Shown here one piece after another: positions 1-64,000 of a stretch of 64,000 nucleotides of DNA (positions are counted from its first letter, which is position 1; each line of letters begins with the position of its first letter). This stretch comes from Flavobacteriaceae bacterium 3519-10. GTDB taxonomy: Bacteria; Bacteroidota; Bacteroidia; Flavobacteriales; Weeksellaceae. The notes under the pieces are model-generated. The model was not told the origin of the DNA and made no database searches. It was given only the letters and a program-made list of their open reading frames with translations. The DNA lies in NCBI GenBank assembly GCA_000023725.1, contig CP001673.1:2056342-2120341 (forward strand). Reading direction: 5' to 3'. Made by a program: the position numbers and the translations under genes.

Positions 1-182
1 ACAGTTGCCGCAGATTCCAATGCTTTATCATAATACTTCGGATGATTTACGAATACGATTTCGCCCGGTTTTACGCGGTGAATTTCGTTCGTTCCCAGGA
101 CCGGAAAATCCCCGTCGCCAACCATTCTGGCACCGATTATTTCAGCGATCGTATGTAAAGTCTGCGGGTTGTTAAAAGTCAT
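1..182 (-). CDS. LpxD-like acyltransferase, 5' part only (cut by window edge)
   Basis: The reading frame starts at an ATG at 182 and runs off the left end, leaving about 60 residues. The visible N-terminus begins MTFNNPQTLHTIAEIIGARM and continues through a segment with 'GDGDFPVLGTNEIHRVKPGE'. This resembles the uridine-binding N-terminal domain of UDP-3-O-acylglucosamine N-acyltransferases, which precedes the left-handed beta-helix. A full-length lpxD lies upstream in the same gene run (3037-4068), so this would be a second LpxD-like paralogue, placed last after efp. The gap to efp is 63 bases. Which acyl chain or substrate it uses cannot be told from this fragment. Confidence 0.75.
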   Translation of the reverse strand, partial: MTFNNPQTLHTIAEIIGARMVGDGDFPVLGTNEIHRVKPGEIVFVNHPKYYDKALESAAT

Positions 183-245
183 ATTTTTGAAAAATGCAGG
201 ATACGCGATGCGAAACTGAGTTCGCAACACCTAAACCGGATACAA

Positions 246-809
246 TTATTTTACTCTCTCAAGATAGCTACCGTCTTCGGTGTTAACTTTAATTTTGTCG
301 CCAGCCTCGATGAACAAAGGAACCATAACGCGAGCGCCGGTCTCAACAATCGCATTTTTCAACGCGTTGGTTGCTGTATTTCCTTTTACGCCCGGATCAG
401 CCTCAATTACGTCCAGGTAAACCGTTGGCGGAATTTCTGCGGACAGCGGTGATTCATCAGCATCTTTCAGAATAATCGTTACTTCTTCGCCGGCTTTCAT
501 AAACTGGGCGTTCTCGATCATCGTTTTGTTAAGATAGATCTGCGAAAAATCGTCGTTGTTCATGAAATGGAATCCGTTATCGTCTTCGTACAGATACTGG
601 AATTTACGTGTAATCACTTTTACCTCATCGATTTTGTGGCCTGCGGAAAAAGTATTGTCTAATACTTTCCCGTTGGTCACCGATTTCATTTTGGTGCGAA
701 CGAAAGCCGGCCCTTTACCCGGTTTTACGTGCATGAATTCAATAATTTTGAAAATATCGTTGCTGAATTCGATACACATTCCCTTTTTAATATCGTTGCT
801 TGTTGCCAT
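246..809 (-). CDS. efp: Elongation factor P
   Basis: This 187-residue protein has the normal length and three-domain layout of EF-P. EF-P binds the ribosome between the P and E sites and relieves stalling at polyproline stretches. The N-terminal KOW-like domain carries the loop HVKPGKGPAFVRTK, whose tip lysine (about residue 32) is the position that is modified in many bacteria. The C-terminal OB-fold is recognisable from the segment around 'YLDVIEADPGVKGNTATNALK' and ends in 'DGSYLERVK'. It sits 48 bases downstream of lpxA in the same direction, so it is probably co-transcribed with the lipid A genes. No EF-P lysine-modifying enzyme is visible in the window. Confidence 0.96.
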   Translation of the reverse strand: MATSNDIKKGMCIEFSNDIFKIIEFMHVKPGKGPAFVRTKMKSVTNGKVLDNTFSAGHKIDEVKVITRKFQYLYEDDNGFHFMNNDDFSQIYLNKTMIENAQFMKAGEEVTIILKDADESPLSAEIPPTVYLDVIEADPGVKGNTATNALKNAIVETGARVMVPLFIEAGDKIKVNTEDGSYLERVK

Positions 810-857
810 TTAGTATAGTTGGTTGTTTCTGTTGATGGTTATAGTTATAAATTCTTT

Positions 858-1646
858 TTATTCTTTCCCGGTTCCGTAGCCTTTAACGATTCCGCGCGGC
901 GAATTTTTTATGAATTCGAGAATTTCGTCGCGTTCAACGGTCGGAAGCATTTCCTTTTCGATGAAACTGCTGGCTTGGGAGACGTTCATTTTCATTTGAA
1001 AAATTGCCCTGTATATTTTCTGGATCTCAAATATTTTCTCGTTGGTGAAACCTCTTCTGCGGAGACCCACTGAATTGATGCCGGCATAGGTCATCGGTTC
1101 GCGCGCTACCTTCACATAGGGTGGGATATCTTTTCTAACTAGGGTTCCGCCCGAAATCATCACATGTTTTCCGATCTTTCCGAACTGATGAATGGCTGAA
1201 AGGCCGCCCATTACCGTATAATCACCAATTTCAACATGTCCTGCAATGCCGCAGCCGTTAACGATGATCACGCCGTTACCGATAATACAGTCGTGCGCGA
1301 TATGCGAAGTCGCCATGATGAGGCAGTCGTTACCGAGTTTGGTATATCCGAGAGCTTTGGTTCCGCGGTTTACGGTGACGCACTCTCTGATGGTTGTATT
1401 ATCGCCGATAATCACCTGTGTATCTTCACCATCGAATTTTAAATCCTGCGGAATTGCGGAAATCACTGTTCCGGGGAAAATGCGGCAGTTTTTGCCGATT
1501 CTTGCGCCATCCATGATGGTTACGTTAGAACCGATCCAAGTTCCTTCACCAATTATTACATCGCCCGCAATCGTGGTAAACGGTTCTACGATGACATTTT
1601 TTTTAATTTGTGCACGCTTATCTACAGCGGCTAACTGATGTACCAT
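858..1646 (-). CDS. lpxA: Acyl-ACP--UDP-N-acetylglucosamine O-acyltransferase
   Basis: This 262-residue protein catalyses the first step of lipid A synthesis, transfer of a 3-hydroxyacyl chain from ACP to the 3-OH of UDP-GlcNAc, in the cytoplasm. Most of the chain is hexapeptide repeats of a left-handed beta-helix (for example IIGEGTWIGSNVTIMDGARI). The segment ATSHIAHDCIIGNG contains the expected catalytic histidine. The C-terminal helical region (LRRRGFTNEKIFEIQKIYRAI) is typical of LpxA. The start codon directly follows the stop of lpxC/fabZ with no gap, suggesting translational coupling. Length and motif order are normal. Confidence 0.96.
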   Translation of the reverse strand: MVHQLAAVDKRAQIKKNVIVEPFTTIAGDVIIGEGTWIGSNVTIMDGARIGKNCRIFPGTVISAIPQDLKFDGEDTQVIIGDNTTIRECVTVNRGTKALGYTKLGNDCLIMATSHIAHDCIIGNGVIIVNGCGIAGHVEIGDYTVMGGLSAIHQFGKIGKHVMISGGTLVRKDIPPYVKVAREPMTYAGINSVGLRRRGFTNEKIFEIQKIYRAIFQMKMNVSQASSFIEKEMLPTVERDEILEFIKNSPRGIVKGYGTGKE

Positions 1647-3044
1647 TTAATCAGGTTTATTTTTTGCGACCTGCGCCATCAGTTCGGCTTCCACCACAAT
1701 GCTGTCGCCTACATATCCGTAACCCTGCATGTGCACGATGCCTCTGCGGATCGGCGAGATGAGTTCGATTTTGAAAACCATCGTATCTCCCGGCACTACC
1801 TTCTTCTTAAATTTCACCTTATCTATTTTGATGAAATAAGTGGAATAATTTTCAGGATCCGGAACGCTTGCCAATACAAGAATTCCGCCTGTCTGCGCCA
1901 ATGCTTCTACCTGAAGAACGCCCGGCATCACCGGTTCTTTAGGAAAATGTCCTACAAAGTAAGGCTCATTCATTGTTACATTCTTGAGGCCTACCACATG
2001 CGAATCTGAAAGTTCAAGGATCTTATCGATGAGCAGAAAAGGTGGCCTGTGCGGCATCAGGCGCATAATGCCGTTGATGTCGAAAACAGGTTCTTTGGTG
2101 ATGTCGATATCGGGAACATTCTTTTTTTTCTGAAGCTTCCACTGGCGGTTAAGTTTTTTCGCAAACTGCGTGTTAACAAAGTGTCCGGGCTTGTTCGCGA
2201 TCACTTTACCTTTAATCTTAACTCCTACCAATGCGAGGTCACCAATTACATCAAGCAGTTTATGTCTCGCGGCTTCGTTCGGATAATTTAATGTAAGGTT
2301 GTCTAAAATTCCGTTCGGACGGATTGAAACATTATCTTTTCCGAAAGCTTTTTTAAGTTTGTCGGATGTTTCAGGTGTTAATTCTTTATCTACATAAACA
2401 ATTGCATTCGAAATGTCGCCGCCTTTAATTAAACCGGCATCGAGAAGCATCTCGAGTTCGTGCAGAAAGCTGAAAGTACGTGCTGAAGAAATTTCATCTT
2501 TAAATTCTGAAATATCTTTTAAAGTGGCGTTTTGGGTTCCCAATACTTTAGTACCGAAATCTACCATTGTTGTCACCTCGTAGGTTTCTGACGGAATAAT
2601 AGTAATATCCGATCCGGTTGTCGGATCTGTGTAGCTAAGAACTTCTTTTACAACAAGATACTCGCGGTAAAGGTTTTGCTCCTCAATACCCGCTTTTTCG
2701 ATGGCTTCCACGAAAAATTTAGAAGAACCGTCAAGAATTGGCGGCTCAGCGCTGTCCATTTCCAGAAATGCGTTATCGATATCGCAACCCACAAGAGCCG
2801 CCAACAGGTGTTCGCAGGTATGAATCCGTACGCCAAGTTTCTCCAGTGTTGTGCCTCTTTCTGTAGTGGTTACGTAATTTACGTCGGCTTCCACATGAGG
2901 CTGGCCTTCAAGATCCGTCCGTACAAAGACAAAACCGGTATTCTCTTTAGCGGGTTTTATGGTAAGTGTAACCTGTCTTCCTGTATGAAGACCAATTCCA
3001 CAAAGCGAAATTTCCTCTTTTAAAGTTTTTTGTTTATCACTCAC
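1647..3044 (-). CDS. lpxC/fabZ: Bifunctional LpxC deacetylase / FabZ dehydratase
   Basis: This is a natural Bacteroidota fusion. The N-terminal ~300 residues are UDP-3-O-acyl-GlcNAc deacetylase, the committed step of lipid A synthesis. The zinc-site motifs are [10 protein letters not shown] and [16 protein letters not shown]. The C-terminal ~150 residues are (3R)-hydroxyacyl-ACP dehydratase, with [14 protein letters not shown] and the catalytic pattern [18 protein letters not shown]. The chosen start is a GTG at 3044, giving [11 protein letters not shown]. It overlaps the lpxD stop by 8 bases and matches the usual SDKQKTL beginning recalled for this family. The frame can be extended to a TTG at 3071, but those nine residues are not family-like. 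Confidence 0.93.
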
Positions 3045-4068
3045 TGCTATTATTTTTTGAAGTGTTCTCAATGGCGGTAATCCGCTTTACGATTTCGGTA
3101 AAATTCCGGAAATGAACATAATTTCTTCTATATTCACCGGCATTTATGGCAGGTGATCCGTAGAGGACGTCGCCGTCCTTAGCTCCCGAATTCACACCAC
3201 TTTGGGCCTGAATTTTCACCTGATTTCCAATATTGATATGGCCAACAATTCCAACCTGGCCGCCGATCTGGTTCCAGTCACCGATAGTTGTAGAGCCAGC
3301 GATGCCGGCCTGTGCTGCGATGACGTTGTTCTGGCCGATCTTTACGTTATGTGCGATCTGAATAAGATTGTCGATTTTAGTCCCTCTGCCGATGACGGTT
3401 GAACCTATCGTCCCGCGGTCAATACTGCAGTTTGAACCTATTTCCACATGATCTTCAAGAATTACATTGCCTAACTGCGGAATCTTCTGATAGCCGTCTT
3501 TGGTAGGCTGAAACCCGAAACCGTCTGAACCAATCACGGTGTTTGAGTGTATTACGCAGTCGTCGCCAACCACGCAGTAATCGTAGATGCGGACGCCACT
3601 GTAAATAATACAGTTCTTTCCAATCTTTACATTTTTGCCGATATAAACCTGAGGATAAATCTGGCTGCCGTCACCAATTTTTACTTTTTCCGAGACGCAT
3701 GTGAAAGCACCCACATACACGTCCTCACCAACAGTGGCACTTTCGTGGAATACTGCGCCCTGTTCGATACCCGTTTTCCGGCCCTGCATCTCTTTGTAAA
3801 GATTCATGAGTACCTGGAATGAAAGGTAGGCATCTTCTACGGCGATAACGGTGGTGGGATAGGTTTCTGCAGTGAGCAGTTTTTCGGAAACAATAAGAAC
3901 TGAGCATTTTGCTTTGCCGATATACTCAGCAAATCTTTCCTGTGCTACGAAGGAAAGATGCCCGGGTTCGCAGCTTTCAATTGGCGAAACGCCTGTGATG
4001 GTGGCATTTTCGTCACCTATAATTTTTCCGTCAATAAAAGCTGCAATCTGCGATGCGGTGAACTCCAT
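3037..4068 (-). CDS. lpxD: UDP-3-O-acylglucosamine N-acyltransferase
   Basis: LpxD adds the second 3-hydroxyacyl chain to the glucosamine of the lipid A precursor. The N-terminal uridine-binding domain begins [14 protein letters not shown]. It is followed by a long hexapeptide-repeat beta-helix that includes the segment [16 protein letters not shown] with the expected catalytic histidine, and then a short C-terminal helix. I place the start at the ATG at 4068 (343 residues). The frame is open upstream to a TTG at 4125, but those 19 residues do not resemble LpxD. It is the first gene of the lipid A run, followed by lpxC/fabZ with an 8-base overlap. The HD-domain gene upstream ends 61 bases away. 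Confidence 0.94.
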
Positions 4069-4129
4069 ATCCTGCAAAGATAGGAAAATCCCAAATATTG
4101 CAAAGGTTTTTTGCCGTTTGTGCAACCGC

Positions 4130-5341
4130 TTAAAGTTCCCTCGGAAATGCTAAAATAAACTTGGTGTTGGGTTGGTTGATTGCCGACGATAAAATCTGAT
4201 TTTCAGAGCATTCGAGTGTTATCTTGCAGCCGTCTTTCTGAAGAAGATAGATCGGCTGCGTTTCGGTATTATACGGCAGCAGACTGATTGAAATCTGATC
4301 GACAAGTTGCGAGCCGATGTCTATTTTAAAAACTGTATTTGTACGCTCTATTTTTTCCTTAATAAATTCAGTATCAAAAGGTTTCGACGAGATAATACTC
4401 TTTGGAAAATTGCGCCGGATTATGCATTTACAAAGGTATGAAAGCATGAAATCATCATTATCCACCCAAGTTTTCATCGCCTGGATAACATCAGTATCAT
4501 CGAGTTGTGTAAATCTGAAGATATCTTCTTCGGTGGCGTTTTCGAACAGTTTTTTATTAAGGAAATAGTTTAAGTTTTTTGACGCTGGAAGTGTTTTACC
4601 TTCGAAAACCAACGTTTTTGCGCGCGACAGGATCTTAACGAGCAGATGCTCCGCGAGCGCAGAAGTCTTGTGATAATAGACCTGCCAATACATGAACATA
4701 CGCGCCGTAAGAAAGTTTTCAATCGAATAAATTCCTTTTGCGTCAATTACCAGTTCGTCATCCGACACGTTCATCATCGAGATAATTCGCTGCGTGTTTA
4801 CATTTCCTTCCGAAACACCGGTGTAAAAACTGTCGCGTTTCAGATAATCGAGCCTGTCTACGTCCAGCTGGGAAGAAATTAACTGGTTGAAAAATTTCCG
4901 GTGATATTGCCCTTTAAACATTTGGATCGCCATCGAAAGTTCTCCGCCAAACTGCTCATTAAGCTTTTCCATCAGCAAAAGCGAGAGTTTCTCGTGATGC
5001 CAGCTGTGCATCAGCATATTCTCCAGTGCGTGCGAAAACGGCCCGTGACCGATATCGTGGAGCAAAATAGCGAGCATTGCCGATTTTTCTTCTTCTTTTG
5101 AAACTTCAACTCCTTTCAGCTTCAGCGTTTCAAGTGCGGTAAACATCAGATGCATCGCTCCCAACGCGTGATGAAATCTGGTGTGCGTCGCGCCCGGAAA
5201 AATTAAATTAAGCAAACCCGTCTGGGAAATCCGGCGAAGCCGCTGAAAATAAGGATGCTCAATCACATCATACAGAATTTCGTACGGTATCTTGATGAAT
5301 CCGTAAACCGGATCATTAATTATCTTGAATTTATTCGTCAT
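4130..5341 (-). CDS. HD-domain phosphohydrolase, SAMHD1/dGTPase-like
   Basis: This 403-residue soluble protein has a complete HD-type metal site: a histidine in TRFHHALG (about residue 58), the HD pair in [12 protein letters not shown] (95-96), and an aspartate in [15 protein letters not shown] (about 160). The order and spacing match the SAMHD1/dNTP triphosphohydrolase-like branch of the HD superfamily. The substrate is not established; dNTP hydrolysis is only a family-based guess. It begins with [13 protein letters not shown], a common opening in this family. It lies upstream of the lpxD operon in the same direction. A TAAATTTG element at 5373-5380 could be its promoter -7 box, but no well-spaced TTG box is visible. 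Confidence 0.88.
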
Positions 5342-5467
5342 TTTTCCACAGTGCTTTCAGGTAAATATTGCCCAAATTTAGGGATTTACCGACAAAGATT
5401 TTTGCTCTGTCGCAACATGATTTCAACAAGTTTTTTAACGGAACTTTAACGGCCTCTTACATAAAAG

Positions 5468-5492
5468 TTGGCAATCTTTGGTTGTATTTTTG
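5468..5492 (+). promoter_or_regulatory. Possible porX promoter
   Basis: A TATTTTTG at 5485-5492 matches the Bacteroidota -7 consensus TAnnTTTG, and a TTG lies at 5468-5470. The 14-base spacing is shorter than the usual 17-23, so this is only a candidate. It is about 60 bases before the porX start, in a 212-base divergent gap shared with the HD-domain gene. Confidence 0.35.
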
Positions 5493-5553
5493 AGGACTTT
5501 AAAGAAAAAGTTTAAAAAGATTGGACTTTCTATACAAAAACTGAAATTTTTAT

Positions 5554-7095
5554 ATGGCAAAATTGATATGGATTGATGATGAAGTAGATTTACTTAAACC
5601 TCACATTGTGTTTCTAGAAAACAAAGGATATAAAGTTTCTCCTGTAAATAACGTGAACGAAGCGCTCGAAATGATTGAAAAAGAAAATTTTCAGCTCGCG
5701 CTTTTAGATGAAAACATGCCGGGAATTTCGGGCCTCGAAGCAATTCCGATGATTAAAAATATAGATTCGGCAATTAAGATCGTGATGGTAACCAAAAATG
5801 AGGAAGAGCACATTATGGAAGAAGCGATCGGTTCGCAGATTGCAGATTACATCCTTAAGCCTGTAAATCCGAATCAGGTGCTGCTTTCATTAAAGAAAAA
5901 CCTTCAGGAAGATACTCTTGTAGAGCAAAAAACCATTCTGCAGTATCAACAGGAATTCCGAAACCTCTCGATGGAGCTTTCGTACATGAGAAGCTATCAG
6001 GATTGGGCGGAGTACTATAAAAAGATTGTCAATTGGGAAATTAAATTCGACAAAGTTTCGGATAATGAATTCTCTGATCTGCTGCAGTCTCAAAAAGAAG
6101 AAGCCAACATTCAGTTCTCAAAATTCATTGAAAACAACTATGAAGAATGGCTGCACGGTGGCGAAAAGCCGATGATGAGCCACACGCTTTTTAAAGATAA
6201 GATAAAGACGGAGGTAGAAAAAGAAAAGGTTTTGCTGCTGATGATCGATAATCTGCGGTATGACCAATGGAAAGTCATCGAGCCGCTTTTTACCAAATTT
6301 TATAACAAAACGTCAGAAGATTACTACTTCAGCATCCTGCCGACGGCTACGCAATATGCGCGTAACTCGTTCTTCGCCGGACTTTTACCGTCGGAGATCG
6401 AAAAAAGATTCCCGAATTATTGGTTTAACGACAACGAAGAAGGCAATAAAAATGAGCATGAGCGGGATTTTCTTGAAGATCAGATGAAAAGGTTAGGACT
6501 TTCAGGCAAATCAATGAAATACCTTAAAATCCTTAATGCCGATTTCGAAAGAAAGGTGCTTGATGATTTCAATCAGCATAAAAGCAACGACCTTCTTGTG
6601 ATCGTCTATAACTTTATCGATATTTTATCGCATGCAAAGACAGATAATGTAATTGTAAATCAACTCATTAGAGATGACAAAACGTTCAGATCACTTACGT
6701 ACAACTGGTTTGAAAATTCGTCGCTTCTTAAAATAATCAAGCAGGCTGCCGAAAACGGCTATAAACTGGTGATTACGACCGATCACGGAACGATCTACGT
6801 TAAAAAACCAAGCAAAGTTGTGGGAGACCGCGAAACCTCGACCAACATCCGCTACAAAACCGGCCGAAGCCTGACGTACGAAAACAGCGACGTGTGGGCA
6901 ATTTCAAACCCTGAAAAACTGTTTTTGCCAAAAGGAAATTTAAGTTCGAAGTATATTTTCGCGAAGAATAACATTTTTCTGGCCTACCCGAAAAATTATA
7001 ACCATTTCGTAAATTATTATAAAGAAACGTATCAGCACGGCGGTATTTCGCTTGAAGAAGTGATCATCCCAATAAGTATTTTAGAGCCCAAATAG
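5554..7095 (+). CDS. porX: PorX-type response regulator with PglZ-like phosphatase domain
   Basis: This 513-residue protein has an N-terminal receiver domain: acidic residues at 8-9, phospho-acceptor D52 in ALLDENMPG, T80 and K102. A helical linker (about 120-220) and a C-terminal alkaline-phosphatase-superfamily (PglZ-like) domain follow. The latter shows LLLMIDNLRYDQW, the nucleophile region PTATQYARNSFFAG (threonines 263/265) and VITTDHGTIYV. PorX is known as the response-regulator partner of PorY and is required for T9SS function in Bacteroidota. The architecture is highly characteristic. The gene stands alone, without an adjacent PorY kinase, and is followed by a strong terminator. It is relevant here because several T9SS cargo genes occur later in the window. 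Confidence 0.93.
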   Translation: MAKLIWIDDEVDLLKPHIVFLENKGYKVSPVNNVNEALEMIEKENFQLALLDENMPGISGLEAIPMIKNIDSAIKIVMVTKNEEEHIMEEAIGSQIADYILKPVNPNQVLLSLKKNLQEDTLVEQKTILQYQQEFRNLSMELSYMRSYQDWAEYYKKIVNWEIKFDKVSDNEFSDLLQSQKEEANIQFSKFIENNYEEWLHGGEKPMMSHTLFKDKIKTEVEKEKVLLLMIDNLRYDQWKVIEPLFTKFYNKTSEDYYFSILPTATQYARNSFFAGLLPSEIEKRFPNYWFNDNEEGNKNEHERDFLEDQMKRLGLSGKSMKYLKILNADFERKVLDDFNQHKSNDLLVIVYNFIDILSHAKTDNVIVNQLIRDDKTFRSLTYNWFENSSLLKIIKQAAENGYKLVITTDHGTIYVKKPSKVVGDRETSTNIRYKTGRSLTYENSDVWAISNPEKLFLPKGNLSSKYIFAKNNIFLAYPKNYNHFVNYYKETYQHGGISLEEVIIPISILEPK

Positions 7096-7128
7096 TTTTT
7101 TTCATAGTTTATTTAATTTGGGCAGCGA

Positions 7129-7163
7129 GGCGGAAAAAATCAGCGATTTTTTCCGCCTTTTTT
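7129..7163 (+). terminator. Intrinsic terminator after porX
   Basis: A perfect 13-bp stem, GGCGGAAAAAATC (7129-7141) with GATTTTTTCCGCC (7145-7157), has a three-base loop and is followed by a run of T (7158-7163). It lies 34 bases after the porX stop. Confidence 0.9.
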
Positions 7164-7218
7164 GTTGTATTTTCGGCACAGAATTCAGCCATACCAACCT
7201 ATTCAACCCTTACATCAA

Positions 7219-7983
7219 ATGAAAATTATATCCTATAACGTGAACGGAATTCGCGCAGCATTTACCAAAAACTTTGTTGGCTGGCTTGAAGTGGCCGATC
7301 CCGACATCATCTGTATACAGGAAAGCAAAGCGGGAAACGACCAGATCGATATCGAAAGTTTTGAGAAAATCGGTTACCACAGTTATTGGCACAGCGCGCA
7401 GAAGAAAGGATATTCGGGTGTAGGAATTGCTTCTAAAATAAAACCGAATTATGTGGAATACGGTTGCGGCATCGAACATTACGACTCCGAAGGGCGCATC
7501 ATCAGGGCAGATTTTGATGATTTTTCGGTGATTTCAGTTTATGTGCCCTCTGCTTCCAACATTGAAAGGCTCGGTTATAAAATGGAGTTCTGCTATGATT
7601 TTCTTCAATACATTAAAAATTTAAAAAAAACCATTCCGAACCTCATCATTTCCGGAGACTTTAATATCTGCCATAAACCGATTGATATCCATAACCCCGA
7701 AGGTTTAAAAAACGCCTCAGGTTTTCTTCCGATTGAACGTGAATGGTTATCGAAATTTATCGACGAATGTGAACTGATAGACAGTTTCAGGTATTTTAAT
7801 GACCAGCCCGATTATTATACATGGTGGAGCTATCGCCAAAATTCGCGGGAACGGAACAAAGGTTGGCGCCTTGATTATAATTTTGTTTCCAACTCCTTAA
7901 AAGAAAAACTTTCACGCGCTGTGATTCTAAAAGAAGTTTTCCACTCCGACCACTGCCCAGTTTTGGTAGAAATCAAACATTAA
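7219..7983 (+). CDS. xth: Exodeoxyribonuclease III (AP endonuclease)
   Basis: This 254-residue enzyme of the EEP (endonuclease/exonuclease/phosphatase) fold repairs abasic sites and removes 3' blocks in DNA. Motifs in order: MKIISYNVNGIRAA at the start, the metal-binding CIQESKA, the GDFNICH segment, and the final DYNFVS and HSDHCPVLVEI. The start is set at the ATG at 7219, where family similarity begins. The frame is open 57 bases further upstream, but that part overlaps the porX terminator region and is not family-like. Length is normal for bacterial exonuclease III. Confidence 0.94.
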   Translation: MKIISYNVNGIRAAFTKNFVGWLEVADPDIICIQESKAGNDQIDIESFEKIGYHSYWHSAQKKGYSGVGIASKIKPNYVEYGCGIEHYDSEGRIIRADFDDFSVISVYVPSASNIERLGYKMEFCYDFLQYIKNLKKTIPNLIISGDFNICHKPIDIHNPEGLKNASGFLPIEREWLSKFIDECELIDSFRYFNDQPDYYTWWSYRQNSRERNKGWRLDYNFVSNSLKEKLSRAVILKEVFHSDHCPVLVEIKH

Positions 7984-8076
7984 AAATGCTTTAGTGCACT
8001 GTGTATAAACCTAATACGTAATTGCTAACTACGCAATCATAACATCTATTCTATGATCACATCGCAATCCTCAGGG

Positions 8077-8102
8077 TTGTGACTGAGAATACTGTATTTT
8101 TG
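8077..8102 (+). promoter_or_regulatory. Possible promoter in the leader of the galactofuranose-type cluster
   Basis: TATTTTTG at 8095-8102 fits the Bacteroidota -7 box, and a TTG lies at 8077-8079. Spacing is 15 bases, slightly short. It lies in the 335-base gap between xth and the glycosyltransferase gene, directly upstream of a structured segment. Confidence 0.35.
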
Positions 8103-8122
8103 GTATGAGGTTTGATACGTTT

Positions 8123-8198
8123 AAGACAGGAATCCAGATTAAACTTTGTGTTCGCAAAGTGTTTAAACGGTGACTTCCGAAAGTTCTGTCTTTTTTTT
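8123..8198 (+). terminator. Structured leader with terminator-like end (attenuator or small RNA)
   Basis: AAGACAGGA (8123-8131) can pair with TTCTGTCTT (8184-8192, including one G-U pair), and the distal arm runs into eight T residues (8191-8198). Between the arms, 8139-8148 pairs with 8155-8166, leaving a 2-base bulge and a TGTTCG loop. A transcript from the candidate promoter at 8077-8102 would be about 90 nt if it ended here. The rest of the 7984-8318 gap shows no coding potential. Whether this is an attenuator, a terminator or a free small RNA is unknown. Confidence 0.4.
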
Positions 8199-8318
8199 GC
8201 ACGAATTTCATAATTCTCAATTTTTTTGGTGCAGTTGTGCAGTCATAAAAAATGCTGGTAGTTTACTTTCGGTACGTTTTTCTTTCTGGCTCTTACTTAA
8301 CATTAAAAAAAATTTATT

Positions 8319-9410
8319 ATGGAAACACAAGTGCTTAAAACACACGGTAATCCTGATTATGACATGATTGTATTCTGTCATCTGCGTTGGGATTTCGTCT
8401 ATCAAAGGCCGCAGCATATCATCAGCCGCCTTGCAAAAGATTACAAAATTTTAGTGGTGGAGGAACCAACACCTACACGTCTTAACGGACATTCACCGCT
8501 TGAAGTCCGCGAAATTACTGCTAACATCCACGTTTTCAGGCCGCCGGTTCAGAGTATTGAAAAGATTGGGGCTTTCCTTAAAAAACATCTGAAAAAACAA
8601 ACCTTCCCGGTAGGCTGGTTTTACTCACCTGCGTTTATCCCTGTACTCGAACATCTTGAGTTCGACAGTGTTATTTACGACTGCATGGATGAACTATCCT
8701 TATTTAAAGGCGCCTCCGCTCATCTTATTGATCAGGAAAAACAGCTTCTGGCCGCAGCGGACATTGTTTATACCGGCGGGAAATCGCTGTACGAATCTAA
8801 AAAACAGAAACATCACAACGTGTACTGCTTCCCAAGTTCGGTAGATGTAGCGCACTTCGCTAATGAAAATGCCGAGTCCATTGAAAAGCCGTACGATCTG
8901 CGTGATATTCCGCAACCCATTGTTGGTTATTACGGCGTTATTGATGAGCGTATTGATCTTGAATTGTTGAAAAAGACCGCAGCAAAATGTGCTTCGACCT
9001 CATTTGTGATGATTGGCCCACTTTGTAAAATCGAAGAGCACGATCTTCCGAAGGCTGATAACATTTATTATTTGGGAATGAAATCGTATGAAGAGCTGCC
9101 GGCGTACCTTCACTACTTTGACATCGCAATGATGCCGTTCGCATTAAATGATTCAACGAAATATATCAGTCCGACGAAAACACTTGAATATATGTCGGCC
9201 TACAAACCAATTATCTCAACCAGAATTAAAGATGTAGTTCGTGATTACAGCCACTGCATTTCACTGGTTACGGATGAAAATGATTTTGCAGACGCAATTG
9301 AAAAAGCTCCGACAAGAGACCTCTCAGCTTATTCCGAGATTCTGGAGAAAACATCATGGGATGCAACCGCAGAAAAAATGAGTTCAATCATACAAAAAGT
9401 AATTGCATGA
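8319..9410 (+). CDS. Glycosyltransferase, GT4/GT1-like
   Basis: This 363-residue protein resembles GT-B fold glycosyltransferases. The N-terminal half holds the acceptor-side fold (MIVFCHLRWDFVYQRPQHII, with the WDFVYQRPQ motif common in this subgroup). The C-terminal half has the nucleotide-sugar segment, with PIVGYYGVIDERIDLELL and a late acidic region SPTKTLEYMSAYKPII in the usual donor-binding position. No membrane segment is seen. It heads a tight operon with UDP-galactopyranose mutase: its TGA overlaps the next ATG. This suggests it may use UDP-galactofuranose or act on the same glycan. The start is the ATG at 8319 after an A/T-rich ribosome-binding region typical of Bacteroidota. Confidence 0.85.
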   Translation: METQVLKTHGNPDYDMIVFCHLRWDFVYQRPQHIISRLAKDYKILVVEEPTPTRLNGHSPLEVREITANIHVFRPPVQSIEKIGAFLKKHLKKQTFPVGWFYSPAFIPVLEHLEFDSVIYDCMDELSLFKGASAHLIDQEKQLLAAADIVYTGGKSLYESKKQKHHNVYCFPSSVDVAHFANENAESIEKPYDLRDIPQPIVGYYGVIDERIDLELLKKTAAKCASTSFVMIGPLCKIEEHDLPKADNIYYLGMKSYEELPAYLHYFDIAMMPFALNDSTKYISPTKTLEYMSAYKPIISTRIKDVVRDYSHCISLVTDENDFADAIEKAPTRDLSAYSEILEKTSWDATAEKMSSIIQKVIA

Positions 9411-10549
9411 CAGATATAGATATACTAATCGTCGGTGCCGGTATTTCCGGTGCTACGCTGGCGGAACGCTATGCAAATATTGGTAAAAAAGTACTTATCA
9501 TTGAAAAACGCGATCATATTGCAGGAAACTGTTTCGATTATCTCGACGAAAACGGAATCCTCACCTCAAAATATGGCGCGCACCTATTTCATACCAATGA
9601 AAAGGATGTATGGGAGTATGTGAACCGCTTCGGCGAATGGTATCCGTGGGAACACCGCGTTGTTGCCCGCGTGGACGATAAAACTGTACCAATACCGGTA
9701 AACATCACCACTGTAAACACTTTATTCGGCACCAATATTTCCACTGAGGAAGAAATGAAACAATGGTTAGATAACAACCGTGTAGAATTTTCGCCCGCGA
9801 AAAACGGAGAAGAGGCAGTTTTGAACCGCGTTGGACCTGTGCTTTATGAGAAAATGTTTAAACATTACACCGTAAAGCAGTGGGATAAATATCCGGCCGA
9901 ACTCCATGCATCAGTACTTGAAAGAATTCCGGTGCGAACCAATTATGATGACCGCTATTTTTCGGATGAATTTCAGGCCTTGCCAAAAGGTGGTTATACT
10001 AAGATTTTTGAGCAAATGCTTGATCACCCAAACATCACCGTCTTGCTGAACACCGACTATTTCGACGTGAAAGACCAGTACACAGGATACGAAAAACTGT
10101 TTTATACAGGCCCAGTCGACCGCTTTTTTGAGTTTAAAAAAGAACTTGACAAGCTTGAATACCGCTCCATCAATTTCGTGACTGAGCATCTGGATCAGGA
10201 ATATTTTCAGGAAACTAGCGTCGTGAACTATCCGGGTAATGAAGTGGATTTCACGCGAATTGTAGAATACAAACATTTCGGGAACCAAAAATCAGCGAAA
10301 ACAAGTATCGTGAAGGAATATACAGTGGATGATGGTGAGCCCTACTACCCTGTTCCCAATGAAAAAAACCAGTTGATCTACGAGAAATATAAAGAAGAAG
10401 CAGATAAACTTACAGACGTTTATTTCGTGGGCCGTCTTGCGAATTACAAATATTTCAATATGGATCAGGCCTTTAAGAATGCTTTGGATTTATTTTCGTC
10501 ATTAGAAACGCAAAATCTGAAACATCATGCAACAGGAGCCACTTTTTAA
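9407..10549 (+). CDS. glf: UDP-galactopyranose mutase
   Basis: This 380-residue flavoenzyme converts UDP-galactopyranose to UDP-galactofuranose. It begins with an FAD-binding Rossmann motif (DILIVGAGISGATLAERYA) and an acidic strand end (VLIIEKRDHIAGNCFDY). Further family segments are KYGAHLFHTN, YTVKQWDKYPAEL and a C-terminal VGRLANYKYFNMDQAF. The start is the ATG at 9407, which overlaps the previous stop as ATGA; residues upstream are not family-like. Its 3' end overlaps the next gene by 23 bases. Length is normal for the family. Confidence 0.94.
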   Translation: MTDIDILIVGAGISGATLAERYANIGKKVLIIEKRDHIAGNCFDYLDENGILTSKYGAHLFHTNEKDVWEYVNRFGEWYPWEHRVVARVDDKTVPIPVNITTVNTLFGTNISTEEEMKQWLDNNRVEFSPAKNGEEAVLNRVGPVLYEKMFKHYTVKQWDKYPAELHASVLERIPVRTNYDDRYFSDEFQALPKGGYTKIFEQMLDHPNITVLLNTDYFDVKDQYTGYEKLFYTGPVDRFFEFKKELDKLEYRSINFVTEHLDQEYFQETSVVNYPGNEVDFTRIVEYKHFGNQKSAKTSIVKEYTVDDGEPYYPVPNEKNQLIYEKYKEEADKLTDVYFVGRLANYKYFNMDQAFKNALDLFSSLETQNLKHHATGATF

Positions 10550-11648
10550 AAGCTATTTCATGGGCGGTTTCGAATGCGCAGATCACCTAAACCGCCATGG
10601 AGAGCGCGTAAATCTGCTGAAAGAAACTCAACATGATCAGCGCGCCGAAGAAGATTTCCAACTACTTGCAGACCTTGATATTTATACGGTTCGGGAAGGC
10701 ATTTGCTGGAGCGAAGTTGAAAAAAGACCGTTCGAATATGACTTTTCTGAAGTATTGCAACGGATGCGGGCCGCCGAAAAAAAAGGTATGCAGGTTATCT
10801 GGGATTTAATTCATTTCGGATATCCGGATGGCCTCTTCCCAACTCATCCACAGTTTGCGCACAGATTTGTATCGCTTTGCCGCGCATTTGCTGAATTTTA
10901 TAAACAGAATTCATCAGAGCAGCTGTTGGTGGTTCCGGTAAACGAAATAAGTTTTTTATCGTGGTACTCCGGAGAGAACCGCGGAACAGTGCCGTACGCG
11001 ATACACAACGGTTGGGACATTAAATATCATCTGTGCAAAGTCGCAATTCTGGGGATTGAGGTGTTAAAAGAAATTCTGCCCGATTGCAAGATTGTAATGG
11101 TGGAACCTTTGGTTAAAATTCACTGCAATGGTGACGAACCTGAACATCTGATCCGGAAAAATGAATATCAGTTCGAAGCCATGGACATTATCGGTGGACG
11201 CCTCTGTCCGGAACTTGGAGGTAAAGACGAATATCTTGAAATCTTAGGTTTTAATTATTACTGGAATTGCCAGTGGAAAGGCGAAGGCGAAAGCCTGTGC
11301 TGGCCAGGACCAGACAGGACACCGCTGCACGAACTGCTTCGGTCAGCCTACGAACGATACCGAAAACCTGTATTTCTCTCGGAAACCGGACATTTCGGAG
11401 AGGGCCGCGGTGAATGGCTCAACGAAATTGCGGCGGAATGCCTCACTGCGCAGGAACATGGCGTCGATTTTCATGGAATCTGCCTTTATCCGGTGACCGA
11501 CCGTCCGGATTGGGATAACCTTGCACTCTATCATAATTCGGGGCTTTTCGACCTGGATTTATCCGGCAACCGCATTCCCGATAACGGTTACATTGCTGCC
11601 CTTAAAAACCAACAGGAGCAGCTGGCTTCTTCATTCACTTATTCTTAA
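10527..11648 (+). CDS. Glycoside hydrolase family 1-like protein
   Basis: This 373-residue protein looks like a (beta/alpha)8 GH1-type enzyme. A candidate acid/base glutamate is E140 in VVPVNEISF (the NE pattern), and a candidate nucleophile is E286 in FLSETGHFGEG. Other cues are REGICWSEVEK early and GFNYYWNCQW before the nucleophile strand. It is shorter than classic beta-glucosidases (about 440-480 residues). No signal peptide is seen, so it is probably cytoplasmic. It overlaps glf by 23 bases and precedes a nucleotidyltransferase, so it may act on a glycan intermediate instead of a nutrient. The substrate is unknown. Confidence 0.75.
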   Translation: MQQEPLFKSYFMGGFECADHLNRHGERVNLLKETQHDQRAEEDFQLLADLDIYTVREGICWSEVEKRPFEYDFSEVLQRMRAAEKKGMQVIWDLIHFGYPDGLFPTHPQFAHRFVSLCRAFAEFYKQNSSEQLLVVPVNEISFLSWYSGENRGTVPYAIHNGWDIKYHLCKVAILGIEVLKEILPDCKIVMVEPLVKIHCNGDEPEHLIRKNEYQFEAMDIIGGRLCPELGGKDEYLEILGFNYYWNCQWKGEGESLCWPGPDRTPLHELLRSAYERYRKPVFLSETGHFGEGRGEWLNEIAAECLTAQEHGVDFHGICLYPVTDRPDWDNLALYHNSGLFDLDLSGNRIPDNGYIAALKNQQEQLASSFTYS

Positions 11649-11666
11649 ATATTAAAAAAATACACA

Positions 11667-12137
11667 ATGGAAACTTCAAAAAAAATAATTGGTATCACCT
11701 TCAGCTGCTTCGATCTGCTTCACGCAGGCCATGTGCGTATGCTGGCTGAGGCAAAACAGCAGTGTGATTATCTTATTGTGGGCCTTCAGACCGATCCGAC
11801 TATCGACAGGCCTGAAAAAAACAAGCCGACGCAAACCGTTGTTGAACGTTACATTCAGCTTAAAGGCTGCAAATATGTTGACGAGATTGTGCCCTATACC
11901 ACCGAAAAAGACCTCGAGGATATTCTTAAACTCTACCCAATCGATGTAAGGATTATTGGTGTTGAATATAAGGACAAGGAGTTTACCGGCAGAGATTTCT
12001 GCGAGAGAAAGAATATTAAACTATTTTATAATGAACGCAATCACCGTTTTTCGAGTACCAATTTACGCAAGGAAGTCTATAAACGAGAAAGTCTTAAACT
12101 GAACGGTGCAAGTCATGGAATGGAGAAAATCAGTTGA
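11667..12137 (+). CDS. Cytidylyltransferase-like nucleotidyltransferase (TagD/RfaE-C type)
   Basis: This 156-residue protein has the HxGH signature (FDLLHAGHVRML, residues about 17-28) and a C-terminal HRFSSTNLRKEV, corresponding to the ISSTxIR-type motif of CTP:glycerol-3-phosphate and related nucleotidyltransferases. Such enzymes activate small phosphates (glycerol-3-P, heptose-1-P and similar) as CDP or ADP derivatives. The exact substrate cannot be told. It is the last gene of the four-gene cluster starting at 8319, 18 bases after the GH1-like gene. Confidence 0.85.
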   Translation: METSKKIIGITFSCFDLLHAGHVRMLAEAKQQCDYLIVGLQTDPTIDRPEKNKPTQTVVERYIQLKGCKYVDEIVPYTTEKDLEDILKLYPIDVRIIGVEYKDKEFTGRDFCERKNIKLFYNERNHRFSSTNLRKEVYKRESLKLNGASHGMEKIS

Positions 12138-12194
12138 TTTAGTAGACTGAAAACAGCGCTGAATAAACCGTTAACGTTCACAAATAAAATCCAG

Positions 12195-12854
12195 ATGAAA
12201 AAATTCTTTTATCATAATGGTCTCTCCATTGTGTTTCTTTCTCTGTTCTTCGTGACGTTTGGCGGACAGATTTATTTCGGAATTCAGGAGCATAACAAAG
12301 ATCTCGCAGAATGGGGCGGACATCAGGTTAATCTGTGGTCCTACCTGAAATCAGGGCATTTTTTTGAAGCAACATTCGAAAACTGGGAAAGCGAATTTCT
12401 GCAGATGGCACTGTTCGTTTGGTTCACGATTTTTCTGCGCCAAAAAGGTTCTTCAGAATCGAAAAAATGCGATGGCGAAACCAATGAAGTAGACCGAGAA
12501 CCTTCGCCAGGCAGAGAAGATGCTCCGTGGCCTGTTAAAAAAGGCGGTTTGTGGCTTCAACTTTACAAAAACTCGCTTACTTACGTGCTGTTTCTGTTGT
12601 TCGTTCTCTCGTTCGTCCTCCATATTTATGGAAGCTTTAAAGATGAAAACACCGAAAATTTACTTCAGGGCAAAGCTCCCGAAAAACTAGAAGACTATCT
12701 TCTCGGCTCGCGGCTTTGGTTTGAATCGTTTCAGAACTGGCAAAGCGAGTTCCTCTCCATTTTTGCCATTATCATTCTGTCTATATTCCTGCGGCAAAAA
12801 GGGTCTTCACAGTCCAAACCCGTTGACGCACCGCACGCTGAAACCGGAGAATAA
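12195..12854 (+). CDS. DUF6766-like membrane protein with internal duplication
   Basis: This 219-residue protein has four likely membrane segments (about 12-30, 68-84, 126-146 and 184-202). It consists of two similar halves. Each ends in an 'ENWESEFLQ.. / QNWQSEFLS..' helix followed by a hydrophobic segment and FLRQKGSS plus a charged tail. This resembles the family I recall as DUF6766, whose function is unknown. A charged, probably cytoplasmic linker (about 85-120) joins the halves. It lies between the glycan cluster and a ferritin-like stress protein, with 57 and 142 bases on either side. Confidence 0.7.
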   Translation: MKKFFYHNGLSIVFLSLFFVTFGGQIYFGIQEHNKDLAEWGGHQVNLWSYLKSGHFFEATFENWESEFLQMALFVWFTIFLRQKGSSESKKCDGETNEVDREPSPGREDAPWPVKKGGLWLQLYKNSLTYVLFLLFVLSFVLHIYGSFKDENTENLLQGKAPEKLEDYLLGSRLWFESFQNWQSEFLSIFAIIILSIFLRQKGSSQSKPVDAPHAETGE

Positions 12855-12996
12855 CGCATTGAATATCATGATATTATATTTATGCTCAGCAATTCCTAGA
12901 CACTGAATTTAACTATCAGATCAAGTCTATGGTATCATATTTGTAAGTTTCCGATCAATCAAATCACACCACAATATTAACATTAAAAAAATCATC

Positions 12997-13524
12997 ATGG
13001 CTAAGACTGCAACAGACAAGATCAAACCCGCAACGGATGCGGCGGAGAGTTTAAGAGAATTTCTGGTAGACGGATTAAAAGATTTATACTGGGCTGAAAA
13101 AGCATTAGCGAAGGCACTGCCTAAGATGGCTAAAAACGCCACTTCTCCAAAATTACAGCAAGCACTTACCAAACACCTCGAAGAGACCCAAAATCAGGCA
13201 ACCCGCCTTGAGGATGCCTTCAAAGCATTGGGCGAAAAAGCAAAAGCAGAAAAATGCGACGCAATGGACGGGCTTATAAAAGAGGCCGACGATATTATGA
13301 AAGAAACAGAACCGGGTCCGGTGCGTGATGCTGCAATTATTGCAGCTGCACAAAAGGTTGAGCATTATGAAATCGCTTCATATGGTACGCTCGCTACGTA
13401 TGCTAAACTTTTAGGTGAAAAGGAGGCGCTGGATCTTTTAAAAGCCACTTTAGCTGAAGAAAAAACCTGCGATACCGATCTGACCAAACTCGCAGTTTCG
13501 GAGATTAATCTGAAAGCAAAATAA
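12997..13524 (+). CDS. YciF-type ferritin-like protein (DUF892)
   Basis: This 175-residue, helix-rich soluble protein begins after a Lys/Ala-rich tail with LREFLVDGLKDLYWAEKALAKA. It contains HLEETQNQATRLEDAF and VEHYEIASYGTLATYAKLLG. These supply the acidic and histidine residues of a ferritin-like four-helix bundle as in YciE/YciF (DUF892). Members are linked to stress responses in other bacteria; the biochemical role is not established. It is probably monocistronic, with a strong terminator 24 bases after the stop. Confidence 0.9.
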   Translation: MAKTATDKIKPATDAAESLREFLVDGLKDLYWAEKALAKALPKMAKNATSPKLQQALTKHLEETQNQATRLEDAFKALGEKAKAEKCDAMDGLIKEADDIMKETEPGPVRDAAIIAAAQKVEHYEIASYGTLATYAKLLGEKEALDLLKATLAEEKTCDTDLTKLAVSEINLKAK

Positions 13525-13547
13525 CGAGCTTTATATCGTTAAATACA

Positions 13548-13580
13548 GAAGCCGACCCTTTTGGGTCGGCTTCTTATTTT
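13548..13580. terminator. Intrinsic terminator between convergent genes
   Basis: An 11-bp perfect stem, GAAGCCGACCC (13548-13558) with GGGTCGGCTTC (13563-13573), has a TTTT loop and is followed by a T-rich run on the plus strand. It closes the ferritin-like gene and may also serve the RlpA-like gene that ends at 13594 on the other strand, although the minus-strand tail is less T-rich. Confidence 0.85.
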
Positions 13581-13593
13581 TTCTTTTACAATT

Positions 13594-13965
13594 TTAGTCT
13601 ATAATTTCGTATTCTACCGGCATTGTTCCGCGGGCGACGTTCCCTATCTCATCAAATGCTGCTTTAGACAGATCCAGTGCTCTGGAAGAATGGAAAGGTC
13701 CGCGGTCGTTCACTTTCACTATTACACTTTTTCCTGTGCGAAGGTTTGTTACTTTTAGTTTAGTTCCAAACGGTAAGGTGCGGTTTGCTGCTGTAAGTTT
13801 TGTATTGTGGAAGATTTCTCCACTTGCAGTTTTCCTGCCATTAAACTTGTCGTGATAATAAGACGCCATACTTGTGCGGGAGTCGCTGGCATTATACTTG
13901 TTAAAAGAATAAATACCAAGTGTTGAAATCATCATTATGATTAGGAGTGTTGCTCTTTGCATCAT
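13594..13965 (-). CDS. RlpA-like double-psi beta-barrel protein
   Basis: This 123-residue protein has an N-terminal hydrophobic segment (about residues 5-21), probably a signal peptide or anchor. A double-psi beta-barrel domain follows, with MASYYHDKFNGRKTASGE, TLPFGTKLKV and VKVNDRGPFHSSRALDLS. RlpA proteins act on peptidoglycan in the envelope (lytic transglycosylase activity on denuded glycan is known in Pseudomonas). This version has only the barrel and no SPOR domain. It is monocistronic with a well-formed promoter at 13997-14025. Confidence 0.87.
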   Translation of the reverse strand: MMQRATLLIIMMISTLGIYSFNKYNASDSRTSMASYYHDKFNGRKTASGEIFHNTKLTAANRTLPFGTKLKVTNLRTGKSVIVKVNDRGPFHSSRALDLSKAAFDEIGNVARGTMPVEYEIID

Positions 13966-13996
13966 GCTGAATTGTTTTTTGTTGGTTTTGACTCTG

Positions 13997-14025
13997 CAAA
14001 TTTATTCTATAAAGCACTTTTGCAA
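13997..14025 (-). promoter_or_regulatory. Promoter of the RlpA-like gene
   Basis: On the minus strand, TTG (14023-14025) is followed after 18 bases by TAAATTTG (13997-14004). This is a full match to the Bacteroidota sigma-A type promoter TTG-N17-23-TAnnTTTG, 32 bases upstream of the ATG. The remainder of the gap to 14220 is A/T-rich with many GTTAA/TTAAC words and no gene. Confidence 0.7.
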
Positions 14026-14220
14026 CTATTGAGAGGTTAAAGTCCGTTAAGGTATTGTTAATATTTTGTTAAGAACCTTTGCGTTTCCGCTATTCATGGT
14101 AGCTCGCGGGATTTGTTAATTTGTGTTAAAAATAGCCTTAAAACCTTAACAAAATTAACAAAAAAAGCCATTTTTGGCATACTATCTTTTCTTAACACAC
14201 TAACTTCAAGCAGTATACAG

Positions 14221-14256
14221 TAAAAAATAAGACTTTCAGAAAAATCTGAAAGTCTT
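14221..14256 (-). terminator. Intrinsic terminator after rimO
   Basis: On the minus strand a 12-bp perfect stem (14245-14256 with 14229-14240, core AAGACTTTCAGA) has a TTTT loop and is followed by a T-rich run (complement of 14221-14228). It is 31 bases beyond the rimO stop. Confidence 0.82.
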
Positions 14257-14286
14257 TAGTTAATTGGATTAGGGAAAAAGCAATTT

Positions 14287-15609
14287 TTATCCTAAAAATT
14301 CATTATTCGTTACCACTTCACCGTACAGATCGAATTCTTCAGCAGAAGTTATTCTGATATTTTCAAATGTACCAATTGCCAGATAAGTGTTTTCGGCTGA
14401 TACCAGAACGGTATTGTCAACGTCAGGAGAATCGAATTCCGTTCGGCCTACAAAATAGTTGCCTTCTTTACGGTCGAAAATACAGCGGAAGGTTTTCCCG
14501 ATCTTTTCCTGGTTTTTCTCCCATGAAATCTGAGACTGCAGTTCCATAATTTCTTCAACACGCGCTTCTTTCACCTCCTGCTGTACGTTATCTTCAAGCA
14601 CAAACGCGGTGGTATTTTCTTCATGCGAATAGGTGAAGCAACCCAGGCGGTCGAAACGCTGCGTACGCACCCATTCTTTCATTTCCTGAAAACGCTCTTC
14701 AGTTTCGCCCGGAAACCCTACAATCAGGGTTGTTCTGATCGCCATATTCGGAACTTTCTCGCGGAATTTATCAAGAAGTGCATTTGTTTTCTCGTGTGAG
14801 GTTCCGCGCTTCATCGCTTTCAGAATATCTGAATTGATGTGCTGCAGTGGGATATCAATATAATTACAAACCTTGGGTTCGTTTTTAATGATTTCCAAAA
14901 CGTCCTCCGGAAAACCCGTTGGGAATGCGTAATGCAGACGGATCCATTCGATACCGTCCACTTTCACGAGACGTAAAAGCAAATCTCCTAACGCGCGTTT
15001 TTTATAAAGATCAAGACCGTAATAGGTAAGATCCTGTGCAATTAAAATAAGTTCCTTAACCCCTTTCTTTGCGAGTTTTTCGGCTTCGATCACCAAATTT
15101 TCGATCGGTGTTGAAATGTTTTTCCCGCGCATTAAAGGTATTGCGCAGAAAGAACATGGCCGGTCGCAGCCTTCAGCAATCTTCAAGTACGCAAAATGCT
15201 TCGGCGTAGTGGTCATCCGTTCGCCAATAAGTTCATGCTTATAATCTGCGCCTAACTGCTTAAGTAAAATCGGAAGGTCTCTCGTTCCAAAATACTGGTC
15301 CACATCCGGAATTTCACGAATCAGATCCGGTTTGTAACGTTCCGAAAGACAGCCTGTAACAAAAACCTTTTCAACTTCACCGCGGTTTTTGGCTTCAACA
15401 AAATCGAGGATGGTATTGATTGATTCTTCCTTTGCATTATCGATAAATCCGCAGGTATTGATCACCACGATGTCGCCGCGGTCTTCGTGTACCACTTTTT
15501 TGCCGTTGGCCTGTAGCTGGCCCATCAGTACTTCGGAATCGTATACGTTTTTTGAGCAACCTAAAGTTACGATGTTGATCTGTTTTTTTCCTACTGATTT
15601 TGTTCTCAT
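14287..15609 (-). CDS. rimO: Ribosomal protein S12 methylthiotransferase
   Basis: This 440-residue radical-SAM enzyme adds a methylthio group to an aspartate of ribosomal protein S12. The N-terminal UPF0004 domain has the three cysteines of the auxiliary iron-sulfur cluster (VTLGCSKN, VINTCGFI, VTGCLSER). The radical-SAM motif is CDRPCSFC (CxxxCxxC). The C-terminal TRAM domain follows (about 375-440). The segment IPLQHINSDILKAMKRGT is typical for RimO/MiaB, and the overall shortness and CSKN opening favour RimO. It is transcribed alone, with its own terminator. Confidence 0.95.
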   Translation of the reverse strand: MRTKSVGKKQINIVTLGCSKNVYDSEVLMGQLQANGKKVVHEDRGDIVVINTCGFIDNAKEESINTILDFVEAKNRGEVEKVFVTGCLSERYKPDLIREIPDVDQYFGTRDLPILLKQLGADYKHELIGERMTTTPKHFAYLKIAEGCDRPCSFCAIPLMRGKNISTPIENLVIEAEKLAKKGVKELILIAQDLTYYGLDLYKKRALGDLLLRLVKVDGIEWIRLHYAFPTGFPEDVLEIIKNEPKVCNYIDIPLQHINSDILKAMKRGTSHEKTNALLDKFREKVPNMAIRTTLIVGFPGETEERFQEMKEWVRTQRFDRLGCFTYSHEENTTAFVLEDNVQQEVKEARVEEIMELQSQISWEKNQEKIGKTFRCIFDRKEGNYFVGRTEFDSPDVDNTVLVSAENTYLAIGTFENIRITSAEEFDLYGEVVTNNEFLG

Positions 15610-15662
15610 AAATGATTGAAATTGAATGTCGGAGCTGAAATATTTTGTGGGTGCAAATTTAG

Positions 15663-15698
15663 CAATAAAAAAAAGACTTTAAGATTTTACTTAAAGTC
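15663..15698 (-). terminator. Intrinsic terminator after rfbA
   Basis: On the minus strand a 9-bp stem (15690-15698 with 15675-15683, GACTTTAAG) is followed by a run of T (complement of 15667-15674). It marks the end of the polysaccharide gene run, 27 bases after the rfbA stop. Confidence 0.75.
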
Positions 15699-15724
15699 CT
15701 CATAAATAATTAAGTTGAAAGCTT

Positions 15725-16582
15725 TTACACGAGCGCTTTCAAATAATCGCCGTAGCCGCTTTTGCCGTATTTGGCAGCAGCTTGCAATAATTGTTCACGG
15801 TTGATAAAACCTTTGGAGTACGCAATTTCCTCGATGCAAGAAATCTTGAAACCCTGTCGTTTTTCAAGAACTTTTACAAATTCCGAAGCCTCATGAAGCG
15901 AATCGAAAGTGCCGGTATCGAGCCAGGCAGTTCCGCGAGACATTACGCCTACTTCAAGTTCGCCCTTTTCAAGATAAATCCTGTTAACATCAGTAATCTC
16001 AAGTTCACCTCGCGGCGAAGGCTTCAGATTTTTAGCAATTTCAACCACGGAATTATCATAAAAATACAATCCGGGAACAGCAAAATTAGACTTTGGCTCG
16101 TCGGGTTTTTCTTCGATTGAAATAGCCTTCAGATTGTCATCAAATTCCACTACACCATATCTTTCCGGATCTGAAACCTGATAGGCGAAAACGCAGCCGC
16201 CTTTCACATTGGTTTTTGACGCCAATAATTTTGGCAAACCAGCGCCGTAAAAGATATTGTCACCTAAAACCAGCGCTACAGAATCGTCGCCGATGAATTC
16301 TTCGCCCAAAATAAAGGCTTGTGCCAATCCATCCGGACTTGGCTGCACTTTATATTGAATTTTACAACCGATCGCAGAACCGTCGCCCAAAAGTTTAATA
16401 AAACCTTGCTGATCGTGGGGTGTCGTGATGATCAGAATATCTTTTATACCTGCCAACAGCAGCGTAGAGAGCGGATAATAGATCATCGGTTTGTCGTAAA
16501 CCGGCATCAGCTGTTTGCTTACCGCGATGGTTAACGGATAAAGTCTTGTACCGGAGCCGCCGGCGAGGATAATTCCTTTCAT
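15725..16582 (-). CDS. rfbA: Glucose-1-phosphate thymidylyltransferase
   Basis: This 285-residue enzyme makes dTDP-glucose from dTTP and glucose-1-phosphate, the first step to dTDP-deoxysugars. Signatures: [13 protein letters not shown] at the N-terminus, [28 protein letters not shown], and [14 protein letters not shown] near the C-terminus. Length is normal. The start abuts rfbB with one base between them, so the two are coupled. It is the last gene of the polysaccharide locus in the direction of transcription. Confidence 0.96.
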
Positions 16583-16583
16583 C

Positions 16584-17663
16584 TTAACTGTATTGTTTAT
16601 CGTAATATTTCTGATAATCGCCGCTCGTCACGTGGTCCAGCCATTCTTTGTTTTCAAGAAACCAGTCTATTGTTTTGGCAAGACCCTGCTCAAAAGTTAC
16701 GGAAGGATACCAGCCCAATTCTTTATTGAGTTTGGTAGCATCAATTGCATAGCGTTTATCATGTCCGGGTCTGTCTTTAACGTATGTGATCAGTTTCTCT
16801 GAATGACCGGCAGGGTTGCCGAGTTTTTCATCCATCTGCTTAATAAGTTCTTTCACCAAATCAATATTCTGCCATTCGTTGAAACCGCCAATATTGTATG
16901 TTTCACCCGTTTTTGCCTCAAAGAATATCTGATGGATAGCTTTCGCATGATCGATCACAAAAAGCCAGTCGCGCGTATATTTTCCGTCACCGTAAATAGG
17001 AAGCGGTTTTCCGTTAAGAATATTTGAGATGCAGAGTGGAATTAATTTCTCAGGGAAATGGTTCGGTCCGTAATTATTTGAACAGTTCGAGACGATAAAT
17101 GGCATTCCGTACGTGTTTCCATAAGCGCGTACCAAATGGTCGGATGCCGCTTTACTCGCTGAATACGGCGATTGTGGATCGTAAGCGGTAGTTTCTAAAA
17201 AGAAACCTGTTTCGCCCAAACTTCCGTAAACCTCATCTGTAGAAACGTGGTAAAAAAGATTATTTCGGGTTTCATCAGGGAAGCTGCCGTGCTGATGATC
17301 GGGGTTTAAAGTCCAGAATTCACGGCATAGATTCAGCAAATTAGCCGTACCGTTTACATTTGTATTGATAAATGCATTTGGATCAGTTATGCTTCGGTCC
17401 ACATGGCTTTCGGCTGCAAGATGAAGTACAGCATCGGGTCTATGTTTTTCGAAAACCTTCCTGAGCTCGTCTACATTAGTGATATCTGCTTTTTCGAAAA
17501 CGTAATTGGGTTCGTTTTCGATATCTTTTAAATTTTCAAGATTTCCGGCGTAGGTTAATGCATCGAGATTGATGACCTTTTTGTCGGGGTTATTCTTCAC
17601 GAATTCACGAACGACGTGCGAACCGATAAATCCGGCGCCGCCGGTGATGAGGATTGAGTGCAT
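16584..17663 (-). CDS. rfbB: dTDP-glucose 4,6-dehydratase
   Basis: This 359-residue extended short-chain dehydrogenase converts dTDP-glucose to dTDP-4-keto-6-deoxyglucose. It shows the NAD-binding [11 protein letters not shown], the [15 protein letters not shown] region with the YxxxK catalytic pair, and the family segments [11 protein letters not shown] and [10 protein letters not shown]. Its product is the branch point for both RfbC and the FdtA-like isomerases encoded at 31583-32393. A 76-base gap with short repeats separates it from rfbC upstream. Confidence 0.96.
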
Positions 17664-17739
17664 ATTTTGAGTGGGTGCTGGTTATTGAGTAATTGGGTTA
17701 CGGAATAATTGGGTTGTTGGGTGATGAGTAATTACCTTA
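17664..17739. repeat. Short repeats between rfbC and rfbB
   Basis: The gap contains GAGTAATT twice and TAATTGGGTT twice within a G/T-rich, low-complexity stretch. No hairpin or promoter was recognised. It interrupts an otherwise tightly packed gene run. Confidence 0.45.
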
Positions 17740-18285
17740 TTAAAAATTTCTCTCTGAAAAAGTTGGCAAATGGCGGTCTTTTTCTGAAAGAAGAATGTCA
17801 TTCTCAGGAAGTTTCCAGTCGATATTTAGATCCTTATCGTTCCAGATTACGCTTCCTTCGGATTCTTTATGGTAGAAATTGTCGCATTTATAACTGAAAA
17901 CGGCCGTTTCACTCAACACCGAAAAACCGTGGCCGAAACCTCGCGGAACATAAAGCTGAAGCTTATTTTCGGGAGAAAGTTCTACGCCGAACCATTGCCC
18001 GAAAGTAGGCGAACTCTCACGCAGATCCACAGCGACATCGAAAACTTTTCCTTCAAGACACGACACCAGTTTGGCCTGGGCATGGTCGCCCTTCTGCAAA
18101 TGGATTCCACGCAAAACACCGTAGGTTGATTTCGAAATATTGTCCTGTACGAAATGCCCGTTCAGTCCGGTGAGGTCCTCCCATTTCTTTTCATTAAATT
18201 TTTCGTAGAAATAACCTCTCTCATCTCCGATGATGGTGGGCTCAATTATGTAACAGTCCTTCAGAGGAGTTTTCTTAATATTCAT
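17740..18285 (-). CDS. rfbC: dTDP-4-dehydrorhamnose 3,5-epimerase
   Basis: This 181-residue cupin-fold enzyme shows the RmlC signatures YFYEKFNEKKWEDLTG, FVQDNISKSTYGVLRGIHLQ (with the active-site histidine in RGIHLQ), LVSCLEGKVFDVAVDLR and VPRGFGHGFSVLSE. It epimerises C3 and C5 of the dTDP-4-keto-6-deoxyhexose. The usual next enzyme, RfbD reductase, is not found in this window, so L-rhamnose synthesis would need a gene elsewhere. Confidence 0.94.
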   Translation of the reverse strand: MNIKKTPLKDCYIIEPTIIGDERGYFYEKFNEKKWEDLTGLNGHFVQDNISKSTYGVLRGIHLQKGDHAQAKLVSCLEGKVFDVAVDLRESSPTFGQWFGVELSPENKLQLYVPRGFGHGFSVLSETAVFSYKCDNFYHKESEGSVIWNDKDLNIDWKLPENDILLSEKDRHLPTFSERNF

Positions 18286-18290
18286 AATTA

Positions 18291-19301
18291 TTAGTTTGAG
18301 GCATAAATTTCTTCTATCATCTTCAGCACCTTCACACAGTCGTCGGTGGTCGTCTGAATTTGCTTTCCGTTATTTAAAAAGTCGATTACATTCTGGTAAA
18401 GATGATGATGGTTCTGGGCCGACCCTTTAAAACTTCCGTAATCATTCGCGCTGCTTGTTTCAGGAAGTTCGGGTTCAATATAATCTTTAATAATGCATTT
18501 CTCTACCTTGTTCATATATTGTCCGCCAATCTTCACAGATCCGTTTTCGGCGATGATAGTGAGTGAACTTTCGAGATTTTCATTCCAAACTGAAGTCGAA
18601 AATGTAAAACTTCCCATCCCGCCAGATTTAAGATCGAAGGTGATTATGCCACTGTCCTCAAATTCAGTTAAATGCGAATGGTTAAAATCTGCGAATTTGG
18701 ATTTTATGTTGGTAATGTCGCCAAAAAGCCAAAACATAATGTCGAGATAGTGCGAAAACTGTGTGTACAGCGTGCCACCATCTAAATTTTTTGTTCCGCG
18801 CCACGAACCTTTTTCGTAATAATGCTCATTCCGGTTCCAGAAGCATGAAATCTGAACCATATAGATTTTCCCTAAAGCGTTGGCATCTATGAGGTTCTTC
18901 AGCCATACAGCGGGCGGCGAAAACCGGTTCTGCATTACAGGAAATATATTGACCTGTTTCTCAGAAGCAAGTTTTTCCAACAATTCAGCTTCTTCCGACT
19001 TTAGTGAAATGGGTTTTTCTATAATTACATGAATTCCGTGCATCACAAGAAGCGTCGCCTGCTCATAGTGCAAACCGTTTGGCGTGCAGACGGCAACGAT
19101 ATCTGCCTTGATACCACTGTCCAAAAATTCCTGCAAGGAAAGGAAATAAGGTGGCGTTTTCAGCCCAGCATAATCATCAGTTATAAATTTCGGATCGATA
19201 AGTGCAACAAGCTCACAGTCTTCGCTCTGAGCGACCATGTCTGCGTGTTTTTTTCCGATATGTCCGTAGCCGAGGATGGCTATTTTTAGTGTTTGTAACA
19301 T
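18291..19301 (-). CDS. Gfo/Idh/MocA family oxidoreductase
   Basis: This 336-residue NAD(P)-dependent oxidoreductase opens with a Rossmann motif (KIAILGYGHIGKKHADMV). It carries the family lysine motif in HVIIEKPISL and a C-terminal alpha/beta domain. The start is the ATG at 19301; the frame is open 36 bases further, but that part lacks similarity. Members in surface-glycan loci often oxidise or reduce nucleotide sugars (for example WlbA-type UDP-GlcNAcA 3-dehydrogenase). The exact reaction is not determinable here. It lies five bases upstream of rfbC, so it is in the same operon. Confidence 0.85.
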   Translation of the reverse strand: MLQTLKIAILGYGHIGKKHADMVAQSEDCELVALIDPKFITDDYAGLKTPPYFLSLQEFLDSGIKADIVAVCTPNGLHYEQATLLVMHGIHVIIEKPISLKSEEAELLEKLASEKQVNIFPVMQNRFSPPAVWLKNLIDANALGKIYMVQISCFWNRNEHYYEKGSWRGTKNLDGGTLYTQFSHYLDIMFWLFGDITNIKSKFADFNHSHLTEFEDSGIITFDLKSGGMGSFTFSTSVWNENLESSLTIIAENGSVKIGGQYMNKVEKCIIKDYIEPELPETSSANDYGSFKGSAQNHHHLYQNVIDFLNNGKQIQTTTDDCVKVLKMIEEIYASN

Positions 19302-19390
19302 TAGCAACAGGCGATATTCCGTGAATAAATATATCACAAAATTTATTGAACTTCAAAATAAACTGCGAAACTATCGGGCTGAATTTACCT

Positions 19391-20401
19391 TTACTTCTTC
19401 GCGGCCTTCGGGATTGCCTTTTTTACGGCATATTTTGTATAAAAATACAAAATGACCAACGGCATCAGCACCACTGGGAAAATCACTGCATCCGGCAGAT
19501 CTGAGAAAATTACGAAGGCATTGATCAACAACTGGCAAACGGCATATACTGCACTCACTGTTAAATGTGAAATCTTCAGATCATTTGCAAAAAGCTGATA
19601 AAGATGGCGGCGGTGCGCCTCGAATATATTTTCTTTAAGTTTTAATCTTTCAAGTAGTGTAGCGATCACTTCCACCCCATACACAGAAAGAAATAAAATC
19701 CACTTCAGCTCGCCGGTTTTCAGAATAAGCAGGCCCAGCAGCGCAATAACCCAAAAAGCGATCCCCATGCTTCCGATGTCGCCCATGAAGCACTTAGCTT
19801 TTGTTCTGAAATTAAAAAACAGGAAAACTATTGTCGCAAGCAATGGATAAATTATGAAACCGTCGGCCGTAAAATCGATAATGTAGGTGTTAATATACCA
19901 TAAAGAGAGCAACACCGCCAGCGTATAAAGCCCGGTAATTCCATTGATGCCATCCATAAAGTTGTAGGCGTTAAGGATGCCGATGATGATGATATAAAGA
20001 ACCGGAATGAGCCACATAGGCTGAATTGCCAGAATATCGAGAAAAAGCATCAGAAATGTAACGACAACAACATGAAACGCAAGCCGGATCTTACTTGAAA
20101 GATCCGTGACATCGTCTATAAAGCTGATGATGCAGATCAACAGCAATCCGATGCCGAACATAAGGAAGTTATGATTTTCAAAATTAATATCAGATGCCGG
20201 CAGGCTAAGGAATCCAACACCGGCTATCGTTAAAAGAAAAAGCAGGAAAGCAACCGGAAACACCACACCACCGCCCCGTATGGTGACCTCAGAGTGGGCA
20301 CTGCGATGGTTTGGTTTATCAATGATCTTATATTTAAGAGCAATCTTAAAATATGCAAGCATCAATATAAAAAGTAAAAGTGTTACAATAATATATTCCA
20401 T
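19391..20401 (-). CDS. Initiating sugar-phosphate transferase (WecA/WbpL-like)
   Basis: This 336-residue polytopic membrane protein has about ten hydrophobic segments. It shows the family's cytoplasmic motifs: the acidic pair in SFIDDVTDL, NAYNFMDGINGIT, CFMGDIGSMG and the histidine-rich AHRRHLYQ loop. It belongs to the MraY/WecA superfamily, which moves a HexNAc-1-phosphate from a UDP-sugar to undecaprenyl phosphate. Its stop is followed directly by the reductase/epimerase start, a pair seen in loci where QuiNAc or FucNAc is the first sugar. It probably starts the repeat unit. Confidence 0.9.
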   Translation of the reverse strand: MEYIIVTLLLFILMLAYFKIALKYKIIDKPNHRSAHSEVTIRGGGVVFPVAFLLFLLTIAGVGFLSLPASDINFENHNFLMFGIGLLLICIISFIDDVTDLSSKIRLAFHVVVVTFLMLFLDILAIQPMWLIPVLYIIIIGILNAYNFMDGINGITGLYTLAVLLSLWYINTYIIDFTADGFIIYPLLATIVFLFFNFRTKAKCFMGDIGSMGIAFWVIALLGLLILKTGELKWILFLSVYGVEVIATLLERLKLKENIFEAHRRHLYQLFANDLKISHLTVSAVYAVCQLLINAFVIFSDLPDAVIFPVVLMPLVILYFYTKYAVKKAIPKAAKK

Positions 20402-21292
20402 TTATTTCTGAAAACTTTTGATCGTTTTTTCAAGGCTTTCTTCTATTGAATAGGGCAGATCTGAAACAGCCAACGTCTCTTTAATTTTTCGGTTAGACAC
20501 AATATAGTTTTCGGTGAGTTTCTTTAAACGCTCGGTGGTCAAGGGTAGCCCCAATTTATCACCAATAGTCGCCGCAAACGAAACCATCGAAGTTGGTATT
20601 TTCAAAAGTAAAGCTTTTTTACCAATCGTTTTACCAATCGTTTGTACTAAATCGTTTGTTGACAGGTACCCATCATCAGCAAAGTTATAAATTCCCGACG
20701 GTATATCGGTGTGAATCATCCTATCGATAAGAAAATTTAGATTATCGATACTTAAAAAGGACCTCTTATTTTCGAAAGCTGCCAGTGGCCAGGGAATACC
20801 CTTTTCCACCACTTTATAAAGTAAATTGAGGTTACCTTGGTTTCCTGGACCGTGAATCATGCAGGGACGAATGATATACACCCTTTTGTTATCAGGTAGC
20901 GGCTTCGACAAAATATACTCCTCGGCCATGAGTTTCGACTGGCCGTAAGGCGTTTTGGGATTGGGGGTGTATTCTTCGTCCAACTCACCTTCGACTGAAT
21001 CGGCCGCTGCTTTTACTGAAGAGAAATAGAAAAAATCACGAATATCCGAACTCAGAAAATCATCAAAAAGCCGGACGGTTAAATGGGTGTTGATTCGATA
21101 ATATTCCTCCGCTTCACAAGTACTGCCCGTATCGTGTGCTCTTCCAGCGAGGTGGATGAGGCCGTGAGCATCAGGAAGTGATGACCAGTCACCACGGAGT
21201 GAGAGACGGTGCACCTTGTAGTGATTGTCTTCGAAATACTGCGAAAGATTTGTCCCAACAAAGCCTGTGGAACCCGTTATGATAATATTCAT
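20402..21292 (-). CDS. NAD-dependent epimerase / 4-reductase-like protein
   Basis: This 296-residue extended SDR protein has ITGSTGFVGTNLS as the NAD-binding motif and YGQSKLMAEEY as the YxxxK catalytic pair. It is shorter than true 4-epimerases and resembles WbpV/WbpK/WreQ-type reductases that act on UDP-4-keto-6-deoxy-HexNAc. In that role it would use the product of the WbpM-like dehydratase (35718-37658) and feed the adjacent initiating transferase. The assignment rests on family resemblance and context. The genes abut with no gap. Upstream 21293-21493 is A/T-rich with no gene. Confidence 0.8.
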   Translation of the reverse strand: MNIIITGSTGFVGTNLSQYFEDNHYKVHRLSLRGDWSSLPDAHGLIHLAGRAHDTGSTCEAEEYYRINTHLTVRLFDDFLSSDIRDFFYFSSVKAAADSVEGELDEEYTPNPKTPYGQSKLMAEEYILSKPLPDNKRVYIIRPCMIHGPGNQGNLNLLYKVVEKGIPWPLAAFENKRSFLSIDNLNFLIDRMIHTDIPSGIYNFADDGYLSTNDLVQTIGKTIGKKALLLKIPTSMVSFAATIGDKLGLPLTTERLKKLTENYIVSNRKIKETLAVSDLPYSIEESLEKTIKSFQK

Positions 21293-21493
21293 TCTTTTTG
21301 AACAGAGAAATTAATAGATCTCAAAGATGGTTCATCTGCAACATTTAAGTTCCACAAAAAGCTGATGCACTTTCATTGATTGACCGATTATTGATCAAGG
21401 ATTACTGATCTGAGTACACTAAACCGATTTACTTTTTATTTAAGGAAAATGTCAATATAAAAAAGTATCATTTGTCATATCGTAATTATGTAC

Positions 21494-22243
21494 TCATTTA
21501 TTTACATTAATATAACCAAAAATCTTCCATAAAAACCGAAAACGCACTTTCAGCGGACTATATCCGATGTTATTCTGTTTAAAAGCTTTTTTGACTTCCC
21601 GAGTGATTACCTTATAACTTTTATATCCTGAGCTACTTGCACCGCCAACGGCCATCGAAGTGGTGGTAATTCCGGAATACTGATAAGAAATTTTTTCTTT
21701 TAAGAAGAATCTGATAATCAGCTCATAATCAGCGCTGATCTTATAGTCTAAGCGATATAAACCGAACTTGTGGTAAAGAGATGTTTTCATAAAAATAGCC
21801 GGATGTGGAGGCATAAATCCTCTCTTTAATTTCTCCGGACTCCAATTTGCCGAGGAATATTTTCTTATAATCCGGTTGTTTTTGTGCTGCACAATATTGC
21901 CTGTAATTGCATCTAAATGGGGGTGCTCAGCAAAATAATCAGCAACTTTTTCGATGGTTTTGTTGTCATAAAAAACATCGTCTGAATTAATAATACCCAC
22001 GTAATCTCCGGTGGCTTGCTGGATCCCCTTATTCATTGCATCGTACAAACCTTTATCCGGTTCAGATGAAAAGTACGTAATAATATCTTTGTATTTTTCA
22101 ATTATTGAAGTGGTTGCATCCTTCGATGCGCCATCAATCACAATATATTCAATGTTTTTATAAGTCTGGTTTTGAACTGATTTTAGAGTTTCTTCTATTG
22201 TCTTAGCACTATTATAGCAAACTGTTATGATAGAAATTTTCAT
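21494..22243 (-). CDS. Glycosyltransferase family 2
   Basis: This 249-residue GT-A fold enzyme starts ISIITVCYNSAKTIEETL and has YIVIDGASKDATT, DKGLYDAMNKGI and the donor-binding NSDD. These are the signatures of WcaA-type GT2 enzymes. No membrane segments are seen, so it probably works on the cytoplasmic face on the lipid-linked unit. Donor and linkage are unknown. Confidence 0.9.
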   Translation of the reverse strand: MKISIITVCYNSAKTIEETLKSVQNQTYKNIEYIVIDGASKDATTSIIEKYKDIITYFSSEPDKGLYDAMNKGIQQATGDYVGIINSDDVFYDNKTIEKVADYFAEHPHLDAITGNIVQHKNNRIIRKYSSANWSPEKLKRGFMPPHPAIFMKTSLYHKFGLYRLDYKISADYELIIRFFLKEKISYQYSGITTTSMAVGGASSSGYKSYKVITREVKKAFKQNNIGYSPLKVRFRFLWKIFGYINVNK

Positions 22244-22276
22244 ATGAATTGGGATAAATTTACGAAAGAAGCCCGT

Positions 22277-23284
22277 CTAGTTATTTTGGAGTTTTGATTG
22301 CTCATTAATCCAAGAATATGTGGTCTCCATACCCACTCTTAGTGGTTGAGAGACTTCCCAACCAATCTTCTCGCGATAAAGTTGATTGTCTGAATTTCTT
22401 CCTTTAACACCTAACGGACATTTAAACCCGTACTTATCAATAAATTCCTGCCCCTCGATATTACTGATGGTTAAATCCTTACCTGAAATTTCAATCGCCA
22501 TCTGCGCAAGCTGGTTAATGGTCACCATTTCCTCGCTTCCGATATTTACTGGACCGGTGAAATCCGAATTCATCAACCTGATAACCGCTTCCACACATTC
22601 ATCGACGTATAAAAAAGAGCGGGTCTGCAGACCGTTACCCCAAACTTCTATCTTACTTCCATTTTCAGTCTCACAAGCCTTTCGGCACATGGCCGCAGGA
22701 GATTTCTCTTTGCCGCCTTTCCACGTTCCCTGTGGTCCGAAGATATTGTGAAAACGGGCGATGCGGACGTCTAATTTATAATTTCTGTTGAATGCCAAAA
22801 AAACTCGTTCTGAAAATAATTTTTCCCAACCATATTCAGAATCAGGATTTGCGGGATATGCGGAAGACTCTTCGCAGTTGGGATTGTCGGGATCCAGCTG
22901 ATTATGCTCCGGATACATACATGCTGATGAAGAGTAAAATACTTTTTTTACTTTTTTGGTAACGCACTCTTTAGCTACGTTCAGGTTAATCATTGCCGAA
23001 TTATGCATTACATTCGCGTCATTTTCGCCCGTAAAAATATAAAGCGCACCGCCCATATCCGCTGCCAGCTGATAGACTTCATCTACATTTTCCTCAATTA
23101 CAAGCTCAACCACTTTCGGATCTGTTAAATCACCTAAAATAAATTCATGGCAAATGTCGCTATGGTCGAAATACTCATGTTTTTTAATATCGCAAATTCG
23201 CACGTGGTTACCTTCGTTCTTAAGCCTTTTAGCAAGATGCCCGCCGATGAAGCCGCCACCTCCTAAAACTATTACGTTTTTCAT
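22277..23284 (-). CDS. GDP-mannose 3,5-epimerase-like NAD-dependent epimerase
   Basis: This 335-residue extended SDR enzyme has VLGGGGFIGGHL, the segment LAADMGGALYIF, SSSACMYPEHNQ and YGWEKLFSER, then FGPQGTWKGGKEKSPAAMCR. These features closely recall GDP-mannose 3,5-epimerase (GME), known best from plants, which makes GDP-L-galactose or GDP-L-gulose. In this locus the substrate could be another NDP-sugar. No GDP-mannose-forming gene is visible nearby. It is 33 bases upstream of the GT2 gene. Confidence 0.8.
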   Translation of the reverse strand: MKNVIVLGGGGFIGGHLAKRLKNEGNHVRICDIKKHEYFDHSDICHEFILGDLTDPKVVELVIEENVDEVYQLAADMGGALYIFTGENDANVMHNSAMINLNVAKECVTKKVKKVFYSSSACMYPEHNQLDPDNPNCEESSAYPANPDSEYGWEKLFSERVFLAFNRNYKLDVRIARFHNIFGPQGTWKGGKEKSPAAMCRKACETENGSKIEVWGNGLQTRSFLYVDECVEAVIRLMNSDFTGPVNIGSEEMVTINQLAQMAIEISGKDLTISNIEGQEFIDKYGFKCPLGVKGRNSDNQLYREKIGWEVSQPLRVGMETTYSWINEQSKLQNN

Positions 23285-23466
23285 TTTTCTAATTTGTTTA
23301 TATCAATATGTTTTTTCAAACTAACTATTTTTGCAATGCCTTTTTCTCATCCCACCTCACAATGGTTGCGCCCGGCAATTTATACTATTTTTTTTCTATA
23401 CTAATCATTTTTCGACGGAAATTATATCATTCTCTCAACAAAGAAAGTTCTAGCTGTCCACATAAG

Positions 23467-24201
23467 TTAATGGAAAAATTTCTGTCTTTTTGAAAGGTCC
23501 CTGTATTGTTTTATAAAACCAATTCTTGCATCTATCTTCTTAATCAGACTTCTGTTCAGATTACTGGTGTTGCTGTGATGTATCCGATGTGCTAAAGTTT
23601 TCTCCTCAATATGAAGATTGGAGCGCAATAAATTCGCAGCCATTGCAATCCATAAATCATGTGCTTCAACGTAATCAGGCACCGGCAGAATTACAGGTAG
23701 AAGATCTTTTCTGAATGCCATTGCGCAGCCATAATAACCTATATCACCCTTTAAGATTCTTATAATATTACTTTTATAATTAAAACTTGTAGAGGCTGAG
23801 ACTTTATTTAATTTATGCTCAACCGGTTGATCATTATCATCGATGCAATAAAAATTACTTGTGATAAGCTGCACCTCGGGAAATTCCAGAAATTTCTCTT
23901 CAAAAATATCAAGTCGGTCCATTTCCCAGATATCATCCTGATCACATAAAAAAATAAGCTCATTGGCAGCAAGCGACATGGCCTTGCTAAACGTTTTCAC
24001 GTGGCGCTGGTTCGCGCTGTTGGAATGCAGTTTGATTCTAGGATCATCAAAGGACCTGACTATCTGCAGCGTATCATCTTTAGAGCAGTCGTCTACAACA
24101 ATCAGTTCATCGCCATCATGCAACTGCGGAAGAATTGAGGCAATCTGTTTGGCAATAAAAGGACTTCCGTTGTAGGAAGCCATACAAATACTTTTCGTCA
24201 T
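23467..24201 (-). CDS. Glycosyltransferase family 2
   Basis: This is a 244-residue GT2 enzyme when the start is placed at the ATG at 24201 (MTKSICMASYNGSPFIAKQI). The open frame extends 58 codons upstream, but that part has no family likeness and overlaps the divergent beta-helix gene. Motifs: LIVVDDCSKDDT and the acidic LCDQDDIWE. It resembles WchA/rhamnosyl-type GT2 proteins of surface-glycan loci; donor unknown. The 182-base gap to the epimerase (23285-23466) is A/T-rich with nothing recognised. Confidence 0.86.
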   Translation of the reverse strand: MTKSICMASYNGSPFIAKQIASILPQLHDGDELIVVDDCSKDDTLQIVRSFDDPRIKLHSNSANQRHVKTFSKAMSLAANELIFLCDQDDIWEMDRLDIFEEKFLEFPEVQLITSNFYCIDDNDQPVEHKLNKVSASTSFNYKSNIIRILKGDIGYYGCAMAFRKDLLPVILPVPDYVEAHDLWIAMAANLLRSNLHIEEKTLAHRIHHSNTSNLNRSLIKKIDARIGFIKQYRDLSKRQKFFH

Positions 24202-24265
24202 TCGTCCTAGTCCAATTAATATCGTATTTTGGAGTGCATAAATATAATAATTTAATTCAATAGAC

Positions 24266-25693
24266 ATGCAAAAGATATTCTTAATCACTCTACTTCTGGT
24301 AAGTTTATTACCCAGTGCCCGCACACTAAACGTTGTAAACTTTGGCGCCAACGGCAAAGATAAAATCGACGACACCAGCGCCTTTCAAAAATGTGTTGAT
24401 CAACTGGCATCAGAGGGTGGAGGGACGATGGAAATACCAAATGGCATATACTACATATCGCATCTGAAATTTTTCGGGAAAAAGTATAGCAATATCACGA
24501 TCAGAGGATTCAGTTCCACTATCCGCCAAATTCTGCCGGCCAAAAGAATCAGTGCGCATAACGGCCTATATCAGACCTTCGCCGAAAGGCTTTCGGCGGA
24601 CGGGTGCTTCGTGTTTGATGCGATGGTTTCTCACCAGCAGGATGATTCTGAAAGCATAAAAAACATCAAAATAAGCGGTGTGAAATTCGAAACAGACGTG
24701 CAGAAAGTGGGATTTGACGAACTTATGCATCAGATATCCGCTCATGGTGTCAGCAATTTCAGCGTAGATAACTGCAGTTTCACCGGTTTTTTAGGTGACG
24801 GGGTGGCGATCAATGCCGGAACCGATTATCGTTTTAACAGAAATGCATACAATAAGAACATTACCATCTATAATTGTAAATTTGACGGCGTAAATAAGGA
24901 TAACAGACAGGGAATCTCAATTTACTATTCCGACGGTTTCCTCATAGAAAACTGCAGTTTCAAAAACATTACGAGAGGGGATATGCCCGGTGCAATAGAT
25001 ATTGAGCCGAATTCCGAAACTCAAGTATCACGGAATGGAATAATCAGAAACTGTTCATTTGAAAATATTGGAGGATTGGGCGCGGTAACAATCCATACGG
25101 GAAAGTCCAGCTCTCTAAACAAATATTCCAACAAAAACTTCATCGTTGAAAATTGCAATTTCCAAAACGTCCGCGCAGCATTTTGTATCGTGGGACATGA
25201 AAAATTTATGGAGTATAAAACTAGTGAGAATGTTATTCGCATTCTCAATTCCAAGGTGAGAAACGCCGAAGCAATTGCCGACATCAGAAGCGGATTTGGC
25301 ATACTCTTTTCTAATGTGCAGTTTTATGATATTCATAATGCTGGATTAAATACAGTTACCGACGGTGGAGCAAATGGCATCACCTTCGATCAGTGTCTAT
25401 TTGATAATGTGAGCAATATCTATGGAGTTGTGTTTTACGGTAAAACCACAAATATCAATTTTAAAAATTCAACTTTTAAAAATTTTGCCGCGCATGCCAT
25501 TACTATAAATGATCCTTTGGGAATCGGAACAATTACAGATAATGTGTTTTACTCATCGAAATACGGTCGGGCTTTGCCCCTGGTGACTTCTACCATCAGC
25601 AGAAGTGAAATTCTTTCAAAGTTGAACATCAAAAACAATCAATACTTTGGCACGTTCAAGCATATTGATCTACAGGAGTTTCTGAAAAAATAG
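24266..25693 (+). CDS. Secreted right-handed beta-helix protein (pectate-lyase-3 type)
   Basis: This 475-residue protein has a signal peptide (MQKIFLITLLLVSLLPSARA-like, cleavage about residue 20). The opening NVVNFGANGKDKIDDTSAFQ is typical of the pectate lyase superfamily 3 and of polygalacturonase-type beta-helices. Repeating beta-helix rungs follow (NCSFKNI, NCSFENI, NCNFQNV, NSTFKNF). It is the only plus-strand gene within the 23-kb polysaccharide locus, divergent from the GT2 gene and convergent with a second glycosyltransferase (24-base gap). It may cleave, epimerise or bind the locus polysaccharide. Catalytic residues could not be assigned. No T9SS sorting domain is visible. Confidence 0.78.
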   Translation: MQKIFLITLLLVSLLPSARTLNVVNFGANGKDKIDDTSAFQKCVDQLASEGGGTMEIPNGIYYISHLKFFGKKYSNITIRGFSSTIRQILPAKRISAHNGLYQTFAERLSADGCFVFDAMVSHQQDDSESIKNIKISGVKFETDVQKVGFDELMHQISAHGVSNFSVDNCSFTGFLGDGVAINAGTDYRFNRNAYNKNITIYNCKFDGVNKDNRQGISIYYSDGFLIENCSFKNITRGDMPGAIDIEPNSETQVSRNGIIRNCSFENIGGLGAVTIHTGKSSSLNKYSNKNFIVENCNFQNVRAAFCIVGHEKFMEYKTSENVIRILNSKVRNAEAIADIRSGFGILFSNVQFYDIHNAGLNTVTDGGANGITFDQCLFDNVSNIYGVVFYGKTTNINFKNSTFKNFAAHAITINDPLGIGTITDNVFYSSKYGRALPLVTSTISRSEILSKLNIKNNQYFGTFKHIDLQEFLKK

Positions 25694-25717
25694 TAAGTTA
25701 AAAAAGGCAGTGTCTTT

Positions 25718-26566
25718 CTAAAAGTTAAATCTCATTCTAAGAAAGCCACAAGTTTTGTGTCTAAGTGATTGCTTAATAACATGAGGGAAATCGACCATTA
25801 CGAAGAAAAGTGCTTTGTTTTTATTGCGACGGAACACCTTCATATCCTGTAAAAAAAGACGGTATCGGTGTAGCGCATTTTGCGTGGAATTTGTCTCCGC
25901 AGAAAAGTCCTGATTTAAAGCAATAGGAATGATAGGGAGCTGGTCGGTATTCATCGCTACCCTTTCCATAAAATCATGATCACAAAAGTCCAACCTGAGT
26001 TTTTTATTGTACCCCTCACATTGAAAGTAGAAAATGGTATTTATCAGCAGTCCAGAATTGATGCATGTAATATTTTTCAAAGGAATAGATGCATTGTCGA
26101 TCTGATTAATAAAAAACGATCTATAGTGGCATATCTTAGAAGGAGACATTAGGCCTTTTCGAGTATAAACTTTTGGAGCCGCGATTCGTAAAGAAGAATC
26201 ATCAGTAATCGTTTGAAGGTATATCTTATAAAATTCCTGAGGAAGCGAAGTATCTTGATCTAGAAAGGCCACAAAAGGGATGTTTTTTCTTTTCGCAAAA
26301 TTCGCAATAAAATTGTAGGCATAGGAAATACCGGGATTGGCTGGATCGTGATGATATTCCACTATACAGTCAGGATACTCTTCGGAATAACTTTCTATGT
26401 CCCAATGCCCCTTATCCGTATTATCAAAAACAAATAGGATGAGGGGTTTTTCGGTGTTATGCGATTGATAAGAGTTGTACAGAGATTTAAATGATGTTGA
26501 ATTCCAAAAATTCTGGCCGTAAGTTACAATCCCAAATAAAATGTCGATTTTTTCACCTACAACCAT
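25718..26566 (-). CDS. Glycosyltransferase family 2, rhamnosyltransferase-like
   Basis: This 282-residue protein has the segments ILFGIVTYGQNFWN, NPGISYAYNFIANF and the donor-site VAFLDQDTSLP, which fit the RfbF/RfbN-like rhamnosyltransferase branch of GT2. That name reflects family likeness; the sugar could be any dTDP-deoxysugar made by this locus. Its 5' end overlaps the polymerase gene by 10 bases. Confidence 0.83.
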   Translation of the reverse strand: MVVGEKIDILFGIVTYGQNFWNSTSFKSLYNSYQSHNTEKPLILFVFDNTDKGHWDIESYSEEYPDCIVEYHHDPANPGISYAYNFIANFAKRKNIPFVAFLDQDTSLPQEFYKIYLQTITDDSSLRIAAPKVYTRKGLMSPSKICHYRSFFINQIDNASIPLKNITCINSGLLINTIFYFQCEGYNKKLRLDFCDHDFMERVAMNTDQLPIIPIALNQDFSAETNSTQNALHRYRLFLQDMKVFRRNKNKALFFVMVDFPHVIKQSLRHKTCGFLRMRFNF

Positions 26567-27618
26567 GACCTATAAACTTTAAAAATTTCTGATACTTCTA
26601 CAAAATAGTAGATTTGAAGCATCGAAAATAAAATAATTATTACCCATCCCCAGATTTTTAGAGCAGGACTAAATATATATATAAACATAGGATAAAGCAA
26701 GATCTGCACTACAGAAAACATATCAAACGTCCTGAGTGAGAATACCTGTGATAAGTTACTGAACGCAAAAAATAATGAGACAGATAAAAGGTGTGTTTTG
26801 AACAAAAGATCAAAGTAGGGCTTATTTTTTAGCTTTCTATAAAAACCCATAAATGAAACGATTATTACGAGTGCAAAAAGAACCCTGAAATTAAAAATAT
26901 TCACACTCTTTTCTTTCTGCCACTGCATAATTTCAAAATAGATCTTCACTCGGGGGAAAACGCGATCCAACAAAAGCAGTGATAAGATATTCACTTTCAG
27001 AATCATGATTCCTACTGACGCCGCTAGAATTATATAGTAGTATTTTAGCTTTGTTCTAGCAGTTATTAGAGCCCAGACCAGAACATAAACAATGCCGGAC
27101 GAATGAAAGAACAGACAGCAGAGCAAAGTAATCAAAAATTTCCAATGTTGACGTTTTTCTAGATATTGTAATCCAAAAAGAAAAATACCAGCCGCCACAC
27201 CCGCCCTAATAGTGGTCATCTCCATTATAAAAAAGAGATTGCTTACATAGAGGATTACAGACAGGAAAAAGAACCCCGAATATTTTTGAATAGCTGCAAT
27301 TTTGAAACCTACACCTAAGAAAGAAAAGAGCATAAAGGATGCAAAAGCCACCGACTGTCTATGATCGAAAAAAAATCTGAATAGATTTGGAAAGAAGTAC
27401 ATGCACCATTCTAGTGCTAGAGGTCGATTCATAAAATCCACCGCAGATTTTTCAGTATAAATAAAATAATTATAATATAAGCTGTAATCACTATCAATAT
27501 AATAACGACTTCCTGCGAATAACGCTAATACAACGATCAGCACGACAGATAGAAGTTTCCTTCTATTTTCAAAAAGAGAGATGAAACTTGCAAAAATGAA
27601 AAGTAAATAATACGACAT
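26557..27618 (-). CDS. EpsG-family polysaccharide polymerase (Wzy-like)
   Basis: This 353-residue, very hydrophobic protein has about ten membrane segments. The early loop SRYYIDSDYSLYYNYF is a typical EpsG/Wzy feature (G/S-R-Y..D.DY..Y). It very probably polymerises repeat units on the periplasmic side of the inner membrane. The gene is notably A/T-rich, like its neighbours. No other Wzy candidate is seen in the locus, which supports the assignment. Confidence 0.83.
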   Translation of the reverse strand: MSYYLLFIFASFISLFENRRKLLSVVLIVVLALFAGSRYYIDSDYSLYYNYFIYTEKSAVDFMNRPLALEWCMYFFPNLFRFFFDHRQSVAFASFMLFSFLGVGFKIAAIQKYSGFFFLSVILYVSNLFFIMEMTTIRAGVAAGIFLFGLQYLEKRQHWKFLITLLCCLFFHSSGIVYVLVWALITARTKLKYYYIILAASVGIMILKVNILSLLLLDRVFPRVKIYFEIMQWQKEKSVNIFNFRVLFALVIIVSFMGFYRKLKNKPYFDLLFKTHLLSVSLFFAFSNLSQVFSLRTFDMFSVVQILLYPMFIYIFSPALKIWGWVIIILFSMLQIYYFVEVSEIFKVYRSWL

Positions 27619-27648
27619 ACTTTTTATGAGGAATTTGAGAGCGAAAAA

Positions 27649-28722
27649 TTAATCACGCTCCCTAAAGTAATTTAACATTTTATCTCCGACAGCGTCCCAC
27701 GAAAACTCTTTCACATTGAGATATGCACTTTCGCATTTTACTTTCGCAATAACTTCGCTATTAAGCACCTTGACAACTGTATTTCTAATCGCTGCGGAAT
27801 CTTTAGGTGGGATAATCCAAGCATTCTCATCACTCGCCGGATAATATCCGGTGGTAATAATCGGAATTTTGCAGCCCATGGATTCTATTACAGGATAATG
27901 TATAGCTTCCAATTGCACCGTTCCTGCACAAATGTACATTGTAATTGATCTGTAATATTTCGCCAATTCTGCGTCGTTTTCCGGATAAATCACTTTTATT
28001 CCTTCAACATCAGCCAAAGCATGATCCCCAAATGCTACATGAAGTTCAATCTTGTCTCCCCATTCAGCACGGAGTTGCTTAAAGGCTTTAATAATATACG
28101 CAGTTCCTTTATACGCTTCCACTCTACCAATTGTTCCAAGTACTACTTTCTCACCGAAGTGCCTCTCCTCCACGTCCGGTTTAAAAACCCCTAGATCTAG
28201 ACCAGGAAATACCACTTTATCTGTTTTAATTTCCTTATAGTTTCGATACATTTCCGCATTTACAATAGTCTCTAATCCTAACTTATAGGAATTTTTGCTA
28301 ATTCGCTTATAAATAAGATCTTTAACAGTTTTATTATAATAATATTCGGGTTCATAAGCCTGTACATAATAAAATTTTCGGGCATTATTCGAGGACTGCA
28401 TTACGGGCAGGGCAGAGAAGCAATGATTTGCCAAAATAATATCAGCTTCTACCTTATCCATAGCTTTCCTCAAGGAAAACCGTAAAGTGAACATTCCAAA
28501 CATCGGTCTGCGTTGATAAAGATTTTTAGCACTGCTAACATCACCTTTATTATCATAATACAGAATTTCAGCATCAGTCGGAAAATAAGGGTCCTCTGCA
28601 ACTATATATGATAAAAAGCAAACCTCATGACCCTGCTTTATCCAATAATTGGCAAGGTGCGATAAGACGCGAAAGCCGCCGGATCTGCCAAACGTTCCCA
28701 CTAAGGGTATCAGTATCTTCAT
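27649..28722 (-). CDS. Glycosyltransferase family 4
   Basis: This 357-residue GT-B enzyme begins MKILIPLVGTFGRSGGFRVL (acceptor side). The C-terminal donor domain has VVLGTIGRVEAYKGTAYII and a late glutamate region (LEAIHYPVIESMGCKIPIIT) corresponding to the EX7E motif. The start is the ATG at 28722; a TTG one codon upstream is less likely. It is four to six bases from the flippase gene, so in the same operon. Confidence 0.88.
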   Translation of the reverse strand: MKILIPLVGTFGRSGGFRVLSHLANYWIKQGHEVCFLSYIVAEDPYFPTDAEILYYDNKGDVSSAKNLYQRRPMFGMFTLRFSLRKAMDKVEADIILANHCFSALPVMQSSNNARKFYYVQAYEPEYYYNKTVKDLIYKRISKNSYKLGLETIVNAEMYRNYKEIKTDKVVFPGLDLGVFKPDVEERHFGEKVVLGTIGRVEAYKGTAYIIKAFKQLRAEWGDKIELHVAFGDHALADVEGIKVIYPENDAELAKYYRSITMYICAGTVQLEAIHYPVIESMGCKIPIITTGYYPASDENAWIIPPKDSAAIRNTVVKVLNSEVIAKVKCESAYLNVKEFSWDAVGDKMLNYFRERD

Positions 28723-28728
28723 CAAAGA

Positions 28729-30009
28729 TTAACTTTTTGCTAATAATTTTCTAAACAAGAATAGCATTATTAAAAAATACATGAAATAATTCAGACAATA
28801 TGATTGCGTCACGCCAATAACCCCTTGGTAATTAATAAAGAGAATTGATAGTCCCACGAAAAGAGCGGAGAATACAATTTCAGTTATAATGTAGTATTTT
28901 ATCATCGACTTGGCAATCATTACAAACGCCAATATCCAACTCATTATTTTAAAAAAATCCCCCAGTAGCTGCCAAAAGAAAAAATCCTTCATGGGGTAAA
29001 ACTCTTTTGTGAACAGGATATTAATGACTAAATTTTTCAGTAAAAATATTAAAATCAGACTTCCTGCAATAATTGGCGTAATAACTTTGTACGTCTTTAC
29101 GATTTCATTTCTGAGCAAAATGTTGGTCTTTATTTCCGACAATTTAGGTAAGTAATAAACACTGAAAGAAGTAGTAACAAACAGCAAGTACAGACCTGAA
29201 ATCCTATTCATTCCTTCCCAATATCCCGCCGACGTTACGGAGTGGCTCTTAATAATATACGCTCTAACAAACAGCTGAGAAACCGGCACGGAAGCAGCAG
29301 AAACTAATGCCATCAAAGAGTATGATAAGTACTTTTTTACAACATCCATGTTCAGGCGTCCCCAAAACATTATGGAATCAAACCATGGACTTTCCCTTAA
29401 AAAGAAGAATGTTACGAAAAGAATCACACTTTGATAACTTACGGTAGCGATCAAAGCGCCTTTCAGCTGAAACAAAAAGACCAGCGTCACCGTAAACAAA
29501 AGGCCAACAATACTTGTAATGATGTTGATGACCACAAACTTCTTGAACTCTTTGAAACCATTTAAAATGGAAAGAAAATAATTATTGAAGGACATTAAAA
29601 TTAAACTGACGCCAAAGAAAAGAAAAACGTAGGAATACTGCTGATCCAGCAAAATTAACTGACTGAAAAATGATGCTAAAACAACCAGAACACCCCCAAA
29701 AAAAACAGAAAACAACAAAGTGATTTTGAAGCCATTACGCAGAAACTTCTGGAGTTCCGTTTCATCATCTTTGTACTCTGCCACATATTTTACGACTCCA
29801 TTATTAATCCCACCTGCACCCAAAGTGGTAAAAATCGATGTGAAATTGTTCAACTGACCAATTAGCGCGATTCCGCTAGGTCCAATGACAGACGCCACCA
29901 CTTTTATAGTAATGTAGCTGGTGATCAATTTTATAAAAGTCGAAAGACCTGTAAAAGAAAACACTTTAATCAGGTCACTTGCAATTACACCTTTTATTTT
30001 ATTGATCAT
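28729..30009 (-). CDS. Oligosaccharide flippase (Wzx-like)
   Basis: This 426-residue polytopic protein has about 12 hydrophobic segments and the conserved N-terminus of MATE/PST-type flippases (FTGLSTFIKLITSYITIKVV, then GPSGIALIGQ). It would move the finished lipid-linked repeat unit across the inner membrane. Its start overlaps the aminotransferase stop by one base (TAATG type). It resembles WzxE/O-antigen translocases in length. Confidence 0.9.
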   Translation of the reverse strand: MINKIKGVIASDLIKVFSFTGLSTFIKLITSYITIKVVASVIGPSGIALIGQLNNFTSIFTTLGAGGINNGVVKYVAEYKDDETELQKFLRNGFKITLLFSVFFGGVLVVLASFFSQLILLDQQYSYVFLFFGVSLILMSFNNYFLSILNGFKEFKKFVVINIITSIVGLLFTVTLVFLFQLKGALIATVSYQSVILFVTFFFLRESPWFDSIMFWGRLNMDVVKKYLSYSLMALVSAASVPVSQLFVRAYIIKSHSVTSAGYWEGMNRISGLYLLFVTTSFSVYYLPKLSEIKTNILLRNEIVKTYKVITPIIAGSLILIFLLKNLVINILFTKEFYPMKDFFFWQLLGDFFKIMSWILAFVMIAKSMIKYYIITEIVFSALFVGLSILFINYQGVIGVTQSYCLNYFMYFLIMLFLFRKLLAKS

Positions 30010-31109
30010 TAAAATTGGTTAATTATCCTCACAATCCTTTCCACTTCTTCTTCCGATAATACAGGCGAAATTGGCAAACTCAATACTTCCGAATGCACTT
30101 TCTCGGTAACCGGAAATGATAAGTTATTCCATTCCCTGTACGCCTCCTGCTGATGGGGCGGAATCGGGTAATGAATGAGTGTCTGCACTCCATTTTCGGT
30201 AAGGTATGCCTGAAGCTTCTCCCGCTCCGAGGTTCGGATCACAAATAAATGCCAGACGTGTTCAGCAGCATCAGAAGGATTGCCAGGTAAAATAATTTTT
30301 GCGTTTTCTATCCCGGAAATATACCTTGCTGCTATGCCCTTTCTTACTTGGTTTTCTTCCTCAATATATTTAAGCTTCACGTCTAAAACTGCAGCCTGCA
30401 TTTCATCAAGACGTGAATTCAATCCTTGGTAAATATTAATATACTTTTGTTTAGAACCATAATTGGCCAGAGCCCGAATTGTCTTTGCCAACTCTTCATC
30501 ATTCGTGGTAATTCCCCCCGCGTCGCCTAGTGCGCCCAAGTTTTTTCCGGGATAGAAGCTGAAACCGGCTGCATCGCCTAGATTTCCAGTTTTAACACCT
30601 ACCCATTCTGCACCGATGGCCTGAGCATTGTCTTCTATAATTTTAAGCCGATGTTTCTGTGCCAATCTTTTCAGCTCTTCTGAAAAGACCACTCTGCCGT
30701 ACAGATGCACAATCATTACTCCTCTGGTACGGGAAGTGATTTTTTCCTCAATTTTTGAAATATCAATATTATAGGTATCAATATCGGGTTCAACCAGCAC
30801 AGGAACAAGTCCGTTATCTGAAATTGCAAGTACAGAAGCAATATAGGTGTTTGCCGGTACAATTATTTCATCGCCTTTTTGCATTACGCCCATTTCAATA
30901 TACGCGCGTAAAATGAGACGAAGCGCATCGAGCCCATTAGCCACACCGATGGCATGTTCCGCACCGATATATGCGGCAAGATGTCCTTCAAATGCTTTTA
31001 CCTCGTTACCCAGAAGATACCATCCGGAACGGAAGGTTTGCAATAATTTTTCTTCAATTTCTGCCTGATGGGCAAGATTAATTTTCTGTAAGTCTAAGAA
31101 TTTAATCAT
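30009..31109 (-). CDS. DegT/DnrJ/EryC1 sugar aminotransferase (FdtB/QdtB-like)
   Basis: This 366-residue PLP enzyme has the family motifs [43 protein letters not shown] and the PLP-lysine segment [18 protein letters not shown]. The [11 protein letters not shown] form is typical of sugar aminotransferases such as FdtB/QdtB that aminate dTDP-3-keto-6-deoxyhexoses at C3. The neighbouring acetyltransferase and ketoisomerase genes (overlaps of 8 bases each) strongly support this. The product would be dTDP-3-amino-3,6-dideoxyhexose. Confidence 0.92.
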
Positions 31110-31590
31110 GGTAAATTATACTTCCTTTTTCATTTATTGTTCCTTTCTGTTTTGCCGGATTGCCAAACCAAACTGTATAGGCGGGGATATCCTTGGTGAC
31201 GACACTGCCTGCACCGATCATCGCGAACTCACCGATGGTATTTCCCGCGACAATAGTTGCATTGGCTCCTATGGAAGCGCCCTTCTTTACTAAAGTCTTT
31301 GCAAAAGTTTCAGGATACTGTTTCGATCTGGGCACCATGTCATTGGTGAAGGTCACATTAGGACCGATGAAAACATTGTCCTCGAGGGTCACGCCGTCCC
31401 ATATCTGGACTCCGGGTTTGATGGTGACATTATCACCTATTCTAACATCGTTTTCTATCAATACCTGACAATTAATATTACAATTATTACCAATTACTGC
31501 ATCTCGTAAAATAACACAGAACTGCCATATGGTAGTTCCCTGACCAATATTTTTTGACTGAACATCAGCCAACGAGTGAATTTTAACCAT
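31102..31590 (-). CDS. Left-handed beta-helix N-acetyltransferase (FdtC/QdtC-like)
   Basis: This 162-residue hexapeptide-repeat acetyltransferase has [34 protein letters not shown] and [20 protein letters not shown]. The [12 protein letters not shown] and F.ND..PR patterns are characteristic of FdtC/QdtC/WbpD-type sugar 3-N-acetyltransferases. It overlaps the aminotransferase start by 8 bases and follows an FdtA-like gene with an 8-base overlap. It probably acetylates the 3-amino sugar. Confidence 0.9.
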
Positions 31591-31999
31591 TTCTAAAATT
31601 TAAAAAGGTTTCATAGTCTCGGATGTAGTCATGTTCATTATAGGAGTGTGAGGCCAACACAAGACATATGGCACCGGACGAAAAATTAACTTCCGAAGCC
31701 CACACGCCCGGTGGTATATGCAAACCAATATTGGGACGGTTTAAAAACACTTGTCTTTTGTAAATTCCATCGTCCAACTCAACTTCGAAACTGCCGCTTG
31801 CAGCAATAAGAAACTGGTGACACTCTTTGTGTGCATGTGCTCCGCGGCTTTCTCCTCCAGCTATATCGTACAGGTAAAAAACTCTTTTAACGTCAAAAGG
31901 GAAAAAAGAATTGTTTTCCACCACTGTAAGATTTCCTTCGGCAAAATCAATTTTACCGAGATCTATGACTGAACAGTCAAATACCGTTTTACTGCTCAT
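31583..31999 (-). CDS. FdtA/QdtA-like 3,4-ketoisomerase (WxcM-like cupin), HAH-type
   Basis: This 138-residue cupin of the WxcM-like family has [20 protein letters not shown], which keeps the HxH pair near position 50, and ends in [18 protein letters not shown]. FdtA/QdtA enzymes convert dTDP-4-keto-6-deoxyglucose to the 3-keto isomer before amination. It lies between a paralogue (31989-32393) and the acetyltransferase, with overlaps of 11 and 8 bases. Of the two, this copy is the more likely active isomerase because both histidines are present. Confidence 0.9.
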
Positions 32000-32393
32000 T
32001 TTTTAACTGTTTGAAATCGTCAAAATCCCTAATGTAATCGTCTCCATGATATTGCTTATCAGAAACTATAAGGGCTAAAGCATTTGTTGAAAAATTTTCC
32101 AGTCTGCGCCAATACATTTCAGGGATGTACAGGCCGTAATATGATCTGTTCAAAGAAAATTTTTCTTCTTTTTCCCCATCATGCAAAACTATATCGAAAC
32201 TTCCAGACAATGCAACGATAAACTCCTGCTGCTCTTTAAAAGCATGACTGCCACGGGTTTCACCCCCAGGCACATCATAAATCCAATATGTTCTTGCTAT
32301 CTCAAAAGGAAGCTGTTTGGGATTTTCAAAAAAAGAGAGGTTCCCACGGGGATCCACTATTTTGGGAAGTTTAATAATTATCGGCTGATACAT
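31989..32393 (-). CDS. FdtA/QdtA-like cupin paralogue, HAF-type
   Basis: This 134-residue protein is clearly related to its neighbour (WIYDVPGGETRGSHAFKEQQ; KQYHGDDYIRDFDDF), but the second histidine of the HxH pair is replaced by phenylalanine. It could have a different stereo-outcome, form a mixed dimer with the neighbour, or be catalytically weaker. Its 3' end overlaps the next gene by 11 bases. It is the first gene of the amino-sugar set, 115 bases after wzc in the direction of transcription, across an A/T-rich gap. Confidence 0.86.
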   Translation of the reverse strand: MYQPIIIKLPKIVDPRGNLSFFENPKQLPFEIARTYWIYDVPGGETRGSHAFKEQQEFIVALSGSFDIVLHDGEKEEKFSLNRSYYGLYIPEMYWRRLENFSTNALALIVSDKQYHGDDYIRDFDDFKQLKNEQ

Positions 32394-32508
32394 AAGAATT
32401 TGTTATATAATTTTTATTAATTCAAAAACATGCTGTCCTGAAAATCAGTAAGATCAAAAAAAATAAAAACCTTCTTTACCTGTCATAACCGGTCCACTAT
32501 ATGTTAAA

Positions 32509-34872
32509 CTAAAATTTTTCTTTCAACTTTTGAAAGAAGGTTCTGTTATCTACAGTATACCCATATCCATATTTATTTCCATACCCAAAATAATCCCTGT
32601 TCACGTCATTCAGTACGAATGCAACGTTCTTAATTTTTTTGGCATCGATCTGTTTATTCGCAAAATCAATTAAGCCCTTCTCTGTGTAGCCTGAGCGTGT
32701 AACATAAAGCGTAGCATCGGCCATATGAGCGAACAGAAAAGTGTCCGTCACCAGCATTAACGGTGCTGTATCAAGGATCACATAATCGTACATCGGTTTG
32801 ACCGCATCAATCAACTGCTCATATCTCCCGTTCGAGAGTAATTCTGTAGGATTTGGTGGGATGCTTCCGGAGTAAATAACGTCACACTGCGGATTAAAAC
32901 TTGATACATGGATGATATCCTGAAGCGAAGTCTGCGAATCGTGCAAATACTCGGTAAGTCCGATCAGGCCTTTCCGAGCCGGGTTATAACGCTGGAGTTG
33001 CGGATTTCTAATATCGGAACCGATGATAAGCACCCTGTTTTTACCGCTGGCGAGGGTCAAGGCAAGGTTCACTGATACAAACGTTTTACCTTCACCTTTA
33101 ACGGAAGAAGATACAAATACGGTCTTCCCTTTCTCAGTTCTCGGAATCATGAAATTCATATTAGTAATGATGATTCGGAAGGCTTCCGCCATCGGTGACA
33201 GGTCGTTTACTTCGACCAACTCACTCTGACCGCTTGCAACACTTGGAAGTTCACCCAGAATCGGTGCGTGCGAGAGCTTTTCTAGATCGTGCTTGGACCG
33301 GATTTTATTATTAAATAGTTCTCTTAAATAAATATAGCCAAACGGCAGTAGCATTCCCAGCAAAAGAGCGGCACCCAAAACTATAATTTTCTTTGGGGAA
33401 ACTGGCTTTTCAGATGGATAAGCGGCATCTATGATTCTTGCCTTTGGTGCTGTAATAGCTAAGGAAATGGCGGCCTCCTCTCTCTTCTGTAAAAGCAGAA
33501 GGTAGAGGTTTTCCTTGATCTGCTGTTGTCTCTCAATACTTCTGAACAGTTTTTCCTGAGCCGGAATTCTGGTAATCTTAGAATTAATGACGTTTTGCTC
33601 TCCCGCTATTTGGCTTCTAGCCATCTCGAGCCCAATCCGGTGCTTTACAAGGCCATCCTGGACTGAAGACCGAAGTACCGAAATCTGTTTATTCAAATCT
33701 GCAACAAGAGGGTTCTGGGGAGTGGCACTTTCAAGTAGATTGTTTCTCTCCAGGATGAGTTGGTTGTATGAATTTATGTTTGCAGAAGCTGTAGGATTGC
33801 TCAGTCCCACACTCGAAGGTAGGGTCTGATTGCTTCCCAATTTCGACATATAGAAAATAAGATCATTGGTCAGCTGGAGCTGTGTGTCGGTTTCGAGAAG
33901 GCGGGCTCTTGCTGAAGCTGAACTTCCCAAAGTAAGTGAAGCCTCTGTAGGAATATCTGTTATTTTATTAGCAACTTTAAACTGCTCTTTCTGGCTTTCA
34001 ACTTCACCAAGTTCACTTGCGATAATCCTAACCCTTTCATCGATAAAATCTTTGGTTTTCTTCGATTCTGCATTCTTATCACTAATCGCATCGTTGTTAT
34101 ATGCTTGCACGAGTTTATTGATGATATTCCTAGCCTTATCTTTGTTCGGATAATTGATAGAGAGTTCCAGCACAGTTGCGTCCATATTGACGAGATCCAC
34201 TTGAACCATCTTTTGGTACGTATTGACCGCCGCTGTGGTCGGCATGTAGGTAATATGAAGCTCCCCAAGTTTTTCTTTTTTATCTGGCTCGTACGCAGGA
34301 TTCTTCAGAATCATAATATTAGCATAAGGCAGGCTAATCGTTTTCTTGTACGTCGTTATGATCGTTTTCGGAAGCTCTTCCGAAGCAACTTCAATCCGAT
34401 CACCCTTGATGGTCAGTACAAGAGGTTCGTCTATACGTTCGTCGTATAGTTTTTCATTAATTATCTGCACTATTACGGGAGCGGTCTTTCCGTAAAGCTC
34501 CTTCTCCTTAAGTCCGTCCTTACTAATAAGCGAAGTCTGTAATCGCAATTCAGTCACCACATCGTGCATGAGCTTTTTTGATTTAAGTACCTCGATCTCG
34601 TTTTCGATACTATTGGTGCCCATACTTCCAAACCCTCCTAGTTCGGAAAGCATGCCCATATCGGCGGCCGGTGTCTTCTTAGTATCTTTAATCAATGCAG
34701 TAGATTTCACATTGAAGACCGGTGTCGCTGTCTTGATATAGAAAACAGCAAGCGCGACACATGCCGATACAGAAAGGATAAACCACCACCACTTTCTTAT
34801 GTATGGCTTGATAATTTCATTAAGGCTGATATCTTCAGAAGCTTTCACCTCTGCATTTGAAACGTCACTCAT
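32509..34872 (-). CDS. wzc: Polysaccharide co-polymerase / tyrosine autokinase (Wzc-like)
   Basis: This 787-residue inner-membrane protein has one membrane segment near residue 30 ([19 protein letters not shown]), a long periplasmic coiled-coil region (about 55-500), and a second membrane segment ([20 protein letters not shown]). A cytoplasmic BY-kinase domain follows, with Walker [26 protein letters not shown] as Walker B-type segment, and a C-terminal tyrosine cluster ([13 protein letters not shown]). It controls chain length and export together with Wza. The start is the ATG at 34872; the upstream TTG directly after the wza stop is less likely. Confidence 0.94.
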
Positions 34873-34884
34873 TGATGTGTGCAA

Positions 34885-35682
34885 TTAATTTTTGAAGATA
34901 GTAATGAAGATCCCGGCTAACCCAATAATGGTGCCCGCGACCGCAATATAAATCCCGGTATTCGGATCCTGACGCGAAAGTTTTTCTTTCGTTTCATTTG
35001 CTGAAACGTAGATTACATCCCCTTGTTTCAACTGGAAAAAAGGCGAATTGATAAAATCTGCATCCATCAGGTTGAGGCGTTCTTTCGAAAGGCTGCCGTT
35101 AGTATTTCTAACCATTAGGATATTTTCCCGCTCTCCGTAAATGGTGAGGTCTCCGGCCAGTCCCAGAGCGTTAAGAAGCGTAGTCTGTCCTTCCGGAATG
35201 GTATACTGTCCGGGCCGGTTTACTTCACCTAATACAGTTACTTTAAAATTTGCCAGCCGTAAGGCCACCGTAGGTTCTTTTACATATACGGATACCTCCG
35301 TTGTAATTTCGTTGCGCAATTGCTCCAATGATTTACCCACAGTATTTATTTTTCCGATAACAGGAAAGCTGATGTTGCCCTCAGAATCTACTAAATAGGT
35401 TTTTTCTGAATTAGCCGTGGATACTGAACCAGGCGTTTGATTATTGTAATAATTCTGATTGAAAGGCCTAACTACCTCCATATTCTTTGCCGAAACAAAT
35501 ATTATAAGCTGATCGGCAATTTGAATTGTTGACTGTGCATTATTCGCAGCCGCCTGCGTTGCCAATTCCTCTACACTCTGCATGTAGTTCAGTTTACTGG
35601 TCTTTTCCTGAGGTTTGCACGAAGACAAAAAAGAAATTGCGGATATGAGAAGAATAAATAAGTTTCTGTTCATTTTAAGCAT
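34885..35682 (-). CDS. wza: Outer-membrane polysaccharide export lipoprotein (Wza-like)
   Basis: This 265-residue protein has a lipoprotein signal peptide (FILLISAISFLSSC, lipobox LSSC at about residue 22). The polysaccharide export domain follows (LIIFVSAKN, then YLVDSEGNISFPVIGKIN), then an SLBB-type segment (VTVLGEVNRPGQYTIPEGQ) and a C-terminal hydrophobic stretch (YIAVAGTIIGLAGIFITIF) that may insert in the outer membrane. It lies immediately upstream of wzc, the standard pair. Two in-frame ATGs (35682 and 35673) are possible starts. Confidence 0.93.
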   Translation of the reverse strand: MLKMNRNLFILLISAISFLSSCKPQEKTSKLNYMQSVEELATQAAANNAQSTIQIADQLIIFVSAKNMEVVRPFNQNYYNNQTPGSVSTANSEKTYLVDSEGNISFPVIGKINTVGKSLEQLRNEITTEVSVYVKEPTVALRLANFKVTVLGEVNRPGQYTIPEGQTTLLNALGLAGDLTIYGERENILMVRNTNGSLSKERLNLMDADFINSPFFQLKQGDVIYVSANETKEKLSRQDPNTGIYIAVAGTIIGLAGIFITIFKN

Positions 35683-35717
35683 TTAAAAATAGAATATTGC
35701 AAATATACACTTCTATC

Positions 35718-37658
35718 TTACTTATCCAAAACTTCGTAGATCGAATTATTGCTCTTATATTCTGGCACAATATCCTTCAGAATCTGCACTACCTCTACCT
35801 TTTCATGGCGAACTGCAGCTTCGATGATGTGATCGGTAAGATGCTCTATATCGGTGAATTCCATATCGGAATCCTTCGAAATAAGAATTTTTTCGTTGTG
35901 CGTAGGCAGGGTCGTGGCATCGTCGCTCAGAAGTTCTTCATAGAGTTTTTCACCCGGCCTCAGGCCTGTGTAAATAATCTTGATGTCGATATGCGGCTCA
36001 AAACCCGAGAGTTTGATCATGCGTGTAGCCAGATCCAGGATCTTTACAGGTTCGCCCATGTCGAACACGAAAATTTCGCCGCCCTGCCCCATCGTACCGG
36101 CCTGCAGAACAAGGTCGCACGCTTCGGGGATGGTCATGAAATAGCGCACGATATCAGGATGTGTAATGGTCACGGGACCGCCAGCTTCAATTTGTTTCTT
36201 AAAGTGGGGAATAACAGAACCATTTGAACCTAAAACATTTCCGAAACGTGTCGTGATGAATTTCGTCTTGTTATTCGGCGTGTTTTGCAGAGCCTGTACA
36301 AAAAGTTCGGCAGCCCTTTTCGAGGCGCCCATCACATTCGTTGGCTTCACGGCTTTATCGGTAGAAATCATCACAAAGCGGTTCACCTGATATTGGCTCG
36401 CCAAAGTCGAAAGATTTTTACTTCCTAAAATATTCACAAGAATGGCCTCATGCGGATTTTCTTCAATCAGTGGTACATGCTTGTACGCCGCAGCGTGATA
36501 CACCATTGAGAATTTGTATTTCTGGAACAGCGGTTCGAGGCGGTGACGGTTAGAGATATCAGCAAGTACAAATTTGAACTGAATCATTGGAAATTTGTTC
36601 CGCATATCGATCTCCAGTTCGTACAGCGGTGTTTCTGCCTGATCCAATATCACAATTAGATTAGGTTCTAATTGCGCTACCTGACGCACTATTTCACTGC
36701 CGATAGAACCTGCACCACCTGTAATGAGTACCGTTTTACCGAAATGGCGGCTTTTCAGGTCTTCGTTTTCGATATGGATTGGCTTCCGGTTGAGAAGATC
36801 TTCAATCTGGAGCGAACGGATCGAACCTTCAAGATCAGTGCTGCGCAGTTTCTGTACGGAGGGTGCTTTTAAGATTTTAAGATCTTTTTCAAGGAAAAGG
36901 TTCACCCACGAATTCATTTCCTCTTTGGTCATCATCTCTTTAACGAGCAACACCCCGTCGATCAGCAACTCGTCTTTGGTATGTTTCTCCAGTTTCTCGC
37001 GGCTGTAGATAGGTTTACCAAGAAGATTCGCAAGGCGGTAATCATGACGCTGTGTGAGAAATCCTACAATGTAATACGGCAGATTCGGATTATCCAGAAC
37101 TGCGCGTGCAATCGCAACCGACTGCTCATCAATGCCAAGAACAAGAATTCTTTTACGCAGCGTACTCCGGCGGAATTCACGTATAAGGTGAAAAAACTCC
37201 TTCACAAATAGCCTCAGCATAAAAAGAAGCATAAATGAAGTCGCAAAAAATATCGTCAGGAATGGCACCGACATATAAATCATGCGCTCGCCCGTAATAA
37301 AAAAGTACGTAAAACTTATAAATCCAACGGCGATGCTGGTACAGAAAGATGCGAGAAAAAGTTTAAAAAGGTCAATAAAAGTAGAATGGCGGATAATGCC
37401 CGAATAGGTTCGGAAAACAAACATGAAGAACACACTGATTCCCATGATCAGCAGGTACATGTTCAGACGGTTATAAAAAACCGGCTGCGCGCCGAAACTC
37501 AGTTTATCAATAAGGTAGCACGAAAAGAAGATGGCACATGAAACAAACAGGATGTCGATGGTAAGAATCACCCATCGTGGGAGATACCGCACGTCTGACA
37601 GATTCATCAGGTTGTCTCCACTGTATATTTTCTTTTTCCAAGTTTTTCGAAAACCCAT
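35718..37658 (-). CDS. Membrane UDP-GlcNAc 4,6-dehydratase (WbpM/PglF/CapD type)
   Basis: This 646-residue protein has four N-terminal membrane helices (about 30-160), a linker Rossmann domain (KRILVLGIDEQSVAIARAVL), and an SDR catalytic domain (VLITGGAGSIGSEIVRQVA; YHAAAYKHVPLIEENP; MISTDKAVKPTNVMGASKRA). This is the full-length WbpM/PglF form, which turns UDP-GlcNAc into UDP-4-keto-6-deoxy-HexNAc. The product could feed the adjacent aminotransferase (bacillosamine-type sugar) or the 4-reductase at 20402-21292 (QuiNAc/FucNAc). An internal ATG at 37607 is an alternative start. Confidence 0.94.
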   Translation of the reverse strand: MGFRKTWKKKIYSGDNLMNLSDVRYLPRWVILTIDILFVSCAIFFSCYLIDKLSFGAQPVFYNRLNMYLLIMGISVFFMFVFRTYSGIIRHSTFIDLFKLFLASFCTSIAVGFISFTYFFITGERMIYMSVPFLTIFFATSFMLLFMLRLFVKEFFHLIREFRRSTLRKRILVLGIDEQSVAIARAVLDNPNLPYYIVGFLTQRHDYRLANLLGKPIYSREKLEKHTKDELLIDGVLLVKEMMTKEEMNSWVNLFLEKDLKILKAPSVQKLRSTDLEGSIRSLQIEDLLNRKPIHIENEDLKSRHFGKTVLITGGAGSIGSEIVRQVAQLEPNLIVILDQAETPLYELEIDMRNKFPMIQFKFVLADISNRHRLEPLFQKYKFSMVYHAAAYKHVPLIEENPHEAILVNILGSKNLSTLASQYQVNRFVMISTDKAVKPTNVMGASKRAAELFVQALQNTPNNKTKFITTRFGNVLGSNGSVIPHFKKQIEAGGPVTITHPDIVRYFMTIPEACDLVLQAGTMGQGGEIFVFDMGEPVKILDLATRMIKLSGFEPHIDIKIIYTGLRPGEKLYEELLSDDATTLPTHNEKILISKDSDMEFTDIEHLTDHIIEAAVRHEKVEVVQILKDIVPEYKSNNSIYEVLDK

Positions 37659-37746
37659 GTGCCTTTATGTAATAATTACCGTTATATCCGGTTGCGTTAA
37701 TAGTGTAAGAAGAGTTATTTTGCAAAAATACAAAATTGCACCCACT

Positions 37747-38895
37747 TTAGCCAACAACGGAAACACTGAAAACGTCGGCAAAGAAATCTGAAATGCGATT
37801 CATTTCCTCATCTGTAAGGTTGGAGCCGGACGGAAGACAGAGACCTGTCCTGAAACATTGTTCCGCGAATGTCCCACCGAAGTATTCTGCATTTTTAAAT
37901 ACAGGCTGCATATGCATTGGCTTCCAGATGGGTCTTGTTTCAATATTTTCTTTAAGTGCTTTCTTGCGCAGCCAATCGTTGTTAATGCCTCCCTCGTTCT
38001 TCACCGTGATCACACTCAGCCAGTGATTTGAATAAAAATCTTCACTAGGTTCACTGTGCACAGTATACTGCGGCTGATCTTTGAAAAGATTTTTATAGAA
38101 CGCATGATGCTCTCTTCTTTTTTCAACCCTAAGCGGAAGCACTTCCATTTGTCCGCGTCCGATCCCGGCGCAGACATTACTCATGCGGTAATTATACCCA
38201 ATTTTGGTGTGCTCGTAATGAGGCGCGTCATCCTTGGCCTGGGTAGAAAGAAACACCGCTTTCTTCTTGAAAGCTTGATCTTTCAGCACGAGGGCACCAC
38301 CACCCGACGTCGTGATGATTTTATTACCGTTAAAACTCAGAATCGCAAGGTCACCAAAAGTTCCGCTTTTTCGGCCTTTGTACGTACTGCCGAGTGCTTC
38401 AGCACTGTCCTCAATCACCGGTACACCATAGCGTAAAGAAATTTCCTGCAGTTCATCTGCTTTATACGGCATGCCGTAAAGAGATACAGCGATAATCGCT
38501 TTCGGTTTTTTACCTTTTGAAATACCAAATTTAATGGCATCTTCTACGGCATTGGGACATAAATTCCAGGTATCTTTTTCACTGTCTACAAAAATGGGTT
38601 TAGCACCTACGTATACGATAGGGTTGGCCGATGCAGAAAAAGTGAGTGACTGGCATATTACATAATCTCCGGGTTTCACATCAAGCAGAACCAGCGACAG
38701 GTGAATTGCGGCAGTCCCGGAACTTAAAGCTGCAACATATACGTCCTCGCCGAGAAAATTTTGAATATCCTGTTCGAAACCGTTTACATTAGGACCCAGC
38801 GGAGCGATCCAATTGGTGTCGAAGGCGTCATGGATGTATTTTAATTCATTACCACCCATATGTGGTGACGAAAGCCAGATTTTGCTGCTCTTCAT
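37747..38895 (-). CDS. DegT/DnrJ/EryC1 aminotransferase (PglE-like)
   Basis: This 382-residue PLP enzyme has WLSSPHMGGNELKYI at the start, ALSSGTAAIHLSLVLL, PVIEDSAEALGSTYKGRKSG and the PLP-lysine region ILSFNGNKIITTSGGG. The FNGNKIITTSGGG form is typical of PglE/PseC-like aminotransferases that aminate UDP-4-keto-6-deoxy-HexNAc at C4. It lies directly upstream of the matching WbpM/PglF-type dehydratase, which supports a UDP-4-amino-sugar product. It is the first gene of the polysaccharide run. Upstream, 38896-39217 has no gene. Confidence 0.92.
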   Translation of the reverse strand: MKSSKIWLSSPHMGGNELKYIHDAFDTNWIAPLGPNVNGFEQDIQNFLGEDVYVAALSSGTAAIHLSLVLLDVKPGDYVICQSLTFSASANPIVYVGAKPIFVDSEKDTWNLCPNAVEDAIKFGISKGKKPKAIIAVSLYGMPYKADELQEISLRYGVPVIEDSAEALGSTYKGRKSGTFGDLAILSFNGNKIITTSGGGALVLKDQAFKKKAVFLSTQAKDDAPHYEHTKIGYNYRMSNVCAGIGRGQMEVLPLRVEKRREHHAFYKNLFKDQPQYTVHSEPSEDFYSNHWLSVITVKNEGGINNDWLRKKALKENIETRPIWKPMHMQPVFKNAEYFGGTFAEQCFRTGLCLPSGSNLTDEEMNRISDFFADVFSVSVVG

Positions 38896-39217
38896 TTTTG
38901 CTGTCTATTTAATTTTATTACGAACTATAAGATTTCTTGCGCAATAGCGTGTATAAAAGTATTTGTTAGCAAACGCATACTCTCAGTGTACATTTATTTT
39001 CCGATCCAGGCAGCCTTATCTTGAGCTGCAGATCATTTTAAGTTCGCAAATTTACAAATTAAAGGATAAAAATATTCGCTGACTGGCGGGTAATTGCAAA
39101 ATTTAAAGCGGCTATCTATAAAAAACCGCAACTAGCAACTACTTGGAATTCATTTAACTATGCACAGCCTAGCAGTTGGATTATCTTCCAATTATTGAGT
39201 GAACGACAGGTTGAAAC
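38896..39217. other. Non-coding gap upstream of the polysaccharide locus
   Basis: This 322-base A/T-rich region has no convincing ORF. A TAAATTTG element on the minus strand (39047-39054) could be the -7 box of the main polysaccharide promoter, about 150 bases upstream of the aminotransferase start, but a well-spaced TTG box was not found. No terminator hairpin was recognised for the small gene that ends at 39218. Confidence 0.35.
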
Positions 39218-39496
39218 TTAACTAATCGCACGATTTTTATATTTTTTGAAAACAATAAGCCCTATGGCGGCTGCGACCAGTAATGGAATATAATCGTCGA
39301 TGGGGGTGGGATCACCGGGATTACCCCCACCATTGTCCATAGTACTGGGCGGTGGCTCCTGCGCATCCATATCATTAACGGTTTCACCAGAAGGTACAGC
39401 GGAACTGTGTTCAGCCTCTTCGAAGCGGTTGCCGCTTTGCTGTGCCGACCCTGTTATTCCGATTAATATAATAAATAGATAGATAAACCTCTTCAT
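39218..39496 (-). CDS. Small PID-CTERM-like sorted protein
   Basis: This 92-residue protein begins with a signal peptide (MKRFIYLFIILIGITGSAQQ). It has a low-complexity Pro/Gly/Asn-rich middle and a C-terminal tripartite signal: GDPTPIDDYIP, a hydrophobic helix (LLVAAAIGLIVF) and a basic tail (KKYKNR). This layout matches the class I recall as PID-CTERM, small Bacteroidota proteins thought to be handled by an exosortase-like system; that link is recollection, not shown here. The start is the ATG at 39496; an upstream TTG at 39529 is unlikely. It lies 51 bases after a giant T9SS cargo gene but has its own promoter-like element. Confidence 0.75.
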   Translation of the reverse strand: MKRFIYLFIILIGITGSAQQSGNRFEEAEHSSAVPSGETVNDMDAQEPPPSTMDNGGGNPGDPTPIDDYIPLLVAAAIGLIVFKKYKNRAIS

Positions 39497-39511
39497 TCTC
39501 AAAACTTTGTG

Positions 39512-39519
39512 CAAAGATA
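39512..39519 (-). promoter_or_regulatory. Promoter -7 element before the small PID-CTERM-like gene
   Basis: TATCTTTG on the minus strand is an exact TAnnTTTG box, 15 bases upstream of the ATG at 39496. No clear TTG box at the right distance was found, so it is provisional. Confidence 0.4.
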
Positions 39520-39547
39520 TTAAATTCAATATAACAGTCCTGCGTTT

Positions 39548-42500
39548 TTATTTAAGGATTTTTTTCACTGTGCTCAGGTTACCCTGATCAATTTTAAGGA
39601 TATATGAGCCGTTGACAAATGTGCTGGCGTCTATTAGAGCGGTCGTGCTTCGCGGTTCTAGGCGGCGTATGAGTCTGCCTACAGCGTCATAGATGTCGAT
39701 CGCGTCGATTTTGGCATCCGTTGCTTTCACAACAAAATTATTTCCATCTCTGTACACAACGAGATTTTCTACATTATTACCGTCTGTTGCCAAAACCGTT
39801 TCGGGACGGTATATGATTTCGAACCTGCCTGTGCTTACCCCCGCATTAGCCATGAAAGTGTAATTACCCTCACTCAGGTCGGTCACTGTTCCGGTCTGTT
39901 TATCCTTAAGGTAAATATGCTGTCCGTTGGCAAAGGTACCTTCTGTAGTTCCCAGACGGATCTGGTAAACTCCATCCGCGAAATAGCGGTTTCCAACTTC
40001 AAGCACATCATTGTCCTGGAAGGTGTTTCTGCCGTTGATCACTACTTTTTCATCTCCTGCGTTGGTGAACAGCGCATCGGACATGCCGGAAACCAGTTTT
40101 GAATCGTCGGCAGCAAGATCATTGTTGCCGTTTCCGAAATAAACTACGGCATTGCTAATTACTAAATTCGCAGGAGTTACCAATTCTATTAAATAGCGAT
40201 CGCGAATACTGTCGGCACTGTTTTTTCCAAAAAACTGCGCTTTAGTTTGTGCGGTAATACGTTGATCATTCTTAAAATTGAGTTTTGCGACATTGGTTTT
40301 AGCTCTTGTTAGAAAACCTTGACCGACCTTTACTATATTGTTTGGCACTTTCCCCACATTATTGGTTGCTCCGACCCCCGTTCCCGGCGAAGGAAGTCCT
40401 GTACCTGAAGCGGCGTTATATATTGCATAACTATATCCCTGATATCCGGATCCAAGTTGAGACTGCTGCACATTAGAGGTATTATCCCAAAACCGGAAGG
40501 TAGATTCTATATCCGTTGAATTTGAATAAAGTAAATCCAAATCCAGATTGGAAGGATACGGATTTCCAACCAGATTATATCCGTGAGAACTGTCGGTAAA
40601 AGCCAAATTATAAGGCAGATTGCCCACGAAAGGAACGCCGGTAAATAAGGCGCTTAAATTAGTTGCGGTACCCGTCGCAATAATCGGATTTCTTACTGCC
40701 AATCCCCGTCCTGCAATATAGACCCCAGATGAAGTATAAAATTTATCATTACTCTCATTATAGTAAAGAGCGGTCGTAGGATAAGCGGGAAAAATATCTC
40801 TGAAATTTTGCGAGTTCACAGGTGAACTCCAGTACGCATATTGGTTAAAGGTACTTATGGGGATAGTAGCAGTGCGCCTGGCGGTGATATTACCGGTGTT
40901 CACAGCATCTTCATCCTGCATGAGCTGGGCGTTGTTCTCCAGACTAAGGATTCCATTTCCAAGGATCGTCACTCCTCTTTTAGACGTAACCACATTTGGA
41001 GAACTATTGTCGGGCGACGCGGGAATGGTGAGAATGCCTGTGTTGGTAACGGTAGTTGTGTGATTGACCAGTAGATTTTTTCCGCTTGGTTCTATGTTCA
41101 TTCCCGAAGCTTCGATCTTATAATATTCTTTAAGATTAGATAACGCACCTGTTCTGATTTGAATTCCAGTACTAGATGTTGCCAATTCTATAACACCGCC
41201 TGTAAGATCATAAATTCCTCCTAAACTTGGTTGTAGTCCAGCACGCGATATCCTGTATCTTCCACCGGTCATTGTCAGATTACCATCTGCAAAAGCGCCA
41301 TCTGCAAAACCATTACCAATTTCATCAATAACTTTTCCTTTTATTATTTTGAGTAAACCCGCACTGGTGAATTTATAAATACCAATGGCTTTAAAAGATA
41401 CATTATCTTGAGCTGGATTCGTTGTGTCCAAGTCGATAATTATATTTTTGTCTGAGGCACCACTTGGCAACCCATTGCCGGAGATTTGATCAACCCCATT
41501 TAGGCTAACTTGAGCTGCATTGGCTTTCCCAATATAATGGAAAGTTGCATCTGGTGAAAAAATTCTATTTTCCGCCGTAGAACCAACTTGAACATTCCCT
41601 GTATAGTCACCTGCAACATTAGAAATACCAGCTGGTGAGGTAATTTTTAAAGTACTTCCTGATTTCGCTTCGAAAGCTGTCAAATTTGCTACACCTGCGC
41701 GTTCTAAGTTCAATGCGTTACCACTACTGTCAAAACCAAAATTTAATACGGCACCCGTTTCCACCGTAAATTTCGTGGAGATTCCCATCTTAATTGTGCT
41801 TGTCAAGGTGGTACTGCTCTTATTTAAAAGAGTAATCCCATTTGAATTGGTTAATGTTAAATTACCGGTTGATCCACCCAACTCGGCAGACACAGGTTCT
41901 GTACCATCCCCGATTTGCCATGCGCCTGAAACGCCACTTATACTCATTTTACACGTACCGAAGCATACAATACCATTTCTGAATGTTCGTAATCCGTTTT
42001 GGGCAAAAGTAACATCAGTTCCACTTAGTTGAAATATTCCATTTACAATAAGATTGCTGTCCCCATTAAACCCTGCATTACTTTTAGTAATCCTAAAAAC
42101 TGGAACTGTTGTAGAAGGCACATCGGGGAAATAAACCTTACCACTAACTTCAGGAGAACTACCACCTGTATTCCACTCTAAAACTGCACTGTTATTCCAA
42201 ATGATTTGTGCAGCGCTTGCATAGCCAAACTCTCCATAACGACCTCCCATAAAATTGTTGCCATTACCGACCACAATTTTACCACTGACATTCATAGATG
42301 CAGAAGAGATAAATTTGATTTTTTCTGAGTAGCTAATGTTTGAAGCTGAAGCTGTAGAAAACACCTGTAAAACACCACCGGATTTTATATCAATATCAAT
42401 TCCTACTCCGTCATTAATATTTAATTTTCCACTGTTAACGTTCACAGATAGCGTTCCCTTATCTTCGATAATTAACTGATCTAATGTGACATCGGAAGCA

Positions 42501-45388
42501 ATGGTAATCGTATTTTCATTTCGAATGGTAACCGTATTCGCGGCCGAGGTAGGAAAAAGAGTCGCATTATTCCACGTGATTCCGTCATTTGAACTTTCCC
42601 AATTTCCTGGAACATTCCAGTTTCCTACAGTCGCATTACTTCTGAAAAAAGCATTTGCCGGATTCGGTGCAATCACAATATTTCCACTCGTATCAGAAGC
42701 TAAACTTCCCGAAGTGGTCGTAATCGTGTACGTTCCCGGTGCATCAAACTGAATATCATTGAAGGTCGCGACACCCGCAACCGCGGTTTTTGTTAAAGTT
42801 CCAAGTATGTTCCCCGGTCCGGTTGTTTTAGTTATTGTTACACTTCCAGTAAAATTAGTATCTACAGAATTATCTGCTCTTTGTGCTTCTACTTTGAATG
42901 AAGCTAAATTACTTCCCACCGTTCCCGTGCCAGGAACACTGACGAATTTCAGTTTTGTCGCCACTCCCAAAACCGTGAATGGTGCGCTTGTCCCACTTGC
43001 TAAAGTTAATCCCGAAGAATTGGTTGCTGTAAGTGTTACACTTGTTCCCGGATTGGGCAAAATAATTCCGCTTACCACCACTGAATTGTTTCCTGCTGCG
43101 ATGGTTCCGCTTGTGGTACCTGCGATAGCACCGGCATTACCGTTGGTCGTTAAATTAAAAGACGATGCCGAAGAAATAAGGGAAGCTGAATTATAGGCAT
43201 CCTGCGCAGTAACTGTGGCACTGAAACCCGATCCTGCGACTGGTGAAGCAGGCGTAATGTTACTGATCACGAATTTAGTAGGTACAGAAACAAGTCCATT
43301 GTCTTTCCCAATGGCAAAATATTTTGTTCCTGTCGTTAAATCCGTCGGTGTAAGGTTGGTTGTAGAAGTCGCGGTTGCCGGATCCGAGGTGGTAACATTG
43401 GCCGCAACCTGTTGGCTGTATGAAGTTCCGTTGTAAATTCCGATAAAAGGATTATTCGCAGCAGCAAAACCATTTCCTATTTCAGCAATATTATATTGCG
43501 CCATCACAGACAGATTGCTGCCGCCTGCAACATCTTCCGTGGTGACCCATTGTCTGTTCACGGTTTTTGCAGGATTGGCTCCCGCAGGCGCCGCATCCAC
43601 TACTCTAACGCCATAGAGATCGGAAGTACCGGAATTATTAAAGGTAATCGGATTATAGGCTGCATTTCCCACCGGAAATAAAACAGAACCGTTACCTACC
43701 GTGCGCTTCAGCTGACCGGTGCTGTTTGTCACCACATATTTTGCGGCAGCAGCGTTGGCAATAGTTCCGCCAGGCCCGATCGTTAAATCGTTGGTACCCA
43801 ATGTTAGTTTCCCATTGATAAAATCTAAACTATAGTTATTGGTTATGCTGCTGGCAAGCGTAACTCCCGCAGTATTATTAATCGTCAGATAATCAAAGGT
43901 AGTTGGCCCTGTAATAGTTTGTGCGGTAGTTCCGTTAAAAAAGACGGCTCTGCTGTTTGGGCTAAAAGTCCCGGCTTTCGTCCAGTTCCCCGCAATGAAC
44001 AAATCGCCTGAACTGCTATTAAGATTTAACGTACTGTTCGAATCTATATTTAAATTTCCGGCTAAGCCGTGGCTAAAGTTAGGAATATTGATGGTAGCGG
44101 AAACTAAATTCACATTTTTCGGAACGCCAAGACCGGGAGCTGTTGCATTCCCGGTCCATTCGTTCCCTACATTGTAACCGCCTTGATTTTTATATTCCAA
44201 GGTGGACGTGGGTCCAAACGTGGGTGTTGAACTAAAAAATCCCGCAGTGTTAATAGTTGCAGTTCCGTTAATCGTCAAATTTTCACCAACAGCCATACTG
44301 ATGCCCGCAGCTGTTTCCAGATTTCCTGTAACAATTCTTGTGACACCAGAATTCAGAGTAAAGCCACCCTGTAGGACCCGCACATTAACGGGACCGTTCG
44401 TGTAGGGCCAATATTCGTCATTACTGCTAACGCCATATGGACCAGTAGTTTTAAATATTAAAGTGCCCGCCGGACCGTAGTTGAAATTAGTAGAGGCATT
44501 GTCAATAGAAAAGCCGTTTTCTATTTGGAAACTTCCGTTGACGTAGGTGGCTGCAGTTCGAAGTAATGCTGCATTATTACTGTATATAATATCTGTTGCT
44601 CGAATCGTAACATTATCGGTTGCAGTAGGAACCCCAACCGGCAACCAGGCATTCGGATCATTCCAACTGCAGACAGAGCAGTTTGAAGTTTTTCCAGTAG
44701 GAGCCGTTCCAATTAATTTTACATCATCAATCCTTACTTGAGCGGTTGTTTGATTTTGTCGAAATCTAATCGCCAAAGTTGAAGATGCAGGTATTGTTCC
44801 TGTTGGAGTTATTAAAGACCATGTAGCACCTGTAGTTATAGTAGGAAAATTTAAAGCAGTAAATGTTCCAGTATTAGTAGTTGAATTATAATCCGTTGCA
44901 ACTTCTACAATAAATTGTACACTTGTGAGTGGTGTCGTTACTGCTGTCGATTTTAACAAACCAAAACTTAAGCTCAAACCCGTATAACCACTACTATTGA
45001 TACCATAAATAGTAAAATATCTGTTTGATGCATTTGTTATAAAAACATTGCCATTTGCTGAAGCTCCAGTATATGCGGAACTTGGACTTGAAGTTCTAAC
45101 ATCGGAATCTCCAGAATAGGAAAGTGTTCCTTTGTTTTGAAAAGTTGCAGGTGCTGTACCCGTCGAGTATGCTGGTATAAGCGTTGTTCCAGAAGGAGTT
45201 CCTATATTTTCAGAAAATATTGTTGTCTGCCCCGAAACTCCCAAGGAGCAAAGCATTAAAAATATAGTGAGGAGCGATTTTAAAACCGTTCGGTATGGGG
45301 CTTTAACAGAAAAAATTTGAATTTTCGAAGGCGCAGAGATGAGCGTACACCGAAGTGCATCGCGCAAAGGCAGTAAATTTCTATTCAT
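39548..45388 (-). CDS. Giant T9SS type A cargo protein, 1946 residues
   Basis: This secreted protein has a late hydrophobic signal segment (about residues 37-54, SLLTIFLMLCSLGVSGQ) after a 35-residue basic leader. It then has choice-of-anchor/beta-sandwich regions, long Asn/Thr/Gly-rich beta-helix-like stretches, and Ig-like domains around 700-930 (FVISNITPASPVAGSGFSA; KLKFVSVPGTGTVGSNLASF). The C-terminal ~470 residues form the module shared with the other cargo proteins (LVGNPYPSNLDLDLLY; LKDKQTGTVTDLSEGNYTF; FEIIYRPETVLAT). They end in a type A sorting domain (DIYDAVGRLIRRLEP, TVKKILK). The start is the ATG at 45388; a TTG one codon earlier is possible. It is probably an adhesin or surface protein; the function of the N-terminal part is unknown. 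Confidence 0.88.
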   Translation of the reverse strand: MNRNLLPLRDALRCTLISAPSKIQIFSVKAPYRTVLKSLLTIFLMLCSLGVSGQTTIFSENIGTPSGTTLIPAYSTGTAPATFQNKGTLSYSGDSDVRTSSPSSAYTGASANGNVFITNASNRYFTIYGINSSGYTGLSLSFGLLKSTAVTTPLTSVQFIVEVATDYNSTTNTGTFTALNFPTITTGATWSLITPTGTIPASSTLAIRFRQNQTTAQVRIDDVKLIGTAPTGKTSNCSVCSWNDPNAWLPVGVPTATDNVTIRATDIIYSNNAALLRTAATYVNGSFQIENGFSIDNASTNFNYGPAGTLIFKTTGPYGVSSNDEYWPYTNGPVNVRVLQGGFTLNSGVTRIVTGNLETAAGISMAVGENLTINGTATINTAGFFSSTPTFGPTSTLEYKNQGGYNVGNEWTGNATAPGLGVPKNVNLVSATINIPNFSHGLAGNLNIDSNSTLNLNSSSGDLFIAGNWTKAGTFSPNSRAVFFNGTTAQTITGPTTFDYLTINNTAGVTLASSITNNYSLDFINGKLTLGTNDLTIGPGGTIANAAAAKYVVTNSTGQLKRTVGNGSVLFPVGNAAYNPITFNNSGTSDLYGVRVVDAAPAGANPAKTVNRQWVTTEDVAGGSNLSVMAQYNIAEIGNGFAAANNPFIGIYNGTSYSQQVAANVTTSDPATATSTTNLTPTDLTTGTKYFAIGKDNGLVSVPTKFVISNITPASPVAGSGFSATVTAQDAYNSASLISSASSFNLTTNGNAGAIAGTTSGTIAAGNNSVVVSGIILPNPGTSVTLTATNSSGLTLASGTSAPFTVLGVATKLKFVSVPGTGTVGSNLASFKVEAQRADNSVDTNFTGSVTITKTTGPGNILGTLTKTAVAGVATFNDIQFDAPGTYTITTTSGSLASDTSGNIVIAPNPANAFFRSNATVGNWNVPGNWESSNDGITWNNATLFPTSAANTVTIRNENTITIASDVTLDQLIIEDKGTLSVNVNSGKLNINDGVGIDIDIKSGGVLQVFSTASASNISYSEKIKFISSASMNVSGKIVVGNGNNFMGGRYGEFGYASAAQIIWNNSAVLEWNTGGSSPEVSGKVYFPDVPSTTVPVFRITKSNAGFNGDSNLIVNGIFQLSGTDVTFAQNGLRTFRNGIVCFGTCKMSISGVSGAWQIGDGTEPVSAELGGSTGNLTLTNSNGITLLNKSSTTLTSTIKMGISTKFTVETGAVLNFGFDSSGNALNLERAGVANLTAFEAKSGSTLKITSPAGISNVAGDYTGNVQVGSTAENRIFSPDATFHYIGKANAAQVSLNGVDQISGNGLPSGASDKNIIIDLDTTNPAQDNVSFKAIGIYKFTSAGLLKIIKGKVIDEIGNGFADGAFADGNLTMTGGRYRISRAGLQPSLGGIYDLTGGVIELATSSTGIQIRTGALSNLKEYYKIEASGMNIEPSGKNLLVNHTTTVTNTGILTIPASPDNSSPNVVTSKRGVTILGNGILSLENNAQLMQDEDAVNTGNITARRTATIPISTFNQYAYWSSPVNSQNFRDIFPAYPTTALYYNESNDKFYTSSGVYIAGRGLAVRNPIIATGTATNLSALFTGVPFVGNLPYNLAFTDSSHGYNLVGNPYPSNLDLDLLYSNSTDIESTFRFWDNTSNVQQSQLGSGYQGYSYAIYNAASGTGLPSPGTGVGATNNVGKVPNNIVKVGQGFLTRAKTNVAKLNFKNDQRITAQTKAQFFGKNSADSIRDRYLIELVTPANLVISNAVVYFGNGNNDLAADDSKLVSGMSDALFTNAGDEKVVINGRNTFQDNDVLEVGNRYFADGVYQIRLGTTEGTFANGQHIYLKDKQTGTVTDLSEGNYTFMANAGVSTGRFEIIYRPETVLATDGNNVENLVVYRDGNNFVVKATDAKIDAIDIYDAVGRLIRRLEPRSTTALIDASTFVNGSYILKIDQGNLSTVKKILK

Positions 45389-45839
45389 CAAATGTGTTTT
45401 GTGTTGGTGTATTACTTTTTAATACAGGATGTAAAAATATAGATTTTTTCTATACCGTTGACCTTTATGAGATTATTTTTGGTAATTTTGTGCTAATCAA
45501 TAGAATATCAACGTTTATTGCATGTTCTATTGAACTTTTCACAATACCTTGAACACGATTTCCGAAGGAGATTATTAAGGGTCTAAATTTTGGCACTGGT
45601 GAAATTTTCTCCTTTCCTGCCTTTAATACACAACAGATTACTAATCTATTCATATTGTAATCACTCAGCAAGGGCAAGCCGTGTACAAAGGCCATATCAC
45701 TGACTCATGAATGACAAACGTAGCACGGCTGAGGCAGATGCAATTTAAAAACATTATAAATGCATTGTTTCTCTAATAATCCGTTGGACTTATATTGGAC
45801 TTATACTGTAGGGATATTGCAGATAAGTGCCGGATGACA

Positions 45840-46480
45840 CGAGGCGGTTGAGGGGCTGTTATAGGGATGACTTTCCTGAACCGCTCCGCTGGGATTGACT
45901 TTGTCGAACTACTTCGCTACGTTTATTCACTGCGCTTCGCTACGTTCTGAATAACAAAAACGCCGCTATGTTCCGAAATCGAAGATTGGACGAAGTCAAT
46001 ATCAAAGGTCGCTGCATAGTTTCAGAATAGAACAAACTTCGGAAAGCTTTCATTCTGAACACAGACAGTAAGCATGACCGAAGTTCAACCCCGAGGAGGA
46101 ATGAAAAGAAGAATCTCATTTTCGAAGTCAGTAAAACCGGACTAAATGCGCTGAGATGACTCGTAGAAATACTTCAGTAGGTTTCTTCACTTCCCTGACG
46201 CTTCGTTCTGGGTGACAACGCGCTATGACTGTAATTAAAGATTCAATGACAACATGATGCTGTTTAAGTTTATAATGAACTACTTCCGAACGCTTTCAAT
46301 TAGAACGCAGATGATATGTCTGCGAACGAAGTTCAGCTGCGAATCGGATAAAGCGTAAAATCTCTCCTTAGAATCGCAAAAAACCGCTGACTCCCCGAGA
46401 TTCTTCACTACGTGAGGTACGTTCTGAATGGCAAAATACCGCTAAGATGCGATATCAACGATTTGATGCAGTCAAGGACA
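45840..46480. repeat. Degenerate dispersed repeat family in a gene-free gap
   Basis: Between the 1946- and 2059-residue cargo genes several diverged copies of one pattern occur: a 'TTCGCTACGTTCTGAATAAC' form near 45935, 'CTTCGTTCTGGGTGACAACG' near 46200, and 'GGTACGTTCTGAATGGCAAA' near 46415. Each is followed by a 'CGC(C)GCTA(AG)ATG'-like ending. Related 'GAAGAATCTCA' and 'GAACGAAGTTCA' words also occur. The rest of 45389-46538 shows no convincing gene. Confidence 0.45.
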
Positions 46481-46538
46481 GATGGTCGCATCGTGCTGTA
46501 TCCGAAGATTCGACGCCGTCGATGGCAAAGACCGGAAT

Positions 46539-46813
46539 TTATTTCATAGCCTTCAGGGTTATCATCTCACCGCCCAGATTTTATTTTGATGATATAAACC
46601 CCAACGGAAAGGCTGATAAATCGCTAAGCGCTTCAACTGCTTTCGGCTCTACATGTAAACCAGTCTGCCGCTGCTGTCGAAGAGTTCAAGACTTGTGAAC
46701 TTCTTTGAAGAAGACTTTATGGTAGAAAGGTCGCGGTCCCGGTACACCATGAGCGGCCCTGTGACAGCCGACTCTGTTCCGAATACACCTCCGGGTTTAT
46801 AACTTTGCGCCAT
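46539..46813 (-). pseudogene. Fossil T9SS type A sorting domain
   Basis: Read on the minus strand from 46813, the frame gives YKPGGVFGTESAV, PLMVYRDRD and KFTSLELFDSSGRLVYM, then a TAG stop. In shifted frames the rest of a sorting domain can be followed: GVYIIKIKSG and then EMITLKAMK before a TAA at 46539. This matches, in order, the C-terminal ~90 residues of the neighbouring cargo proteins (YKPEAVLATDSAV ... VYRDG ... YDLSGRLLQKL ... GVYVLKI ... VKKVIK). At least one stop and one or two frameshifts are needed. The upstream body of the gene is gone. It sits just beyond the terminator of the next cargo gene. Confidence 0.8.
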
Positions 46814-46835
46814 CAAACATACTTTTAATGCGCTT

Positions 46836-46874
46836 TCAAAAAAAAGTCTCAGATCTTCGAAAGATCTGAGACTT
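46836..46874 (-). terminator. Intrinsic terminator after the 2059-residue cargo gene
   Basis: A 14-bp perfect stem, AAGTCTCAGATCTT (minus strand 46874-46861, pairing with 46857-46844), has a 3-base loop and is followed by a run of T on the minus strand (complement of 46836-46843). It is 21 bases beyond the stop. Confidence 0.88.
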
Positions 46875-46894
46875 GTACTTAATGTTAAAAAAAA

Positions 46895-49800
46895 CTACTT
46901 AATGACCTTTTTAACGGTGATCTTGTCATTATGATTAATTTTCAGCACATACACACCATTCACCATAAGACCGGAATCTATCACCGCTGTGGTGCTTTTC
47001 GGCTTTAGCTTTTGTAAAAGCCTGCCGCTTAGATCATATACTTCTACATCGTCAATATTAGTACGTTGCGCTTTCACCACAAAGTTGGTCCCGTCCCGGT
47101 ACACCTGAAGCTCTTCCTTCACAGCACTGTCGGTTGCCAATACGGCTTCGGGTTTGTAAATAATTTCAAACCGTCCTGTACTTTCACCCGCGTTTGCTGC
47201 GAAGGTGTAATCGCCCTCGCTGAGGTTCGTTACTATTCCTGTTTGCTTGTCTTTAAGATAGATATTTTGTCCGTTGGCGAAGATGCCCTCGGTGGTGTCG
47301 ATTTTTATCCGGTAGTTCCCGCTTACAAAATGCGACGAGCCTAATGGGATTTTATCAGTATCCCCGAAGGAAGTACGTCCGTTTATCGCAGATTTCTCTG
47401 TGCCTACCATACTGAAGAGCGCATCGGATCCACCCATCGTGCGCGAGTCTTCGGCACCAAAAGCATCGTTACCCCCCCCATAATGCACGATGGCTATTGT
47501 TGAAGTAATACCTGAAGGGGCTGTCATCTGTAGCCAGTAACGGTCTGTAGGAATTGACGTTGCAGTTTTGCCGAGAAAATCTACTGCTGAACCTTCCGCA
47601 GTTCTTATACTGTTATCAAATTTGAAGTTGTAAGCAGTTTGCAACGACCGTGTCATAAAACCCTGTCCAACCTTTACTATTTTGGTCGGTCTTTTAGCTC
47701 CAACCACTGTTCCATTGTTGAGCGAACCTGCGGCCGTTCCGGTTCCCTCCGGACCCGTAAGTACATTGAAAATCGCGTAGGATTGTCCGCCATAACTGCT
47801 GCCCTGCTGCTGGAAGATTGTATTTTTATTGTTATCCCAGAAATAGAATGTCGGACTGATGTTAGGTGACTCAACCTGCACGCCGTCGGTCTTTCCACCG
47901 TTAATGTCATATAACTTCCGCAGATCAATATTAGACGCATACGGATTTCCCATCAGATTATAACCAAAAGTCGTCACGTCAATATTTTTATTCGCCACTG
48001 CCAATGTGATCTCACCGTTTTGCGGGGTCCCTTTAAACTGTGCTGTCGTTTTTCCGTCGGTTAAAACAGTTGTTACGGGGGGCTCTTTCACCGCAGAACC
48101 TCGACCCGGAACATTAGCACCCGACGAGGTGGAAAACGTATTCGTCGTTTGGTTGTGATACAGTACCGTCCCGTTTGTGGTTCCCGGAAAGACCGTTTTA
48201 AAGGACTGACCGCTTTCAAACGCTACGGGAGTACCGAGGTAATTGTACTGCACCCGATCTGCACCAATTTTAAACTCGCGTTCCGAAATAATATTTCCAG
48301 AATTGGCAGGTGACGGCGTGTTATTAATCTGTACAAGATTTCCTTCCGACTGAACTAAAACACTTCCATTATTTGTAAAGTTATTCACTACAGTTAGTGA
48401 GGTATTGGGAGCAATAGTGAGTTTTTTCGATGCACTTACAGTACAGTCGCACGCGTAAACCGAACCTGCGGAGGTATTGTAATCACTGTAGAATCTGACA
48501 CTCAGACCGTTATTTTGAGGAATCCCCTCACTACTCCATCCGCTTGCACTATAAACTGAAGTTAATCCCACTTTAATAACTCCTGTCGCCTTTTTATCCC
48601 CACATCCTCCTGATAGGGGAATACTGTAATTAAAAGTTCCAGTTACGGTTGGGGTTCCGCTGATGGTAATCTTATTATTATTCCACAGCGCGGTTACTCC
48701 CGCTGGTAAACCGTTCACTCCGGTTGAAACACCATTGTTTGCAATGCCGTTTGCACCCGTCGTTTCGTAGGTTATCGGAGAAATTGCTGTAGCAGCACAA
48801 ATCTGCTGATTATCGGTATTTGGTAATGAACTTAAAGTAACAGTGTTGGCTGGGTTGACAACCATGGTAATTGCATTGGAAGTCACGGGTGAACCCGTCA
48901 AACATGGTGTCGCATTTGAAGTCAGTGTTACCGTTACTTCATCACCATTAACTAATGTAGATGATGCAAAAGTAGCACTGTTCGCTCCAACAGGATTTCC
49001 GTTGACTTTCCATTGATAAGATGGAGCTAAACCACCGTTTGTAGGAGTCACTGTGAAAGTCACATTCGCACCTGAACAAATCGTTGTTGCTGTCGCTCCA
49101 ATACGTACACTTGCAGGCAAGTTTGGATTAACAACCATGGTAATTGCATTGGAGATAGTGGGTGAACCGGCTAAACAGGACGTCGCATTGGATGTCATTA
49201 CTACTGTAATAGCATCATTATTGGCTAACGAGGTAGTTGTATAGGTTGCATTGATAGCACCTGTAATGTTTGTGCCTCCTTTTCTCCATTGGTAAGTTGG
49301 TGAGGTACCGCCATTCGTTGGTGTTGCCGTAAAAGTAACCGTACTTCCTGCACAAATATTGTTAGCACTAGCTGCAATACTTACACTGGCGGTCAGCCTC
49401 GGATTAACGCTCATGACCAGCTCATTGGAAGTGGCGGGTGAACCGGTTGCACACGGGCCAGCATTTGAAGTAAGTACTGCCGTTACTTTATCACCACTTG
49501 CTAAAGCCGTGGTAGTAAAAGTCGCACTGTTGGAACCAACGTTGCTGCCGTTCACTTTCCATTGGAAGCTCGGTGCTGTTCCGCCATTAATTGGAGTTGC
49601 CGTAAAAGTCACCTGACTTCCAGCACAGATTGTGGTTCCCGAGTTGGCGGAAATACTGACACTTGCAGGTAAATTAGGAGTTACTGTAACCCATTTATAA
49701 GGACCGTATCCTGTACTGCAGCTGTTGGTTGCATTTACAGATACGTTCGCACTGCTGGTTCCAATCTTCACCGTGATAGAATTGGTTCCCTGTCCACTCA

Positions 49801-52800
49801 GTATCGACCACCCAGAGGCTGTATTTACAGTCCAGGTGTAGCTGGTGCCATTAGCAACCGGATCCACCGAAAATATTTGCGTGCTTCCCGCACATTGCGT
49901 ATCACTGCCCGATATCGCACCGGGAGTTGCAACATTATCAAGATGGGTGATCTTAGCGGAATTGCTGTACAGTAAAGTACAACCTCCACTCTGAATTACC
50001 GCGCGGTAATACTTATCAACAGTTACATTTTGCGCGGTGAACGGACTCCCGGTATTGGCAATAGCGGTAATAGTTCCTCCGGAAAAATTATCCAGAGAAG
50101 ATTCCCATCGTACGATTGCGCCAACGTTTCCGCTCAGATTTAAATTCGTGCTGTTCGAAGTACCGCAAACCACAGTATTGGCTGGTGTAACTGTTCCGGC
50201 TACCGTGGGCGGCGATACGGTAATATATTTATAACCACTTCCTTCACCGCTTGCATATCCGGTACCGCAACTGTTAACTGCATTCACGGAAATATTCCCG
50301 GCGTTGGTGCCAACAGTCACGGTAATGGAAGTGGTATTCAACCCACCGGTAATGCTCCAGCCCGTAGGAACAGTCCAGGTATAGCCTGTTGCATTAGCAA
50401 CCGGTGCAATACTGTAGACCTGCCCGGTATTGCCGGCACATTGGTTAGCCGATCCTGTTATTACACCAGGAACCGCAGGCAAGGAATGGACAGTCGCTGT
50501 CACCTCAAAACGCCCCACGCTTTCACATCCGTTCAGTGTTTGAGATGCATAATATTTCGTTCCGTTGACCAATACTGTTGTTGTGGGCAACGGACTTCCG
50601 CCACTTGCGGCCGCATACCATTTTATTACTGTTCCGGTAGCAGACAGGTTGCTTACAGTTGGATTTTGATTGGAACAAAATATTTGAGATGGCGGTCCTG
50701 TGGGCGCCGGCGTACTTGTAACCGTGAGGTCTACACCATTATCTTCTCCCATAACTGCAGGAACACTGCTGACAACGCGTATTCGATATTTGGACCCTGC
50801 GGGTGTATTCGCAGGGATCACTGAAGTAATAGTGCTGCGGGATAGTGCATCAGTTACTCCCGTCAGTGTCAGTTTTTTCTGTCCGATCTCAGTTGAAGTT
50901 GCAAAACTTCCCGAAGCATCGGACAACTGAGCTTTAAAAACATTTTCCTCAATGTACGAATGAGTAATCTTAAAAGGTACTTCAATGGGATAGCCCGCAC
51001 ATAAAGAGGTTGCCGACATATTATCGATGCGTATACCATTTTTTCTCGCCAATGTAAAAAATCTATAATTCCCTATCACACTGGAGTTTGTAATACCTGT
51101 GTCGCCGACTGTCCCACCTAATCCATCATACGTTCCGTTGACAGTACCGCTACCTGCTATCACATCAAAAGGTGATATTGCAGACGGCCTTGATAAGGAA
51201 ATCGTACTGGCAGTGTAAGTACCGCCTGATAACGACCAATACTCTGTCGTACTGATACTACCTATGGTTTTAGGTACTGTCGGAATTAAAAAGTTTGGAG
51301 AGCCTGCAGTGCTGCCTGTAAAAGCTTCCACCTGCGAAGGTGTTGCAGAGGTTGAGTTTGTTTTTAAAGCAAATGGCAAATGGGTGCTGCCTTTACCCAC
51401 CGGAAATCTATACTCTGCATTTATAGCAGTCGTCCATTTAACAGGGCCATTGATGAACGATGCGGAAGAACCTCCTGTAATAGCTGCTACTGCAGTATTA
51501 GTAACATTTAACAAATTGGTGGTGGAGGTGGTAAGAATCCCCCGGGTCAATGTTAGGGTATTTGTTACGGTAACATCATCATTGGTTCCAATGATACCAA
51601 GGGAAACACCACCGCCGGTATTATTGACGTTCAGTTTATAAAACGCGGTAGGGACAAAACCCGTTCCACTGATAGATTGTGCACCGGCACCATTGAAAAC
51701 AACAGTTCCTGTACCCGGTATGAGACTTCCTCCACTGGAGATATCATTAATAAAATTTCCTCCGATGTTAAAGGTTGTGTTAGTCATTGATACAGTTGCT
51801 GGCGTAGCCCCCGGAAAAAAATCACCTTTTAGATTGACGGTTGGACTATAAGTACTGAGGTCCACGTGGGAGCCTGTCGAAAAATTACCATTAATATTTA
51901 AAACACCACTTTGCACAGTTTTTTTTCCGGGAAATTGTGATTCCAGGTGATAATAATCTGGCTCCGTAGAAATAAATTGGGTAGGACCGGTTGTAATCCA
52001 ATCAATGTACTGGACAATACTTCCCTCATTTAATTTTATATTAGCTTTTTTATACAGTGTGGGGAAATATGTTACTTTACTATTATGAGTTAAGTCCAGA
52101 GGCGGAACGGGAGTGGGATAGTCAAAACCTTTCCCTAAAACCAGCATTGCGTTGTCTTCGACAGTAAGTATGCCTCCCGCATCGTTCCCTACAATTTGGT
52201 ACTCAAAATCAATCAATTTAGTGCCATTGCTGATATACAGGTCTTTATTCACTGTTATGGGGCCAGCTAATGATTTAATCCCGCTCCCTGAGGTAATTAA
52301 ATTTCTATAGGTGCTGCCATAAACATTCTGGTCTGCGCCGTCATAGTTTACCGTACTAGTAGTTCCATTAAGGTTTAAAGTATTTTCCCCCGTAGAACTA
52401 AATGCAAATGGACTTGCATTTCCTAATAAAAGAGTACCACTTTGATTACCTGAGGCCAATGTGAACGTAGAATTATTCGAGCCATGTTCGTTGATGGTTT
52501 TAATTTGTCCATTGATGTCGACTATACCATTTCCTAACTCAAATTTTGCGTTATTAAATCGTCGAATTAAAGATGATGTATTACTATTATTATAAATCTC
52601 GATGTTTTGACCAGCATTAATTTTATTTATCTGAGAAGTTAATATTGTTGTTTTTGTCGCGGTTAGATTGACATCCGTACCTATGAAAATATTCGTAACA
52701 TTTAAAATTCCTGAGCCTGTTATCAGTGCAGAAGAATCATTTGACGAACCAGAATATACCGTAAGAGCTCCATTAACCGTCAGTATAGAATTTACCGTCA

Positions 52801-53074
52801 ATGTAGCGTTAGTACCCGAAAATCCCACCGAGGCGCACGAGGTAGTAGCCGTGACTGTCACAACATTTCCAGCCTCAATGACAAAAGAATCTGTCGCCAA
52901 AAGTACAACATTAACACCCAGTGCCGCACCATTACTCGAAGTTGACCAGGTGGTATTAGCATTCCAATTCCCGCTTTGTCGAGAATAATAAGTAGCTGCA
53001 TCAGCAAATGTTAAAGACAAAAACATCAGCATCAATATCCAGCTTTTTCTATAGAAAGTAATTTTTTTTATCAT
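46895..53074 (-). CDS. Giant T9SS type A cargo protein with Ig-like repeats, 2059 residues
   Basis: The start is the ATG at 53074 (MIKKITFYRKSWILMLMFLS, a clear signal peptide ending near ADAA). The N-terminal ~750 residues are Asn/Thr-rich beta-helix-like repeats. The middle has PKD/Ig-like domains, including two 'QCAG...YTWTV..GWSI' modules and three ~92-residue tandem repeats (…ICAGS.VTFTATP.NGG..P..QWK…). The C-terminal ~470 residues are the shared cargo module, with the sorting domain VEVYDLSGRLLQKLKP and TVKKVIK at the end. It is secreted through the outer membrane by T9SS and probably surface-attached; ligand unknown. A strong terminator follows. Confidence 0.9.
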   Translation of the reverse strand: MIKKITFYRKSWILMLMFLSLTFADAATYYSRQSGNWNANTTWSTSSNGAALGVNVVLLATDSFVIEAGNVVTVTATTSCASVGFSGTNATLTVNSILTVNGALTVYSGSSNDSSALITGSGILNVTNIFIGTDVNLTATKTTILTSQINKINAGQNIEIYNNSNTSSLIRRFNNAKFELGNGIVDINGQIKTINEHGSNNSTFTLASGNQSGTLLLGNASPFAFSSTGENTLNLNGTTSTVNYDGADQNVYGSTYRNLITSGSGIKSLAGPITVNKDLYISNGTKLIDFEYQIVGNDAGGILTVEDNAMLVLGKGFDYPTPVPPLDLTHNSKVTYFPTLYKKANIKLNEGSIVQYIDWITTGPTQFISTEPDYYHLESQFPGKKTVQSGVLNINGNFSTGSHVDLSTYSPTVNLKGDFFPGATPATVSMTNTTFNIGGNFINDISSGGSLIPGTGTVVFNGAGAQSISGTGFVPTAFYKLNVNNTGGGVSLGIIGTNDDVTVTNTLTLTRGILTTSTTNLLNVTNTAVAAITGGSSASFINGPVKWTTAINAEYRFPVGKGSTHLPFALKTNSTSATPSQVEAFTGSTAGSPNFLIPTVPKTIGSISTTEYWSLSGGTYTASTISLSRPSAISPFDVIAGSGTVNGTYDGLGGTVGDTGITNSSVIGNYRFFTLARKNGIRIDNMSATSLCAGYPIEVPFKITHSYIEENVFKAQLSDASGSFATSTEIGQKKLTLTGVTDALSRSTITSVIPANTPAGSKYRIRVVSSVPAVMGEDNGVDLTVTSTPAPTGPPSQIFCSNQNPTVSNLSATGTVIKWYAAASGGSPLPTTTVLVNGTKYYASQTLNGCESVGRFEVTATVHSLPAVPGVITGSANQCAGNTGQVYSIAPVANATGYTWTVPTGWSITGGLNTTSITVTVGTNAGNISVNAVNSCGTGYASGEGSGYKYITVSPPTVAGTVTPANTVVCGTSNSTNLNLSGNVGAIVRWESSLDNFSGGTITAIANTGSPFTAQNVTVDKYYRAVIQSGGCTLLYSNSAKITHLDNVATPGAISGSDTQCAGSTQIFSVDPVANGTSYTWTVNTASGWSILSGQGTNSITVKIGTSSANVSVNATNSCSTGYGPYKWVTVTPNLPASVSISANSGTTICAGSQVTFTATPINGGTAPSFQWKVNGSNVGSNSATFTTTALASGDKVTAVLTSNAGPCATGSPATSNELVMSVNPRLTASVSIAASANNICAGSTVTFTATPTNGGTSPTYQWRKGGTNITGAINATYTTTSLANNDAITVVMTSNATSCLAGSPTISNAITMVVNPNLPASVRIGATATTICSGANVTFTVTPTNGGLAPSYQWKVNGNPVGANSATFASSTLVNGDEVTVTLTSNATPCLTGSPVTSNAITMVVNPANTVTLSSLPNTDNQQICAATAISPITYETTGANGIANNGVSTGVNGLPAGVTALWNNNKITISGTPTVTGTFNYSIPLSGGCGDKKATGVIKVGLTSVYSASGWSSEGIPQNNGLSVRFYSDYNTSAGSVYACDCTVSASKKLTIAPNTSLTVVNNFTNNGSVLVQSEGNLVQINNTPSPANSGNIISEREFKIGADRVQYNYLGTPVAFESGQSFKTVFPGTTNGTVLYHNQTTNTFSTSSGANVPGRGSAVKEPPVTTVLTDGKTTAQFKGTPQNGEITLAVANKNIDVTTFGYNLMGNPYASNIDLRKLYDINGGKTDGVQVESPNISPTFYFWDNNKNTIFQQQGSSYGGQSYAIFNVLTGPEGTGTAAGSLNNGTVVGAKRPTKIVKVGQGFMTRSLQTAYNFKFDNSIRTAEGSAVDFLGKTATSIPTDRYWLQMTAPSGITSTIAIVHYGGGNDAFGAEDSRTMGGSDALFSMVGTEKSAINGRTSFGDTDKIPLGSSHFVSGNYRIKIDTTEGIFANGQNIYLKDKQTGIVTNLSEGDYTFAANAGESTGRFEIIYKPEAVLATDSAVKEELQVYRDGTNFVVKAQRTNIDDVEVYDLSGRLLQKLKPKSTTAVIDSGLMVNGVYVLKINHNDKITVKKVIK
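48850..49678 (-). repeat. Three tandem Ig-like repeats within the 2059-residue cargo gene
   Basis: Three consecutive units of about 92 codons (approximate borders 49678-49399, 49398-49123, 49122-48850) each read LPASV.I / LTASVSI, ICAGS or ICSGA, VTFTATPTNGG, QWKVNG or QWRKGG, and end in SNAITMVVNP. The last two units are the most alike. Borders are estimates. Confidence 0.8.
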
Positions 53075-53187
53075 GTGTGTTTGTGTTTCCAAAGGTGGTG
53101 GTAATACCAGGGTGTTCTGGCTGCGCAGCTAGCTAACAGGGCATCCGCGCATCATGAGGATTTACCAAATAAAATAGCTGCCGTAAC

Positions 53188-53346
53188 TTAAAAAGTAGGG
53201 CATACACGCGGTGCTCCAACGCTGTGATGTTGGATAGCAACTGTAGACTGGCTATTATTAATGGAAGACAGATCGGGATGCCTAGCCGGCAAACCATGGA
53301 ATACGGCAGAACGCCTGTCCATCAGGAAGTAATTTTTTTTCATCAT
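53188..53346 (-). CDS. Possible 52-residue leader ORF
   Basis: An ATG-ATG start at 53346 opens a frame MMKKNYFLMDRRSAVFHGLP… ending in RVCPTF at a TAA, 114 bases before the cargo start. Its first 20 bases closely resemble the beginning of the cargo gene itself (ATGATRAAAAAAA..TTACTT). A TAGATTTG element at 53489-53496 could be an upstream -7 box. It may be a regulatory leader peptide or a decayed duplicate start; it may also be chance. Confidence 0.35.
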   Translation of the reverse strand: MMKKNYFLMDRRSAVFHGLPARHPDLSSINNSQSTVAIQHHSVGAPRVCPTF

Positions 53347-53795
53347 GTTGTGTTTATTTACAAAACAGAAAACTTTTAATCTTCTGCACAGGACGCGTTA
53401 CCGCCGCCTGTTAATTTAGTATGAAATAGAACAGTATCCCCGGTATCATCTACCCCCATAGGTGCTGCCGGCTGCGTATTTCAACGCGCAAATCTAGTAA
53501 TTTTTATCTAATAAATACATAATTACTAATAATTAATTCGTAAACAACTGAATTTTACTAATTTAATAACAGTATTAACATAATATAGACTCCATATGCG
53601 TTACATATGTAACAATTTCATAAAGTGAAAACAAAAATTTATAATTCTTACGGATTCTACCGGAAAAACGGATAAATATTCACTAAAAACATCTTTTGGT
53701 AATAGAATATTTCCACTCTCTCCCACTCCCGAAGACGCAGCTGAATTTCTGATATTGGAGGAGCGCGACGTATATGGGGGTATCGTCATACGGGC
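53347..53795. other. Non-coding gap between two cargo genes
   Basis: This is an A/T-rich stretch with no supported gene. A 69-codon open frame at 53601-53810 on the minus strand has no recognisable features and overlaps the terminator of the next gene. One candidate -7 box lies at 53489-53496. Confidence 0.4.
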
Positions 53796-53830
53796 AATAA
53801 AAAATCCCAAACTGTTTAAAGTTCGGGATT
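53796..53830 (-). terminator. Intrinsic terminator after the 1095-residue cargo gene
   Basis: On the minus strand AATCCCGAACT pairs with AGTTTGGGATT with one mismatch around a 6-base loop and is followed by TTTTTATTG. It is 22 bases beyond the stop. Confidence 0.7.
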
Positions 53831-53851
53831 GCTGTAGGAAAGAGTACCGAA

Positions 53852-56800
53852 TTACCTGACGATTTTCTTCGCCGTAATCAGTCCGCTTTGGTCGATCCGG
53901 GTGATGTACATGCCATTTCGCAGATCTTCAGCACTGATGAAGGCTTCCAATGCATTCGGCTGTGCCCTGTAGATTAAGCGTCCGGCCGTATCAAACAGTT
54001 CGAGCTGGGTTATCTTTTTCGACTGTGCCTTCACCACAAACCGGTTTCCATCACGGTACACGGTGAGTTCATCTTTGGTATCGAAATCCACTGCCAGGAT
54101 AGTCGTCGGTTTATAGATGATTTCAAACCGGCCCGTGGATTCGCCTGCGTCAGCGCTGAAGGTGTAGTTGCCTTCATTCAGGTTGGTAATTATTCCGGTG
54201 TGTTTGTCTTTGAGGTAAACGGCCTGACCATTGGCAAAAACACCTGTCTTCATGTTTAACGAGAAAGTATAGCTACCGGCTGAAAAGTGCCTGGTTTCGA
54301 CCGTGACTGCATCGGTGTCGACAAATGCACTGCGTCCGTCAATCGAGAGTTTTTCGTTTTCTACGATACTGAACACATCATCAGACCCGCCGAATGCTTC
54401 TGAATCATCCACAGCAAACAGGTTGTTTCCGCCGCTGAAATAAACCAAAGCCATATTGGACGTTATGCCTGAGGGCGCGGCCATGCTAAGCCAAAAGCGG
54501 TCGTCTGTGTTCTGTTTACCATAAAATACAGATCCTGCATTATCAGCCAATCGTAACGCATTCGCGAACTTAAGGACTTTGCCGGGGCCCAACGACCTCA
54601 CCATAAAACCTTGTCCTGTTTTCACAATATTGTTAGGGACTTTGCTGGCGCCGGGAGCCGTAGCCATTTGTCCGTACCCCGGCGCCGGAAGACCTTCACC
54701 TCCCGTGCCCGTCGCGGCATTGAAGATTGCATACGCACTTCCGTCATACGTACTGCCTTGTTGCTCATAAAAACTGTTGACCGTGTTATCCCAAAATCTG
54801 AATGTGGACTCGATTTCTGTATTATTATCTTCATACAGCATATTCAAATCGATATTCGACGGATAAGGATTTCCTACCAGGTTATACCCGGAAACAGCTC
54901 CCGAATAGGCTAAGGCATACTCAAGTACGCCATTAAACGGCTTTCCTGTAAAAAATGCCGTTGGCAGAGCACCGGAACTTAGCGGCGGCTCCTTAACTGC
55001 GAGTGACCTTCCCTCAATGTATGCACCCGTTGAATTATTGAAGAAACTTGTTGCTTCATTATAATAAAGCGCAAATGGTGCAGCGACCGCAGCCATCGTG
55101 CCAGTTTTGTAGATGTCAGTTTTTAGATTAGCACCTTCAACCGGCGAAATCAGGTAGTTGTATTCTTTCCGGTCATTGTTTCTAAAACTTAAATTCCGCT
55201 TCAGCAAAATATTACCGGTGTTTACCGCCTCGTCTTCGAGCTGAATCAGGCTTCCATCGCTGTTGACTGTGACGGTTCCGTTGTTGATCAGTGCACCCCG
55301 AAGTTGCAAGTGTCTGTCCGCTTCTACAGTAAGAGATTTTCCGGGATTAATTTCGCATTCGCATGCGTCAATGGATGGGCGTACGCCGGTATAATCAGAG
55401 TCAATAAAGACCTTTTCATCTAAAGTTGGGGCTGGTATTACCACACCAGAACTTGAACGCCAATTGGTGTTGCCCGCAACTGTATTCCACACTTTGTAGA
55501 CGGCGTTGCTCGAAAGTATCCTTACATCATCAATCAGCCAAAGTTTGTTGTTGTTTTCGGTTTTACCTTTAATCCGGAATTTAAGATTAGTGACGCCGGC
55601 TGAGGCAGGGATATTCAGCACGACACTGTTATATTTTGTGCTATTTGTATTGCTAATGACTGTTCCAAGCCCCATTGTAGCTACAGCCTGATTGCCTGAT
55701 AAAAAATGGTTTCTAAAATATAAACCACTGCTTTCCGATCCTCTCAACACAATCTCATCAGACCACGTATTATCTGGCTTTAAAACAGAAACTTTTATCG
55801 TTGAATTTATATTCAATCCATTCTCCGTATCATCATTTACAGTGGGATTGTTCCACCAATGCTGAGGCTTATCGGTTGTTGTGAACGCGGCCACATTAAA
55901 TGCAATTGCGACATCTTTCTTCTGTGCTACATTTACGCCGTTTAAGCCGCAAAACTCGATGGTCTTTTCTGTATTACCGCGGAACATCAGGGAACTTGTA
56001 GCGGAACTATACAGATTTTGGGCGCCAGGATAGAGTTGCGTAGTTAGCGAATTGGAACCGGAAGGACTTGAACTACCGGCCACTAAATCAGCGGCTGAAC
56101 AGCTGGACTCGAGCGTTTGGTCTGTCAGCGCAAAATTGTTTGTTACATATGCAGTACTCTCCAGACTGCAACTCGCGCCAACGCCCATCACTGTAAATTT
56201 GTACGGACTTGGTGCTGCGTTAGAGTACAAATTTATTTCTGCGGTTCTAATTCCATCTGCTAAGGGTTTAAATGATATATAAAAGAGAACGAATGTACCG
56301 CTTGGGGTGGTTGCAACTCCGACTGGCGACAGAGAACTGGGACTAACGGTAAAATCTCCGGGATTCGCTCCCGAAACCGTAATACTGTTAACCGTCAGCT
56401 GAGATCCAGAAGTTCCCTGCAAATTTCTTACCCGGTAGCCTTTGGTTTGTGGCCCAAGGCTGGTCTGTCTCGTTCCAAAGTCAGTCGTCAAGGCTGCTGA
56501 AGCTGGTGATAAGTGCGGTATATGCGTATTGGCTGGGGGTGTAGCCGAATATACCTGGATCTTTGGTGTACCGGTACTTAATTTAAGATTATCTATCCTT
56601 AGATTATCACCCAAATCCAATCCGAGATAGACTTCAATGCGTATCTTTAAACCGGTTTTATTATTTGCCCCTGCGGGTAAAGCAACCGAAAAAGAATCCG
56701 TAGCAGTGCTGCCAAATAGGGATAACAGCTGGAGATCACCCAAATTCTGGAAAGAATTGCCCGCTCCCGTATTTGCATATACCGTCCAACTCCCTGTACC

Positions 56801-57139
56801 GAAAAAAGCACTGAATCTGCCATCGAATGATACTACCATATTTTGATACGCACTGGCATCAATTGATAATTCCAGATAATCACCCCCGCCTACCGCACGC
56901 AACCAGCTGTTATCGTAGCCGGGTGTGCGCGGGTTGCCGTTCGCATAATTATAAGTGAGAGATGTATTTAGAGGAGGAACCGGGGTTGTGTCAGAGTTCA
57001 GATTATTATTAAACTGGTATGATACGATGGTGGTCTGACCGTTATACATTACATACGACAGAATAAAACCTAACAAAAGCAATTTTACCGGCGAATTTCT
57101 GTAAGAGTTTATTAAGCAGAGTAGATTTGTTTTCATCAT
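53852..57139 (-). CDS. T9SS type A cargo protein with choice-of-anchor domains, 1095 residues
   Basis: The protein has a signal peptide (VKLLLLGFILSYVMYNG). A beta-sandwich follows, starting TTIVSYQFNNNLNSDTTPVP (about 35-190). Next are a choice-of-anchor D-like domain (YRVRNLQGTSGSQLTVNSIT; YISFKPLADGIRTAEINLYS), another sandwich (about 330-560) and the shared C-terminal module from about residue 600 (LVGNPYPSNIDLNMLY; LKDKHTGIITNLNEGNYTF; FEIIYKPTTILAV; LFDTAGRLIYRAQP; TAKKIVR). Two ATGs begin the frame. Its residues from about 35 to 175 are duplicated almost unchanged in a broken copy at 61039-61528. It is probably exported and surface-bound; ligand unknown. Confidence 0.9.
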   Translation of the reverse strand: MMKTNLLCLINSYRNSPVKLLLLGFILSYVMYNGQTTIVSYQFNNNLNSDTTPVPPLNTSLTYNYANGNPRTPGYDNSWLRAVGGGDYLELSIDASAYQNMVVSFDGRFSAFFGTGSWTVYANTGAGNSFQNLGDLQLLSLFGSTATDSFSVALPAGANNKTGLKIRIEVYLGLDLGDNLRIDNLKLSTGTPKIQVYSATPPANTHIPHLSPASAALTTDFGTRQTSLGPQTKGYRVRNLQGTSGSQLTVNSITVSGANPGDFTVSPSSLSPVGVATTPSGTFVLFYISFKPLADGIRTAEINLYSNAAPSPYKFTVMGVGASCSLESTAYVTNNFALTDQTLESSCSAADLVAGSSSPSGSNSLTTQLYPGAQNLYSSATSSLMFRGNTEKTIEFCGLNGVNVAQKKDVAIAFNVAAFTTTDKPQHWWNNPTVNDDTENGLNINSTIKVSVLKPDNTWSDEIVLRGSESSGLYFRNHFLSGNQAVATMGLGTVISNTNSTKYNSVVLNIPASAGVTNLKFRIKGKTENNNKLWLIDDVRILSSNAVYKVWNTVAGNTNWRSSSGVVIPAPTLDEKVFIDSDYTGVRPSIDACECEINPGKSLTVEADRHLQLRGALINNGTVTVNSDGSLIQLEDEAVNTGNILLKRNLSFRNNDRKEYNYLISPVEGANLKTDIYKTGTMAAVAAPFALYYNEATSFFNNSTGAYIEGRSLAVKEPPLSSGALPTAFFTGKPFNGVLEYALAYSGAVSGYNLVGNPYPSNIDLNMLYEDNNTEIESTFRFWDNTVNSFYEQQGSTYDGSAYAIFNAATGTGGEGLPAPGYGQMATAPGASKVPNNIVKTGQGFMVRSLGPGKVLKFANALRLADNAGSVFYGKQNTDDRFWLSMAAPSGITSNMALVYFSGGNNLFAVDDSEAFGGSDDVFSIVENEKLSIDGRSAFVDTDAVTVETRHFSAGSYTFSLNMKTGVFANGQAVYLKDKHTGIITNLNEGNYTFSADAGESTGRFEIIYKPTTILAVDFDTKDELTVYRDGNRFVVKAQSKKITQLELFDTAGRLIYRAQPNALEAFISAEDLRNGMYITRIDQSGLITAKKIVR
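56620..57043 (-). repeat. Duplicated N-terminal module, intact copy
   Basis: This ~425-bp segment, encoding the first beta-sandwich of the 1095-residue cargo protein, is nearly identical to 61046-61478. Both copies are in the same orientation, about 4.4 kb apart, with one complete cargo gene between them. The intact copy has a run of five C where the other has six. Borders are estimated by eye. Confidence 0.8.
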
Positions 57140-57420
57140 CGGTTCAGTTTTGTGTTAAATATGTTATACAGACTCAGCACCGGCTGCGTAACCTGCACAA
57201 AATTAAATATCTACCGGTGTATTCCCGCGCGTCATTAAACGGTAAACATCTCGTATTTTAACGCAGGAGCAGTAGCATCATTTTTGGACAACACCATGAT
57301 GACTTCACCCTTAATAATACGTTTTGTGCCTGCAGACAGGAAGGCACCAAAGCCGTGAGATCTCGCTTTGACTGATAAATCGCCGGCGTAAAAGCAATTG
57401 CGTTTAAGATGAACTTAATA
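57140..57420. other. Leader region upstream of the 1095-residue cargo gene
   Basis: No supported gene. On the minus strand an open stretch from about 57413 to a TAA near 57239 reads, among others, KARSHGFGAFLSAGTKRI and EVIMVLSKNDATAPALKY, but its only ATG is late, giving a ~20-residue product at best. A TAATTTTG box (57198-57205) is a weak -7 candidate. Confidence 0.3.
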
Positions 57421-57455
57421 ACAAAAAAATACCCAAACCTCAGTGAAGGTTGGAT
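57421..57455 (-). terminator. Intrinsic terminator after the 1044-residue cargo gene
   Basis: On the minus strand CCAACCTT pairs with AGGTTTGG (one bulged base) around CACTG and is followed by GTATTTTTTT. It is 23 bases beyond the stop. Confidence 0.65.
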
Positions 57456-57477
57456 TTTTTGCTTGAATCGGTTTATT

Positions 57478-60400
57478 CTAGTTGATGATTTTCTTCACCG
57501 TAACCTGGTCCGCGTGCATGATCCTCAGTATATAGACCCCTGCTGCAAGGCTTTCCTTAGAGATCTCTGCGGTTCCTGCATTCGGTTTTGCCGTGTACAC
57601 CAAACGTCCGACAGCATCATAGAGCTGAAGCGAAGAGATGCGGTCATGTTTTGATCTTACTACAAAATTATTCCCGTCTTTATACACAGCTACCTCCTGT
57701 TTTACGGCGTTGTCGGTCGCAAGTACAACTTCGGGTTTATAGATGATTTCGAACCTTCCCGTGCTGTCGCCGGCGTTTGCTGCAAAGCTGTAGCTATTTT
57801 GGCTCAGATTGGTGATCGCTCCTGTTTGTCTGTCTTTCAGATATATATGCTGGCCATTTGCAAAAACACCTTCTGATTTCAAAATCGAAATGGTATGAAC
57901 ACCTGCCGAATAATGCCGGGTTCCCAGTTCCACAGCGTCGGTATTGCTGAAAGAGCCTTTTCCGTTGATGCTCACATTTTTGCCGTTTACGATACTGAAT
58001 AATTCGTCATCGCTGCCGCCGGATTCAGAATCTTCGGCACCCAATGCTGCATTACCTTCTTCAAAATATACCACGGCGAGTGAAGTGGCCATATCGGTAG
58101 GTGTTGTCAGGGTAAGCCAGTACCGGTCGTCCTCAGTTTGAGATGCTGTTTTACCCAGAAATTCAATAGGGCAAGATTCAGCAGTACGCACCGAGTTATT
58201 AAACACAAACGTTGAATTTTTAAGCAGGGCTTTTACCATGAAGCCCTGCCCCACTTTCATCACATTTGAAGGGATTTTTGAACTTTGCGGCTTTGATCCG
58301 CTGCCGGCGGCGGGCGTCCCCGTCCCGTTTGTGCCGGCTAACGCATTATATACTGCGTACGCCTGCCCTTTGTAGGATGATCCCTGCTGAACGTATATCG
58401 TATTAACCGTATTATCCCATAAATAAAAGCTTGAACTGAAAGGCACCGGCGCATCTTGTGCCACTTTGTCTTTGTTAAGTTTATAGAGGGCTTTGAGATC
58501 CAAATTGGAAGCATATGGATTACCCAATAAATTAAATCCTAAATGCGTACTGGTAGACGTATTGCTGTTGGCCAGCGCGTAATTGATTACACCGTTCTGC
58601 GGTACACCAACATAGGTAGCCGTCACTGTAGTTGCGGTTGCCGGAATGGCAGCTACAGTAGGTTCTTTCACAGCCAGGCCGCGTCCCGGAATGTTAGCAC
58701 CTGACGAGCTGTAGAACAGGTTATTGGCCTCATTGTGATAGGTCACAAAAGAGATACCCGGATAAATCGTTTTTAAGCTGTGTCCCGGTGCAAATGTAAC
58801 CGGTGAACCCAGGTAATTATATTGCGCACGGCCTTCGGAAATTTTAATATTGGTCAGCACCTTAATGTTCCCGCTGTTTGGGGCCGCCGAATCATTGACC
58901 TGGATAAGGTTGGCACCGTTCGCTACCACTACCGATCCGGAAGGCCGTACGTCAAGTTGGTTAGTCAGTTTCACCGCAGTGCCTTCGGAAATGGTGAGCA
59001 GACCGTTCGTTACCTCCAGAGAGCAGGCTTCAAAACCTCCGTGAACTGCCGAATTATAGTCGGCATCGATACGGGCTTTTTTTCTGATGGAAGGTGTTTC
59101 GCTCCAGGAGGATCCGCCCCATACAGCAGTGCTTGTACAGGATCCCGCATAGATTTCAGACTTAATGCCCGTGAGCGTTGGGCCTGCCAGTACGTTGGGT
59201 GTATCAGGGTAGCCATAGTTAATATAGAATTTGGCAGAGGAATACCCGGTATTATAAAAGTAAATCCTTACATAAAGAGTTTCGGCCGGATACAGAAATG
59301 CATCTTCAGTGAACTCGGCATTTAAGTCGGACCAGCCATTATCCTGATGACTGTAACGATAGTGATCAACGAGCGTCTTTACACCGCTGGAGAAATCAGC
59401 ATTTTTAGAATATCTGATAGTAAAGTTGCCTGGACCTTCTGCATTATAGCGCATGTTGAAATGTTTCACCAGTAACAGCTCGTCCTGTAAAGTGGAAGTG
59501 ACCGAAAACTGAATGAATTTAGTGGGTACCAGTGCACCGTTAAGATCAGTTAAAGTTGGCATCTGTTCTATTCTGAAAGCCTGATGCTTTTTATTGTTAA
59601 CCCAATAGGAATCAAAATTACTTATGGTAACGCCGCCATGGGGCTGCAATGCAGAGCCTGTAATTCCTGAGATATAGTTAACAGGCATAAAATCAGATCG
59701 GTTCCACCGCTCAGTTACGGTTGCGCTGCCATCAATTACCTGCAGCTCCACCTTGGCGGTATTGGAAACCCCCGCAGAATTGGTGATGGTGTAATAAAAC
59801 AGATCATAACCCGTAAAACCCATCGCGGGTGTATATACTATTTTTTTGTCACTATTCACGACCGCAACACCGTTTTGCGGTGCTGCAACAAAACTTACCG
59901 CGGTGACAGGATGCCCGATGCTGTACACATCATTTGCAAGTACATCAATGGTCACCTCCTTATTCTTGGTCGTGCCACTACGGTCATCTACAGCTAAAGG
60001 GACAGTAGCAATATCTGCTGTTACATTTCCTGAAAGGGCCGGCCCAAGGTTCCCTGCTTCGTTGTGCAGCAGGTGAAAGTTATTATAGGTGTTATATACA
60101 AATATCCTCACATACATTGTTTCTCCCGATCCTACTACCGTATTGGCTGGAAAATTGGGACTGAAAGCCTGGTAGGCAAGATTACTGACTGTTTCCGCCA
60201 GCAGGGTTTGCGCATCCGAAAAATCTGCTTTTCTGGAATATTTCACCGTAAATTTCTGCACATCATCACCCCCGTGTTTTCGTGCCGAAAAAGAAAAATT
60301 AGTAAGATTAATTTTATAACCCGCTGATGCCGTTACCGTAAACTGAATAAATTTCAGTGGGTCGGGAGCAGCTGAACTGCTGATTGTATTATGGGTAATA

Positions 60401-60612
60401 TAGAATGCTTCCTGACTCCAGTATTCCTGATGAACGACGCCTGAGACGGGCTGTGCGGTGATAGAGTTCTGCATGACCGTAGGCTGTAAGTTCGAATTGA
60501 ACCACCTTACCAGGGTGCTTTGCGACATCATCAATGCCGGTAAGAACAGTAACAGAAAGATCGCTTTCTGAAAAGTTGCCCTCTGAATTGAGTAAATAGA
60601 TTTTTTTTTCAT
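57478..60612 (-). CDS. T9SS type A cargo protein with cadherin-like Ig domain, 1044 residues
   Basis: The protein has a signal peptide (AIFLLLFLPALMMS). Two related beta-sandwich domains follow (QFTVTASAGYKINLTNFSF, about 30-200; QFSVTSTLQDELLLVKHFNM, about 300-470). They flank a cadherin/Big-9-like domain (PLAVDDRSGTTKNKEVTIDV … YTPAMGFTGYDLFYYTITN). The shared C-terminal module begins near 530 (LLGNPYASNLDLKALY; LKDRQTGAITNLSQNSYSF; LQLYDAVGRLVYTAKP; TVKKIIN). The gene is preceded by a well-formed promoter and a short leader ORF. It lies between the two copies of the duplicated N-terminal module. Confidence 0.9.
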   Translation of the reverse strand: MKKKSIYSIQRATFQKAIFLLLFLPALMMSQSTLVRWFNSNLQPTVMQNSITAQPVSGVVHQEYWSQEAFYITHNTISSSAAPDPLKFIQFTVTASAGYKINLTNFSFSARKHGGDDVQKFTVKYSRKADFSDAQTLLAETVSNLAYQAFSPNFPANTVVGSGETMYVRIFVYNTYNNFHLLHNEAGNLGPALSGNVTADIATVPLAVDDRSGTTKNKEVTIDVLANDVYSIGHPVTAVSFVAAPQNGVAVVNSDKKIVYTPAMGFTGYDLFYYTITNSAGVSNTAKVELQVIDGSATVTERWNRSDFMPVNYISGITGSALQPHGGVTISNFDSYWVNNKKHQAFRIEQMPTLTDLNGALVPTKFIQFSVTSTLQDELLLVKHFNMRYNAEGPGNFTIRYSKNADFSSGVKTLVDHYRYSHQDNGWSDLNAEFTEDAFLYPAETLYVRIYFYNTGYSSAKFYINYGYPDTPNVLAGPTLTGIKSEIYAGSCTSTAVWGGSSWSETPSIRKKARIDADYNSAVHGGFEACSLEVTNGLLTISEGTAVKLTNQLDVRPSGSVVVANGANLIQVNDSAAPNSGNIKVLTNIKISEGRAQYNYLGSPVTFAPGHSLKTIYPGISFVTYHNEANNLFYSSSGANIPGRGLAVKEPTVAAIPATATTVTATYVGVPQNGVINYALANSNTSTSTHLGFNLLGNPYASNLDLKALYKLNKDKVAQDAPVPFSSSFYLWDNTVNTIYVQQGSSYKGQAYAVYNALAGTNGTGTPAAGSGSKPQSSKIPSNVMKVGQGFMVKALLKNSTFVFNNSVRTAESCPIEFLGKTASQTEDDRYWLTLTTPTDMATSLAVVYFEEGNAALGAEDSESGGSDDELFSIVNGKNVSINGKGSFSNTDAVELGTRHYSAGVHTISILKSEGVFANGQHIYLKDRQTGAITNLSQNSYSFAANAGDSTGRFEIIYKPEVVLATDNAVKQEVAVYKDGNNFVVRSKHDRISSLQLYDAVGRLVYTAKPNAGTAEISKESLAAGVYILRIMHADQVTVKKIIN

Positions 60613-60723
60613 TATGTATTGGTTGTTTGTTGCTTAAACAGCACACCGGAAAAAACCCAGTACCTGGAAGGTTCTGAAAAATGGGAATGCCCCGGAAAAT
60701 TTGTGTTGGTAAAAATTACGCTC

Positions 60724-60819
60724 TTACAGGGCCGTTAGGAAACGCCGGGCAGAAGAAGTCGGGAGACAGAGCAATTTCTGAGTATTGCACCTAAATAGTG
60801 ATTTTTTTAAAGCTTTCAT
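60724..60819 (-). CDS. Possible 31-residue leader peptide
   Basis: An ATG at 60819 lies 29 bases downstream of a consensus promoter -7 box and opens a short frame MKALKKSLFRCNTQK… ending LCLPTSSARRFLTAL before a TAA, 112 bases before the cargo start. It would be the first ORF of the cargo mRNA. It is basic and rich in Leu, Arg and Ser. Known attenuator or sensing peptides often look like this, but no family was recognised. Confidence 0.45.
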   Translation of the reverse strand: MKALKKSLFRCNTQKLLCLPTSSARRFLTAL

Positions 60820-60847
60820 TTGTGTAGTATTGTTTTCAATAGGACTG

Positions 60848-60878
60848 CAAAGATAGGATTTTTTACTCCGCAGCCAAA
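60848..60878 (-). promoter_or_regulatory. Promoter of the 1044-residue cargo gene
   Basis: On the minus strand TTTG (60875-60878) is followed after 19 bases by TATCTTTG (60848-60855), a full match to the Bacteroidota promoter consensus. The predicted transcript carries a ~230-base leader with the 31-residue ORF. Confidence 0.75.
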
Positions 60879-61038
60879 TAAATTTACTATTAACTACACA
60901 ACAGCGCCAGAACGTTACAAGTTTGGTCATAATTCATCTTTTGAACTAGTAATTCGAAAATCCGCGCTCTTTGTTGTGATATTCAAAAAAACCACACTTA
61001 AACGGATAATATCTCAATTTGAGAAAATCGAACTCACA

Positions 61039-61528
61039 TTACAAAAAATCTAATCCGAGATAGACTTCAATGCGTATCTTTAAATCGGTTTTATTATTTG
61101 CCCCTGTGGGTAAAGCAACGGCAAAAGAATCCGTAGCAGTGCTGCCAAAAAGGGATAACAGCTGAAGATCACCCAAATTCTGGAAAGAATTGCCCGCTCC
61201 CGTATTTGCATATACCGTCCAACTCCCTGTACCGAAAAAAGCACTGAATTTGCCGTCGAATGACACTACCATATTTTGATACGGACTGACATCAATTGAT
61301 AATTCCAGATAATCACCCCCCGCCTACCGCACGCAACCAGTTATTGTCATAGACCCGTGTACGCGGGTTGCCGTTCGCATAATTATAAGTAAGTGTTGTA
61401 TTTAAAGGAGGAACCAGGGTTGTGTCATGGTTCAGATTATTATTAAACTGGTACGATACAATGGTTGCTTGTCCTGAAATCATATGTGTCAGCAGGACCA
61501 GCATTAAAAAAAATAATTTTACTTTCAT
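61039..61528 (-). pseudogene. Truncated, frameshifted copy of a cargo gene N-terminus
   Basis: An ATG at 61528 gives a fresh signal peptide (KLFFLMLVLLTHMISG), then ATIVSYQFNNNLNHDTTLVP and on to WLRAVGGG. A one-base insertion in a C-run at about 61316 (six C against five in the intact gene) then breaks the frame. The continuation (MVVSFDGKFSAFFGTGSWTV … LKIRIEVYLGLDFL) lies in the second frame and stops at 61039. The mature part is nearly identical to the start of the 1095-residue cargo protein (53852-57139), but no downstream domains and no sorting domain follow. The signal peptide region differs. A TAAATTTG box at 61583-61590 may be its promoter. 60879-61038 shows nothing. Confidence 0.88.
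61046..61478 (-). repeat. Duplicated N-terminal module, broken copy
   Basis: This is the second copy of the segment at 56620-57043, same orientation. Similarity begins at the GQ(A/T)TIVSYQF codons and ends abruptly at LGLD, after which the sequences differ completely. Differences are few and scattered, which indicates a recent duplication. Borders are estimated by eye. Confidence 0.8.
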
Positions 61529-61703
61529 AATGTAAGTGTTAATTAGTCGGACATCAGCAGTTTAAAGAACCAATACACCAATCAAATTTATCAATCCCTA
61601 CTGTGATCCCTACAGCGGCAAAACCCCTTTACTATTACACCGTACTTACTATTCACTACCGGTGAAAGCACCACTTTCCGATCATACGTCCGTGAAATTT
61701 ATT

Positions 61704-64000
61704 TTATTTAATTAGGCGCTTACTCGTTAGCACCCCATCTTGATTAATCCGTAAAACGTAAAGCCCCTGACTGAAGTTCATCGTATCGATAGATGCTTCA
61801 GTATCGTTTGGGTGTGATGTATGAACCAGTCGACCGGCCGCATCGTATAATTCCAGCGTGGTAATCTTTGTAAACTGTGCTTTTACAATGAAATCGTGCC
61901 CGCTTTTATAGACACTTATGTTGTCTTTGGGATTGTTTTCGCTCGCCAATACCGTTCCCAGTTTATAAATAATTTCGAATCTACTCATCGTCTCACCGCC
62001 AGCCGCCGAAAAAGCATAAGACCCTTCGGAAAGATTGGAAATGATACCGTTGAGTTTGTCCTTAAGATATATCTGTTGCCCTTTTGCGAAAACACCTTCA
62101 GCCCGGTCTAGAGAAATTGAGTAAGTACCGGACGTGAAATGTGTGGTGCCGAGCGCCACTACATCATCCGTTGTAAAATCACTTTTACCGTTGATGCTCA
62201 CTTTTTCACCATCAACGAGCGAGTAGATCACGTCTGAACCACCCATCGACTGCGAATCGTGCATCGTGTAAGCATTATTTCCTCCGGCAAAGTAAACGAC
62301 AGCGATGTTGCTGGCGATATTGGAGGAATTTGCCATGTTCAGCCAAAAGCGGTCGGGTTGATCTGCAGCTTCTTTCCCAAAGAAACCTTCTGCACTTTCA
62401 GCACTTCTGATATTGTTGTTAAATTTGAGGTCCATCTGGCTTGCACCAATGAGCTTTGCCATAAAACCCTGAGCCACTTTCACATACCTGGTCGGAACTT
62501 TCAGCGTCGCAGTTCCCGGATCTCCCGTTGCCTCAAGAGGTGTACCCTCTCCAGGTGGCGTTGCCGCATTGAAAGTTGCGTAGGCTTGCCCCTCATACTG
62601 ATCACCCATCTGCTTAATTTGGGTATTCGCGGTATTATCCCAAAAATAAAAAGTTGGACTTAACGTATTTGATTCCGTGTTATTCTGATAGAACTTAATA
62701 AGATCCATATTCGATGGATAAGGATTGCCGATGAGATTAAACCCGCGTTTAGGATTATTAGGATTTGAATTAGACAAAGAATACACGAACGCGCCGTTAG
62801 CCGGTTTTCCCTCGAAGACCGCGTTAATTTCAGAGGCCGGAAAATTCGCTGTAGGCTCCTTAACTGCCAGTGCACGCCCTTTGATAAATGCACCGCTCGA
62901 ATTTGCAAACGTGTTGGTAGCTTCATTATGGTATAAAATAAAAGGCACGTTCACAGGATTTCCGGCGGAATCTTTATAAATATCTTTCATATTCCAATCC
63001 AGTGCAGGGGAGATCAGATAATTATACTGCTGTCTGTTGGCAGAAAGATTAATTTTCCTATTTACTCTAAATGATCCGGTTCCTGAATTTGAATCGCTTT
63101 CGTTTACCTGCACTAAATTTGCATCTGACTCCACAATTACATTCCCATTATTTACGAGAACATCTGAAGCTTTAACAGCACCAACTCCCGACACGGTTAA
63201 TGTTGCACCACTGCTTACTTCACACTGGCAGGCCGTGAAACCGCCATCAACTGCGGTATTATAATCGCCTGCAAAAATGGCTTTATCTGAAGGCTGCGGC
63301 GCGGAAGGAGACCATGAGCTACCGTTCCATACTTTTGGTACCAGTCCAGTGCTCATAATTCTGATATCATCAATAATCCAGGATTCATTCAGCGCATTGT
63401 TCTGCAATGAAATCCTCACTTTTAAACTGGATACCGATGGGAGATTATTGATGGTAACTGCACTATATCGCGCCATAGAAGTGGATTTGAAATATGTCAG
63501 GTTGTTATCGGCAGAATAGGCACGACTTGCTTGCGCTGTAAAATCGCTGCCGAAACTCCAGGCAAGATTCAATTGGTCGGATACCACTTTAGCCTGCCGG
63601 TACCAGTTTGCTCCGCCATCCGGACTGATTTCTACAAGAACATGATCAATCTTTGTATCGTCCGGAATAAGTTCCGGATCTGAATCGGCATTTTTGCTGT
63701 CCATTCCGTTGCTCGAACTGCCCAGTGAGAAGCCTGCGATTTTAAACGAGAGCGAAAGATTAGTGTAACTGGAAGTATTGACCTCATTAAAAATTAACAT
63801 TAAGCCTGACGCCGTCTCCCCGATCGGGTCTGCACCTTGCACCCGGTAGCCACGGCTGCCTTCCGAATACAGTTTGTTATTTTTAGGCGATGAATTGTTG
63901 CCGCTGTCTCCGATTGTAAATCCCGAGCCCAATCCCGGTGCTAAAGAACCTATATTCGTTCGTGTAAAATTCATTACTGCAGGTGGAGCGGTGGTTTCGA
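61704..64000 (-). CDS. T9SS type A cargo protein, N-terminus beyond the window
   Basis: The frame is open to the right edge: residues ETTAPPAV precede the first internal ATG at 63974, so the true start is outside. The visible ~765 residues have a beta-sandwich (NFTRTNIGSLAPGLGSGFTI … VRISLQNNALNESWIIDDIR), then the shared C-terminal module from about 63240 (CQCEVSSGATLTVSG; LIGNPYPSNMDLIKFY; LKDKLNGIISNLSEGSYAF; FEIIYKLGTVLAS; LELYDAAGRLVHTSHP; TSKRLIK). It is a fifth paralogous cargo protein. No terminator was recognised in 61529-61703. Confidence 0.9.
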   Translation of the reverse strand, partial: ETTAPPAVMNFTRTNIGSLAPGLGSGFTIGDSGNNSSPKNNKLYSEGSRGYRVQGADPIGETASGLMLIFNEVNTSSYTNLSLSFKIAGFSLGSSSNGMDSKNADSDPELIPDDTKIDHVLVEISPDGGANWYRQAKVVSDQLNLAWSFGSDFTAQASRAYSADNNLTYFKSTSMARYSAVTINNLPSVSSLKVRISLQNNALNESWIIDDIRIMSTGLVPKVWNGSSWSPSAPQPSDKAIFAGDYNTAVDGGFTACQCEVSSGATLTVSGVGAVKASDVLVNNGNVIVESDANLVQVNESDSNSGTGSFRVNRKINLSANRQQYNYLISPALDWNMKDIYKDSAGNPVNVPFILYHNEATNTFANSSGAFIKGRALAVKEPTANFPASEINAVFEGKPANGAFVYSLSNSNPNNPKRGFNLIGNPYPSNMDLIKFYQNNTESNTLSPTFYFWDNTANTQIKQMGDQYEGQAYATFNAATPPGEGTPLEATGDPGTATLKVPTRYVKVAQGFMAKLIGASQMDLKFNNNIRSAESAEGFFGKEAADQPDRFWLNMANSSNIASNIAVVYFAGGNNAYTMHDSQSMGGSDVIYSLVDGEKVSINGKSDFTTDDVVALGTTHFTSGTYSISLDRAEGVFAKGQQIYLKDKLNGIISNLSEGSYAFSAAGGETMSRFEIIYKLGTVLASENNPKDNISVYKSGHDFIVKAQFTKITTLELYDAAGRLVHTSHPNDTEASIDTMNFSQGLYVLRINQDGVLTSKRLIK

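Follow-up and report, generated by a model that had tools for sequence, protein, structure and literature searches.

The window, i.e. the whole stretch of 64,000 nucleotides analysed here, holds several genes for T9SS cargo proteins, and between two large surface-protein genes it carries a short sequence, hereafter R, that copies the part of a neighbouring cargo gene where the mature protein begins. The relevant features are:

46573-46801, minus strand: second array fragment, an orphan C-terminal tail, degenerate and interrupted by stops, that lies downstream of a gene for a 2065-aa protein
53852-57139, minus strand: intact T9SS cargo gene (1095 aa) with signal peptide, N-terminal beta domain, choice-of-anchor D-like domain and a shared C-terminal half with sorting domain
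56612-57040, minus strand: block inside the intact cargo gene that matches R
57478-60612, minus strand: complete cargo gene (1044 aa) between the two copies
60848-60878, minus strand: promoter TTTG-N19-TATCTTTG of the 1044-aa gene, read directly from the sequence, 166 bp beyond R's 3' border
61039-61272, minus strand: second piece of the domain of R, in another frame, closed by a stop that lies two codons beyond the 3' border
61045-61474, minus strand: R, 93% identical to 56612-57040
61313-61528, minus strand: ORF of 71 aa that is still readable (MKVKLFF...RAVGGG-stop) and ends at the frameshift
61316-61321, minus strand: C6 tract (G6 on the coding strand) with the extra base; the intact copy has C5 at 56883-56887
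61475-61528, minus strand: coding start of R's own signal peptide, MKVKLFFLMLVLLTHMIS followed by GQ at the border; not part of the duplicated block
61583-61590, minus strand: promoter-like box TAAATTTG of the Bacteroidetes -7 type, upstream of R
61704-63998, minus strand: upstream cargo gene, 1607 aa in all, extending past the window

The intact gene and its neighbours each encode a signal peptide and a type A sorting domain (TIGR04183, PF18962). A structure model of the N-terminal domain predicts a beta domain at moderate confidence (mean pLDDT 66.5), and a fold search returned mostly Ig/MSP-like matches, to the second domain, together with weak CBM4- or MAM-like matches that may belong to the first. 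Since the fold matches of the first domain are weak, we make no claim on its ligand.

R and the block in the intact gene form a direct repeat at an offset of 4433-4434 bp, separated by 34 substitutions in 429 columns and the one extra base in the C tract. The repeat had been placed at 61046-61478 and 56620-57043 in the earlier note; it is real, with the ends shifted by a few bases to those given above. A whole-genome DNA search of the genome, a single contig, recovers the match between the copies at 93% identity over 420 nt (E ~6e-178), and finds the block in two copies only. The copies had also been described as nearly identical and recently duplicated, which overstates the measured identity of 93%, and an overall dS of 0.217 (dN 0.047, dN/dS 0.22, all columns) does not establish a recent duplication. 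On the other hand, the geometry for a deletion of some 4.4 kb was described correctly: recombination between the copies would remove ~4.43 kb including the 1044-aa gene, and no genome showing such a deletion was seen.

The sharp border previously noted is found at both ends of the block. Beyond the 3' border identity drops to 9-15%, and the sequence is there the promoter region of the next gene, of 1044 aa, with TTTG-N19-TATCTTTG, which we take to be a consensus Bacteroidetes-type promoter. The leader of ~235 nt that follows from this promoter to the start of the 1044-aa gene (60613-60848) holds an ORF of 31 codons (MKALKKSLFRCNTQKLLCLPTSSARRFLTAL). The equally sharp 5' border coincides with the start of the mature protein: over the signal-peptide codons identity is ~48%, the signal-peptide DNA of R and of the intact gene aligns no better than shuffled DNA, and the two peptides have VKL..L..GQ in common. 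Because identity drops at both borders, the duplicated block amounts to ~430 bp and excludes the signal peptide. R thus has a signal peptide of its own, as had been stated, predicted to be cleavable as in T9SS type A cargo from the reading of MKVKLFFLMLVLLTHMISGQ, but the peptide lies outside the duplicated block. Analogously, the promoter-like box is present as a -7-type element at 61583-61590, but no -33 partner is found at the usual spacing. In DNA searches neither flank of R has a second copy elsewhere in the one-contig genome, the upstream region being devoid of DNA homology there, and with both flanks unique and the genome in one contig it is very unlikely that R is an assembly duplicate or misjoin. 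A search of the borders for inverted repeats or a mobile element yielded 13-bp A/T-rich arms only.

The shift of frame by a sixth C, where the intact copy has five, is confirmed in the assembly, and results in a TGA stop after 71 codons of R. R furthermore ends at about residue 142, while the structure model of the intact gene's domain has its last predicted beta strand at residues 145-155; truncation before this strand would leave the domain incomplete even with an open frame. R lacks any tail, as had been claimed: DNA and six-frame protein comparisons detected nothing of the lost tail above chance in the 433 bp downstream, and neither piece of R has a family match to the sorting domain (TIGR04183 or PF18962). 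The missing tail is independent of the sixth C, and the C tract itself is absent from five homologues. R combines homology to a functional gene with disabling lesions (the frameshift and the truncation inside the domain), as a pseudogene would. Elsewhere in the window, a C8 tract at 47472-47479 (G8 on the coding strand, TAT GGG GGG GGT AAC) lies in frame within the open cargo gene of 2065 aa, and slippage would be more plausible there than at the C6 of R.

The divergence between the two copies is unevenly distributed. On reading through the tract dS falls about five-fold, from ~0.49 in the first part to ~0.10 in the second, a difference that holds for the counts of synonymous changes (Fisher p=0.0028) as well as for all differences (p=0.0026). 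Congruent with this unevenness, identity between the copies is clustered (p=0.007), and the longest run free of differences extends over 84 bp (p=0.0145). The pattern, as read from the sequence, would fit a mosaic origin, or gene conversion that affected part of the two copies. A comparison with homologues, read by eye, allowed some amino-acid differences to be polarised: ~5 of these arose in R and no more than one in the intact gene, an excess that fits relaxed constraint on R. Had R evolved neutrally throughout, however, more amino-acid changes would be expected than seen (P 0.01-0.15, depending on the transition bias and constraint assumed), and such a model is only weakly disfavoured. With this result and the overall dN/dS of 0.22, R may have had a function for some time, and its decay is perhaps recent.

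Related genomes had been pointed to as a place to look for intact versions. Among 100 genomes (that of R and 99 relatives), the N-terminal domain is present in six of the relatives, always within long open frames of ~1066-1157 codons, and never forms a stand-alone gene. The relatives in the window's own genus, Kaistella, include K. palustris, K. jeonii, K. gelatinilytica and Kaistella sp. SH40-3. Of 36 genomes in the genus, 33 have matches to the full protein (E < 1e-20), which chiefly span the common 540 aa at the C-terminus, and the regions examined hold arrays of mostly two to eight such genes with differing N-termini. Across these arrays, a given N-terminal module is attached to C-terminal tails that are unrelated from one Kaistella species to the next. 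Six genes, counting the intact gene, carry the latter's N-terminal module, and their tails are scattered over a tree of 60 tails, requiring at least five changes, and a constraint that keeps the six together is rejected with p-AU 1.25e-46; the tree comes from a quick search and includes two long-branched rows, the rejection nonetheless being very strong. By a rough measure that relies on best hits only, 78 of the 101 genes with a strong N-terminal partner have a different best partner for the tail. Within the arrays compared (e.g. L046-L085), three genes of genome G005 closely resemble one another in their tails, and the tails of G020 lie near each other in the tree, which suggests homogenisation within genomes. 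A limited search of the literature returned nothing on such arrays in Kaistella, which does not mean that none exists.

R is not the only fragment in these arrays. Besides the degenerate tail at 46573-46801, tblastn matches place tail fragments between array genes in G005, G014, G029, G030 and G034. Further candidates were rejected as orphan fragments: those at 142177-144626 in G014 and near 1605437 in G027 are probably the true start of the next gene (with a late predicted start or an early stop), the one in G011b is a gene that runs off the end of its contig, and the one in G031 represents a frameshift in a long gene. In G031, two array genes appear frameshifted (L066-L067, at 2113500-2114600 and near 2115800), where either decay or sequencing error is possible.

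Taken together, we consider it likely that R is a pseudogene fragment generated by recombination in a Kaistella T9SS array, whose genes share the C-terminal secretion half and swap their N-terminal modules. Recombination in the array would have placed a module segment, the first ~430 bp that code for the mature protein, behind another signal peptide with the frame kept. The segment would end shortly ahead of the final strand of the first domain, with the rest of the gene either lost or never present, and the frameshift may have occurred before or after this truncation. Exchange with the intact gene, at that time or earlier, could have lowered the divergence in the second part of R. A dead remnant was among the possibilities raised in the earlier note, and it is supported by the frameshift, the truncation inside the domain, the missing tail and the excess of amino-acid change on the R branch; presumably, R has no function at present.

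The uneven divergence, with its long identical run and clustered identity, could also be taken as the mark of a silent donor cassette, kept since segments are copied from it into the intact gene (or the reverse), thereby varying the N-terminal module in the manner of antigenic variation, and the movement of N-terminal modules between tails within the genus points in the same direction. Such a role was raised in the earlier note, and some past exchange, in one direction or the other, would fit the data, a current activity being conjectural. Systems of this kind hold several variant donors, whereas this genome has the two copies of the block only; a single donor at 93% identity has little variation on offer, conversion could pass on the frameshift of R, and passive conversion between paralogues gives the same pattern without any function. 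We therefore regard a donor cassette as unlikely. Distinctly unlikely is also the broader proposal of R as an N-terminal cassette kept in store by a T9SS array that is actively shuffling, where it would be joined to other tails and exchange with the intact gene, as part of a modular variation system for the surface proteins of Kaistella.

Alternatively, the sixth C might represent a sequencing or assembly error, leaving R as an ORF for a short secreted protein of ~160 aa. A single error in the tract would however restore neither the tail nor the last strand, the domain is never a stand-alone gene among the genomes searched, and the C8 tract in the nearby 2065-aa gene implies that an even longer tract came through this assembly without loss of frame, making the error improbable. 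The same tract has been proposed as a slip-prone switch, which would turn a short secreted form on and off, hinted at by the six C, R's own signal peptide and the -7-type box. Phase-variable tracts are long and kept across relatives; with a tract that is short, absent from the five homologues and followed by no sorting tail that could be turned on, and with a domain predicted to be one strand short, such a switch is highly improbable. Returning to the pseudogene fragment, R alone is an ordinary broken paralogue, and it matters chiefly as a trace of array change, in which a module was cut loose from its tail. If exchange between R and the intact gene were shown at strain level, the pair would represent a simple system for watching the shuffling of T9SS cargo domains.

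Compared to known systems, the intact parent and its neighbours conform to the Bacteroidetes T9SS type A cargo (TIGR04183, PF18962) with a signal peptide and C-terminal domain, whereas R has a signal peptide without a sorting domain, and is thus a fragment rather than a member of the family. Domain rearrangement and allelic exchange have been reported for T9SS-exported surface proteins and adhesins of Porphyromonas gingivalis, for which the authors propose gene conversion (PMC5266723). Both cases involve surface proteins whose domains recombine and whose secretion tails are shared, although the families are others, and the Kaistella comparison is between species only. Silent donor cassettes are also known from antigenic variation systems, e.g. 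pilS of Neisseria. R resembles these as a truncated copy near a complete gene of the same family, but it would be the sole donor, it has its own start codon and signal peptide, and its exchange with the gene is hypothetical. Finally, tandem surface-protein genes undergo birth-and-death evolution, to which the expanded arrays, the frameshifted and truncated members and the orphan tails observed here correspond, with the difference that R is an N-terminal orphan, while most fragments in the relatives are C-terminal.
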